This document shows positions 1 through 64,000 of a DNA stretch of 64,000 nt, in pieces (within the stretch, counting starts at the first letter, position 1; each line of letters opens with the position of its first letter). The translations under genes were made by a program, and so were the position numbers. This DNA comes from Tetraselmis striata (Eukaryota; Chlorophyta; Chlorodendrophyceae; Chlorodendrales; Chlorodendraceae): assembly GCA_006384855.1 (NCBI GenBank), contig VCJN01000322.1, positions 145,796 through 209,795 on the forward strand, written 5' to 3'. The notes under the pieces were generated by a model. It had not been told where the DNA came from. It ran no database searches and saw only the letters and a program-made list of their open reading frames with translations.

Positions 1-254
1 AGGGGGAGGGGGGGTCAGCACCTGGCCCGGCATCTCTCCTAAGCGCGGAAGAGGACATGCATGCTAAAGGGTCGCTCCATTCAGACCAGAGAAGTCCACA
101 TAGAGCCTCGGGGCACCATCAGCTCTTCTTATGACGAGAGGTCTGGTAAGTGATCCAAGCTCATATCGTCTAGAACCGACAAATCCAGCTTCGGGAACAA
201 AGCCCAGTTGATGGTACAACTCAGTGCGCTCAGTGGGGGAGGCCGCCCGCGCAC

Positions 255-1820
255 CTCGAGCGCGTCCTTGAGGTGCTTGTCAAAGTCCTTCTTCAGCGTG
301 GGGATCATCTGACGCCAGGAGACCGCCGCCTGGGACAGGTCGCCGGCAGAGGCGTCGCCCTCCTTGTGCGGCGCGTCGTACGGCCAGGCCGCGGAGGCGA
401 GCTGGCCGGGGCCCTCCACCTGCGCCTCGCGCACCTCCAGCAGGCAGCCCTCCAGCGGCGCGCTCAGCACGGTGCCGACGGCGGAGAAGGTCTCCGCCAC
501 GAGCTCCTTGGCGCGCGTCATGAAGGGCGCCTCAAACAACAGCTCCCTGGGGGCGCGCAGGGAGGGGTTGAGGGGGCTGCCTCCGGGACATCGCTGGCTC
601 ACTCGCAGCAGGCAGTGGTTCGGGGGCCCGGCGCTCCACCGCTCCTACTGGGCAAGGCTTTGGCGGGAACCAGCTCCCACACAGCTCGATATAGCCTTGA
701 TTCACCCCTATCCCGACGCAGAGGAATATCGCTGCGTGCCAGGAATCATTAGCTTCCAATGGCGGCTTGACTTTGGCTATTTAAAGTCCGAAAAGCGAGT
801 TTCATGCCAGCCCATCCACTCGCCAGCGGGGCGCCTTTCCAGGCACCGCGAGCCTCCGGTGCGTAGTCCTCCCAAAACACACCAGCCATGCCGTATTCAC
901 AGAGCGCAATCGGCCGTCCGCCCGCACGCCATGGGGGGGGGGGGGGGGGGGGGGGCTCGCCAGAGGTCCAGCTGCCGGCCCAGCACCCAGTCGCACACGC
1001 CCTGCCAGTTGAACTCCCGCCCGCCGTCCGCGCCCTGCAACGCCGCCGATCCGCCCAGCGGGGCCGCCGGCGCTGCTGCCGCCGCCGCGCTGCGGCGCCC
1101 GCCGGTCGCGGCAGCCGCGCCCCCGGGCCGGGCCATCAAGCGGTCTGCGCTCGCGTTGCTCCACGCCTTCATCGCGCCGCGCACCTGGACCTCCACAGCG
1201 CTCAGCTCCGCCGGGGTCTGGCACTCGCGCAGCAGCGCCAGGCTGCCCTCCTACAGGCGCGCGCCCAGCCGCCAGCACGCGCGGTCAGCACCCTGGAGAA
1301 GCCACCAGTGCACCGCCCCAGCAGGCATGGCCGGTGCCCAACCTTGAAGGTGCCCGCCACCGCCTCCAGCCACTTGCTCGCCGCGCCCTCCACCTCCTGC
1401 GGCGGCATCGCCACCAGCTGCGCGCGGATGCCAGCCAGGGTGGCCACCCATGCTGCAGACTCGGCGCTGGGGGAGCCGTCCGAGGTGCCCTGGGACACGG
1501 GGACACGGGAGGCGCAGGCCGGCTCAGCCGCGCACACCTCACCGCTCATCTGACCGCCCTGACTGCCCCGCGCCCCTTGACGCTTGCACAGAGGGAGGGG
1601 GAGAGCGCTCCTGCATGAGTGTGCCTGTGAGGCGCCGGCACGCGTCCAGCTGTATATCCAACCTGCTGGCGCTGGGCCGGTCCTCCGGAGGGGCTGTGGT
1701 TGGGGGACAGCCCCCCCCCCCCCCCCCGCCCCCCCCCCCATCACCAGTGCGCAGCCACCACCAGTTCATTTTCATGCCCGGCTTCGAGGCGGAGCAGATG
1801 CAGATGCGGCGCTTCAGTTG

Positions 1821-1851
<31 letters not shown>

Positions 1852-3332
1852 CCCCCAGGCGGCATCTGTCCGAGCAGGTCAGGTGGCCGCCGAGGCACTT
1901 GCCTCAAAGATGAGCTCCGACGCCGCGAGCTCGTCCTCGTCCGCCACGGTCGCCTCCAGCATGGGCGGCGTCCCCTCGTACGCCGACCGCAGGAACAGCT
2001 CGCCAATGTGGCAGACGCTCAGCTGCGCCGGGCCCCGGGCTCAGGAGCTCAGCAGGCGGAGCGATCCATAATCGACAATGATATTATATTGCCGTACTCA
2101 ATCGCATCATTATCACTTTTCCAATGGAATACTACAGGTGCCGACAAACCTTTAAGAGCCCTTAATTATACGCCTGAAATTGGGCTTTCATGCAATCAAT
2201 AAGAACATTCGCCGTACGTTCGACTGCATTTGACCTCTGATAGGTAGGGCGGGGTCTTTTCGCAGTGTTTTATTGCTGCGTCGGGGCCCTTAGACGGATC
2301 AAGGCGATAAACCTCCAGAGAGTACCAAGAACTCCTGGGGGGGGGGGGGGGGGGCACCTGCAGCGCGCCCGCCACCTCAGCCAGGGTCGCCGCAACGCGC
2401 TCCGGGGCGCCGTCACGGCCCGCCTCCGCGCCGGCGGCGCCCAGGTGGCTCGCCACCCAGGCGCGCCGGCGCTCCAGGAAGAAGGCCAGCGCCGCGGCCG
2501 AGTCTGAGCCCTGGAGGGAGGCCGCGGCCGCGATCGCCACCGCCGCCTCGTGCGCGCTCAGCGCCGCCTCGCTGCTCAGGCGGTGCGTCACGCGCGTCAC
2601 GATCTGAGACCTGCGAGAGGCGGAGGTAGGCCGTGCACCCGCCGCCATTTCAGTCAGTCTAACAGTCAGTCTGGCAGTGGTCCTGCCATTCCAGCGCCGG
2701 CATTATCCCTCTCATTTCAGGTGTGGGTGTCAGACAGGCGACGGCACGCGGACAGGTCGCTCCCAGGGGGCCCGCAGCGTCCTGCCGGGGGGCGCTTGCC
2801 TGAACTTCTCCACGGTGGGCCACTGGTGGCGCAGCAGTGGGAAGCGGCGCATGAGGCCGCTCTTGACGTAGCTCCCGGACGGGCTGGTCAGCAGCTTGTG
2901 CACCTCCAGAGCGCGCAGGTAGCGCCACGCCGCCTGTGGATCCACGGCAAGACAGGGCCGTGAGAGGGGGGGGGTGTCAGTGTCAGGGTGAGGCGCGAGG
3001 GGGTAGGGAAATGGGGGAGAGGAGGTGGTGGGGAAGGGGGGGGGGGGCTGGAGCGGCGTCCTCACCTCCAGGTACTCCAGCGTGTCGAGACAGCCCCAGA
3101 TCTCCTCTGGCGAGTCCACCAGGTACTTCATCCTGCCACCAATGGCTGTGGCAGAGGGAAGATAGGGGATGGGGGGTTCAGACAGGAGAGGCACCCCCTC
3201 TGCTCGGGGGAGGCGCGGCATAGGGGTGGGGCACACCATGCAGCTCCTTGCGGTTGCCACTGTGCTCGGGCTCGATGTCGGCATTGTCGGTGTGGGTGGC
3301 GCAGCGCGAGAGCTTGGCAAAGGATCCCTGCA

Positions 3333-3366
<34 letters not shown>

Positions 3367-4123
3367 AACGGGCGGTCAGACTGGCAGCAGCGAACTCGGG
3401 CTCTGGGGCTGACTGGCCTCTGCCTGTGATCAAGAGGGGGAAGGGGGGGAGCACGAACCTGCATCTGCCCGATGTTCCGCACGACGGTGTTACATGCGTC
3501 CGCCATCTGCATGATCGTGTCCGCGCTCGCGATGAGGTCCCTGCGCGGCGGAGGGCGGAGGGCGCACCCCTACTTAGCAGCCCCCACCGCCGCTCTGACG
3601 CCCCTTCCATCCCAGCTCCCAAATCCCCACCTCCCCCCCTTCCTCCTCGCCAAGCTACCTGTAGGAGTCGCCAACCAGCTGGCGCAGCGCCACCTTCTTC
3701 CCCTCGATGTCCCGCCTGGTGTTGCTCTCCACCTGCCGCGTCACCTGTGTCAGAGCTGCCGCCACGCAGGGACCACCGCCAAGCACACCAATACAGCTAG
3801 GTGCTTGGACGTGTGCCTATCCCTGGAGAGAAGGGGCCGCTGGTCCGGGGCGGAAGGGGGGGACCCGCTTCCTGCCGACGGTTGACCCCGCCCGACATTC
3901 CCCCCCCTCCTCCTCCCCCCCCCTCTCCCCCCCTTGGGCACCGCACCACCACCGCTTAGCAGCAACCAGGGCAGAGGCGGGTCCGCACCGTGCGGATCTC
4001 CGCGACGCTGCGCGTCTCGAAGAGGCTCTCCGCGGCGCGCTGCACATCGCGCCCAACGCTGGCGGTGAGCGCCGCCTCGGCCGGCCGGCCAACCGGCTGC
4101 ACGGACGGCGTCCGGATCACCAT
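255..4123 (-). CDS. COG1: COG1, conserved oligomeric Golgi complex subunit 1 (3' end beyond the window)
   Basis: This is a subunit of the COG tethering complex, which works in retrograde transport within the Golgi. Eleven exons join in frame (590 residues so far): 4123-3989, 3744-3659, 3540-3459, 3327-3237, 3145-3066, 2933-2800, 2610-2358, 2022-1903, 1549-1343, 1250-961, 546-255. The N-terminus carries the family signature: SVAEIR, then QLVGDSYRDLI, SADTIMQMADAC and NIGQMQ. LVDSPEEIWGCLDTLEYLEA follows, and later the block GRQLDLWELLFEAPF spans the 961/546 junction. The start at 4123 is the first ATG before this block. Introns after 2800, 1903 and 961 begin with GC instead of GT. The acceptor of the 1549 exon is ambiguous; position 1487 would also keep the frame. 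The last intron seen begins at 254, so the C-terminal part lies left of the window. The identification is firm; exact edges are inferred. Confidence 0.92.
2138..2287 (+). repeat. MITE-like intronic repeat, copy a
   Basis: This is a diverged copy of the 150-170 bp family in intron 7 of COG1, antisense to the gene. It keeps the attgggctt block, an aacattcg block, tttgacctctg and the closing tcgg end. Confidence 0.6.
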
Positions 4124-6446
4124 ATTATCGCGCTGTGGGTCGCCCGGATCTGCGCGGCGTCGCTCCCGGCGTCGAGGCGGTCAAGGCGGATGACCGCCGC
4201 TGCTGGCTTGGCCGCGGTGGCGAGGGGAAGCGGAGGATGTTGCCCGGCAATGCGTTCCCAGGCAGGTGTGCTGGCTGGTCCGTCAGTGGAGGGCACACGC
4301 CAGCGGGGTTATCGGGCGAGCCCGTGGGCGGACTCGTCGGCGGGTAGGTCAAGCCTGCTGATGATGGCGCGGTCCACCGCGTCAGCACAGACTCTGAGCA
4401 CCACCCGGATACAGGGTACCCTAGTCGTTGTGGAATAACCCTGATTTATACCCTAGTTTTTCACCCAATGCGGTCCACCATCGGTCGCGAGTACAGGGTT
4501 GTGATGCTGCGACTTAGAGCAAGAGGTCAAGTGCTGGGGCGGCTTCGGCCGATAGCCCGGGGCGAACTTTATATTTTACTCTTGGGGAAAGCCCATGTTG
4601 CCTGTCGCGGAGTGAAACCTTTCGGGACGGCGGATGGTGTGCGATATAATCAGGAGTGCGATGTATCCGATGTAAAGACTATACAGGTGCAACAAAAAAG
4701 AAAAAACGTGAGGGAGGGCCCGCGCGCCGATGCCGTAACTAGAATAAATCCCCTTTCCCAGTCAAATCCAGGCAGGGCAGCATGAAGGGAGGGTGGGACC
4801 CCGCCGCAGATAGTAAAGGCAGTAAATTCTCGGGTCTTCACGCAACCTGATTACCGCCTGACGACTACCAGTCACTTTGGATTACAGATGCTAATGGATT
4901 CCCCCTTAGTCCGGAACTCCGGAAGTGACGACCGACCCAAAATTACAAGATTTACAGCGGTGAGAACTCCACCGGCCCACCGTGGACACTTTACCGAATT
5001 GTGATGCTCGATTGTCTCAGATTCACTCGCTGATCCTACTGCACGCAGGGCACTGTTCCCTACTCCTGCTGCTTTGCTCACCCCTAACTCTGCTGCTACG
5101 AGTGCGTGTACAGGGTACTGGTACTGGTACTGGTACAGCCACATGGCGCGCGTGGCTGCTGCCCCAAACATTCGGATTCACAAAGGTTGCGAGTACGGCA
5201 AAAGAACGGTTGGGCCAGAATGATATGTTTGTCCCAATAAAGAGAATTGCCTTCAAAAGCTGCGAGCGTGTGTTTCCCTATAAACACACTACTTGGATTA
5301 TATATCCCATTGTCACCCTGTAACATGTAGTTGCCTTCATGCGTCTGCATATATATGGTTTCACGGTGGGGGTTGCAAAGAAGAACCAAAAATGTCGCTA
5401 CCGCGCTCTTTGCACATCCTCATTGGTAAGCTACACACCCGTAGTGAGCTACACACCAAGTGTGATGATACTGCCAGGACATTGCCTAAATGCCATATTG
5501 CAAAAAATGGCAGATTCTAGAAAACGCCCCTGCATGTTCAACTACACTGTCCCTGCAGACAGCCAACCTACAATCATACCATGTAGCCAAGATCTAGGAT
5601 GTAATGCTGGCTGCATGTGTGCAACTGCATCCATTCCGGCACATATCGAGCCAATGCCCACACTCCGATTACGAGTATATTGATTGACCTGATACCCGAC
5701 ACATGACACATCACAAACTCTATACGTTACTGGTTACATGACTCCGAAAAAGCATTATCTCCTTACACTCGCGAAATATGTTCATACGAAAATTACGATA
5801 TCCAAATGCGGACGACCTTCGTACGAACGTAACCAGTAGCGTCGACGGTGATGTTTTGTTTTTTGTTATCTTAATCAAATGACAATCTTACCCGATCAAT
5901 CTTACCCGCTTTGCACAACCTGCTGCGACAAGACGCACTCAAGTCTGCAAATGTGCCGCCAGACGCGCTCGCACCTACTGACGGGTAGGATTACTATGCA
6001 GTCCCCCAGCATGGGCAACGTCCGGGACAGCAGCGCCCCCTTCCCTCCTGGGCAGCCCGCTGGATGGATGCCCATGCACCCTGTCACTGCAGCATCACTT
6101 TGCTTGCCAGGTGCAAAGTAACAAGCAGGCTGACAAAAGCCGCAGAGACAAGTGCACGCGGCCCCGCCCTTTCCAGCTTGGCCAGCAGTGCGGCATATAT
6201 ATTATTACTTGGGGCAATCCTGGCCTATCCTTACTGTAGGATTGCGGTGCCCGGCCGCCGCATGCCACCCCGGCACTCTTATTCGCCACCTTGTGAAGAA
6301 GGCGCCTCAATCCCTCCTCTGATCTGTGTGCCCCCCGCCCCGCTGTGGGTGGGGCTAGGCGCCAGCTGCAGCCTCACTGCGACGCGTCCCCCCGGACAGG
6401 GCAGGGCAGATGGCAGCGGAGCGTGACACACCCAGAGCTCCCCCTG
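4124..6446. other. Intergenic, no gene recognised
   Basis: This stretch lies between the COG1 start and the 3' end of the next minus-strand gene. Its right part is less GC-rich than the coding regions. A short tandem of tactgg sits near 5115-5135, the same unit as in the TIR elements. Only short open frames without recognisable motifs occur. The COG1 promoter should lie just right of 4124, but no clear core element was seen. Confidence 0.5.
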
Positions 6447-8478
6447 TCACTCAGAAGGGCGCCTGTTCGCACGGGACAGCAGATCCGCCAGCTGCTGCTT
6501 CAGCAGCCGGTTCTCAAGCTGCAGGGCAATCAGCTGCTGCTCCACACCTGGCCAGAGCAAAGCAGCGGGAGCTCAGCCGAGCACAGCTTGGCGTCCACCA
6601 GCGGTGTCCCCCATTGTCTGCGGTGATGCGGAGGCGGAACGGAGGCAGCACGAAGGACACACCTGGCTGGGTGCACTTGACCATCCGCAGCCGCTGCTCA
6701 ATGCCGCTGACGCGAGGTGCTGCCTCCTGCCACAGGGGCGCCACCTGCAGGGCGGAGAGCCGAGTCGGAATGGGCAGTGGAAGGCCCTCATGCCTGGGCG
6801 GGTTCCCCGTTGGCGCGCGATGAAGCGCCGCCGTTCCCTCTCGCAGGCATGCGGCATCAGTAGCAGGGGCGGGCCGCACCTGGGCCAGCGGCGGCTCCCT
6901 CGCCAACGGGGATGCTGCGGGGTCAAACGAGATCGGGGTGTCGACCACCACATCGTATGACAGCGTGGGCGTGTCGCGCCGCGAGATGGCGTCCAGGTCA
7001 AAGCCCGAGAAACTGCCATCCAGTATCATTGTCGAGTTCTGCGCGGGCAGTGCGAGCCACGGCTGCCGGTGAGTATACCAGCACGCCATTGGTTGTCATC
7101 CGCTGCGTGTCTGCTATCATTGAACGAGAGAATAGAGACATAGCGATGGGTAGGTATGCGCCCTCAGGCGGGCGGCTTTTCCACATGTTGTAGGAAGTCT
7201 ACAGGTGCTGACACACCTGTAAGTATGCATCATATAGGCCTCAAATTGGGGGCACATGCTACCCATAGGAACATTCGTTTTAGTCGCGCTATTGATTCCT
7301 CTATATATCTGAAATCTAAGAGGCAGCGCAGGTTCTTACTCGCAGTGCTGCCATTATAAACACGCCAGAATCTGTAGCGCTCGTTGGGTGTGCAGGAGAG
7401 GAGAGGGTGGGAGAGATGGTGGTGGCGGCCTCTGCTGTAGGAGCCGGGAACGTGTACATGCATGCCTGTCTACCGGCCTAGCCTGACTCCCGGGGAAGCG
7501 GCCCCCCAGGGCAGCGCCGCCATGCGTTGCGCTCTCAAACAGTGCCCACAGGAGCTGCCTCGTAGCCGCCCAACATGTCGCATGCGACCAGGTGATCCCC
7601 ACAGACGAGACGCGTGGTGAGGAGGTCGGACTTGAGGATGAGGTGGTCAGGGCCCCGCACCAAAGAGATGTCGAACGGCATGTCCACGGACGACTGATCT
7701 GAAAATTCAAGCTCCTCCGCACCACCTGCGACCTCCGCCGAGGCCAGCCCCTCGCCGCCGCCCAGCGAAACCTGCACCGCGCGTGAAGACGCCGGGCCCG
7801 GCTCCCCTGGCACGATGATGGGCGCAGGCTCCATGCTTCCCTCCGGGCTATGCTGCGGCAGCATCGGAAAGTCGATTGCCTCTGGCGCAGGCATCAAGCT
7901 GCTCTTCCGCGCAGGCTGTGGCGGTTGGCATCGGCTGTCAGCTATCCCAGGCTGCTCAGGAATGACTTCCACTCAGTGGAAGGATGGAGCAGGAGAGGAT
8001 GGGGGGTAAGAGGGAGGGGGGGGGGGGGGGTCACCTGCCGCTGCTTTGTGGGCGACTGCACCAGGGTGCTGTCCGCCTGGAGCCAGTCCATGGTGAGCGA
8101 GTCCTGCCGCCCCAGACCGGCTTCGCCGATGCTGAAGGTGCGCGAGGGACGCAGCACACGGGGCGAGCCCAAACACGGCGCCTCCATAGGTGCCTCCGCC
8201 TGCCTGGCCTGCCGCCCCCAGCTGATGGACGGCGAGGGCGGCAGCTCGTCCAGGGACGCCGCTGCATCCGGGGCCCCGCTGGTGTTGCCGGTTCTGATGC
8301 TGCTGCCCCACAGGGGTGGCGGTGCCGAGTCGCTCACGGTGTGCCTGCGCTGCGTTGCCGGTTGCAGCGTTGGGCTGGAAGGAGCTGCGCTGGGCGTCGG
8401 GGAAGGCTGACTATAAATAGATGAGTTCTGAGACCAGCGGAGCTGCGCGCCCTGCAATGGTTGGAAGGGGGCGGGGGG

Positions 8479-8509
<31 letters not shown>

Positions 8510-9056
8510 TCATGCCGCGGTGTCCGTGTTGTGCTGTAATTTGCAGCCATGCAAGACGATGCTGTGCACTTGTACCTGTATTGCTACAGCTTATCACAAA
8601 GTAGCCAGGTATCTATCACCTGAGGATATCGCCTGTATAGCATTACACACTCACACATGCAACCGTGTGATTGCGTGGTTGGTCCCTTAACCACTATGCA
8701 CAGGACAATGGTTTCAAGTATATAATGTCACACACATGCTACAACTCAACGTCTGCTTAACTCAGCAAACGTACTGGGAAACTAGTGGGGCCCTATATGC
8801 ACCACTTATAGCATGCGGAAAGCCCATCAGCATTGGGCCAGCCATGGTATACTGAGGAAGGGGGCGCCAGTACGGCGATAGGGGCGGGGGGGGGGGGGGG
8901 GGGGGGGGGGGCCTCGCCTGCGCAGTGGAGCGGTCGGGAGGGAGGTGCATCGGGCGGAACACCCGGTGGATTGCCTCCGGGGCGCGGTCCGGCAGGCCGT
9001 CGTGCCACATCGCCGACATCGCAAAGCAACGCACCTTGGGGACGGCGGTGCGACCC
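6447..9056 (-). CDS. Unrecognised Ser/Pro-rich protein with a C-terminal coiled coil (5' end uncertain)
   Basis: Six exons join with consistent phase: 9056-8918, 8451-8035, 7951-7550, 7038-6880, 6744-6663, 6547-6447. The middle is low-complexity and rich in Ser, Pro and SP/TP pairs (SPSISW, SPRVLRPSRT, SPTKQRQ), which suggests a phosphorylated, disordered region. The last exon encodes a leucine-zipper-like helix (EQQLIALQLENRLLKQQL) and ends at TGA 6449-6447. The first exon listed ends in a GC donor followed by a 26-base C tract, the same arrangement as at other introns here. Upstream exons were not resolved, so the N-terminus is missing from this model. A transcription-factor-like or scaffold role is possible from the coiled coil, but no family was recognised. 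Exons near 7550 and 9056 are the least certain. Confidence 0.55.
7203..7365 (+). repeat. MITE-like intronic repeat, copy b
   Basis: This copy lies in the intron 7549-7039 of the unrecognised minus-strand gene, antisense to it. It opens with ggtgctgacacacctgtaag and keeps the aacattcg and gttcttactcgcagtg blocks. Confidence 0.6.
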
Positions 9057-10024
9057 CTGTAAGCTGGCTCGGGGGCAGCGGGGGCGTGAACTTGTACGAG
9101 TTCTCCTCGCGCCCCGGTTTCCAACGGTGAGTGGGGCTTCGCTGGCGCGGCAAGAACGGACGCACTGGTCCGCGCTCCGTGCCGCTAGCTAGCGGCAGAG
9201 CGCGCTGGCGAAAAGCGACACGTCTCCGCGGCGCTGGCGCCGTGGCCTGAGTAAGTATGCGGGCGTAGTGGCAGGACCGAAGGCGCTCCCCCTGCAAGCA
9301 GAGGCAGTGCAAGTCTGCGGCAGCGCGGTCGGTACGGGTAGTATGCCGTTGCGCGATCGGCAGGGCGCAACGACGTGCGCACTATTGCTGCTCTCAGCGC
9401 GCGCGTGACGGTCATTGGGCGGTTGGAACCGGTCACCGGTGGTACCCATAAGGTAGTCGCTATTGAAATATGCTGTTAAATAAGCACGGAGGATAGTTTG
9501 TAGCACGACACCGGTAGTCTAATTTTAAAATGCTCATTGACGTACAGTTTCTACATCAGTGGTGGCTGGTTTCAAATATGCGATATTATATCCGGCGCTG
9601 AACTCGCCAACGGTCAGAATCTTCGAACTACTACGACGATTAGTCGGTAATATAATTGTTTGCATTTAGCGCATCGTCCGCGGTTTATCGAACAAGAAAT
9701 GACTGAACTCGTTCGGAGATGGCATGCAGTGACGCGCGGCGAAAAGTTGACACCGACGGGTAGTAAGGATTAGCTTAGGTTACCCGGTACCGTACCCCGG
9801 CGGTACCTATACCAGAGCAGTATCGGGCGACGACGATGACAATGATCGACTATGCCATCCCGCGGCGCTATTATCAGCCTCCACATCAACGCCCCTCTTC
9901 GGGCAGGTTCCCTAAGCGACGCAGCTGGGCACAAGCATACCTCCCTCACCTGCTTGATTCCCTCGGCCAGTTTCGATCGGATTGTAGAACCGGGCGACTG
10001 CCGTTGGTGCCCGCATCGCCCGGC
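9057..10024. other. Intergenic between two divergent genes
   Basis: The minus-strand gene and the plus-strand SPX-EXS gene point away from each other here, so the stretch should hold both promoters, unless undetected 5' exons of the minus gene occupy its left part. The section 9450-9770 is visibly more AT-rich than its flanks. GGTACC-type palindromic repeats occur at 9779-9808. No clear core promoter motif was identified. Confidence 0.4.
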
Positions 10025-13000
10025 ATGGCGGAACCCACAATGCAGCAAGTGGCTGACGCGGCCGCTGCCGCCGCCGAAGAGTCGCGTGTCGCCGCGGTGC
10101 ACCTCCAGCGCGCGTTCCGCGAGCGCCAAGCGCGACGCCGCGAGGCCGCCAGGCACTTGCGTCACCTGATATTCGGCCGGGCCTCGCCCACCGACACGAT
10201 CACGTACGTGCTGGAGGAAATGCGGAGCACTGATGACGTCGTGGATGGCCCACGTCATCCGCCTGGCCAGCCCGGCTTCAAGTGGACACCCGACAACGAC
10301 TTCCGCGAGGTGCTGGGCACCAACGTTCTGGAGGGACACGAACAGCTGTATGTCAGGTGAGGCTGGGCGATGAGCCCCTGAGTCCAGGTTGCTGTGGTTG
10401 GCCGCCTTCTTTATTCGTGCCGTATTATGTATAAGAGTAGCGACTAGCAAATATACTATATCTACACCTAATAAACAGCTTGTGTCACCCTCCGTCACCC
10501 CTCATCGCGTTCCATCGGTGCTATGTATACCGCATAAACGCACTCCGCAAGTGCCACACACCGCCAGCAGCTGCTGGACCGGGCACACAGTGCGCCGGCG
10601 CCACCCCTCTCACCCTCCCACAGTGTTATTTCGTGGCACGGGGAACCTCGACGCACCTCTACTTACTCCGTAATCCAGGAGGACAACCAAAACCATAAGC
10701 CATCGCAACCCTATTGGAGCAAGTGTCCGAGGCACCTGGCTGCATGCTGATGAGCTCACACGGCGCGGGGGGCTGCCATTCAAGGGACATCGTCATCATC
10801 ATCATCATCATCATTATCATTATCATTATCATTATCATCATCATTATTGATGATGATGTCATTGCCACCATGTATTGCCATCATCACATTCACCTGGTGG
10901 AATGGTCTGGTAAAGCTAGTGAGGAGCCAGGGAAGGGAAGCAGTATTTTTGAGGTAGTCTGTGGATGTGCTGGTCGTCTCTACCTGTAGCCACCATGGTC
11001 CAGCATTCCTAACCAGTGACTCGCACTCCGCGAAACGACAGACCCATGGCTGTCATGTTGCTCTTATGCCCTTTACGCATGCCATTCTTCTGCGCGTGCG
11101 CTTTCTAAGGATGTGCTGCACAGGTACGCCGTGCTGGAGGAGGCGATTGCTCGGCAGAATGGGGTGGCAGGTGACGAGGAGCGCCCGCCAGCGAGGCAGA
11201 GCCTGCTGAGCTGGATTACTCGCGGCGCGTTGGGTTCCGGGGAGATGGTGTTTGTGCAGTGCATCCACGACATTCGGGAGGAGCTGGAGCGCCTGGATGC
11301 GGAGTTCAAGGTCAGCATCGCCGCGCTGACGTCCACGGTGGACAAGCTGAAGGAGGAGGCGACGCCCAGGCCGGTGCTGGGGCGCGGGGTGTACGAGCGC
11401 GAGACGATGGAGATTCTGCACAAGGGGCGGGTGCGCGGGCTGAAGAACGCGCTGAAGGATGTGTACAAGAAGACATTCATCCTGATCCAGGTGACCCGGA
11501 GGGGCAGCGGCCAATGCGGAGGCCGGCCGGGCCTGCTGCGCTGCGCCAGCCGTGCTAGACGGGTGATGCGGCAGGCGCAGAGCGGGGACAGCGCCAGCCC
11601 GGCCAAGCAGCTGCTGGCGGTGCTTGGCACTGGAGGACTGCTGTACAGCAGTATGCTTAGCAACGACGGAACGCGATGAGGGGAGCCACTGGGAGACGCA
11701 AGCCGTTGCTTAGGGTTGAATCTAATGTATAGAGTTGTAGCTGGGTCCCGGAGGGTGTTGACACGCTGATTCAACGCCCCGCCCTGACTGGGTCCTGTGT
11801 CTCTATGTGTCACTCTTGCAGGCGAGCAGCCTGAACTACGTGGGCCTCCGCAAGCTCCAGATTCGTGCGCAAGAAAAACTTGGCGCGGACTTGGCCGCCA
11901 AGGCAGCGCTGCCCAGCCGGGAGGAGCTGCGCCAGCGGCCATTCTTCCTGCAGAGCTCTGACTCCGCCCCGCCCTCAACCCAGGCCTTCTTTGACGCCAT
12001 ACATGTGAGCGCCCTTCGATGCATTGCCAAGCGACTAACACACGTGGACATGGGTGCTCACCTGCGTCCGACATTTTCTGTATACACACTCTTGAGCCGG
12101 GATGCTGCCGGCCGCAAACGGCATGGCGCTTGCAGGAGGTAGAGAAGATCTACGCCAACATGTTTGAGCTGGGCGATATGCAGAGGGCCCGTGGATACCT
12201 GCGCAGCTTCCGCGAGGAAACCGCGGACAAGCCCCAGGTCCGTATCTGTAGAAAAACAATATGCTGGCCTGTCTTTCTTCTCAGGGCATGGATGCCCGCA
12301 AATACATAGGGTCAGCAGCCCCTGCCGCCCTGGAATGCATTTGCATGAGTGATGTCTCTCAGGTAAATCAAAATAATCTACTCCGGAATAAGTTCCACTA
12401 TTAATATGAACTAACTTGACAGTTGAATCAGCGATGCGTCGATTTTTCAGAAAATTTTAAAGGAACGGGTTCTATATCACTGGCCTACAGTTCCATGAAT
12501 TGCATTGCCAGCGCTTTGAAGTACCAGAGTTTTTTTTTCCATTACCAGCAGCGAGTAGCGAGTACCAGTCCCAGCAGCGAGTAGCGAGTACCAGTACCAG
12601 CAGCGAGCGTTTGCATTGCCAGCCCTTTGAAGTACCAGAGTTTTTTTTCCATTAGCAGCAGCGAGAAGCGAGTACCAGTACCAGTACCAGCAGTACCAAC
12701 AGTACCAGCAGCGAGTAGCGAGTACCAGTTCCAGCAGCTAGCGTTCGCATTGCCAGCGCTTTGAAGTACCAGAGTTTTTTTTTCCATTACCAGCAGCGAG
12801 TAGCGAGTACGAGTACTCATAGCCTCCCAACCGTGAGATCGTAATCGGACGGCTGTGTAATTAAGGACCGTGGGCGGGCGGGCGGGTGGGCGGGTGGGTG
12901 GATTATAGTACTTAGTATTACATGCCGGTAGATAAGCGCTTTAGTCATGCACCTGTAGGCCCGATCCGCTGCACTGTACGGGTACCCGTACGGCAATAAA

Positions 13001-13915
13001 GCTGACCGCCGAAAAACCGACGCTTCGCTGGATTATATATTTTTTCTCCTGCCTCTGCTTTGGGTTCTGTCCCGATGGTCTGAGCTGAATAGCATGGCCG
13101 ACGACGCGCATGTCCTCCTTCCAATGTCCATGCCATGTGCCCTGGTCGGCATGCAGGAATGGAACTATGTGTAAGGGGCACCCCGTAACGTCGCCCACTG
13201 CCTCTGCGCTTGTGGCAGGTGTTTGTCATGGGGCTCCAGATGGGCGCCAGCCTGGTGCTCCTGCTATGGGCCGTCTGGCTGATGGCGATGCCGTTCTACG
13301 CCGACCTTGACTGCCCTTACTGCACGCAGTACCTGTCCGCCACGCTGCCCGTGTTCCGCATCTTCCTGGTCCCGGTTGCCGGCTACTGGGCGTGGTGCTT
13401 CTGCGTCCGAGTCTTTGAGAAGCAAAACATCAACTACATTGTGCGCCGGCCCTCACCACGCGCTCCGACGCCGTTCACTCCCTGCAGCTTCCACCCCCAT
13501 CGGTCGTGGCTACCCCCCTCCCGACATACACGCATTGCCCAAATTGCAACCGACTTTCCCAACGTCATCGACTCCCATCTGCATGAGATGTTTCCGGCCC
13601 GTTTTAATGATAACATCCCTTCGTTGTTGGCGGGTGTCCGTTAAGAGCGAGTCCCGGGTGTGGCTCCACTAGTCCCTCATTATCACAACGCCGTAACGAG
13701 TGGGCGCTGGCCACGCAGTACGTGCTTCACATCAGCGCCTTCCGCCACAAGAGCAGTTTCCGCCACTTCAAGGGCGCCGTCAACAGCCTCACGGTGTGGC
13801 TGGCGGCATTTGTGCTGTACGCGGCGGGAATCCGCACTGGCGTCTATCTGGTGCGCTGCCTGGCGCTCCGTGGTTTGTATCTTTGCTCGAGCCCCCCATC
13901 CCCCCCACAAACACA

Positions 13916-13964
<49 letters not shown>

Positions 13965-16342
13965 TGTGCCAACGCCCTGACAAGGGTGTGTCTCTTTGCT
14001 CCGGGCAAGTGAACCGAGGCTAACACATACGCTGCGTGCTCCTGCAGCTTGTCCCGCCCACAGTGTATCCCCTCGCTCTCGTCATTGCAGCGACTGTGTA
14101 CATCCTCTGGCCGCCCGGCGCCAAGAGCCCAAAAAGCTACTTCTGGCCTGCTCTGGCAAACACCGTCATCCGACCTTTTGGCAAGCCGGTGCCCCCCCTC
14201 CCATGCTTCATGGACGAGCGCCTAAGGGCGGGCCTAACCTACACGTCCCGCGCCGTTGCCGTTGTTGTATGCATGTGCATTGCGCTGGTGGGGAGCCCGC
14301 GGGTCCTGCCTGATGTCTTAACCACCCCCCCTCCCCACCCCTTGTACTCCAATATCTGCCCTGCAGGTGACTTTTGCCGAGAATTTGGTGGCCGACATGT
14401 TGACAAGCGCCGTCATTATCCTGCGGTGAGACCCGTTTGCCTCGCGTGTCTTGCGCCCCAAGTTTCACTGTCAGCCTGTTCACGCGCAGGCGGGGCAGCC
14501 TGCGAGGGGCTGAGCAGCAAACCGTGCCTGACTGACCAAACGTTTCCTGCGTCTCAGTGACATGGGCACGACCATCGTCTTCTACATTTACGGCGGGCTC
14601 TACGACATCCCCACCACTGGTGAGCGCCAACTCCACCATTGCTTGCAAAAAAAATCTCGGTGCCCAAAAACGATGTCATTCTTCAGGGTGTCTGCGGTGA
14701 TGCCACACGCCGATGACACCGCGAGTGCTATAATAAGCTGCGTTGCCAGAAAGGAACGCGGCGCTGTGGCCAAATCAATAGGGTGCGCCGATACAACGCT
14801 GATGGCGGGCCTGAGAATGGTGGTGATGTGTGTGCGATCGTGGCAGACCCGCCAGGATGGTTGAAGGAGATCCAGGGCCCACTGATCACGATGCTGCCCT
14901 ACTGGTGAGCCCCGCTAGCGTGTCACCGCGAGCAGAAAGCCGCCTTGAAGCCTCGGCCGCTCTGGCCCGCTGACGCCATGCTCGGGCCGCGCAGGTGGCG
15001 CTTCATGCAGTGCCTGCGCCGCTGCTATGACGCGCCTTCCTTTCGGGATGCCATCCCGCAGCTGATTAACGCCGGCAAGTACGCCATTTCCCTGGTCTCC
15101 ATCACCATGGCTGTCATCGGCTGCGAACACGGCTGCTCCCACTTCTACACGGACAAGGTAAGCCTAGGCGCTTGCTTGGCTTGGCCTTGGTCGCAGTCCC
15201 GCGTACACTGCCATGTCGCGCCTTGCTGCTTGCCTCATGTTGTCCACATTCGCCCTCGGCGGACGTGCATGGTTGTCCTGCAGGGACAATGGACACTGGG
15301 GCGCTGCGTCTGGTTCACGGCCCTGGTGTGTGGGACCATCTACTCGTACATCTGGGACATCACCATGGACTGGAGCCTCTTTCAGAAGGTACTCGTACCA
15401 AAGCGGAGCATCCCCGCATGGTCCTTATCACACCTGTGTGCTGCCTTCTTCAACGCCTCCTGACACACACGTGCTGTGCCGCAGTCACCGGACGGGCGGC
15501 GCTGGTGCTGTGGCTTGCTCCCAGTGCTTCAGCTCCGGCAGAAGCGCGGATTCAAGTGGGAATGGTTCTATTACTGGGCGGCTGCCTCCAACCTCGTGGG
15601 CCGCCTGTCCTGGGCGCTGTCCATCAACCCAAACTCGATCACCGCCCTGAGCAAGAGCACGCCCCTGCTGACCTCCCCTCAGGTATGCACCACCCTGCCC
15701 TTCCCGCCCCTGCATGTGCAACACAATACATTGCCGGCAGACATAAGAGGGGTACATGCTCCGTGAGTCATAAGCGGTCCAATGCGTATACGGCCACGCA
15801 GTTCGTCCAGCAGTGATGCCTTAGTCCCACCTGTACGCTTGGACATCTATGCTACGTATCGAAGCAGTGAGAAATGTATGTATGTCGCTGCAGTGTCAGA
15901 CAATGTTATACCTACTTTCAGATGTGCACCGTTTCGTATGCCCACGTGATAATGTTGAGGTCACGGCTATAGCCTTGTCTACGCTGACGGCGTTGTCTAT
16001 ACATCCGCATGTCCGTTCTTGACCTGCGGAATGAATGCTCCGCAGGTCCGCACCACCCTGGTGGCAGTGGTTGAGGTGCTGAGGCGCGGGCAGTGGACAA
16101 TGCTCCGCGTGGAGAACGAAGTCCTGGGCAATGTGTCGCACTACCGCGGCGTCAACGACGTGCCCATCATGATTACATTCGCGGAAATGACTATTGGCAA
16201 AGCCAACATACACGCTCAATCCCTGAAGCGCGAAGCGCGTAGGCTTACCACAAAGGACGCGCTTGCCGGCGTGCTGGCGATACTTGCCGCCGTCGGAGCT
16301 GCTACTGTGGTGTACCTTGCGGTCACCCAGAATCACGGGTAG
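10025..16342 (+). CDS. SPX-EXS phosphate exporter, PHO1/XPR1-type
   Basis: This is a membrane phosphate transporter of the PHO1/XPR1/SYG1 family, in which SPX domains sense inositol pyrophosphates. Fifteen exons give about 863 residues: 10025-10356, 11124-11490, 11822-12004, 12136-12237, 12285-12362, 13219-13440, 13719-13850, 14048-14188, 14367-14425, 14558-14619, 14754-14904, 14995-15157, 15284-15388, 15485-15682, 16046-16342. SPX covers about residues 102-300 and includes LNYVGLRKLQ. EXS begins with a membrane helix at 13219 and contains LPYWWRFMQCLRRCYD, LINAGKYA and WDITMDWSLF, the family hallmarks. An IQ-like motif (residues 27-37, LQ-x3-R-x4-R) precedes SPX. The start could instead be 9836, which adds 63 residues. 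The acceptor at 14754 is the weakest junction. The expected PEW-type tryptophan of the first SPX helix is replaced (EGHEQLY). The gene ends at TAG 16340-16342. Confidence 0.94.
10791..10858 (+). repeat. Trinucleotide/hexanucleotide microsatellite (ATC/ATT)
   Basis: About 68 bases of tcatca and ttatca units lie in the first intron of the SPX-EXS gene. The region translates to runs of Ile or Met and is not coding. Confidence 0.9.
12427..13033 (+). mobile_element. TIR element with internal minisatellite, copy 1
   Basis: It lies inside intron 5 of the SPX-EXS gene. The left end atcagcgatgcgtcgatttt is an imperfect inverted match of the right end, which reads atccagcgaagcgtcggttt on the other strand. 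The interior holds tandem units containing gcattgccagcgctttgaag and agcgagtagcgagtaccag, then a GGGCGGGC-rich stretch. No open frame for a transposase is present, so it is non-autonomous if mobile. Confidence 0.8.
13918..13963 (+). repeat. (CA)n microsatellite
   Basis: About 23 CA units lie in intron 7 of the SPX-EXS gene. Confidence 0.95.
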
Positions 16343-17329
16343 CGGTGCTCCTTCTGCATTGCTATGCCAGTCGCCGTCACAGAGAAAATGGAGTGATCCC
16401 AGTCCAAGCATGTCCTATTGATGCCCCCCCCCCCCTTCTGGCTTTTAAATTAATCGGCAATGTAAGCAACTGGCTACGCGACTCTCCGTGCCGGTTTGGT
16501 GGTGCCCCGCCTCTTGTCAGCCAGCCATCTGGCAAGCAATCAGGGCCATTAGGGTGCCAGTAGCGACTTATTTTTCATTTTTCAAGCACGAGGCGCGGTC
16601 CGCCGGGAGGCCTCCAGTTATCCCGTACAAGTACTTCTCCATCTGGCATGGTGACGCACAGCGGACGTACGGATGAGAATTACAAACACGGATGGTGAGC
16701 TGGGAGTGGTCTTTGGTCTCAAAACAACCCGTGACCTTGCACGCAACTGGTTGAGGGACAATTGATCGCTGTGTGGAACACAGCGAAACTGGAAGATGGC
16801 AGGTTCAGCTGTTGCGCTCCTTTTATGTCTACCCGTCGCTGCACACGAACCGGCGCAGCGACGGGTGAACAAATAGCCCGTACCACTTAGCAGCAACTGT
16901 AGCCAGAAAGCAGATAGGAAAGGAGGAAACCCCATAAACTAGTTTATATCATACGTGAGCAGTACCCGTACGTACTATGGATCGGTTCGATGTGAGTGAC
17001 CGCCAATACTGTTCGCGAGCGTGAGTGCCTTGGGTGGATCTGGGCCTGAATCCCGTTCGATGCCACGGGGATGCGTGGGGCATCACGCACTACATGTCCA
17101 AGAGCGAAAGGTCAGACGCTCGACAAGATCCTAAGAACCAACCTACAGGTGGGATCGTTGAAGTCCCAGGGGTCGAATAACGGTGCCTGGCCTGTGCCAT
17201 GTGCTCGCCCATCCCTCCGCCCCCCCCCCACCCCCGGCGCACCAACTGCCGATGCGTCCGCATACTTGGTGCAACATGTGTGCACTCTTCCTTAGCGCTA
17301 ACTGAAGCGACTACACTTGCTATCAGCTT
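16343..17329. other. 3' flank of the SPX-EXS gene, no gene recognised
   Basis: Only short open frames without motifs are present. A C-rich tract occurs at 17221-17235. Confidence 0.4.
16461..16465 (+). terminator. Candidate polyadenylation signal TGTAA
   Basis: TGTAA is the usual polyadenylation signal of chlorophyte algae. This one lies 119 bases after the SPX-EXS stop codon, at a normal distance. The pentamer is short and could occur by chance. Confidence 0.3.
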
Positions 17330-17975
17330 TTTGATTGAAAATACATCCGCCGACTAAATACACACTGGCCAAGCAGCTAAAGTAGCAGCACTGTCACCTT
17401 TGTGACCGAAAATATACCCGCCCACAAAATACGTCCGCTTACACAAAGCAACAATATCTCGCATTCCTATTTGAAATACACCTGCCCACAACATACACAT
17501 GCGTAAGCAACAGGTCGTGTCGCATTCCTGATTGGTGCGGAAGCACACCCACCCGTAAACCACACACCTGCGTAGCCAAAGCAGCACTGTCGCCTTTGCG
17601 ATTGCTGTAAATGATACACCCACCCACAAAATACAACAGGTTCACATAAGCAGCGTTGTCGCCTTTCTGACTGCAAAACACACCAAACCGCAAAATACAC
17701 ACCTGCTTAGCTAGACTAGAAGCCATGTCGCATTCCTGACTGTAAATACACCTATCCACAAATACAGATGCTTAAATCGACTAATGCAGCAGCAATTGTC
17801 GCATCTTGATCGGAAATACACCGTCCCGCCTGCAAAATACACACCTGCTTGGCGTTGAAGTAGCACTACTGTGGCGTTCCAAACCACAAAAAAACACCCG
17901 CCGACAAAATACACACATGCTTGGCGCTTAAGCGACACGATCGCCTTTCTGACTGTAAGTAATCCCGCCCACAAA
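17330..17975 (+). repeat. Diverged tandem array of 60-80 bp units, left part
   Basis: Units repeat phrases such as cgcccacaaaatacacacctgc, agcagcactgtcgcctttgtgac and gaaaatacacccg at irregular 60-80 bp spacing. Apparent open frames inside it are repeat artefacts. The array resumes at 18519 beyond an inserted TIR element. Confidence 0.8.
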
Positions 17976-17997
17976 TATTAAGTTACTTGACAGTTGA

Positions 17998-18518
17998 ATC
18001 AGCGATGCGTCGATTTTTCAGAAAATTTTAAAAGAACGGGTTCTATATCACTGGCCTACAGTTCCATGAATTGCATTGCCAGCGCTTTGAAGTGCCGGCA
18101 GCGAGCGTTTGCATTGCCAACGCTTTGAAGTACCAGAGTTTTTTTTTACCATATTACCAGCGAGTAGGGAGTACGAGTACCATTACCAGCAGTACCAGCA
18201 GCGAGTAGCGAGTACCAGTACCAGTAGCGAGCGTTCGCATTGCCAGCGCTTTGAAGTACCAGAATTTTTTTTCCATTACCAGCAGCGAGTAGCGAGTACC
18301 AGTACTCATAGCCTCCCAACCGTGAGATCGTAATCGGACGGCTGTGTAATTAAGGACCGTGGGCGGGTGGGCGGGTGGGTGAGTGGATTATAGTACTTAA
18401 TAGTACACGCCAGTAGGTAAGCGCTTTAGTCGTGCACCTATAGGCCCGATCCGCTGCACTATGCAGGTACCCGTTCTGCAATAAAGCTCACCGCCGAAAA
18501 ATCGGCGCTTCGCTGGAT
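17998..18518 (+). mobile_element. TIR element with internal minisatellite, copy 2
   Basis: It shares the same ends and interior as the copy at 12427. The left end is atcagcgatgcgtcgatttt and the right end gccgaaaaatcggcgcttcg followed by ctggat. The flanks on both sides are units of the same tandem array, so it appears to have inserted into that array. Confidence 0.82.
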
Positions 18519-18665
18519 AAATACCTGCTTAAGTAAAGAAGCACTGCCGTCATCGCCTTTTGGACTGGAAATACACCCGCCCACAAAATACACACCTGCT
18601 AAGCTACAGTAGCAGTGCCGCCTTTGTGACTGAAAATATACCCGCCAACAAAATACATCCATTTA
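18519..18665 (+). repeat. Diverged tandem array of 60-80 bp units, right part
   Basis: This continues the 17330-17975 array with two units (aatacacccgcccacaaaat and aatatacccgccaacaaaat), interrupted by the TIR element. Confidence 0.75.
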
Positions 18666-18689
18666 GACGGAACGAGTTGGCGATGCCCA

Positions 18690-19650
18690 ATCGTTGCGAA
18701 AACGAAGCGAAAACAGTACTTAGGCTGTCCGGATCTTTATGGGCCGCTGGCCGCATTTCCGGAACAATAACAAACAGCCAAATAGCGGGGTGGTTCATTG
18801 GTTTCGGAGCAGCAGGATTTCTGCTGCATGCACCGCGCCGCCTTTGCAGCGTTCACATCGTACTTGCGCTGTTCGAACGCGGCGAAAATGAACTGAAATC
18901 AACATTCAGGCTGTCCGGAATTTTCCGGATTGATGTCAAAATATCCGGATATATATTACAAACAGCCAAGTAACGGGCTGTTTTCCTGGTTTCGGAGCCG
19001 CAGGATTTCTGATGCATGCACCGCGCCGCCGCCGCAGCGTTCGGAGCGAGCTTTCGCTGCCTAGCCAGTGCAAAACGAAGCAAAACGATGCTAAAGCTGT
19101 CCGGATCCTTTCGGATCGACGGCAGCATTTCCGGACTTACATAACAAACAGCCAAATAACCGGCTGTTTTACTTCTTTCGGAGCAGCATGATTTCTGCTA
19201 GATACACCGCGCCGCCGCCGCAGCGTTCGGAGCGAGCTTTCGCTGCCTAGCCGGTCCGAAAACGAAGCAAAACAATGCTGAACCTGTCCGGATCCTTTCG
19301 GATCGACGGCAGCATTTCCGGACTTATATAACAAACAGCCAAATAACCGGCTGTTTTACTTCTTTCGGAGCAGCATGATTTCTGCTAAATGCACCGCGCC
19401 GCCGCCGCAGCGTTCGGAGCGAGCTTTCGCTGCCTGGCCAGTGCATAGCGAAGCAAAACAATGCTTAGGCTGTCCGGATCCTTTCGGATCGATGGCAGCA
19501 TTTCCGGAGTTATATAGCAAACACCCAAGGAACGGGCTGTTTCACTGGTTTTGGAGCCGCAGGATTTCTGCTGCGCCGCGCCGCACCGCGCTGCGCCGCA
19601 ACGTTCGGAGCGTGCTGGCGTTGCTCACTGATTTTTTTGCTTGGATGAAA
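18690..19650 (+). repeat. Satellite array, about 186 bp period, five copies
   Basis: Each unit contains gaaaacgaagcaaaac, ctgtccggatcctttcggat, gcagcatttccggactta, aacagccaaataaccggctg, a ggagcagcatgatttctgct block and caccgcgccgccgccgcagc. Copies begin near 18690, 18880, 19070, 19256 and 19439; the third and fourth are nearly identical and the outer ones diverge. No protein-coding content was seen. Confidence 0.85.
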
Positions 19651-20962
19651 GCATGACAGGGTTGATTCGCTTATTCAACCTGTGCCGTTGCAAACAAGGT
19701 CGATAGCACAGGCATAGCTTGTCCACAAATTAGACTTGTATTGACTTGCACAGAAATCTTTGCATATTGATTGACCTAGATTGTTTCGGAGACCACTGTT
19801 TTTCCTTATAAATGGAAGTACGACGGGATTTGTTCATTAACCGGTGTACAACGGGGATGGATTCATGGAACGAACTCCCTCGGCACGAGGAAAGACTTGT
19901 ACACCACGCATTATGGCTGGAATGATGACTAGGTCGTACATACGAGATAGGTTGGTATGAATTCATATTGACTTGTGGTCCGCAACGAACTAACACGACA
20001 ATCGATTTAGTTTAGTCGTTTCAATTTTGTCGGATCTAAATATGGTTTCGGAGGGATGCAGAATAGGAGTAAAGGTTTGGGGCGGAACGCTGAATCCTCG
20101 TTTTGAAGGGGTCAAGTCCCTTAACACCATAACCATGCATGTTACGAACAACTTGACAATTTCTGTGAATCATCGCTGTCGTATCTGAATTGTTATTAGT
20201 AGTAGCCAGCGCAGAACGAATCTGGCAGCTGGCAGCAGCAAGCCATCATTACGCATCATCGTCGCTGTCATTTCCTTTACCCATGCGGAAAAAGATGCTG
20301 AAAATACTGGCTGTTGTGAGGAACAGACCCGGCTGCCCCCCTAGTTTCTAACAAGCGCACCGCGTTTCTAGACAGTCCTGGAGGCAGCCCCATGCCTGCT
20401 GGCAGTTTGGTCCCCTCACGGATCCAACTACCAATTACTAATCATTGTAACTACTACTCATTGTAACTATATCTGTTTCTTGGTCTTGAGCTTCTGCTGC
20501 CTCATCCTTCATCTCTGCAGAAAACCGGTGTGGCCCTGGCCCACAGGCCACCACCAAAACATTCCGTTTGGGTGTGCTCAGTGTGTTTTGCAGGACAATC
20601 ATTTTCAATGAATGAAGCAAGCACATGGCTCACATGCAGGTAATCCTCGCGTGGATTAGAAGCAGACGCACATCGCGCACATGGTGTTTGTGTGTGCCTG
20701 TGCAAGTGCGCCTATAGGGGGAGAGTGAGAGAGAGAGGAGGGAGGGAGAGAGGGAGGGAGCAGATGCCTTTGTGTTGCTGCCTGGGCTACATGGTATCAG
20801 CCTGGCACGTCGTATCCTGCCGGCTCTGCTGCTGAGGCTGCTACATGTACCAGCTGGTGCTAGGCATGCGACAACCTCGGAATGACACAACCAGCTGCTG
20901 GTTCAGTGGCAATGGGATGGAAAGCAATGAGGCGTGGAATTAATAACCACCAGATTGTCACA
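19651..20962. other. Spacer and distal 3' flank of the selenoprotein gene
   Basis: No gene was recognised. A GA-rich tract lies at 20718-20760. The right part probably contains the rest of the 3' untranslated region of the minus-strand deiodinase-like gene. Confidence 0.4.
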
Positions 20963-21041
20963 CTCTGCAGAGCTACTCAGGTGCGCAGCCGCCAAACGCC
21001 TTGGCTTTCAGCTGGCACAGTCATGTCTTTGCTCTGCAGAG
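20963..21041 (-). promoter_or_regulatory. SECIS element, form 2, in the 3' UTR of the deiodinase-like gene
   Basis: A SECIS recruits the machinery that reads UGA as selenocysteine. On the minus strand, helix I is a perfect 11-bp pairing of 21041-21031 with 20973-20963. The core has ATGA at 21024-21021 opposite TGA at 20979-20977, as needed for the non-Watson-Crick quartet. Helix II pairs GTGC-CAGC (21018-21011) with GCTG-GCAC (20989-20981) around one bulged C. The unpaired AAA at 21008-21006 lies 12 bases after the ATGA. A small apical helix III (GCCAA 21005-21001 with TTGGC 20995-20991) makes it form 2. It begins 33 bases after the stop codon at 21075. Every required feature is present at normal spacing. 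Confidence 0.9.
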
Positions 21042-21074
21042 CGGCGAGCAACTGCCTTAATGGCAGCCGCCCGC

Positions 21075-22849
21075 TTATCCTGTCCCAATGGAGTGTTGCG
21101 GTACAAGCGCCGCCAGCGCCGCCTCAGCTTCTTCCGCCAGAAGATCCACACCGCCAGCGGCGTCAGCGCGCTGCAGGTGCACCAGCAACCCATCCTGGAT
21201 GATGAAGAGGCGCTCGGGCCAGGCGGCGTAGGCATCCCGCACGACGTTGGCCATGCTGTCCACGACCACCGGCACCGCCCCAGCCAGCCCCTCTGCCTCT
21301 ACCATGGCGGTCGCCGCCGCGCAGCGCTCCTCTGCGATCGCATTGGCAGCACCCAAACAGCGCGTCAGCAGGTGAAGAGATCGCTGCAAGGCCGTCTTCA
21401 TCCCAGCCACAGGCCCGCGCGGCAGATGTGCTGCGCCCTTGGAACCTTTGTCATCGCCTGACCACACCGTGCTGGGTTTGAGAGCCATGTATGGCAAATG
21501 CCGAGACCTGCTGCGCTGCTGGCGTTGGGCCCATCCCAGCGGTGTCACCTTCCCGCCTTGGCGCCACTTGCAAGGATAATTATAGTTCCATTTTCAAAGA
21601 CGCCCTTCGCAACAAATGAAACGCCACCGCACAGCCCCACCACCTATAAGCAATCGACTGGAGCGAGCCTGCTGCCTCCCCCAATGTGCAGCACACTGCC
21701 ATCACATGCCGGCCAGCACAACCCAGCTGTTGCTTCCAAATTATGACAGTATTTTCGCAGTACGGACAGGTCATAGACACAGCCTGCGCACTGTCGTATA
21801 CACAGCTCTCTTAGGTTACCATCCTCCTGAATGGCCATTTCATTATCTTTGAGAAATAGTTTGGTATCTGCTCGCAATTGGTAAGCAACCCACAATTAGG
21901 GTTATCAATATATGCAAAATTATTTATCAGATAAAGTGACAGTTCCGATAAATCAGCCGTCCAAAAACACACAGCATCCCGGTGCACAAGCAGTGGCCGC
22001 CGTTCGCGGGGCTGCAGGCAGGGGGCTTTGATATCGTGCGCGCATGCGCGGGCGCATGTTTGTGTGTGTGTGTGGTTGTGTGTGTGGGTTTGTAGGGGGA
22101 AAGGGGGGGCGCACCAAGGCTCCGGTGCTGCCTCCGCGTGGTCACAACACTGCCAAGTCTCCAACCGTCAGTGGCGTGCGCCTCGGAGATGTACACCAGC
22201 AGGAAGTCCGCCACGGCCGACCACCGCAACACCAGCCGGGCGACGCCAGACATGGAGAAGCGGAACGGGGGTCAGCTGTAGCTGCCTGCGGCCACTACCA
22301 GTGGCCGGCCTGGGCGGCAGCGGTCCAACAGCCTGCCGGCAGGCGCTCCGTCGCGGTAATGCGCCAGTGGGGCGTTGGGGGCCACATCGCCCGCGCGCAG
22401 CCGTATCGGCGCTCGAATGTTGGTGCGGGAGAGGTACACCACGCTCTGCGCCACCTCTTCGTCGCCCACGTAGAAGTCGCGCACGCGCCAGTAGGCTGCC
22501 AGGCTGGCGTCGCAGGTGCAGAAGCCGGCGCGCTCCAGCACGCCGCGCTGCAGCTGACGCTCGAGCGCCTCGGGCGCCGGGAGGTGCTGGGAGTGGTAGA
22601 CATCGTACGCAGCCTGAGTTTCAGCGCTGTCGCGGGCTGTTTGCTCCGCTCGCAGCAACGCAAGAACGGCGGCGCGCGGGGTGATGGCTGGGTCAAACGG
22701 CGCCGCTGAGTGGGGATATCACAGCAGCCGCTGCAGGGCGGCCTGGCCCTCGCCGTCTGGCGCCGCCAGGAAGGGCGGCGACAGCGCCAATGCCACAAGC
22801 GTGCCTTGTGTGTCCATCCGCACCTCCGCCACCACGGGAATGGGGCCAC
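21075..22849 (-). CDS. Iodothyronine-deiodinase-like selenoprotein
   Basis: This is a thioredoxin-fold selenoenzyme. Animal relatives remove iodine from thyroid hormones; the algal substrate is unknown. Exon 22849-22115 joins exon 21331-21075 in frame at QHRSL/EERC. In order the sequence shows a GRPLVVAAGSYS block, UGA, PPFRF, DFLLVYISEAHATDGW, then AVPVVVDSMAN and PERLFIIQDG, which are deiodinase signatures. The UGA at 22274-22272 stands exactly where deiodinases have selenocysteine (GSxxU-PPF). The downstream SECIS supports decoding. The stop is TAA 21077-21075. The first in-frame ATG is at 22817 (319 residues, Sec at 182); 22849 is an acceptor, so upstream exons may exist. A second in-frame UGA at 22721-22719 interrupts the N-terminal part, and no Met lies between it and the Sec codon. 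The usual Gly-rich tail after IIQDG is missing. Confidence 0.9.
22272..22274 (-). other. Selenocysteine UGA codon
   Basis: TGA is followed without interruption by PPFRF and the rest of the deiodinase domain, and preceded by GSYS in the same frame. Reading it as a stop would remove the second half of the active-site domain. Confidence 0.9.
22719..22721 (-). other. Second in-frame UGA in the deiodinase-like gene
   Basis: It is 447 bases (149 codons) upstream of the Sec codon in the same frame, between QAALQRLL and YPHSAAPFDP. It may be a second Sec codon, an intron-borne stop bypassed by splicing to the acceptor at about 22711, or an error. An intron confined to this spot would be 17 or 48 bases, too short for this genome. 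Confidence 0.6.
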
Positions 22850-23066
22850 CTGCATGCAGGCATCCAGTGAATCACCCGCCTGCTGACGATGCCATAGCAG
22901 CAGTGGTTTTGCGGTAACAATGACAAACAGGTGGCCCATAGCGACATAGGGGACCGAATATCTATTTATAATCACAATTACATACCGGTAAGGGTAATGG
23001 TTTTATGTATGTGTGAAGCACATGATATGTGCCGGCGACAAATTTGCAAAATATAAACAATGACCA

Positions 23067-23099
<33 letters not shown>

Positions 23100-23923
23100 T
23101 GTGTGCAGCTAAATGCTGGCGGCAATGAACAAGCTGTGGTGGCTGTACCCATCCACCTCATGTTCATGAGCAACTGTAATAAGAGTGCAACAATTGGAAC
23201 ATGAAAACCCCTGGGTGCTCCACGCACTGACGCAGGCTGCCAGGTCAAGACAGACTGCGCGGCAGCCGCACCGTTATGAAACATGATCAGATGTGTATGG
23301 ACAGCCCAGTGACATATGTTTGCTAGGAACAACATAGGCATGGACACCCCACACTTAGAGCTGTAGTTCCGGGAGTTACAAATCTTCATCATCGTCATCA
23401 TCATCAGGCAGGCAGGCAGGCAGGCAGGCAATTCTACATTGAATTTGTACATATCAAATACTCTCGGGGATCAATAATTTCTGCACGGCATCTTCTATGA
23501 TAAGCGTGCTGATTGATACTCTGGTTATATATGCGGAGATAATAAGTTTCCTCAAAGATTACATATATGAGGGAACATGAAGAACAGTATATGATTCCAG
23601 AACGAATATGTAACTATCCGAATCACATATAAAGGAATCACTATGAGCAATACTGCACAATACCTGCAAATCTCTGATGGTGTGACAATGGATAGATACA
23701 GCCACGGACAACCTGCCAAGACCTGCGTAATACTGCTCTGTACCGTTATGTTACTGGTGTTTTTTCCACATCTAGCACCGAAGCTATTTAGAATTAAGCC
23801 CCCTTGTTCAAAGTATCGAGCTGTTAACGGTTTGATGAATGCCGTGCGCGAATCCCTGTGGCAATCAAGTATTGTGGCATGGTCCGATGGATGTGTGTAG
23901 TACGGCATGGCGCTCAGTGGACT
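22850..23923. other. Upstream region of the selenoprotein gene
   Basis: No further exon was recognised. It holds a (GT)n tract at 23069-23098 and a (GGCA)n tract at 23406-23429. The promoter or a first exon of the deiodinase-like gene may lie here. Confidence 0.4.
23069..23098 (+). repeat. (GT)n microsatellite
   Basis: About 15 GT units lie upstream of the selenoprotein gene. Confidence 0.9.
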
Positions 23924-26900
23924 TCATGTGGGCGGCTCGAGAGGGATGACCTCACCATGACTGCTCTCAGGGATAGCTGGATAAAGGTTGACGTGGCCCT
24001 GCCGAACGCCATCCAGTGTGAGGACTGCGCGGCGGCCGCCACCGGCGATCCCGACCCCAACCACGCTGCCCTGGGTGGCAGCCGGTGGCGAGATGGCGGC
24101 CTCCCCGCAGCCCCGTGCCAGCGACCTGATGCTGAGGGTGCCATCACCACTGGAGTACTCCACCAGCGAGGTGGCGTTGGGGCCGCAGCTGCGGAAGCCC
24201 AGTTGGACGGTAGCGCCCCTTGGCAGACACAGGATCTTGACTTCAAAGTAGGCGCCCTCGCAGCCCACGTCGAACGGCCTGTTGGATGTGGCGCTCACGC
24301 TGCGCGGCCTGGCCACACAGCAAGCGGACAATGCGAGCAGGAAGAGGCAGCGGGCTCAGCATGGCTATGTGTGCTTTCCGTCCGCACATGCAAACCAGAA
24401 ACCAGGCGCACGTAGGCGCTAGCGCAACTGCAACCTGCCTTATGCGACGCCAAAGTCACAGATGCAAATGTTGAAGTTTGGCTGAAGCCAGCTTATCAGC
24501 GTCATGGATACAGACGATGAGCATGCACACATAGCGAACGCGTTTCAGATACCAGATAAATCCGATGTGTGTGTCAATTGCACGGTCCCACGCCCTGCCG
24601 CTACGCATGATGGCAAGTATCGATATCGTTTGGATCGGTGAGGGAGATCGAAATTTGTAGCCCGGGCAATATAGTGCCACGCAATGCTGCTGTTGATGTG
24701 TCAGCCCGGGGTGGGGTAGGGGGGGGAGAGGGGGGGGGGGGGGGGGGGGGGGACAGCTCATCACCATGCAAACATTGAGATGGCCAATAAAAAGGCGGCG
24801 CGCACCTGCTGGCCACACACTCCACTACGTTGGCAAAGATTTCGAGTTCGCTTGGGCTGGAGGTGACCATTCGTAGCTGCCCCCCGCCACTGCCTGGCAA
24901 TGGTCCGGTAGCATGGAGGTCCTCGGAGCCATCTCCGTTAGGCGACTCAGGTTTGAGGCTGCTCTCTAAATCGCTGCTCCCACTTTCCCAAGGCTTATTG
25001 TGGTGATGAGAGGCAGCGGTAGGCTGACCGGGGTGGTTGTGGTCACCCAGACGAAGCGCATCCAGCGCCTCCCTAGGTGCCCGAGGGCGCTCAATGCAAC
25101 GGAACAAGTCCCTTGCCCACACCTGCCCCGCAGACTGGGAATGGCATCGCTGGCAGAGGTCAAAGTCGCGGCGGTCGCGTGACTGGAAGCGCGGCCCGAT
25201 GATGGGGTCCATGTCGCAGTTGTCACAGGCAATGCCATGGTGAACGGCCAGCGCACTTCCAGAACCTGGGCAATCGTTGGGCCTGGGCTCCTCCGGGCTG
25301 CTGCTCGCCACATCCATCCTGGTCGCCCAGGGTCCATTGATGTCCGCTCTGTTCAGGAAAACCTGTGGGCTGCTACTCGGCACATCCATCCTGCAAACTG
25401 GGCTTGAGTCTAGCGACCATCTTTGGGCTTCTTCCAGGAAATCCTCCGGGCTGCTGCTCGCCACACTCATCCTGGTCGCCCAGGGTCCATTGATGTCCGC
25501 TCTGTTCAGGAAAACCTGTGGGCTGCTGCTCGGCACATCCATCCTGCAAACCGGGCTTGAGGCTAGCGACCATATTTTGGCTTCTTCCAAGAAATCCTGT
25601 GGGCTGCTGCTTGCCACACTCATCCTGGTCGCCCAGGGTCGATGGAGGTCTGGGTTACCCAGGGAATTCCATGGCCGCCTGGCTGGAACATCCAGAAGCT
25701 TGCGCCTCTGCTCGTGCTGCAGCAGCTCATAGCACACGTTGCAGGGGCAGCCGTTGGAAGGACCACAGCGGCCATCACAGCCTCCGCACCTGTGCGGCAG
25801 GGGGGGTATGTTGCATGAGTTAACATGTGACAAAGTCTTGGCATGAATCCAATTGGGCTACCCAACGTCGTCGTATCACTAGCAGCCTGGGATCGGACAA
25901 TAAAGTACGACCTTAGACTCCGACCTTGCTGTATTGCAGTGCAGAAATGTGCCAAATGTGTGAGATGGCGAACATCAGAAAACGCTGGCCACAGCTAGCT
26001 TTCGCCTTCGAAGTTGTCTTTCTCAGTGTCATGCAATTCAAGAACACCAGAAATATCAGGTCGATGATGTGCGCCCCCCACCCCCCCTGCCCCTGGGTCT
26101 GTAAATACATAGTAATGGTAAGTAGCTAGATATATCGTAATTACTGGTTTACGGCACCTAAAGATTTACTCGATTAAATCGACCCCCTCCCTGGCTGGCC
26201 TCCCTGGCGCGCTGCGCGCGGAGCACGGGGTGTCTCCGTGCTCTAAAACTCTCGTACGGGTGCTTGCAGTACTGTAGATACAACTTGCTGCACACCGCGG
26301 GGAGGCGGCGCGGTGCGTGTTACTAACGCTACTGTCGCTGCCGGCGGCGGCATCGCGGCGGCGGCTATTTCAGCGGCGGGAGGGTACCCGTAGCTAGTGG
26401 GGTCCAGCCACAGGCCCACAGCACAGCGCCCTAATCCCTCGCGATAACGACCCGCGCTGGGTAGATGGAGTAGTGCCCGTGTCGATGCAATACCGTGATA
26501 ATATTCGAATCATTCACGAAACGGGCTATTCCCTCCCACGCGATGAATGTAATATTGCGCGGTCGCGCGGTCGTCGAGCCCATGCGACTGCGGCGCTGAT
26601 GAGCGCGCAGCGCACTCGGATACCTCGCCAACTACCTATCCTGGAAGCACTTCCGCCACCCGCCGGTGAGCCGGAGAGCGAGTTGCGAGCTGCGGCGATC
26701 GTCAGTTTGATTGTCACATCCACACGATCAGTGGCAGTTCGAAGCTGATACCAGGCAGTCCGAAATGACTGCATATCTATTAACCCTTTTTCCGGGGGTT
26801 ATGGGGGAGGGAAGCGGCAACCAAGGTGGTTTTGACGCCGATCTGCTGCCGATCACAGCGCTTTGCCGGCGCAACTGGGGGGGCGTGCTCGCGGCGGTAG

Positions 26901-28163
26901 TCATATGTGCACGGAGTATCAATATCAAACATAAACAACTCAATATCAACCACCAATCTGTGGGTGTGGTTCTCGACTTTTTGTTCCCAAGCAGGTGCGC
27001 GGCCATCCACACCTTGCCAGGCCACAGTTACATCTTGTGGTGCCTGCCGGGGGTCTATCTGCCGCGCACCTACTTGGGAACATGGCGTTCTGTCATGGCG
27101 TGGGGTCACTCCGAAATAACCCCGACAACGGGCCTTACTCGGTAGATTCCATGGGCTGCACTGTTGTAGGTAATGTGACTGTTGCCACAACAGGTTGCGT
27201 AGTGCGGCGCCTCGGCCGCTTCAGGGATTAACTTGTAATTGACCCACTGGCACCGCTCAACACATTAGATAATAACCGCGCGGGGGGGGGGGGGGGGGGG
27301 GGGGGGTAAATTACTGCAGTAAATGCGGTTTCCGTACATGAGCCTGTGTGTTTGTACGGGTAAGCAGTAACTCTCATCCTAGATCAGATGGAAGGTCGTG
27401 CGCGTTGGAGGTCAAGGGCAGTCAAGTAGTCAAGCGGGAGTCTGCTTGAAGCGTGTGTGCTAATATATTGCAATACCTGCACTGCTGCTTCAGCTTCCCG
27501 CAGTAAAACACCTCTGCTGCAGGCAGGCCGGTGAAGCCGCCGCGGCCTCGATCCGTGCGGCCCTTGCTCACGACATCCCCTGCGCTGTTAATCACTTTCG
27601 GCGGCTCGCCGCCAGAGTCTGTCACACTCATGTCGGCGTTGCGAAGTGCCACTCGTGACACTGCCACCGCTTTCTCAACCTCGCGCTGCAGCAGCTCAAA
27701 GCAGTCGTCGCAGGGGCAGCCGTTGGAGGGGCCGCAGCGGCCATCGCAACCGCCACACCTGCGTGGCAGGTTTAAAGCACACCCCGGCAGCGGCGTGAAC
27801 GGCGCGTGAAGACTATATATATGGTCGCGAAATCTTTGCCAGGCAGCGTAGTATTTCACGACATGTCAACAGTATACATTTGCGGGTGTAGTGAGAAGTG
27901 GCACGGCCATTATCTGCGTAGCGCAGGGTCCGGCGGGGGCCGTTTTGATGGAATCACAAGCGGGTCATGTCACGCTCGGCTGCCGTTCGCACCTGCAACG
28001 CCCTTTACGCAGCTTGCCACAGTACCAGACCTCTGCCGCCGGTAGTCCGGTGAAGCCGCCGAAGCCACAGTGCCGATACGCCTGCCCCTTCTTGACGGCA
28101 CTCCCTGCTGAGTTCACCGCCGCCATAACATATGCTCCGCCGCGGTGGCGGGCAGCGGGGGAA
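23924..28163 (-). CDS. Modular Cys-rich protein with ZZ zinc finger and SPRY domain (5' end uncertain)
   Basis: Four exons are visible: 28163-27993, 27758-27477, 25789-24806, 24299-23924. Module A (GGFTGLPAAEV-[WF]-YCGKL) occurs in the first two exons. Module B (CGGCDGRCGPSNGCPC) opens the second and third. The third exon also carries an in-frame 51-residue tandem repeat and a ZZ finger (about 25243-25135, CDNC then CQRC). The last exon is a SPRY domain (YFEVKIL, VQLGF, VVGVGI, LYPAIP) that ends at TGA 23926-23924. All internal junctions split the codon after its second base (AG|N), so the exons can be duplicated without breaking frame. ZZ and SPRY both bind proteins, which suggests an adaptor or ubiquitin-ligase-associated role. 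This is inference. More modules may lie upstream. Confidence 0.75.
25288..25645 (-). repeat. In-frame 153-bp tandem repeat within the ZZ/SPRY gene
   Basis: Two full units and part of a third encode repeats of SSSPxDFLEEA and MDVPSSSPQVFLNRADINGP. The period is a multiple of three, so the frame is kept. The unit resembles a Ser-Pro-rich linker. Confidence 0.85.
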
Positions 28164-28831
28164 CTGCCAGAGGCACGCCACGGGGAATTGGGCCACTCTG
28201 CCGACCTTATCGAGTTACAGTTGTTTTAGGTGGCGGCGGCTCTCATGAAAAGGGGGGCGGGGGGGGGGGGGGGGGGGGGGGGGCGGCGGGATACACCCTT
28301 GGGGGGTGTACATGGCTGAACACCAAATCAGTACTTACGCCGCCGTTATGGCATTACCTATCGCATCCGAAAGCCCTAATGTAATGTACAGGTATACATA
28401 TCGCATCCGAAAGGGCCAGCGGGATGCGACCGCCCTAGCGGCCGCCCGCATATAGCGGCCCTCCTTAGGCGGCCGCCCGCATATATACGCGCATTTACGA
28501 GTATAAACCGGTGATGTTCACAAAGTACTAATAATATATGCCAGCCTGCTGCCAGGTATGTGGATAAAACGTACCGTAACGGTATATAATGAGAGAGCGG
28601 TGGCACTACAGGTACTGTACGAGTAGCGCGGATACTACTGGAGCCGGGCCGCCGCCTCCTGTATCCAACTTAATGCATCCCCTGAGCCCACCCATGCTCC
28701 CCAGACGGCCCCCTCCTTCGCATGCCCTCCGCACGTGCAACTAGTTCCCTTGTCGCAGCTCCGCTCTATCGTGCGAGTCGCGCGCGGTACCCCAAAACCC
28801 GAGCCAGCAGCGCATCTCGCGATTCGAGAGC
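28164..28831. other. Flank of the ZZ/SPRY gene, no gene recognised
   Basis: It holds a poly-G tract at 28257-28283 and a short direct repeat of catatcgcatccgaaag near 28380-28412. It may contain upstream exons of the ZZ/SPRY gene, but none could be supported. Confidence 0.35.
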
Positions 28832-29491
28832 GTGCGCTCTATCGCCTCCCCAACTACTTACGCATTTGTTTCACTCGCGTTACATCACCGCGCCGCCGCC
28901 GCCACCGGCATTTTTCCCGCCCCCGGGACAGAACTAGCAACCGTTTTCGCCACCGGCATGTCGGGCCACGCAAGGGCAAGGGCCCGGCCAAGTTCAGCCA
29001 GCACCCGCCCGGCCGAGGCGGAGGACAGGCCAAGTTCCGTATGCAAGGACACCGATTTCCACGGCCGGCTTGGAGGCCGCACCGCTCCTTCCGCGTCGCG
29101 TCCTCACACGAGGCTCACGTGTACGTGTTGTGGTTTCTCGACAACGAACCATCATCACCTCCTACCGCACTACATCCGGGTTTATCAGGTCAACCGCGCA
29201 GCGTTCGCCCCGGACCACACTGCAAGCAAACTCTACATAGGCAACGCTATCATTCGCTCACTGGGCAAGAGGGGGCGCAATTGCACATGGCTGGATGATG
29301 GCGTACGCTGCTACATGTGCCTTCACACGGACAAGCGTGAGGACACCGGACCCGACGACGCCTGCTATCTACTCACCCTCGTCCGTGCAGCCCTTACCCA
29401 TGAAGCTCACTTGGGTAGCATGTCGGCTTTGACCGAGCACGCAGCCAGCATCAAACTGTCGGGCCTCATCGCCCCTGCCGCGACGCACTAG
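28832..29491 (+). CDS. Uncharacterised open frame, possible retroelement ORF1 remnant
   Basis: The frame is 219 codons, with a Cys-rich stretch (TCTCCGF, then RCYMCLH) that could bind zinc. No family was recognised. It lies beside degraded retroelements, so a gag-like origin is plausible, but strand and order do not prove it. Codon use is GC-rich, like the flanking non-coding DNA. Confidence 0.25.
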   Translation: MRSIASPTTYAFVSLALHHRAAAATGIFPAPGTELATVFATGMSGHARARARPSSASTRPAEAEDRPSSVCKDTDFHGRLGGRTAPSASRPHTRLTCTCCGFSTTNHHHLLPHYIRVYQVNRAAFAPDHTASKLYIGNAIIRSLGKRGRNCTWLDDGVRCYMCLHTDKREDTGPDDACYLLTLVRAALTHEAHLGSMSALTEHAASIKLSGLIAPAATH

Positions 29492-30681
29492 GTAGAGTTG
29501 CGCACGGATTGGTTGGCCCTACTCCCCACCCTGCCCCCCGGGCGCGCTGCACCCCCTGGAGACCTCTCGTACTACGAGCCGCCACCCCAGCCCCTACCGC
29601 GGCCCCTCTCGCACCCCGCCAAGAGTTCTTCCAATAGGCCGGCGCCGCTCACTCCCGCCCTCCCCCCCCTTGCGGCCAGCCTATGCCCATCACACATATG
29701 TCTCCCAACTGAGCCTTGCTCCCACTCACCAGACCCAAGCCTATGCCCATTGCGGCGCCTTCACCCCGTCCCCATCATCACGCATCGTCCCAGTTAGGCT
29801 CCCCCTCCCGCCCACAAGAACCAACGCAACAAATTGGCGCCGCAGATTGCAACATGCGCCTAGACAATGCGTTTTCCCCCGAGCGCACGCCGCCTCCCCC
29901 GGGCGCAGGGATTTCCGGTGGCGGCCAACTTCACCGCGGCTCTGCTTGAGCCTCGTCTTCAGCGACACCACCACACTACGGACTCCAACACCCTCCATCC
30001 CTCAAACGCCCGCACGACGTTGACCTCGCCTCCGCTGATCCGGATAATACCTTGGAAGATGTTCTAGAGGCCGGCATGCCGCCCTTTGGTGTTAGCGCAG
30101 CGGCGCCATCACCGTTTGGCCATGCGCACCAACCTCCTCCTAATACCCTTGCCAAGGCCCAAACCACACCAACTAGAGTTCCAGCTGTTGGGAGGCATGT
30201 TGCTAGAGATCCAAAAGCAGATGGCCACCCTGAAAAAGCTCTCGTTGCGCTATGCGCGACGAGATGGCGGAGAGGCGCCGCGAGACCTCCCACCTCAATA
30301 ACGTCGTCACCAGACTCCAAGCAAGCCCCCCCCCCCCCCCCTCCGAAATGCCCCCGGCCCTCCGACAATGCGCATGGAGCCTCCGAATTTCCTGGAGATG
30401 ACATGGACGCCGGCGGCCCCCATGTCGATGTCCCCCCCCCCCCCCCCCCGCCTCCATGAAAGCGCCCCCGGCGCGCACGAGGGGAGCGTGGCGCCGGAAA
30501 CTCCTCGCCCCACCCCCAACCCTACCTCGTCGGACCGCCCCTTCAACCCTCGTTGCACCTCCTCCCTATTAATCACCCACAATGACGCTCCGGTGCCCTC
30601 TCCCGGAGTGCCCCTTCGTGTGCGACACCGCTACGTACGCACCTGGCTGAGCACTTCCGAAGCACTCCGGCCGGCACGGAT

Positions 30682-31053
30682 ATGAACCAGCGGGTTATAC
30701 ACTTGGCCCTTATTGAGATGAACAACCGGCTCGATGCGTCATCCATCAACGCCTCCAACGCATACGGTATGACCGACCGGCGCGCCATACGCATGCGTTT
30801 GGTCGCCGACCCCGCTTTGCATTCCTTGCTGCCCCTCTTCGACATGAAGCGGCGCGCGGGCGAGCATGATCGACCTGCCGACCACATACCGCGGATAAGG
30901 GGCCGGGGGGGGGGGGGGTTGGTGCTCGCCTTTCTCCCTCTTCTCCTCCTTGGGGATCCTACCACAAGAGCTCAAGCGGAAGAGATGGAGGCGCTATTGG
31001 CGGACCGCGGTTGGGGCCGGCGGACCGCCAAAGCCGACACGGCGTGGCTATAA
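30682..31053 (+). CDS. Short uncharacterised open frame near retroelements
   Basis: The frame is 123 codons and starts MNQRVIHLALIEMNNRLD. It includes a glycine run that comes from a poly-G tract (30905-30918). It may be a fragment of a retroelement structural ORF. No motif supports a function. Confidence 0.2.
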   Translation: MNQRVIHLALIEMNNRLDASSINASNAYGMTDRRAIRMRLVADPALHSLLPLFDMKRRAGEHDRPADHIPRIRGRGGGGLVLAFLPLLLLGDPTTRAQAEEMEALLADRGWGRRTAKADTAWL

Positions 31054-31199
31054 GTACTGCGACCTGCGGGATATTTTCAGCGATGGCGGCAAGTGGAGCC
31101 AAGATGCAGCACGACGACCGAAGACTGTGCGGTGCCAGTGCATATTACCGATGTACAAGATATAATATTTTTAGGCGGAGCACATAATGTATTCGCAAT

Positions 31200-34100
31200 C
31201 CCCTTAATGCCAATTAGCGGTAGTCACTCGAACTGGCGACCGCCTCTAATATGGAAATAACACAGCTACTGATCACCGGATGGAAGAAGGCTTGGTTTGG
31301 AAACGGAAGGTATAAGATGGCCAAAAGCTTGAGCTATAATTACACTATATGTGCTCCTTGCTATGGTTAGCGATGGCAAACAGCACGAACAACTCGATAT
31401 GGGTGGTGGGGAGTAGCAGACTCGCAAGTTGTACTCATTTTCGACCGTCGTGGCCCGTAAGGGCTCGAGTCCCTGCTCGTCGCGAAACTCGAGGTACCGC
31501 CAGACAACGCTGCTGCCGTAGTTGTCGTAAGTCTTAGGCGCCATGGAGCTAGCGAGTAGGTCTAGTACTACATGGGTGCCAATGTCGTTAGTGCCCACAA
31601 GTGCGCGGACGGGCGTGGACATAGATTCCGCCCACGGGGCGCGTTCCTTGGGCTCCAACAGCCGAAACTGCACCCGCACGCAACGCTCGCTCCTCCTCCG
31701 GTACTCGCGCGGACACATAATGTACCCGCCGCGGGACCGGGACTAGTACTCGCCTGCGCGCTTTACACGGCTGCTTTGCGCAGGGGGTTGGCCACAGCTG
31801 ACTTGGCAGGATTTTGCGTCGATCGGGTATAGCCATGACGGTATGGGACCCGGAATGCCGCCACGCTCTCGCGTGGCGGCCCTACGACCTTGTACTCCCC
31901 GGGCTTGCCGGGCAAGAAGAGATCCCGCGCGGACGGGTATACGATTACTTCGTTTGCTTGCTCGGAATGTAGTTACCAACACTATTTGCCCGGCTAATGC
32001 GGGGCGACATCGGTTGATGCCGCCCCGTTGTGACGGAGTTTGCGTATGAGGTCGGGTGGCAAGCTGCACGGTGGGTTGCACCAGTTCACTTCTCGTCGCC
32101 AGTCCGCATCCGGTAAGTGCATGTTGTCCACGGCCACGCACCGCGGATCCCGCCGCCACCGCGCGTTGAAACGTTGGACCAGCTGGGAGTTGGACATCGT
32201 GGCGAAGCGGTCCACCGTGTGCTGCCCCTAAAGGCCGTCCAAATAAGCGACAACCCTGATGGGTTGGAGTCGCCCGTCGTCCATGTCCGTGTCCTGGGAG
32301 AGCCGATCAGCCCAGTCGTTTGCAACGGACCGGATGTGGCGCGCCCGTATGCCGTTGGTGTCCAATACCTCCCAAAGCTTTTGCAGCTCATCCATCATGG
32401 CGGGCAAGCGGGAGGTGTAGTGACTGAGGATTGCTACTACCGCCGGGTTGTCCTCGTGCCGGAGAACATGGCGGCGGAGCGGCAAGAAGGAAGCGGCAAG
32501 AGGGTTGCGAGGCGAACCGCCTTCAACTCCTTCTAGGTGATGTGTTGATGCACATCCGGTTGTTGCTAGAACCCCCGCGCCTCGCTGTTGTTGTTGAGCA
32601 CTGCGACCCAGCCATACCCACTGCTGTCGCAATGCATGTTCGCGGACTCCAAGGGCGAGAAGATGGAGCGGTCGTTGTTAGCCGTCAAGACGTCGACCCA
32701 CCAGCGGAGGTCGCGCCGCAAGTCATAAGTCATAAGTGGCAAGTGATAAGTCATCTCCACCCGCCCGACCCAGCCCTCCCGGCGGGTAGCCAACACAAAG
32801 TGCAGCTCGCGCAAGTAGAGCCGGGCAGCGGGGATCGCGAGGCAGCGGTATATATTGCGCCTTGCCGGCCTGGCGAGCGGGTAGCCAGCGTCGGTCTGCC
32901 GCGGCTCGTTGTAGCATGCCCGATGCCAGTCGGGAGAGCGTCGTCAACTTCGCTTCCGGTGCGCGGAATTCGCCGCGGACCTTGTCAATCGTGAGGCCTC
33001 GGTGTTTGCACACTTAGATCGGCCGCCGGCCGCCCTTGTCCGGGTTCCGGCGCAGGCCCAGCCGGTCGAGCAACACCGCCGCGCGGTCGTGTAGTGCGAG
33101 CGCCGCTCGCTCCCACTCCGCTATTAAAAAGAAGTTCACATAGGGCAGCAGCCGCGCCCCCTTCTGGCGCGTGTTCGGAACGTAGCGGCGTGACTGTGGG
33201 GCGCTTGGGCAGAGTAGGGCGAGCCGGTGAGTAGCCGGCGGGGTTGGACGGCGCGGGCGGCTCCACCGCGCGTAGATGTCGGACGAAAACCTCGGTAAGC
33301 TTGCAAGAATAGTACCTGCTGCAGCGCCGGCCCATGGGCAGGCTCACGACCATGTAGAGCGTCCTGCGGTAGTCCACCGTGAAGAAGTCTCGGCCCGCCT
33401 CGTTGATGCCGAGGGCGTGGTACGTAGCCGTCTGCCAAATCGAAGGATACCATCTAGTCGCCCTCGGGTCAGGTTCTTGAGATGCTTGAGTGTCTCGTAG
33501 CTCAACTCGCGCTCCTTGCAGTAGCGGTTGAGTTGTCGTAGGTCGATGATAGGCGCCACTTGTTGGTGCCGGGATTTAGCTCTAGGAAGAGTCACGAAAC
33601 CCACCGTCGTGAGTGCCCTCTCCCACGCGCCGGTCTTGAGGAAACGCGGTAGCTCGCCGGCCATGAAGCTGATTTGGTGCGGCTTCGCGTCTTGCATCGA
33701 GACGCCATGGTTCAAGGGTGGTGGCCGTTTGTTGTTGATGAAGGGGATACGGACTCCATGGCGGATCTGTCCCAAAACTTGCTCACTCGTACCGATGTCG
33801 GCCCACTCGGGCGCTTGCCTCTACACGTTCTGACGCATGTAGAGAGAAGCGGGGTTGCTAGAGTCGGGGCCGCGGCGGGACACACCATCATTGCTTCGAC
33901 GCGGTCGGCGGCTTCGTGGGCTTCTTGGGGTCGGGCTTGAGCTTGGGGTCGGGTTTGTTGGGGGTGACCTTGACGAACGCTGCTCCGGCTGCGGCCTTGG
34001 CGCTCGCCATGAGAGATACCTCGAGCGTCTTGTCGACGAGGGCTCGCTAGCTGTAGCGCGTCGTAGTTGGAGGAGGCGACTGGGGCTTGGGCTTGAGGAA

Positions 34101-34350
34101 GCGGTCGTAGGCGAAGTTCGCGAAGACTCGGTCCGTTTCCGACGTCTCCCCTCCGCCCTTGGTGTGTCGGATGCAAGATACCCGGACACGGGAGGCCTCT
34201 TCGATCGCACCGTGGGTGGGACGGCACTCACGTATGTAAGATTGCGAGCGCAGCAGAGGCACTACGAGTCTACCGCCACGGTGCTCATCATCCCTGAGTG
34301 TATCGACGCATCCTACAAGAAAGCTCATTAACCACACCTACACGCATAAA
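31200..34350 (-). pseudogene. Degraded DIRS-like (tyrosine-recombinase) retrotransposon
   Basis: In minus-strand order the remains are the end of a gag-like region (about 34230-33900), a reverse transcriptase (about 33700-33000), an RNase-H-like region (about 32650-32250) and the N-terminal part of a tyrosine recombinase (about 31720-31540, SSMAPKTYDNYGSSVVWRYL). The RT shows APIIDLRQLNRYC, SFDLADGYHALG, VVSLPMG and LPYVNFFLIA. The order RT, RNase H, recombinase is that of DIRS/PAT elements, known from green algae. The frames are broken repeatedly, and the catalytic YxDD motif reads YVNF, so it cannot be active. Terminal repeats were not resolved. Confidence 0.75.
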
Positions 34351-34631
34351 CTGTGCGAGCTTCCCGCGGACCTCGCCAAATTCTGGTCCCCAGACCAACA
34401 CATCACACCCAAACCGCCCCGAACAACGACCTCGGCACCAAATGGCCGGCGGGAGTGTACTAGGTGGCTTCCGCCCCCTACCTCGCAAATGTCAACGCAA
34501 CAGAAGCTTCAACCAAGGTTGCCCTCAAGGTCTTTTACCCCGGCCGCACGCCGCACGCCACACGCCGCACTTCCGCCTAACACCACCTAACGACCAATAG
34601 TAGGCTCCGACACAGCAAGAGCCGCAAGAAC

Positions 34632-36060
34632 ATGCCCACGTCTTTCCATACCCGCCGCACTAAAACTCCGCCCACTGACGACACCAATCCCGTCCATACA
34701 ACCCTTGGAACGCTGGGACGACGCGAAACGCTTTCATACACCGACGGCTCCCGTATCCACCGCGGCGGAGTGGTGGGAATCGGCGCCGGGGTCTACACGC
34801 CGGGCAATAAACCCATCGCACTGGGAGCAAACGAACACGGAGTTCGCCGCACCATCACCAAAGCCGAACTGGCCGCCATATCGGTGGCACTCGAGTCTGA
34901 CCTCCCGAAAGACATCCTCTCATATAGCGCCGTCTCCCTTCACCTAATAGAACGCATGATGTACCGGCCGGTCACCTTACGACGTCACGCTCACAAAGTA
35001 CTACTCGAAAACACAGAACGCCAACTCCGACACCGAGCGGATTTGGGACTCCGAACCATCCTTTAGAAAGTCAAAGCCCATATTGGGGTCGAAGGCACAT
35101 AACAAGCCGACACCGCCGCCGGCGAAGTAGCCAATCGAACATACCACCTGGCACTATCGTAACCGTAGGCGCAACTCCCGAAATAGCCGATGACGTGTGG
35201 CTGAACCCATGCCAAGGCGCGCCGACCACCACTCACACACCCCACAAAAGTGAAAGCCGTCTGGAAACACGCCAACGCTACAGTAGGCTGCGACGCCTCC
35301 GACGAAACCCTACACTCCCACCTCATAGACCATGCGTTGGCCACATTTGTAATGCCGGAATTCGTCACCCCCGCGGACATTACCACCTCGGAAGGAATCC
35401 ACAGCCTGAATTCATTTGGGGAACAAACTCAAGCCGAATGAGACGCAAGGGCAAGCCGTCCTTCACACGCGGGAAGTGCGTCCATATGGCAGGCAACTGC
35501 CCCTCCATGGCCGGCCTTAAGACATACCGACATAATGGCATGCTTAAACTCCTCCTCAACGAGCTGGAAGTCACGAATTGCGGTCGCTAGCACGTACTGT
35601 CCACGGACGCGGGCAACAAACCTGTGGTTCACTTATCCTCCCCCAACAGAGACACCTTGATCTCCGACCTAGCCGACAAAATCACACAAACCCACTCCCG
35701 TGCATCAACATCCCCGGTGCCCAGCGGACGCGCAAGAAAGGGCAATTACATGTCCCTGCGCCGCCCCAGCTCCCACCCTGCTCCCCACGACCGTGCTAAC
35801 CCCCCCCCCCCCCCCCTTCAGCCCTAGACACTGCAAAGCCGGACGCGGTTCGCATTGTCGGATTCGACTGGGACCCGGCCACCGAAACCATATCTCCTGA
35901 TCCCATAGCAGTCCAAAAAATACAGATGATAAAATTCAAATACTGCACCGATCTCAATCATGCCACCGTACACTCTCTCATCCGCAAAAAATACCAACAC
36001 ATGGTGAGCGCCCAACGTCGACAAGGCTAGCAATGCCCGATTGAAATCACCCCGTCACCC
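34632..36060 (+). pseudogene. Degraded LINE remnant: RNase H and C-terminal region
   Basis: The RNase H core is clear (LSYTDGSRIHRGGVVGIGAG, then TITKAELAAISVAL), followed by VKAHIGVEGT with stop codons around it. Downstream are TYRHNGMLKLLLNEL and FKYCTDLNHATVHSLIRKKY, which resemble the C-terminal parts of LINE polyproteins from algae and protists. Stops at several points show it is dead. Its strand is opposite to that of the DIRS remnant on both sides, which suggests insertion into that element. Confidence 0.65.
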
Positions 36061-36539
36061 TCAGCCGCAGCGGCGCCATACACAAACTCACACTAGAAGC
36101 CATCCATAGCCTCACGGTCCTCCGCCCCAAGAAGCAACCCTCGGGCAAACCCGCCCTCCGCCTCGCGGTGCCGCTGCAATCCGCCTCTGTAGGAAACTCC
36201 AAAGACACTCAATCGGATGGCTACATACTCTCTTCCGCATATGCCGACAGTCCCTCAAACTTGCCATGTCCAACCCCAGTACCCTCCCACAAACCCCGTA
36301 CGCACACGCACCGTTAACATACGCGCTTCCGCAGACCACCGTACACGACACCCCCGCCACGGCAGGGCCGGGGGGGGGGGGGGGCAATACCAAGCTGCAT
36401 TGAAGGAGGAGGGGCGCTTGGAAAAAAGAGGAAGACCGGAAGCTGCATCCGTACTCCCTAGGGTTCCCACAACGGTTGGATAAAGCATGCCCTAAAAGCA
36501 TCTCGGCTTGGGCAGTGGAGAGCAACAAGTAAGCATGTT

Positions 36540-37272
36540 GTAAATCAATTTCAAGTTCAATTTGCGAGCGCGGCCGCCGTAGACGGGTTCGCATGAGATG
36601 CTTGAATCGCTTTACCCCACGCCGTGTTAGCTGCGCATGAGGCGTAAGCGGCGAGATACGCGACGTAGCGGTATTCGTCGAGGGCCCTCGGTGGCGGCAT
36701 GCTTCCGGGCGGCGAGATGCCACTACATGTAATCGCAGGTGAGCGCGTACACCCGCGGCTCTTGGACGTGGTTATGGAGTAGCTTCAATCCCGGGGGGAT
36801 ATGGGGACCCCACAGCTCGGTGTCGACCTTCGATAGTCGGCTGGGGGTGGAAGGGGCGTCGGGTCGGGGCCAACGCTCGTCGAGCGTTTTCTGCGGCCGT
36901 AGCCGCTGCCAGCTCTGCGCCGTGCTCCTCGGGAGTAGCGTTACCACCCTCCGGCAACCCGTGTACCGGCACGAATGGCAAGATGGGTGCCAGGTGCGGG
37001 ATGAAGAGTTGCGGCTACTTGGGCGGCTAGGCGAGCCCCGAGGTCGTCGGCAAACGCTTCGAAAGAGGCGAGTCCACGCGCTTCGAAAGTCGCTCGTCTA
37101 GCTCTACTCTATCTGCCCGATAGGCGTTTTCCAGTTCGATTAGTTCCGTCGCGGCTGCACCGCAAGTCGATAATTCAGCTAACGCACCGGAAGCCTCGGC
37201 GTCGTGTGCCATCGTTCGGTCGACGTTGCTGCTCGAAACGGGAGGGGTAAGCTCTCTCGCTCGAAGTCGCAT
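36540..37272 (-). pseudogene. Possible gag-like 5' part of the DIRS-like element
   Basis: The first open frame (37272-37027, 81 codons) is rich in charged residues (LIELENAYRADRVELDERL). A later stretch reads EYRYVAYLAAYASCAANTAW before a stop. Position and strand fit a structural ORF upstream of the RT remnant, separated from it by the LINE remnant. The assignment is inferred. Confidence 0.35.
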
Positions 37273-38894
37273 AGAGGGCTTCGTAAGATGTCACCTTTCT
37301 CATCTGCTAGAGCTACGGTGGTCGTTGCGTGAGACTCAAATGGCGAGGTGGCTCTCTAGCCGGACGGGGGGCGCAAACATGGAAACAACAGTCGGTGCGG
37401 CACATCGTGCGACGTCATGTAACGTCAGTACAGTAATACGCCTGCGGCCTCAAAAATACTAGGGTTGCCAAGCCCCAATATTTCCAAGACAAAGTATAAG
37501 CATACAGTCCCCCTCGTAAGTCTTGACCTGTACGTATCTGTCCATATCGCCACTGCAGCACCGGCGGCGCCGACCGCCGAGTGGTACAGTGGCGCATTTT
37601 TATGATATAATTAACTTAAAATATTAATCAACGGCTTGAGATAGGTGGCGGAGGGGGGGGGGGGGGGGGCTGCTTGTTACGCTCGTGATTCCGCTCTGTG
37701 CCGGTTCGAACCCTGCCGGGCTCTGTGCCCTGTTCGAACCCTCGGTGGAAATATAACCGAGGGGGGGTAGGGGGGGCCCGATGCAAATATTTTAGGTTCT
37801 CCTACTAACAAACCCTGGTACAGTGGCTTGCCGCGCGACCCGCATCCCGATAAAAAGGCGATGTACTCGCCCCGCGCGGGCGGATTTTTCCCCGCTAGGG
37901 GCCGCTAGGCGCAGCCCAATAGCAGAATATGGGAGCGTATTGATGGCCAGCCCTACCACATACCCTGGACGATTCCCTAGCAGGTGACCATATGGACCCA
38001 CCCGCTGACTCGGGGGCTGCACCCCTGCGCAGTATGGGCTGAAGCCCGGCTCTACCAAGGGCGCATTGAATGCGGGCAAAAGCTGTAGGTGGGTTGGCTT
38101 TGGAGCAAGCCTTTATCGCAGTATTGGCCGTTTTGCGGGAACTGCTCACTTGCTTGCATGCCGACGGTGGGTAGAGCGCGCCTTTGTGAATGTGCTCTAC
38201 GATGGTAGAGCTAACTCTTGGCGTGCATCCGTACAGACAGAACGCACGTACGTGCGATATAAAATTCGTGCCCTCGTGACATTGGGTTATCAAATTCATT
38301 ACTAACCCTGAACAATGACACGCACACGTATGGCTTTTACAACGAAAGCCCAACAAACGCCACTTAGGGCTCCCCCCACGCATGATGTCGTGTTCACGTA
38401 TGCCACATGGAAGGGCGCGGCCGGAAACGAAGGTGAGGGGTCATAATGGGCCAATCTACAGTTGATGCTTGACAAGGGGGGCAAGAATTTTGTGGGCAGG
38501 TGTATCACGTTAAACCGTGCTCTGCGCGCGAGCATTATTATTCAACGGATGGGACTGAAACTACGCCGCGCGCGGGGGCGTTGGCGCGTATCTCGTAGCG
38601 ACTACCCTGTAGTGATGGGTTTGGTTGGCCGGACTGGCGTTGGCGCGTAGTTTATCTTTTTGGTTACAGGGAGAGCGTCTGCACGGAAAGTACTTTGGCG
38701 CGTAGTCGTGACCCGAGAGGCATATATATGCACACCGCGATCGGTCCACGATCAGTTGTTATTGCTGACCTCTCCCCACTTCCTCCAACATACCCGCTCT
38801 ACGCCACCGCTCCCCAATCCCTCATCGCGCGTCGCCACCGAAGCTGGCGGCTCGCCTTGCGCAAAGCGGCCGCCGCGAGTTGAGCGAGAGCGTC
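37273..38894. other. Upstream region of the SRA-SET gene
   Basis: No gene was recognised. There is a poly-G tract near 37652-37669. Two TpsiC-arm-like stretches (ggttcgaaccctgcc and tgttcgaaccctcgg) follow at 37700-37745 with no complete cloverleaf. The gene's promoter should lie at the right end. Confidence 0.4.
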
Positions 38895-40668
38895 ATGCCG
38901 GCGAGGGGTGGTGGCCGGCGGGGTGGCAAAGCCGGCGGAGCGGCAGCCGCCGCTGCTGCTGCCGCCGGGGCGCCGCGCGAGCCGTTCGCCGACCCCGGCC
39001 TGCTCCGCTACGTGGGCGCCACGCTGGTGAAGCACTTCGACGGTGTGCCCTTTCGCGGCCGCGTCACCAAGCTGCACGCCACCTTCGGCTTCTACGTCGT
39101 CTACGAGGATGACGACTCGGTGCCCCCCCCCCCCCCCCCCCCGCCCCCACACACACCTAACACCCACATCTACCCGTTATCGTGCCGCAGTTGGGCAGAC
39201 TAGTGCGGCGGCTTTGGCTCGGCCTCTTATGAGTTCGCAGCCCCGGCACAGTATCCTCTCTCCCGCGCTATGTGCGTGCGTGCAGTCCTGCATGCGGGGG
39301 CATGCTGCATTCATTCAGAAACACTCTCACGTCCACATCTGGACGCGCTCCACGGCGTGGAGCCGCCCCCCCCCCCCCCCCCCCCCCCCCCTCCCCCAAA
39401 CATGGTAGCTGCAATTTCTTCATGTTGTATAGCGGCAGTTGCGAGGTTGCAGAAGTTGGGGCATCACCCGCACGGCACCCCTCCATTCAGCTTCCTCACT
39501 CCATCTGCCACGAGAGAGTGGAGGAGTGGCAGATGGGGGAGAGGGGAAAGGGAGGGGCGGAAGCGGGCTTGAGACGCGCTGCGCCTGGCGGGGATAAGGG
39601 GCTGCCAGGAAGGAGTGTGCCCCTTGTGGGCTACGCACATAGCGCCGCGCGATGCCTCTTGCGGCAGTGTGATGGGTTTTGTTGTGTCTGGAAGCGGCCG
39701 CCCTTGCGCACTGGGCAATGCCCCCCCCCCTCCCCCCGGGTGCCTTGCCCAGTCCCTGCCGTCGCTCATTGCGCTGCGCCTGGCAGGAGCACATGGGGCT
39801 GGAGGACTTGAAGCGTTTCATCGTGGAAGGGGATGGGGAGGGGAAGGAGGCAGAGGCGGCGGCGCCCTCTGCCACGGCCCTCACCAACGACAAGCGCGCG
39901 CGCGGAGCCAAGCCCGCCGCGAGCCCGGCCGCCACCCCGCCCACCGGCCGCGGCAACAAGCGCGCCGCGCCGGCGTCGCCTGGGGGGCAGGACGGATCCG
40001 GCAAGCGCGGCCGCCAGGGGTCGCCGTCCGCGCCGCCGCGCGTGGTGCGCGAGGAGACGGAGGCGGTGGCGCTGGTGGGCGCGGAGGCGGCGGCGGAGGC
40101 GGCTTTCCGCGCGGAGCACGGCGTGAAGCTGGGCGCCGTGAAGCGGGTGCACATGCCGCAGCCGCTGCCGGTCATGCTGCGCCACCACGCGGTCTGCAAG
40201 TGCTGGAAGTGCAAAGCCGGCATCGCCCCCGGCAAGGTGGCCTCCTTTGCGCTCACAGGCGCATGCAGGGCGCAGAGCCCCCTCCCCTCCCCTCCGTCCT
40301 CCCCCCTTCTCCATCGTTCACCTTCTCCTCCTGTCATTGCCAGGCCCGCATGCCTGACACATCTGCATTGGCGCGCAGATCAAGGGTGGAGGCCGCAAGG
40401 ACAATGCGGGCAAGGTAACAAAAGCAGGTAGGCAAGTGGAGCGGTTGCTGGGGCGGGGTGGGGGGGGGGGGGGGGTGGGGGGGGTGGGGTGGGTGGTGCC
40501 GAGGCACATATAAGAACCCTTCTTCTACGCCTCTAATTGGGCCTATGTGCAACATACAAGAACATTTGCCATAGTTCAGCTACAGTATCGATAACCTGTT
40601 ACATCTGGCAGACAGGGCATGCTCTTAATCGCAGTGTCCGTATTACCGCGCTGGCATTGGAGATGGCA

Positions 40669-40699
<31 letters not shown>

Positions 40700-41488
40700 T
40701 CCCCCCCTCCCCCCCAACACACACCCTCCTCATTCTCTTTCTGCTCTGCGCTTTCTTCCCATTTTGGCTGCAGACGCAAACAACCCCGTGAAGGCAGCGC
40801 AGGCGGCGATGCGCCGCGCCCAGCGCGAGCTGGATGCCTGCAAGTGCGCCATCTGCAAGCTCGGCGCCGCGGCGCCGCTCGCCGCGCCCTGCGGCCATGC
40901 TTTTTGCAAGGCCTGCCTGCAGGCGCGCCCTCCTGCTGCTCTCCTCCGGGCCCCGTTCCATGCGGCCCCCTTTCTGCGGTGGCTCCCGGGCGTCATGCCG
41001 GGCTGCAGCGCGCTGACGGGCCGGGCTGTGCGCCGCTGGAGAGCAGGGCCACATGGAGGCGCGCTCGGCTGCTGCCAACAAGCCTTCGGCGCGCCCCGCG
41101 CGCCGCGCTGCAGCGGCCGGCACCCAGGTGCGCCGAGCCTGTCCCCTCCCTTTTGTTTCGCATGTATTGGTTACGCACGTGTGCATGGGCATATGTGTGT
41201 GTATGCATGTATCGATCTATCTATCTACGCACATACACATACATACACATACATACATACATACATACATGCATGCAAATATGTATACCTACATATGCAT
41301 ATCCATATACATATATGCATATGGGCGCCTATGCACCTATGAGAACCCTTACTACAATCCTCTGCTTGGGCTTGCATGCAACTGCTACAAAGATTCGCTA
41401 TAGTTGTGCTCTAGTTTCGTCTACATTTTGCCACTGCCAGGTATAGCAGGTTCTTATTTCCAGTGTTCTTGTGGCCTCGCCGCACCGG

Positions 41489-41520
<32 letters not shown>

Positions 41521-41577
41521 TATATATATTCACATATATATTCATATATAAGCACACAGATAAATAGATAAATATGA

Positions 41578-41615
<38 letters not shown>

Positions 41616-44600
41616 ATATATCTATAAATATTTATCTTCGTGTACATATATCTGTGTATGTATGTATGTATGTGTATACATAGATGTATATATGTACGTA
41701 CGGGTTTTAAGGTTGGTGTACATCAACTTGTGGATTGTGGGTGGGATAATGGCGCCAATGACGACAATGCTGATACCGAGTGTTGCCTAGGTACCGTGCA
41801 CACTGCTCAGCTCCCTCTCTCTCTCTCTCTCTCCCCCCCCCCTCCCCCCCCTCTCTCTCCCTCTCTCTCTGACTCTGTAGTTAACGTCACCCCTCCGGCC
41901 CGCGCAGCTGCCCTGCCCCAAGTGCGGCGAGAGCATCGCCAAGTGGTACAACTCGCAGCCAGGCGTGGACCCTAAGCTGGAGGCCGCCACCGCCGCCGCG
42001 GCCGCCGCCCTGGCAGCTGCGGAGGAGGCTCTGGCGGCCGCGCAGGCGGCGGCGGCGGCGCTCCTGTCCTTGGAGGAGGCGCCGCCCTCCCCGCAGCCGG
42101 CGGCGCCGCCCTCGCCCCCGCCGGCGCCGGCGGAGGACGAGTTTGGCAGCTGCGAGGAGGAGAAGGACCTGCCGGAGGACGCAGTGCTGGTGGGCGAGAA
42201 GTGCCTGGTGCGCCACGCCCCTGCCGGCTCACCTGTAAGCCTGCACCAATGTATATGCTGAGACCCATGTGGACATGGTCCCGTGTGTACATCAGCCCCC
42301 TAACTGACTCGGGTGCCGGCGCACCTGTGAGAGCCCCTATTTTAAGCCTCTACCGGCGCCACCGCGGTAACAATAACAACACCGCAAATTAGAACTCACA
42401 CTGCCTGCCACAAATCAATTGTGGACGAAACTATAGTAGAACTATAGCGAATGATCTCGGAGGTTGCAGGCAAGCCCAATTTGAGTAGGCTCCTATGGCA
42501 CTACCCGAACGAGTTGCCCAAATGGGTAGGGCAGACCTGTGGTCAGTGCCGAGCGGTATTTTGATGCCAGTGTTTTAACCGGTGATCCAACAGTGTTGGA
42601 AAATGCGTCACTGGCCTCCGCTTAGTCTCGCAGAATGCTTCGGCAATTTGTTTGATGAATGTAACGGAGCATCGCCTATACCCAGGGCTTTCCGTAACTG
42701 GATCGCTGCCTAAACAGCCCTCGCAGAGACGATTCCTAGAGGGATTCACAAGTGCCAGTCCTGTGTCCCGGGGGCGGAAAGAAATGCTGTTATGGGTGCG
42801 TCGGCACCCGTACACGGGCCTGCACACGACCTGTAAGAACACACCCTATAGTGCGGCTATAGTTCCGCCTACCTTTGACCCCAGATAGGGCGAGCTCTTA
42901 CTCGTCGGCACCCAGACAGGCCTACATAGATTTGGGTGCCGGCGCGCCCATGCCCACCCAGAACAGAAGCCTCACATTGGGGCCGCATGCCACCTACGGG
43001 CACGTCAACCACATGTCCGCTGTAGTCCCACCTATACCTGGCCTCCGGTGGACGGGGCGGGTCCTTATTCACAGTGTTCTTGTCATTGCTGCGCCCCGGC
43101 CGGCTGCTTTGGCCCGACTGGTTGGCATTGGGTGCAGCAGTGTGTGGGGCCGTCCAGCATTATAGGCTTACCCGGCCCGCCTGTTTCTCCCACTGACCGA
43201 ACCGGTGGCGGTGCCCTCTGCCCCCTACCCCCCCCCCCCCCCCCCCTCCTCTCCCCAATCTGCAGGACCGCAACGGCAAGCCGATGGGAAAAGACTGGCG
43301 GGACAAGTGCTGGGTCGTCACGCGCCAAGTGGGGCGGGTGGGCGCCCCCGCCCCCCCCCCCCCCCCCCCCAACACACACACACATATGATGATAGGGCAG
43401 CTGGTAGAAAGAGGGCGGAAGGGGGGCTGAATGCGATGTTGACTCCGGCGTGCGGCCGCAGGTGCTTCTGGACCCGCCCTTCCTGGACCCCAACGAGACC
43501 GAGGTGCCGCGCTGGGACACCGTGTTCCCGGATGACTCGCCGGAGGAGGTCAAGGGGCGCGCAGAGGTGCGGGCGCCGGCCTAGCTGGGAGCACGTGCCA
43601 CTCCCGCTGCCCCAAACCCACCCACCCCCCTGGCGTGTGCGCCAGATGCCGCCTCCTCCAGCAGCCAGCTGAGAGCCCCCCCCCCCCCCCCCCCCCCGCC
43701 AACTTCTGCCTCTCCTCGTGAACAGGTGAAGCGCGCGTCCGAGCGCTTTGCGGAGTGCTACAAGGAGGCACAGACGGAGATCGAGGAGCGGTACCAGGCA
43801 GCCAACGGCGTGCGCAGCGACGGCAAGCGCATGAGCCGCCGCCCGGACCTCGCGGTGCGGCGCGCTTTGGCACGGATGCGCATGCATGTACATGCAGACA
43901 CGCGTGTTTGCACAACCGGGTGCCGGCGCACCTGTGAGAACCCGCCGTGTAAGCCTCCGATTGGGCTTGCATGCAACCTATACAAACATTCGCTACAGTT
44001 CCGCTGTAATTTCGTCTATATTTGACCCCTGGCAGGGCAGGCTTAATTTCGGGTGTTCTTATGACCGCGCCGGCACCTGTGTACATATGTAGATACACCG
44101 TGTACATATTGAGCATGTTCTGTATGATATACTACAGGTAACCACCGCGAGACCTTCGAGCTTGGGGCCGTGGGGCGTTTATGCTGCCCTTGTAAATGCA
44201 TGTAGAATCTGATACCTGTGCTAAAGCGGCAATGGGAACATCGCGAATCGGAATGGAGCTTCCCCTACCTGTCAAAGGTGAGATACAGACAAACCCACAG
44301 TGGACGCTCCCGGCTGCAGGTAGCGTGCAGCCCAAACCCGAGGCTCACATGGCGGGTTCCTGTGTAGATGGGTGCGCCGGCACTCGCAGATAAGCATATA
44401 TAAAGACTGCTATCATAAGGCAAGTGTTGTGACGAGCCATGGACAATACAACAGGCTTAGGGCTAGGTGGGTTTAGGGTTAGGTGTGTCTAGGGCTTAGG
44501 GCTAGGCGCCCAAGCATCCCACCAGCATCCGCACTAAGCACAGCAATGCCCCCAAGCCCACGGGGCCCATGCCGGCGGCGGTGCTGAGCGCTGTCTGGCG

Positions 44601-47600
44601 GCTGTGATGGCTGCGCAGGCCCAGACGAAGATGCGCGAGGCGGGCGAGTTTGTGGGGCAGACGGAGCCCGCGGTGCCCCCCAAGCCGCGCCCCGGCACGC
44701 TGCCCGGTGAGCCATGCGCCCCGCCCGCCCTGCCCGCCCCGCCATCCCACCCGACTCTACCGACACGGCAGGGACCCCCCCCCCCCCCCCCCCTCGCCAC
44801 GTGCTCGGTTGCCATGCTGAATGGACCAGAGTCCTGCCGGGTGGCAGCTCCTGAATCAGAACGTGAGTCGCGCAGTTGGCTGTGTCGCCACGGGGCTGCA
44901 CGCACCATGGCGGCATAGGATCCCTCGAGGCGCAACGTCTGCACACTCTCCGCCATTCACCCCGCGCGAGCGTTAACCTCTGTAGCGGCGTGCGGAGTTC
45001 TGTGTGGTTCGGGACTGCGTTTAGAGTACGGCAAATCACAATGCGTTTCTCCGGTTATGGACGGCCTCGTTGCAGAAAAATGTGGGAGTCTGGTGCAAAT
45101 CCGCTTCGGAATTCATTGTGATGGAAATGCCCCATTTCAGATATTATGTGTAAACGGTCTATAAGGATGGAAGTTCGTCTGCAACTAGAAATAGAGCAGA
45201 AAGTAATATAAATAGAAACAGAATAGAAAATGCGTTCTTTGGATCATTTTGAAAGGAAACTGACAAATACGTCCAGTTCTAGTCGTATTACGAATCGATT
45301 TCGGATGGCACCAAGTGTATTGTTCGAGTTTGTATTGCCCATTTTCCTGGAAAGTTTTGTGTGCATTCTTTCAAATTAGACAGCGATACAGAAATGCAGA
45401 CCGATGCAGAACTAGAAGATGACGTGAATCATACTGACGCTCGGAACGCGATCATGTGTACGCGTATTAGTTTTAAGGAATTCCTTAGTGCAGGTACCCG
45501 CAGTATCAGCAGGTAACATATTATCGCGACATATCGTTGGTATCAGCAGGATGTACAATCCGTATATCCATTGATTGTTTGATTGATTACCCACCGCGCC
45601 TGGTATAAAACCTGGTATAAAGATATATTGCAGCGCAATATTGCAACCATAAAGGATTATGAAATCTTTACTAGTGCGTGCAAACAGTCTATTACAATGG
45701 AAGTTCAGCAATAACAAGGAGTAGAATATACATTACCAATATAGCATAGAAATAGGAAAAACGCTAGGAGGATGGCAAAACACAGCCAGGCATCGACGTT
45801 CAAATTGTTGTCCCCTACGCGCTAGTAGTATGTAGTCTGCAATAGCTGGCAACTGGCATCGCTCGTGCCGGTAGCCGTACGGTTTAGCAGGCGTACGAGT
45901 ACCCGGAAGTGCCCCGCGCGGCATAATCATCAGACGGCATTTCGGTTGAAATTCACACAGGCATGCTATCAGGAGCACGGACACGGCAGGTAGAACCTAC
46001 TGCCCTACGTGTCAGAGGTCGCTATAATAGTTCCGCAATAATTTCGTCGACGTTTGACCTCTGCCAGGCAAAGCAGATTTTTCGCGGTTTTCCTTCTGTA
46101 ACCGCGTCGGCACCCGCCGTTGCTGAGCCGCCGGTGCGGGCGGGTTGGCGCAGGCATTCCTGTGGGCTCGCAGTTCAACAGCCGCGCGGAGATGATCGTG
46201 GTCGGCCTGCACACCCACTGGCTCAACGGTGCGCCGCCCTCTTCCCAAATGCCCCCCCCCCCCCCCCCCCCTCCCATGGCGCCCCGCGCCTGCAGTGCGC
46301 ACTCTCATCCGCCTTCCCCGTTGCCCAGGCATCTGCTGCGGCAAGACCTGCCCGCAGCCCGGCAAGGCCAAGGGAGCTGCCAAGGAGCTACCCTATGTCG
46401 TCGCCATCTGCATGAGCGGCGGGTGAGGCCCTTTGCAGCAGCGCCGCCACCGCGGAGGGAATAGCCGGCGACCCCCGCACCATGTCATTGGGGTCGCGGG
46501 TCCCAACACAGCATCGAAGTCATCGAGTTTGGGATTTTCATCTCGATGTTGTTGTGCATTCTGATGTATCTCGAGATGGATATCGTTTTCCTCTCTTCAC
46601 GAGGGGGGGAAGGGTGAAACCAATGTAGGGTAGCGAACCTGTAGCAATAGCTTTAGCCATGTAACTATACCCACGGGTGACGACGCACCTGTTACAACCC
46701 TTATCATAAAGCCTCCAGTAATAATGTTGGACTTGCATATAACCCATGAGAACATTCCCTATAGTTTCGCTATCGTTCGTCCACATCTGACCTGGCAGGC
46801 AGGGCGGGGTGTTATTTGCGGAGTTCTCACTCCAGCGTTGGCACCCATAGCTAGATAGCAAGATAGTTATACCCATAAAACAGTCATATACAGCAAATAC
46901 ATACAGGCCACGGCGCGGTGACAGGAAACTGCGAACTAGAACCCACCCTGCCTGCCAACGGTCAGATGTAGACGAAACTACAGCGGAATGATAGCAAATG
47001 TTGTTATATGTTGTATGCAAGCCCAATTTGAGGCTTATAGTACGGGTTTCTTATAGCTGCGCCGGCATCTGTAGCGATGTAGAATGGTTATGGTAAAGAG
47101 GGGTGGGGAAGGGGGCTCTCACACATTGCCGACCGCCGCTTGACCCTGTGGCCGCTTTGCCCCGTGCAGGTATGAGGACGACCAGGACGGCGGCGAGCAC
47201 TGCAAGTACACGGGCGAGGGCGGCAACGACCTGCTGCACGATGGGCGCCAGGTGCGGGCGGGGCCATCGGGATGGACGGGCCGGAGAGGGGGGAGGGGGA
47301 GGATGGGCGGTTGTGTTGGTGGCCGCTGTCGCCCCAATGCCCGCCACCCCTGCATGGCATGGCATGGCACGGCATGGCGCATGGCCCAGCACGGGACTGA
47401 CGGCGCTCTGCGGTGGTGCAGATCGCGGACCAGAGCTGGTCGCGCGGCAACCTGGCGCTCGCGCACAACTGCGACCTCGGCATCCCCGCGCGCGTCATCC
47501 GCAAGAACAACGACGCCAGCAGCTGGTCCAGGTCTGCCCCCCCCCCCCCCCCCCCTCCCCCCCCCCCCCTCCCCTTGCCCCTTAGTTGGCTCAGCCACCC

Positions 47601-48276
47601 TTGCCACTCCTTGAAAGAGGAAGGCATCGCGCGGCCATCTGACCCCCCCCCCCCCCCTCCCCCCCCGGCCCTCCCTCCTCTGAGTCCTGCTGTTCTCCTC
47701 AATCCCATTGCCCCCCCCCCCCCCCCCCCCACCTCCCCCTTCCACCACCAGGAGCATCTTCACGTACGACGGGCTGTACCACGTGCGGCACTACTGGAAG
47801 GAGGTCGGCAAGTCGGGCTACCTCACCTGCAAGTTTGAGCTGGAGCGTGTGAGCGGGCAGAAGGCCATCGAGTCCGCCAGCGTGCACTGGAGCAACCACA
47901 TGGGGTCCGCCCTGCCCAGGTGAACAACCCCCCCTCCCCCCGTCGACCCCTCAGTGCCGCCAATCATGCCAGTGCTGATGATGACACAGACGCAGTGGGC
48001 GTGCATGCCTGTGCTTGTGTCATCACTGCCAATGCCAATGTCCATTCCTCTCGCTACTGTGCATTCCTCATTCCATTCCTGCCGGTGCCACGTAGTCGCT
48101 CATGTCCATGCCACTGTTGCTAATACTCCGAATGAGCGGCCGCCTCATGTCTGGCTGCCAACCCTCCGCGTCGATGGCTGGGGCTGGGGGAGCCCCCCTT
48201 CCCCTCCCCCGACTGGGGCGTTTCACCTCACATATATACTCCCAATCCCAGTCTACATATATATATATATATATGT

Positions 48277-48355
<79 letters not shown>

Positions 48356-51300
48356 ACACACACACACATAGACAAAAGTATATGGCGGAACTGTAGCAGA
48401 TGTTTTCATAGGCCACCTGCAAGCCCAATAATGAGGGGTCTTAGGGGTGCGCTGGCACCCATACTTGTGCACACGAACATGCCAATGAGCGACCGCCTCT
48501 GGTTGCCACACTTCCGCGTTAATTTGCCGGGGCTGGGAGAGCCTTTCCCTCCTCCCCTTCCCCCGATGCATGGCCCCTTGCCTCCCGTTGCTCTGTGCGT
48601 GTCTGACCGGCCCACCCTGCCGGGCGTTGCATCCGCCAGGAATCAGCGCGCGGAGGACCGCCCCGGCTTCATCATGGCGGACCTGTCGCTCGGCCAAGAG
48701 GCGCTGCCCATCTGCGTGGTGAACGAGATGGACAGCAAGTCGCCCGCCTGGGCGCCGGACCCCATCCCGCTGCTGCCGGCTGCCGGCCCCGGGAGGGACC
48801 CTGTGGAGGTGCGCTCCGTGTGCATCGGCATGACTTGCCGGGGATTTTTCGTTTGTCTGGTTCATTCGGGGCGAGCGCAGGGGAGGGGGGGGGAGGGGGG
48901 GGGGAGGGGTTTAGCGTTGTTTTGCCAATGTTTGTTCGGAGCAGCTCGGGGCATGCAGGCGTAAGCCTTCACCAAATCCATGGGCGGAAGCCATAAAACT
49001 CCATGCCATGCCCATGGCGCTGATTGACCACCTGCTTGACTCTGGAGTTGGCACCACCGCGACCCGACCCGACCCAAAGCCTTTTTGGTATAGAGTATGA
49101 GCTGATGCGAGAGCGAGCTGAAAGGCTGAGTAGGATGGCGGGGGGCGGCAGCTTCCCTCATTCAGTAGTTTAACACGACATTATCTCTTGTCAGACTACC
49201 GGTCTGCGATACTGGTGGCGGGGCCTTATCCACCAACCGCCATATATTGTCCCACGGCGCCATTAGTGTACGGCAGCAGGCACCCCGCGGGCAGCGTATC
49301 CCCGCATGTCATGATGGCGCGGTTGCGATTGCGGGGATTTTGCAGCAATAGATAATGGCATTTTCCCAAATGGGCAACGACGCCACACTGCGACGCTGTC
49401 TGTGCGCCTCATGGTGCCGGACGCAGCAGGCACCCTATTACGCTGCAGCTGCCTCCCGGGCTGCGCCCCCGCCTCTTTTGCAGCGTCTTACCCCCCCCCC
49501 CCCCCCCCCCCTTACTATGGCCCTGTGCTCCCCTCACCGCTCCACCAGGATGCCAAGTGGCCAAAGAGCGCGGCGCAGCGGGCCCACGCCTTTGTCTACG
49601 TCACCCGCCAGATCTTCACCGCCCACGTGCCGGCGCCTGCCCCAGCGCACGAGCTGACGGACAAGGAGCTCAAGGTGCGCTTTTTCCGTCACATGCGGCG
49701 CGGGGACTCGCTGTACGCTATTACTTTCACCTTATTATTAAATTATTATTATATTCAATAATAGTTTGTAATACGTGTTATTTGATTTTTGTTATTAATA
49801 TATAATATTGTGTTTTGTATTTAGTACACATTATTTATTTACTATTTTTTGATGAAATGATGTATATTGTAAATATAGGAATGGGGAGCGCTGGCTAAGG
49901 ACGTGCGTCAGCCGCGACTTCCGCATTTACCATACATACCAGTGCTCCAGGAGACGCATGCGCTCACAACAACTATCCCTGACAGATTAGGGGCATACAA
50001 TAGGGACAAGCCGCCGCTGTCGGCTGGCTTTGACAAATGCTGGCCGCGTGACACTCAGATGGGGTCCTTTGATGTCCATGCGACAGACGCACACATATCA
50101 AACGTGCACACACACAGACACACAGGATGATTTATGAAGAGCAGGCATGCAATATTGGCCAATTGCTTGGTCGTACGATTGATGCGCTGAGAGAGTGCGG
50201 GTAGTCGCAGGTAAGAGTTGAGTACAGTTTTGCCAATTGTACCCGTGGGTGCGCTACCATGGCCAGCTCGCAGCAAGCAACCGCCTCGTCGACTATCGGC
50301 GCCGGCAGTGTAGTCGCACAAAGTGGCCGACCTGCATGCCAGAGGCGAAATCCAGAGGAGACCGTAGCGAATGTTGTTATTGGCTGCATGCAAGCCCAAT
50401 GACATGGCTATTATCCAGCGAAGCGTCGATTTTTCGGCGGTGAGCTTTATTGCCGTACCGGTACCCGTATAGTGCAGCGGATCGGGCCTATAGGTGCATG
50501 ACTAAAGCGCTTATCTACTGGAATATACTACTTAGTACTACAATCCACCCACCCACTCGCCCACCCGCCCACCCGCCCACGGTCCTTAACTACACAGCCG
50601 TCCGATTACGATCTCACGGCTGGGAGGTACTGGTACTGGTACTGGTGTGAATTACAAAAAGGGCAGTTCCCTAGAACTGCTGGTACTGGTACTGGTACTC
50701 GCTGCTGGTATTAATGGAAAAAAACTCTGGTACTTCAAAGCGCTGGCAATGCAATTGATGGAACTGTAGGCCAGTGATATAGAACCCGTTCTTTTAAAAC
50801 TTTCTGAAGAATCGACGCATCGCTGAACTTGACAGTTACTTCAGTTAAAGTATGAAGTAACTGTCAAGGTACTTCATATTAATATAATAGACAGGGCTCG
50901 TCGCGGCATCCCTACAAGGAATGATGGGTGGGCGATACACGTTGGGTCGCGGAACCTTTCTTATATGAACCAAACCTGTGTAACAATCCCGCCCTCTTCA
51001 ATGGCGTTGTCGCCGCTGTGCCCTTGCTCATGCAAACTTCACCGCTCGGCCGGCGCAGCAGGCGAGCCGCTGCCTCGGCCGCGTCCCTCCGCTCCGACTC
51101 GTTCTCTCACCCCCTTCCGCCCGGCACCCGGCCGGACCCGACTCTGCCTCACCTGCCGGCCCACGCGCGCGCAGGAGCTCAACCAGGGCTGCCTGCCGTA
51201 CAACCACAACGGGCAGCTCACACAGCATGCGTTTTGCGTGATGGAGCAGGCACCGCAGGTGCGTGCCGCCCCTGCCGGAAACGCCCCCACCCCCCAAAAA

Positions 51301-54001
51301 ACAATGCCAAAAAGAATCAAAGATTTACCTCAACATTTAATATTACTCAGGTTCTCAGATGGAATAATCGCAGTATTTCGCACCATCAAGTCGAACACCC
51401 ACCGCGTCCCATGTTCATGGTGTAGTTTGAATGGGTTTACGGAAAATAAAGATATACCGTTGCCCTTCGCGAGGGGGTCAGTAACAGTGCATAACCTGGG
51501 AAACCCAGAGCATGGTCACGAGGTATGTAATGATAGCAGCTGTTGACGCGTGTTCAGTGCGGTTTCGGAAATGGCGAATGAACGCTTCCATTACTTGCTT
51601 CTTAGTATCATGACCGGCGTGCGGTGGCACCAGTCGGCTACAATATGACAAACCACCGCGCGCCGCTCCTGCGCCTTCACCCAGGCTGCCGCCCATCGGT
51701 CTGCCCACCCTCCGCACCCAGGTCAGTGAGGCCTACCCGTGTGCCCAATCACCCCTACCCTACCTTTTCTTTGCTGCAGGCGCTGCCGACGTTGGGGCCG
51801 TCCTCCAGCGCCCAGCTCGGCATCCGCTACCGGCTGGAGCTCTTCCGCTCGCAGACCAAAGGCTGGGGCGTGCGCAGCTGGGACCGCATCCCCGTGGGCG
51901 CCTTTGTCTGCGAGTTCACCGGCGAGGTGCCCCCCCCCCCCCCCCCCCCCTCTCCCCCTCTCCCAGCCTGCCTTCCTCCCCTCCACAAATAGACCACGCC
52001 TGCCCGCCTGCCGACCCTGCTCCCTGCGCCTATCTTCCGTTAGTTAGAAACCGCCCTTTCGGTCCGCTGTGTATGAATTATGTGCCCTCCTCCCAGCCTC
52101 CCGGCGAACAAAAAGATGCACGGACACTCCGACGACCCAATGCTGAAATAGAAACCGCAACGAATCCAATTAGATGGGTAGGCGTGCAAGCACTATTTTT
52201 ACAGTCAATTCCTCTTTTTTACCGCTGAGCAACCTTGTACAACGACATTTGGTTTGGTTACTGAGCTTCCGGTGTCTCGACATACTGGCAAGGATTATAT
52301 ACGAAACGACCGATGTATGTATTACTCAAGTATTTTCCACTATTTCGCGCTTGGCTTCCGACAGCCCCGCATGTATCCAATCGTCCCATTGTTTATCTCG
52401 TCGTAGCGCTGTGAAAGTCCCGCGAGCGTGCGGGGCTCTGAGCGCCTGCGCCGCGCCTCGGCTTGTCCCGACCCGGCTGCCAACCGCGCAGGTTCTCACG
52501 GAGGAGAGCAGCGCCGCACGGTTGGCCGCCGGCGACGAGGAATACAACGAGTACATGTTTGACCTCACCGTGCACGGGCTGCCCCTGTACGAGCACGCCA
52601 CTGGCGAGCCGCTGCCGGGCGAGCACGACTACAAGGCGCACCAGGTGATTCTTGCCCCCTGCGGCTGCACTGCCATGGCTGCCGCGGGCCGCGACGGCCG
52701 CGTTATTACACACTCAGCATGCCTTCCTCCTGTTCGACCGAGTCTATTTCTCCCTCCTGTTCGACCGAGTGTAGGTTCCTCGCGCTGCGACGTGTACTTT
52801 GTAGTACTGTGTGTTGTGTAGTCGCTTCGTCAGGTCACTGGGTCAGCAGTTACACACGAGTACCAGTAGCAGTACTTAAGCAGCTCATCACCGCGCGGAG
52901 CATCCCGTTCACCGCGCGCGCCCCTGGCCGCCTAAGGCGATTTTTACCGTAGCTGCCGCTGCAGTGGTTTCGAAGAGCCAGCCGCAGGCCATCGCAGCGT
53001 CTCGAGAGAGAAAACAAAAGAAAATTGTTGATAACGTCGATGACTCGTCGCGCTGCGCGCAGTGTGGCAAACGAGTCACACGCTGCGCCGTAATGTTGCG
53101 ACTAGAGCGGCTTCTGCTTCCTCATGCTAAGTTGTCGACAGCGCGTTGCCCCAGCGGCAGGGCTGGTAGTTTCGGAGCGCCGAGTATGTATGTAGGTAGG
53201 AAGCACGAGAGATAGAGTCGACGCAGCGCCGTATTCGCTCGCGTCGACAACCTCCACAAGCCTCGGTATTTTGCATTTGTAAAACAAATGATCACTCGTT
53301 GGAGCAAGGGAGTTCCTGCAACCCTCCTGCAACGAGTCCCTAGTTGGAGTAAGTCGTCGTTGGCGCCATCTCGGCAAAACCGTGCTGGAATGTCCGCTGT
53401 GTTATAATGCGAACAGCCGACCACGGGCTGACAGGGGAGGACTGCATCATTGGCTCATTGCGATTATAATTCTATCACCATATGGTAATGAACAGTACAC
53501 GTACTGTTAGGTACTATAACTAGTAAAGACAGTAGTAGTTAGCGTACGTACACCAACGACGGCACATGCAGCGGAGCACAGACAGTTGCCAGAGGGGGCT
53601 TCCTGCGAGCCAGGGCGGTTGTGCAGAGGCAACTTGAGCCCCACGGTGCGACCTCGCAGGACGAGACCCGCCGCGGCGATGCCGAGAAGGACCGCCAAGC
53701 CGCGCAGCGGCTGATGGCCAACGCGGGACTGGGCCCCGAAGACGTGCAGCACGTGTACCACCTCGACGGCAAGCGCGCCGGCACCGTGGCGCGCTTCATC
53801 AACCACAACCACCGGTCGCCCAACCTCACGATCCAGATGTGCCTGTGGGACCACCACGACCCGCGCCTCATGCGCATCTGCCTCTTTGCCGCTGAGGATA
53901 TCCCGCCGCTAACGGAGCTCACGTACGACTACGGCGCGGACTACGAGCAAAACATGCTCAACGGCGCCAGCTTGCCCAGCCTCAAGGTCGGCAGCCGCTA
54001 A
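38895..54001 (+). CDS. Tudor-like / RING / SRA / SET chromatin protein (SUVH-UHRF-like)
   Basis: This is a nuclear protein predicted to bind methylated DNA (SRA) and to relate to H3K9 methyltransferases (SET). About 21 exons give about 1,078 residues: 38895-39119, 39787-40236, 40379-40427, 40774-40922, 41047-41127, 41908-42234, 43266-43337, 43462-43566, 43726-43854, 44619-44706, 46154-46228, 46329-46432, 47170-47251, 47422-47531, 47752-47919, 48640-48808, 49549-49674, 51175-51258, 51780-51926, 52492-52644, 53660-54001. Domains in order: Tudor-like (FRGRVTKLHATFGFYVVYED), RING (CAIC, CGHAFCKAC, CPKC), SRA (SGGYEDD, YTGEGGNDLL, YDGLYHV) and SET (TKGWGVRSWDRIP, VARFINH, ELTYDYG). NHSCxPN reads NHNHRSPN, and no post-SET CxC follows. 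Pre-SET cysteines are largely missing, and an exon may have been missed at 49675-51174 or 51259-51779. One GC-AG intron follows 40922. Confidence 0.92.
40496..40657 (+). repeat. MITE-like intronic repeat, copy c
   Basis: It lies in intron 3 of the SRA-SET gene, sense orientation. It opens ggtgccgaggcac and closes ccgcgctggcat, an inverted-repeat pair. Confidence 0.65.
41216..41340 (+). repeat. Tetranucleotide/hexanucleotide simple repeats
   Basis: atct, acat and catatg units lie in intron 5 of the SRA-SET gene. More AT/GT-rich simple sequence continues at 41490-41700. Confidence 0.8.
41326..41490 (+). repeat. MITE-like intronic repeat, copy d
   Basis: It lies in intron 5 of the SRA-SET gene. 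It keeps the ttgggcttgcatgcaactg, tttcgtctacattttg, caggttcttatttc and cgccgcaccggcac blocks. Confidence 0.75.
42312..42505. repeat. MITE-like intronic repeat, rearranged copy e
   Basis: The left end is in plus orientation (gggtgccggcgcacctgtga). The right part (42390-42505) is in the reverse orientation (ggacgaaactatagtag, ggcaagcccaatttgag). It looks like a composite or a palindromic rearrangement. Confidence 0.55.
42800..42912 (+). repeat. MITE-like intronic repeat, shortened copy f
   Basis: It has the ends and the tatagttccgcctacctttg core, but part of the middle is deleted. It lies in intron 6 of the SRA-SET gene. Confidence 0.6.
42934..43103 (+). repeat. MITE-like intronic repeat, copy g
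   Basis: It lies in intron 6 of the SRA-SET gene, 20 bp from copy f. It opens gggtgccggcgcgcc and closes in a gcgccccggccgg end. Confidence 0.65.
43919..44076 (+). repeat. MITE-like intronic repeat, copy h (best preserved)
   Basis: It lies in intron 9 of the SRA-SET gene. The left end ggtgccggcgcacctgtgag and the right end (reverse complement ggtgccggcgcggtcataag) form terminal inverted repeats. The interior has the attgggcttgcatgcaacct and cgctacagttccgctgtaat blocks. Confidence 0.8.
44455..44507 (+). repeat. Degenerate telomere-like repeat stretch
   Basis: Units such as gtttagggttagg, gcttagggctagg and tctagggcttagggc resemble TTTAGGG repeats. They lie in intron 9 of the SRA-SET gene. Confidence 0.55.
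45980..46115 (+). repeat. MITE-like intronic repeat, copy i (left end lost)
   Basis: It keeps gctataatagttccgcaata, tttcgtcgacgtttgacctc and the closing cgcgtcggcaccc. It lies in intron 10 of the SRA-SET gene. Confidence 0.55.
46674..46846 (+). repeat. MITE-like intronic repeat, copy j
   Basis: It lies in intron 12 of the SRA-SET gene, sense orientation. It ends in gcgttggcaccc. Confidence 0.65.
46917..47069 (-). repeat. MITE-like intronic repeat, copy k
   Basis: It lies in the same intron as copy j, in the opposite orientation (tgtatgcaagcccaatttga). It closes gctgcgccggca. Confidence 0.7.
48256..48351 (+). repeat. (TA)n microsatellite
   Basis: Long TA runs lie in intron 15 of the SRA-SET gene. 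The Ile-Tyr open frames here are artefacts. Confidence 0.95.
48376..48462 (-). repeat. MITE-like intronic repeat, partial copy l
   Basis: It shows atggcggaactgtagcagat and gcaagcccaataatgag and ends ggtgcgctggcaccc. It lies in intron 15 of the SRA-SET gene, antisense. Confidence 0.55.
49720..49880 (+). other. AT-rich island in intron 17 of the SRA-SET gene
   Basis: About 160 bases of almost pure A/T begin abruptly after gctgtacgctattactttc. The surroundings are GC-rich. No coding content was seen. Confidence 0.6.
50325..50402 (-). repeat. MITE-like intronic repeat, partial copy m
   Basis: It shows gtagcgaatgttgttattgg and ctgcatgcaagcccaatgac directly beside TIR element copy 3. Confidence 0.5.
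50413..50837 (-). mobile_element. TIR element with internal minisatellite, copy 3
   Basis: It lies inside intron 17 of the SRA-SET gene, in the reverse orientation to the other two copies. It has atccagcgaagcgtcgattt at one end and aatcgacgcatcgctgaact at the other. Its internal minisatellite is shorter than in copy 1. Confidence 0.8.
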
Positions 54002-54603
54002 GGCATGCGGCCGGGCGCGCCTTTCCACGTGTCGTCGACCGCCATGATTAACCCCCCTACCCTGCTTTTTCCCTCGTGCTCCACGTGGCACCACCCATTA
54101 CGAAGGTGCCGACTACTTCTCGTCTCGCTGTAGTCCAATTGCGGAAAATCTTGCAAGCTGTGAATCGTGCCCAACTGGTCATTGATACTTTAAAACATTT
54201 TCGCATGCACTGCTGCCATCCCCCGGTCGTCTGGGTGCGGTTGTCGACGATTGGCAGCCGACAGGGCCATCATTAAGGCCCTTGCTGATATATTTCTCGC
54301 ACATTCATCTACTGTGTGAATGAATGAAAACCACCTAAAATTGAATCGATGCAGGCGATTGTCTACAATGGAATATGTATTACAAATATCGTGTACGAGC
54401 TGCCTCGCCACCTGACTGTACGCGTGGGTACACGCAATTACAAACAGTAGCAGAGGTCAGGGTTGAGTGCCCGATCGTGTCGCAACCCCGGAAAATGGGC
54501 GGAGGGGGGAGTCGCGACAGCGCCCTGCCCATCCGTCCCTCCTGGGAGCCGCGACGCCCCTCGTCGACGCCGACGTCTCGCGGTTTGCTGTCGAGAGCTC
54601 GGC
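54002..54603. other. Convergent intergenic region
   Basis: The plus-strand SRA-SET gene and the minus-strand coiled-coil gene end toward each other here. No gene was recognised. It should hold both 3' untranslated regions. Confidence 0.5.
54438..54442 (-). terminator. Candidate polyadenylation signal TGTAA
   Basis: It lies 162 bases past the stop codon of the coiled-coil gene on the minus strand. The pentamer is short, so chance occurrence is possible. Confidence 0.3.
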
Positions 54604-57600
54604 TCACTTCATGAGGATGGTGCGCTGCTGGTGCGGCGGGCGCGTGGGACCGACCGAGAAGGGGCGGTGCGCGCCGGGGCTGCCGCCGGGCGGCGCGGAC
54701 GCGGCGCTGGTCGGGCGCCGTCCCGAGGGCGGCAGCGGGTGCGACGCGGTGGTCGCGGATGGGGGTGGCGAGATGTGTGCCCAGCGACGATCCGCCTCGG
54801 CCTGCGCTTCGCCGTCACCGTCACCATCACCGCCTTCGCTGCGCCCCCACGACTGCGCGCCGGTCGCGTGCTGCGGGGGCGGGGAGGTGGAATAGCCCGC
54901 CTGCATGCGGGAGATGAGCTGCTCCAGCTGGTCGACGCGAGCCTGCAGCTCGCCCTCGCCCGCCAAGACGGTTCCGCCGGCGTCGGCGCCCGGACGCGAG
55001 GTCGCCGACTGCGGGGCAGGGGCCGCCCGCTTCGACGCCCGCCTGGCGCGCCCCTCCGCCTTCTGCCTCTGCAGCGCCTCGTTGTGCGCAGTCAGGTTCG
55101 ACACCTGCGAGGGGCGCCAGGAGAATTCCGGTCAGGCGCCAGCCGGGAAGGCAGTGCTGCGCTGGCCACGCCCAAGCACGACCGAACGCATGCCGATCCC
55201 TTCCCGTTTCCATGAGGAGCCCCGGGATTCACTCGACAGTAACTCATCCCGGAAGATAAAACTTACTATAGCGACCACGAGTAGTCTAAAGGGATTAAAA
55301 ATCGCAAGCATGCAAGAAATAGTCTTCCGAGCAGCAGCAGTAGGCCCTCGGACAGATTTTCAAGAAGCGATATATCAGTGACAACACACCCAGTAATATA
55401 GGGCAGCAAAGATGAAATACGTAACAACGGTCATCATCGCGTCGTAAGCAAATAAAATGACGGACGCGGTGTTGAAAGGCACCGGGGCGGGCGCGGCAAG
55501 CCCCCCCCCCCCCCCCCCCACCGGACCTGAATATACAGCTCGCCCATCACGGCGTCCTTCTCGCCGGCGGCATCGCGCAGCCCCGCCAGCTCCTCTCGCA
55601 GCGCCGCCGCCTCCGCTGCCAACTCTTCCGCGGCCGCACGCTCCTGGGCGCGCCTCGCGCCCGCTGCCTCCAGCTCCGCGGCCATCGCCTCCTCCTTTGC
55701 CTTTGCCGCCGCCACCTCCGCGGTCAGCGCCGCCTCGGTCGCGGCCGCCTCCCGAAGCTTCTCCAGGGCCACATTCACCTGCGCATCGCCGCACCTCAGA
55801 CACGTAGAAACCCTTGGCTACCCGGGCAGCCCTCCCTACCCATATCATACCAGGACCGAGGGCGCAAACGACGACCCTTGCCGTCGCGGGCGAGCTCGAC
55901 GAGGAACGACGGGGCGGCGCGAGCACGGATGTGCTCCGAGGCTGCGGGGGATGCGCTGTCTGTTGTTAGGCATGAATTAATAATAATGACAATAATAATA
56001 TATATAAACAAAATTCGAAGATGATATACTTTTCCACAAATATTCTCCAGAGCTACTTATGTATTGGCTAGCAGCGGCAGTGCGGACCACTGCCATCAGT
56101 GGGCGGCCTCTCTGTGCAACCCACCTGCTCGAGCGCCTCGGCGGCGTCCTGGTTGGCGGCCGGCGCGCCCTGCTCGCGCTCAAGCGCCTCCTTCTCCGCC
56201 GCCACCGCCTCCAGCTTGGCGGACAACTCCCGCGCAGACTCCTCCGCGGCCGCCGCCCGCTCCGCCGCCGCCGCCGCCTCCGCCTTGGCGGCCGCGCCCG
56301 CGGACTCCGCCGCACCCGCCGCCGCCTGTACCGCGGCCAGCTGCTCCGCGGCGGACGCGGCCTCGCTTTGCTTGGCGGCCTGCAGCGCCTCCGCCCGCGC
56401 CGCCGCCTCCTTCGCCTCCGCGGCGGCCCTCTTCACCGCCTCCGCCTGCTTGCCCGCCTTGGCCCGCGCCGCCGCCAGCTCCTTCCGCGCCTCCGCGGCC
56501 GCCGCTTCGCCCGCCTCTGCGCGCTCCGTCAGGGCGGCCACCGCCGCGTCCTTCGCCTTGGCCGCCTTCTGCGCTTGGCCGGCCTGCCCAAACCACACAC
56601 AAGACTGCTGAGACGGCGAGGTGCCATGAGACAGCAGAGTTGTCGGGGTATAAATAGGGTTTCAGGGGTCCATCACAATCAGGGTCTGGGGGTGTAGGAC
56701 ATACTACAAGCTGCAGCGTGGCATGGCGATTAATCAATAGCAACTTATCAATTATTTAGTGGGCACACTCGGGGTGTTAGAGTTCAATGCTTTCTAGGGG
56801 CGAACAGCATAAACCCAAACATTAAACATGTCACTGCGCCCTTCCCATGCCCAGGCTGAGGGAGGGGGCGGCGGGGAGGCGGGAGGCGGCACCAGCTTGG
56901 CCGCCTCCCTCTGCGCCGCCCGCAGCTGCTCCGCCGCCGCCTCCGCCGCCTCGAGCTTGCCCCGCAGCGCCGCCGCTTCGGCGGCCGCCGCCGCCGCGTC
57001 CTGCTGCGCGGCCTCCGCCTCGCCGCGCGCGCGCCCCGCCTCGCCCGACTTGGCCAGCGCCAGCCGCTCCACCGCCGCCAGCTTGGCGTCCCGCTCCGAC
57101 AGCTCCGCCTCCAGCTTGGCGCTTCGCCGCGCCGCCTCCTCGCGCGCCGCCTCCGTCGACTTGGCCAGCTCGCCCAGCCTCACCACCTCCGCCTGCAGCG
57201 ACGCCACCTGCCACCCGGGACAGCGCCGCAGTTGTCGGGGGGTGTAGAGGCTCCGCACACAGTGCGCCTCCAGCCCAGCACAGGCATGTCAGCGCGGCAA
57301 GGGAGGGCCGGGGCGCACCTGCTCCCTCGCGGCGCCCAGCTCCTGCGCCGACGCCGAGCGCCCAGTGCTCGCTGCCGCCAGCTCGCCCGCCAGGCGCTCC
57401 GCCTCCCCGCGCGCCGCCGCCAGCGCCGCCTGCGCCTCCGCCGCCGCGTGGCGCGCCGCCTCGGCGCTGTCCGCTCGCTCCGCCGTCGCCGCCAGCTGCT
57501 CCTGCAGCGCCTCCGCAGCCGCCCTGCAGCGCAACCCACAACACATTCTCAGCGCCTACAGGCCAGCATCAATGCCGACGGTCGAAAGATCAAACATCAC

Positions 57601-58154
57601 CTAAGATCCATCTGCGCCTGATGGCTGGTCGGTGTTTGATGGGGACCCTCGTCCGGTTTTGGGGCGCGGCCCGGAGGAGCAGCCGGGCAGCAGCCGAGAC
57701 AAGGTTTCCGGCGCGCACCTAGAGGCGTCCAGGGCAGAGGCGAGAGCGCTCGCGTCGCCGAGTGCAGCCTCAGCCGCGGCCTCCGCCTCCCGCAGCGCGC
57801 CGCCCTTGGCCAGCACCGCGGCCTCCAGCTCCGCGGCGCGCGCGGCCTCCGCACCGGCACGCTCCTCCGCCGCCTTGGCGGCCGTGCTTGCGGCCTCCGC
57901 CTCCGCCGCCGCGGCCTCCGCGGCGACCCGCAGCGCCTCCGCCTCGGCCTGCGCCTCGACCAGCGCCGCGCGCACCGGCGCCTCGCGCTTGTTCGCCGCC
58001 GCGACCTCGCCCGCCAGGCGCGCCGCCTCCGCCTCCGCCTTGCGCAGCCGCGCCTCCAGGCGCTCCTCCTCCCGGCCGGTGGCTGCCGCCTCAACCACCT
58101 GCCCGCCCCCCACACATCAGCCTTTGAGAGGCAGTGGGCAGAGACCTAAGGCCC

Positions 58155-58212
<58 letters not shown>

Positions 58213-61099
58213 CCGGGGAAAGGCGGCCCTCCTCCGCGCTACAAGGAACACAAAATATTCGCCCAGCTTAGTGGGAACAGGGAGGGGCTAAGGTTGGCGA
58301 GCCGCCCGGCGGCGGCAGGACATCAAGCGTCACTGGCCAGGCGCGATGCCAACACCAAAGCACCGCCCAATCCCGTCCGCCTCTCGCCTGCCCAATCCCA
58401 CCACACTGCCCGGTATCCCCCCTGCAGAGCGTCAACATCTGACGCGAGAGGCGCTCGCAAATGCCGCCAAGCAGGCTTGCGAGAGCGCCACAACTCCGAC
58501 GCAACACCTTCCGCCCTGCTTTGACCAAGATGAGTGAATGCTGGTACGGGCGCCGCCGCACCTGCAAGAACCCTAACCTATAATGAGCCTGAACTTGGCC
58601 TTGCTGCAACATTCGCTGTAACTCCGCTACACCTTCGTCTACGTTTGAACCCTGACAGGCAGGGTGGGCTCTTATGCGCAGTGTTCCTATAGTTGCATCG
58701 GCACTAGTTCTAGCGTCGCTGCATTAGCATGCGCCTGGCATCAGCGCGTGGCTCCCTGCCCTGAGAGCCCGAAGCGCCAATCTTTCCATCTGGCTACGGG
58801 CGCTTGAAACACACGGAGCCGGCACGATACATCCATGGCCGAATTCCAACTAGAGCCATCATGCGGCCCGGGCATCAGCAGCTGCAGCTTCCAGTGGCAC
58901 CGCGGCTCTGGCTACGAAACATAGCCTCTGCGTTGTATGACTGTACCACGGGGTACAGTGTCGCGCAGTTGCTGCCCGCCCCCCCCCCCCCCCCCCCCCC
59001 CAGACAGGGTGCTTGCCCTCCGTGCACCGTTCCTTTCATATTCGCGGCACCGATACCACAATACGCTTACCACGCTTACCGCAACTTGTCTGGTTGAGAT
59101 GCGAGCACCGCCTGGTCACCGTATGACGGGTACCCATACACACCGGGAACCCCCCAAATCGAGTCCTTCCACTTCGGATGATTCATGATTTTCATTAAAT
59201 GGCGCAACGCCCAAAAGGGTGAGGAGGAGGATTTGAGGCGGAAAGGGACAGATTGTGCGAAGGGGGGGTAAAGGGGGGGGGGGGGGGGGGTCTCCCACCT
59301 GCGTCTGCAGCTCGCTGCGCAGCCGCCTGGCCTCCGCCTCCGCGGCCTCCGCCGCGCGCCGCGCCGCCGCCAGCTCTGTCTCCGCGGCCACCAGAGCGCC
59401 CCGCCGGTCCTCCAGCTTGCTCTCCGCGGACACCGCCGCCTGGCGCGCTGCCTCCAGCTCGCTGCGCAGCGCCGCCTCCGCCGCGCCGGCCGCCTTCTCC
59501 GCCGCGTCCTCCGCGCCCGCCAGCTCCGCGCGCAGCCTCGCCGCCTCGGCGTGTGCCGCGTCCAGCGCCGCCTGCAGCTCCTCAGCGGCCGCTGTTGCAT
59601 GGGTGACCGCATCTGCCGCTGCGGCCGCGGTCGCCGCCTCCACCGCCACGCGCAGCTGCAGGTCCAAGCGGCCGACGCCGACGTGTCAGTGCTGTCCGGG
59701 AGCGGAGAGCGGAGATAATGCCGCTCAGAAAGCAATGGACATGGGGGGGGGGGGGGGGGGGGGGGTGAAGCACCTCCTCCTTTGCCGCCGCCGCCGCCGC
59801 CGCCTCGCGGGCCGTCGCCGCCTCCACCTCTGCGGTTGCGTCCGCCAGCTGCGCGCGCAGCTGCGCGAGCGCGGCCTCCAGCAGCGCGGGGTTGGTGGCG
59901 GCAGTGTACCCCGTCACCGGCCCTGCGCTGCGCTGCGTCAGCGTGCAGCCACCGCCGCCCTCCGAAGCCCCCGTTCCCACGCTGGCTGCCTCCCGGACCT
60001 CCTCCTTGCAAGGCGACGCATCCGCCCCGGCTTCTGCCATCGCCACCACTTCTTCCACCCCAGCCTCCTCGTGTTCCCCCGCCGCTCCCGCCGCCGCCGC
60101 CGCGGCGCAAGGCGAGCGGCCCTCAGCCGTCGCCGCCAGCACGGTGCTGCGCCCCGCGGACTCATCCAGCCACGCGCGACAGCGCGCGTCGTTGGCCGCC
60201 TTCTGCGCGTGGACCAGCTCCTTGCCCACCCAGCGCAGCTCCTCGCCCTGCTCCTCCAGCTGCGTCCGCAGCTCGGCAACCTCCTCCCGCAGCGTGTCAC
60301 GCTCCTTTCGGACAGACAGCAGCGAGGCCTGTGTCGCCCATGTGGGAGTAGCCCGAGGGAAGGGGGAGGGGGGTTGAGAGAGCGGCCGTGGGCTTCCATG
60401 TTGTTGGCGGTTGCGCTGGGTAGGGTAGAGGCGGTATAAGAGAGGGGAGGGTAGGTGGGGTGGGAGGAGGGGTTTGGCACAAAGGGGTTGAACGGAGGCG
60501 CACCTTGAGCTTCTCAAAGTCCGCCAGCCGCTGGTTGGAGTCCTTCTGCAGCTGGCCCAGCGTGGCCATGAACTCCTTGTCGTCCCCCAGCCCCGCCTGG
60601 GTTGCCGCCTTGCTGTGCCGCCCGCCGCTGCCGCCTGCAAATGCCGCGCCCAGCCGCTCAGGGCCCCGCAGTGCCCCCCCCCCCCTCCCCACCTCCCTGG
60701 GGGAGGGGCGGGGGGGTGACCCTTTCCCCCATTGGACGGGAGCGTTCGACACGTGGTATAAACAGGCGAGCAAGCGCCCCAGACTGCTGCATCCCACCTC
60801 CCTCCCCGCATACTTCGCATCGCCAAGAGCCGCGCCCTCCGCATTTTTGCCGCACCTTTGCGCTCCGCGCTGAGCCCCGACTTGGGCCGAACCACCACCG
60901 CCGCGGACTTGGGGCCGCCGCCCTTGGGACGCCCCGCGGCCCTGCCGCCGCCGGGCGCCACCGCGCCGTAGATGGCGCCGAGGGAGGGCTTCTTGGTGGC
61001 GGGCTTCTGGCCCGGCGGCGCTGCGTGCTGGCCGCTTGGGCCTGCGGCCGCGGGCGGCGCCGCTGCTACTCCGCCGCGGGGCCGCGCGTCGCTGCCCAT
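54604..61099 (-). CDS. Large alanine/glutamate-rich coiled-coil protein
   Basis: Ten exons join without a break to 1,132 residues: 61099-60856, 60634-60504, 60328-59774, 59655-59299, 58098-57719, 57523-57319, 57207-56893, 56583-56125, 55778-55527, 55104-54604. The start is the first ATG in a frame that continues through GQKPATKKPSLGAIYGAV. After a basic, Ala/Gly-rich N-terminus of about 80 residues, nearly everything to about residue 1020 is heptad-like Ala/Glu/Arg/Lys sequence (ERDTLREEVAELRTQLEEQ). This is the mark of a long coiled-coil rod. The tail is disordered, Ser/Pro-rich and ends RTILMK at TGA 54606-54604. No motor, ATPase or zinc motif is present. A structural role (cytoskeletal, centriolar or vesicle tether) is possible but not shown. 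Opposite-strand open frames here are shadows of the GC-rich codons. Confidence 0.85.
58157..58209 (+). repeat. (CA)n microsatellite
   Basis: About 26 CA units lie in intron 4 of the coiled-coil gene. Confidence 0.95.
58546..58704 (+). repeat. MITE-like intronic repeat, copy n
   Basis: It lies in intron 4 of the coiled-coil gene, antisense to it. It keeps cgctgtaactccgctacacc, cttcgtctacgtttgaaccc, aggcagggtgggctcttatg and the closing gcatcggcac. Confidence 0.7.
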
Positions 61100-61120
61100 G
61101 ACCGCCCCACCCAGAGTCGC

Positions 61121-61145
61121 GGGGGGGGGGGGGGGGGGGGGGGGG
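61121..61145 (+). repeat. Poly-G tract just upstream of the coiled-coil gene start
   Basis: On the gene's sense strand it is a C tract 22 bases before the ATG at 61099, in the 5' untranslated region or promoter. Confidence 0.8.
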
Positions 61146-61428
61146 TGTGAGGGGATCACTACTCGGGGGCGAAGTGCTCAGTGCTGTCCCTCGGCCGAAC
61201 ACGGTGTCACTCTGGACCCTCAGTAGTCCAGCCAGAGAGTTTGCAAGACTCCCTGCACGCCTGCACCACACTACAGCAGGCTTCAGAGGAGTGGAGCGGG
61301 ACGCGCCAGCGACGAGGCAACGACCGCCGGCGGTTGCTCCGGCCGGGTGGATGCTTGAGGCGCGATGGTGTTACGAGGACTACCCGGAGCGCGCCGGAGA
61401 TGAACTACCGCAGAACTACCGCCTTTTT

Positions 61429-61600
61429 TGGAGAGGCTGGGCCACTCGCATTTCGTATGTAAACATAGTTCATTACACATTGTTTGCTCGAAGTGGCTCC
61501 TGCCGCAAAGTACAGTAGTCTTAGCCAGTCTGAGGTGCCTGTCAACCGGTGTTAAAAAATATCTATGAGCAGCCAATACACCTTGTTTAGACCTGACCCT
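61429..61600 (+). repeat. Direct repeat pair, first copy
   Basis: It shares actcgcatttcgtatgtaaa, acagtgtttgctcgaagtgg-like blocks and atgagcagcca with 61979-62155. No coding content was seen. Confidence 0.75.
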
Positions 61601-61978
61601 CCTATGGCTAGTCGCGCATGGCGAGGTGTGCGGGAGCGATTAAAAACCCGGAACTGAGCCGGATATTGGAGACCTCCTAACTGTTGTTGTGGGATAGCCG
61701 AGGTTCCTACGACCCCTGCGGCCCACTACACCTTGACCTAGTGTCGCTTGCTCTTCCTCCTCCGATGTTGCTGCGGTTGTAGTTGCCCGTTGGTGCTCAA
61801 GGCGTCAGCTGTTTCAGGTGTAGCAGCAGCTGTCGTTAGACGTGGAATAATTAGTTGATTTTTTCAAACGCCGACTGCTAAGCGGAGAGAGCGCGACCGT
61901 GCCGCCCCTTCCAAAAGCATCATTTCGCCGCCACTACCATACATACTGTCACCACATCTATGAAGTCGGTGAAATATA

Positions 61979-62155
61979 CTTTTTTGGAGGGGCTGGGGCA
62001 CTCGCATTTCGTATGTAAACATAGTATATTACAGTGTTTGCTCGAAGTGGCCCCTGCGTGCATCACAATAGTCTCAGCCAGTCCTAAGTGCCGGCTATAG
62101 CTTCATCGGTATTCCAAAATATCGGTGAGCAGCCACTACCTTCGACCTAACTCTG
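61979..62155 (+). repeat. Direct repeat pair, second copy
   Basis: This is a diverged copy of 61429-61600, offset by about 550 bp. It may be the two ends of a small element, or an old duplication. Confidence 0.75.
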
Positions 62156-62240
62156 AACATACCCCACTGAGATATTTATAGGTTGCGCCGTGGGCAATGG
62201 CGCATGGATCAACACCCGCTTCCTCAACTAGAGGTGACAG

Positions 62241-62760
62241 TTAGGGCGCGCCCGGCCGACTTGGATGATCTACTAAATGGGCTATACATGTATTCAAGTC
62301 ATATGCTTTAACGAACGCCCGAGCCCGTGCCGAAGCGGCCGTAGCCTCTATGGGCGCAATATCCAATAATTCCTGCATCATCGGTGCAGTAGCCACCCCA
62401 GGGGAGTTTTTACCCACCCCAATGAGGCACCGCAAGCACTGATTTAGTACGGTTTGTAATTAATTTGCGCCGCAAGTTCTATCCGTGCCCCATACTTCAT
62501 ACACCCGGAAGTTAAATCCGGCAGCACACAGGTTTTAAAGACAGCAACACGCACATTAATATGAATTATGTCCCGTCCACCGACTAACCGCTAATACCGA
62601 ATCAAGCGCCTCAATGGCGCGTTTACCCTTCTTAACCCGGTCGTCTACTATGTGTTGCATACCTAAATCCGAGAAAAGCGCAATATTATAGCGTAAACGG
62701 TAGAGGCCACTATACTTCACTTTTGACTCACTGAAAATGGGACAATTTACTAGCTCACGC
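62241..62760 (-). pseudogene. Degraded 3' part of a LINE reverse transcriptase ORF
   Basis: In minus-strand order the reading holds YSGLYRLRYNIALFSDLG, RVKKGKRAIEALDSVLAV, then after stops CLIGVGKNSPGVATAPMMQE and ARARAFVKAY. This is the typical order of the region after the RT domain in non-LTR elements. Stops and frame changes show it is not functional. The RT core is absent from the window. Confidence 0.5.
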
Positions 62761-62849
62761 GCCAAACAATGTACTACAGACATACATATACAGCGCAAAG
62801 TACTGTACTCGCCGTCGCCGCCGCCATCCCTTCTCCCGCCCACTCGAAG

Positions 62850-62883
<34 letters not shown>

Positions 62884-64000
62884 CTGCGCAGTACCACTAC
62901 CTTTCCACCACCGCCAAGGCCGCCCCAGAACCCAAACCGTGGCCGGCAGCCGTTCATAGGATCCCACGCGACACTCACTGGCCTGCGGGGTCTTAACTTT
63001 CATAAAATGGCGGAGACGCCCGGATCCGTGACAGGAATGGACTCCGCCTACCTTCGTTTCGGCGTAGGTCTGCACGGCTGGTGAGTAGGGATGCTGCCGC
63101 CTCTTACGTCCCTGCGTCCCTATCCCTCCTGCCCTACTTCCTATCGAGAGTCGCAGCTCACGCCCTTACTTACTGCCGTGCAGGCTGGTGTAGGCCCCAT
63201 CCCGCTGGAGCTGCCTAGCACAGCCCCCCCCCAACTGTGAGATTCAGATGTGACATACGGGTGACGAAGCACTACTACCAGCGACTATTATTTATCCGTG
63301 AAGGCTGCTGCTGGTGGCGGCACGTCCATCCAGTTACGTGCGAGTACATCCGGCGTTATTGCCGGCGGGCGATAAATCTTTTTTGTAATCATTGAGGAAG
63401 TCGTACTAGCCCGGTAAATTGTTACATGGCACTGACGTATAAGGTACAAGGTTGTCCGTGCAGTACCGGGTAGTACGCGATATATTTATTGAGCCGGTAC
63501 CGGGTATCTAGTACCCGGTACCCGGTACCCGGTACCCGGGCACGATGACGAGTGGTCCTGTGGATAACTACGACTATTATTACATGGGAGCGCAAATCTC
63601 AGCCGTACTTTTTGGCCAAAGTGGGGATTTTTGTGTACATTATAGCTAGTACTGCTGAACGGGCCTGCCAGCCGTCCGATCAAAAGTCATCAGATGGGCG
63701 GTTTGGCTGCCATGTTTTGCCAAAGAGTGCTCACGTTACATAAATATTCGCGAGGGGGAGGGCGGGGGCAGGCAGCGGTTTGCCAAAGAATGATTGAATT
63801 ACAATATTCGCGACAGCTGCCATCGGGGAATGTGGCCCCGGGGGGGGGGGGGGGGGGGGTGTGCGGGGGCGGGAGGACCACGCCCGCCCCGCCCCCCCCC
63901 CCCCCCCCCCCCCACCTCGCCGCCAGCCGCTCCCGCCTGGGCGGGGGGGGGGGGGGGGGGGAGGGGGGGCGGGTGAGGGGAGGGGGGGGGGGGGGGGGGG
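62761..64000. other. Right end: no gene recognised, poly-G tracts
   Basis: Poly-G tracts lie at 62852-62883 and 63841-63859, a C tract at 63893-63912, and further G runs to the end. A (GGTACCC)n cluster is at 63495-63540. Only short open frames without motifs are present. Confidence 0.5.

Follow-up and report, generated by a model that had tools for sequence, protein, structure and literature searches.

Within the window, the whole stretch of 64,000 nucleotides analysed here (Tetraselmis striata, assembly GCA_006384855.1, contig VCJN01000322.1), the minus strand from 22817 to 21075 holds the coding region of a protein that matches the Pfam family T4_deiodinase (PF00837). The features of the locus, given in the direction of transcription, are as follows:

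22963..22970, minus strand: TATAAATA box (TATA box), an exact motif about 150 bases upstream of the likely start codon, with a putative promoter role
22115..22817, minus strand: coding exon 1, from ATG 22817-22815, with two in-frame UGA codons; frame-0 coding signal from the ATG and a PF00837 match over the 3' part
22719..22721, minus strand: upstream in-frame UGA, codon 33, read from the sequence, with coding signal on both sides and a dip directly after it
22413..22718, minus strand: remaining N-terminal region, without known relatives or a visible membrane anchor in profile, paralogue and hydropathy searches
22115..22412, minus strand: first part of the deiodinase (thioredoxin-fold) domain, matching the PF00837 profile from position 69
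22272..22274, minus strand: catalytic UGA, codon 182, at the Sec170 position of mouse Dio3 by alignment to PDB 4tr3 and 9h48
21332..22114, minus strand: intron of 783 bases, GTGCGC...GATCGCAG, with CA repeats; the GT-AG, in-frame choice
21075..21331, minus strand: coding exon 2, with the UAA stop at 21077-21075; PF00837 E 1.1e-7, the joined match reaching position 215
20959..21042, minus strand: type II SECIS element in the 3' UTR, by its fold, a published spacing rule and its scan rank

The initial annotation had described a deiodinase-like selenoprotein, and profile searches bore this out, the best protein match being the deiodinase family with Sec at the site. Exon 1 alone, with its UGA read as Cys, matched PF00837 with an E-value of 3.7e-23, and exon 2 also matched alone. 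Joined at 22115/21331, the exons gave a single match of 132.4 bits (E 2.2e-38; cut-off 27 bits), more than either scored separately (82.5 and 31.9 bits). Against the PDB, the joined protein matched mouse Dio3 (4tr3; E 4.9e-28) and mouse Dio2 (9h48; E 1.5e-22), and the NCBIfam deiodinase-like family NF038285 scored 49.8 bits, far under its 250-bit cut-off. The signatures EAHATDGW, PVVVDSMAN and PERLFIIQDG, which had been read from the letters, are all present in the translated frame.

The proposed junction at 22115/21331 proved to be the sole choice among 25 combinations of exon ends that has GT-AG borders and keeps the frame. Its letters are G/GTGCGC ... GATCGCAG/AG (slashes mark the exon borders), and it restores the family sequence HRSLEERCAAA, to be compared with HRSLEDR in Dio3 and HRNQEDRCAAA in Dio2. 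The donor resembles three of the four that were inferred for other genes here (G/GTGCG form), each of them placed at the point where family similarity ends. After the upstream UGA, the frame is open for 201 + 84 codons and is interrupted by the catalytic UGA alone. As to the extent of the gene, read on the minus strand of 20600-23300, the deiodinase frame described earlier is real, but the upper end given for it, 22849, is not an ATG, and coding signal starts near ATG 22817.

Catalytic UGA, SECIS element and host decoding

The in-frame UGA at 22274-22272 lies within GSYS-U-PPF, and translation and alignment place it at the Sec site of animal deiodinases, Sec170 in Dio3, as had been claimed; the reference structures 4tr3 and 9h48 themselves have Cys in place of Sec. 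A chance UGA at 22274 was rejected because the 201-codon frame has a family match on both sides of it. That the gene yields a functional selenoprotein of the deiodinase family, with Sec at 22274, we regard as very probable.

In mouse Dio3 numbering, the residues conserved in the alignment are Ser167, Tyr197, Glu200, His202, Trp207, His219, Arg225, Glu259 and Arg260; active-site residues are discussed in this numbering in the accessible portions of PMC7506546 and PMC11592359. Thr169 is Ser in the alga, the proton-relay network is otherwise intact, and the spacing from Trp207 to His219 is 11 residues, the same as in Dio3. The helper cysteines of Dio1 and Dio3 are absent at the aligned positions, Cys168 being Tyr and Cys239 being Val; Dio2 is likewise described as having no proximal Cys in the available text of PMC11592359. 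Phe258 of Dio3 is Pro in the algal protein, and the alignments to Dio2 and Dio3 end before the Arg275/Lys241 clamp loop. With the Arg275 substrate-clamp loop outside the alignment, the algal enzyme may be unable to accommodate substrates of the thyroid-hormone type. Its substrate is probably smaller than iodothyronines or differently bound. From these residues we infer that the selenolate site with its proton relay works, relying on outside thiols.

A SECIS element had been reported 33 bases after the UAA stop; a type II element is present there, but the distance is 32 bases. It consists of AUGA at 21024-21021, then 12 nt, an AAA bulge and a 5-bp mini-stem, with an AA-to-GA distance of 28 nt, a UGA core that ends at 20977, and a long basal helix within 21042-20959. 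This layout satisfies the rule NTGA-(10-13 nt)-AA-(15-39 nt)-GA found in the accessible text of PMC2375036. Folded as 91 nt, the element gave a z-score of -2.28, with 3 of 200 shuffles equally good; shortening it to 76 nt, at the cost of part of the basal helix, gave -0.33, with 65 of 200 equally good; folding energy by itself is not decisive. Rfam did not detect the element here, at the gathering threshold or with E-values up to 10, and a genome search with RF00031, in which 133 of 1924 candidates were scored, listed one other sub-threshold place and not this SECIS.

A custom scan of both strands of the window, run with a script that makes fixed demands on core and helix, ranked the deiodinase SECIS second of 11 matches, at -38.3 kcal/mol; the best energy from six shuffled windows, each scanned on one strand, was -27.9. 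The top match, at 38896 on the minus strand, has better energy than the deiodinase SECIS; it is G+C-rich and was taken as chance, and no selenoprotein was seen beside it.

Sec machinery in the genome, on which the earlier reading depended, was found in the assembly (224,097,584 bases in 2903 contigs). Two genes for tRNA-Sec (anticodon TCA) are present, along with exons of SepSecS on two contigs, a match to part of domain 4 of eEFSec (E 1e-12) and one exon of SelD (E 1e-23; 84 bits, set against a whole-protein cut-off of 125). The genome also holds GPX in two copies, on two contigs and with a TGA in frame, and a SelW with CGGU. With tRNA-Sec, SepSecS, eEFSec, SelD, Sec-type GPX and SelW present, UGA is therefore expected to be read as Sec in this host. 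Downstream of each GPX gene, the custom scan found a SECIS-like element laid out like that of the deiodinase, its 14 nt from AUGA to AA being slightly beyond the spacing rule. The candidate for SelW is weak, at -20.8 kcal/mol, within the range of chance matches. The chlorophyll a/b-binding family was matched 63 times in the assembly; for one such protein, the best single LHC chains were 7d0j_S (443 bits) and 6kac_N (442), both from Chlamydomonas, behind two multi-domain LHCI chains. These proteins point to a green alga as the host.

The upstream UGA and the start of the protein

The initial annotation was right on family, junction and SECIS, but it overlooked an upstream UGA, an unfamiliar N-terminus, the loss of the helper cysteines and the published relatives. 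This second in-frame UGA, at 22721-22719, is codon 33 of a frame that opens at ATG 22817 and reaches the donor at 22114. The frame has no ATG between the two UGA codons, and the protein must therefore start before the first UGA or in another exon.

Coding potential was scored with two models, model A built from eight exons of other genes together with the deiodinase exons (1302 codons) and model B with the deiodinase left out of training. In model A, frame 0 of 22817-22722 scored +17.4 bits, and a sliding profile stayed positive from ATG 22817 until it entered the intron, with one exception, the 96-base scoring window that begins at the upstream UGA (-6.1). In model B, the same stretch exceeded 415 of 415 overlapping non-coding windows of G+C >= 0.6 and was beaten or equalled by 15 of 5000 shuffles; its absolute score was 0.3 bits, true coding windows having a median of 16.4 and a 10-90% range of -8.0 to 22.5. 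The model B test is noisy, because two undoubted stretches of exon 1 score -12.8 and -9.4. The stretch 22913-22818 has a non-coding score in all six frames.

The coding-like character of 22817-22722 in both models, the profile that is positive from ATG 22817, the non-coding stretch before it and the lack of an ATG between the UGA codons all speak for translation from ATG 22817, with codons 33 and 182 both decoded as Sec via one SECIS. Algal selenoproteins with several Sec residues have been published: the accessible text of PMC7539508 describes a UxxU SELENOW in Ostreococcus lucimarinus and a PDI_e with GUGUU, the latter not in Plantae, and that of PMC2375036 describes MSP with two Sec in Chlamydomonas, Volvox, Ostreococcus and Dictyostelium. 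Against decoding at both sites stand the low score of the block in model B, where single blocks are noisy, and the four codons directly after the upstream UGA, which score -13.2 bits in model A; TGATATCCCCACTCAG resembles an intron end. A Sec at codon 33 would also lie outside every known redox motif, and the searches turned up no N-terminal relative from which the proper residue at this place could be read. We hold the reading with two Sec tentatively, as plausible at somewhat below an even chance.

Were the upstream UGA intronic instead, the intron would extend from GAG/GTGCGG (22823) to CCCCACTCAG/CG (22706), and translation would start at ATG 22947 or at a later ATG in the same frame. The donor would have the G/GTGCG form seen in three of the four inferred donors, the splice would keep the frame, the acceptor has a pyrimidine-rich tract, and the TATA box at 22970 lies upstream. 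The 5' exon from ATG 22947, however, scores -48.5 bits as coding, the enclosed 22817-22722 carries the +17.4 bits in frame 0, and the nearness of GTGCG and CAG is in our judgement not rare by chance; we consider this intron a little less probable than decoding at both sites. The codon might also be a nonsense change of the strain or an assembly error in a gene with one Sec, or translation might begin at a non-AUG start downstream of it. One substitution would suffice, and no contradicting second copy was found (one search scored 40 of 1460 candidates), but the remaining gene is without decay, with all its open codons and its relay residues intact, which speaks against this reading; we hold it about as probable as the intron.

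Because the coding signal spans codon 33 and the rival 5' exon scores so poorly, we lean slightly towards reading through the upstream UGA as Sec. With the upstream UGA present, the 5' end given here is provisional, and the allele could be a broken one.

The N-terminal 135 residues are unfamiliar and match nothing found: there was no Pfam match, no match among the N-termini of 49 bacterial relatives and no significant paralogue in the alga's own genome, where two further matches had E-values of 1.2 and 4.4. A membrane anchor was not seen, the best 19-residue hydropathy being 1.02 in the first 140 residues; for the alternative N-terminus, constructed with one surplus Ser, the value over its first 60 residues was 0.92. 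This result would be different if a further exon lay upstream.

Genomic surroundings and relatives

In a PF00837 profile search of the whole assembly, the deiodinase gene was the only match. The DNA of 20900-22960 matched itself and, over 40-61 bases, seven other places, all at the CA-rich intron start; that of 10900-16400 matched its own locus and, among the 40 of 1460 candidates that were scored, a dispersed repeat. The repeat, of about 640 bases at 12399-13045, has other copies that are 75-98% identical, and it accounts for nearly all of the 48 match rows from the scored candidates. For SepSecS, and again for GPX, there are two very similar contigs, whereas these searches showed the deiodinase region only once; partial diploidy of the assembly may be the reason.

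Bacterial contamination of the contig was considered and rejected on the basis of the probable intron, the eukaryotic SECIS, the TATA box and an exon with an EXS domain (14909-15460, plus strand; E 1.5e-17), the last of which supports a eukaryotic origin of the contig. Bacterial-looking contigs do occur in the assembly, and one that carries bacterial-looking genes including a GPX is a probable contaminant. Elsewhere in the window lie a tandem array at 18695-19574 (186-base unit, 4.7 copies), a ZZ-type zinc finger at 24604-25857 on the minus strand (E 6.5e-9), in a stretch that includes a 153-base tandem repeat at 25289-25694, and a weak RNase H match, under the cut-off, at 34581-35063 on the plus strand (E 3.7e-4), possibly a retroelement remnant.

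Scanning a collection of genome contigs with the algal protein alone was unproductive. With an alignment that included mouse fragments, 263 relatives were obtained, and the best 80 of the 263, which were kept, are all bacterial by title. By residue pattern, 49 of these 80 loci were readable, and the other 31 were dropped as unread. The Sec site is TGA in 42 of the readable loci and Cys in 7. No relatives of the algal deiodinase were found in viral contigs and phages. In a maximum-likelihood tree, unrooted and with only three eukaryotic rows and long branches, the alga groups with mouse Dio2 and Dio3, apart from the 49 bacteria (100/99). A counterpart of His219 is present in 20 of the bacterial rows (19 Chloroflexota and one Verrucomicrobiota) and missing in 29, including all 13 Acidobacteriota rows, and because the residue splits the rows in this way the bacterial relatives may form two functional classes.

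Comparison with known deiodinases and proposed function

The algal protein shares with vertebrate Dio1-3 the family profile, the Sec site, EAHxxDGW, the proton-relay residues, the omega-loop length of Dio3 and Sec through a 3' UTR element, the last being reportedly how type I deiodinase receives its Sec. It differs from all three in having no anchor that could be seen, an unrelated N-terminal region and a second in-frame UGA, and from Dio1 and Dio3 in having neither the proximal nor the distal Cys; Pro takes the place of Dio3 Phe258, and the Arg275 loop did not align. Human DIO2 carries a second in-frame UGA close to the end of its frame.

The deiodinase homologue of Dictyostelium discoideum, by the description in the accessible part of PMC2375036, shares with the alga a unicellular eukaryotic host, Sec and a type II SECIS with an AAA bulge; the mini-stem is extremely long there, whereas it has 5 bp in the alga. 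Deiodinase (DI) appears in Table 2 of that paper in the Dictyostelium column only, with none in Ostreococcus or Thalassiosira. The available text of PMC7539508 gives DIO as one of 42 algal selenoprotein families, with Sec in 80% of its members; that text does not specify the algae. In the accessible portion of a 2019 Archaeplastida survey (PMC6627142), "deiodinase" occurs once, in the reference list. Bacterial deiodinase-like selenoproteins were described from Sargasso Sea and GOS data (PMC1088965 and PMC2398784, in their accessible parts). The alga shares with bacterial members the GSxTU motif, EAHxxDGW and Tyr at the site of the proximal Cys (35 of 49), and differs from them in its side of the tree, in its N-terminus and in His219, which most of them are missing. 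A deiodinase with two Sec codons in such a layout was not found for any alga in the accessible parts of the published selenoprotein literature.

We propose that the product of this nuclear algal gene is a soluble selenoenzyme with a thioredoxin fold, belonging to the deiodinase family (PF00837). To make it, the ribosome would decode UGA 22274 as Sec by means of the 3' UTR SECIS and the alga's tRNA-Sec, eEFSec, SepSecS and SelD. Genes or exons for these parts exist in the genome, and the machinery presumably acts on the deiodinase mRNA. In such an enzyme, the Sec of GSYS-U-PPF would adjoin the retained proton-relay residues, and its selenolate could attack a small phenol at an iodine or bromine substituent. 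A proton would come from the relay residues, and an outside thiol, suggested because the algal protein lacks Cys at both helper positions of Dio1 and Dio3, would reduce the selenenyl halide. Judged from the sequence, reductive dehalogenation, with a small halogenated phenol as the leading candidate substrate, has about an even chance of being the reaction.

Only a little less probable is that the protein is no dehalogenase and acts as a thiol peroxidase or another redox enzyme on the deiodinase fold. The family has a thioredoxin/peroxiredoxin fold according to the accessible text of PMC11592359, a redox role is proposed for bacterial members in that of PMC1088965, and both the missing helper cysteines and the unalignable clamp loop would agree with it. 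It is countered by the retained relay residues, including the His219 that is missing in 29 of the 49 bacterial relatives, and by the position of the gene beside the animal deiodinases in the tree. Much less probable, taken as one joint claim, is a deiodinase with two Sec in which one SECIS serves both UGA codons, the second UGA lies in a new, soluble N-terminal domain, the Sec of that domain or the nearby Cys100/Cys102 pair does the resolving in place of the lost helper cysteines, and the alga's own halogenated phenols are the substrate.

Since deiodinase-family selenoproteins have been described before from algae, Dictyostelium and bacteria, the find is less surprising than it would otherwise be; the Tetraselmis gene adds a member to the family. 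What is unfamiliar is the front part of the protein and the second possible Sec codon; if this second UGA is indeed decoded, it would be an added case of several Sec residues from one SECIS. A gene finder that treats UGA as a stop would cut the gene. Here a Sec-containing deiodinase-family gene, relay residues included, is found in a eukaryote that photosynthesises and is not known to produce thyroid hormone; in the tree the gene stands with the animal enzymes, away from its bacterial relatives. The original substrate of the family would therefore be testable in a potentially culturable cell.
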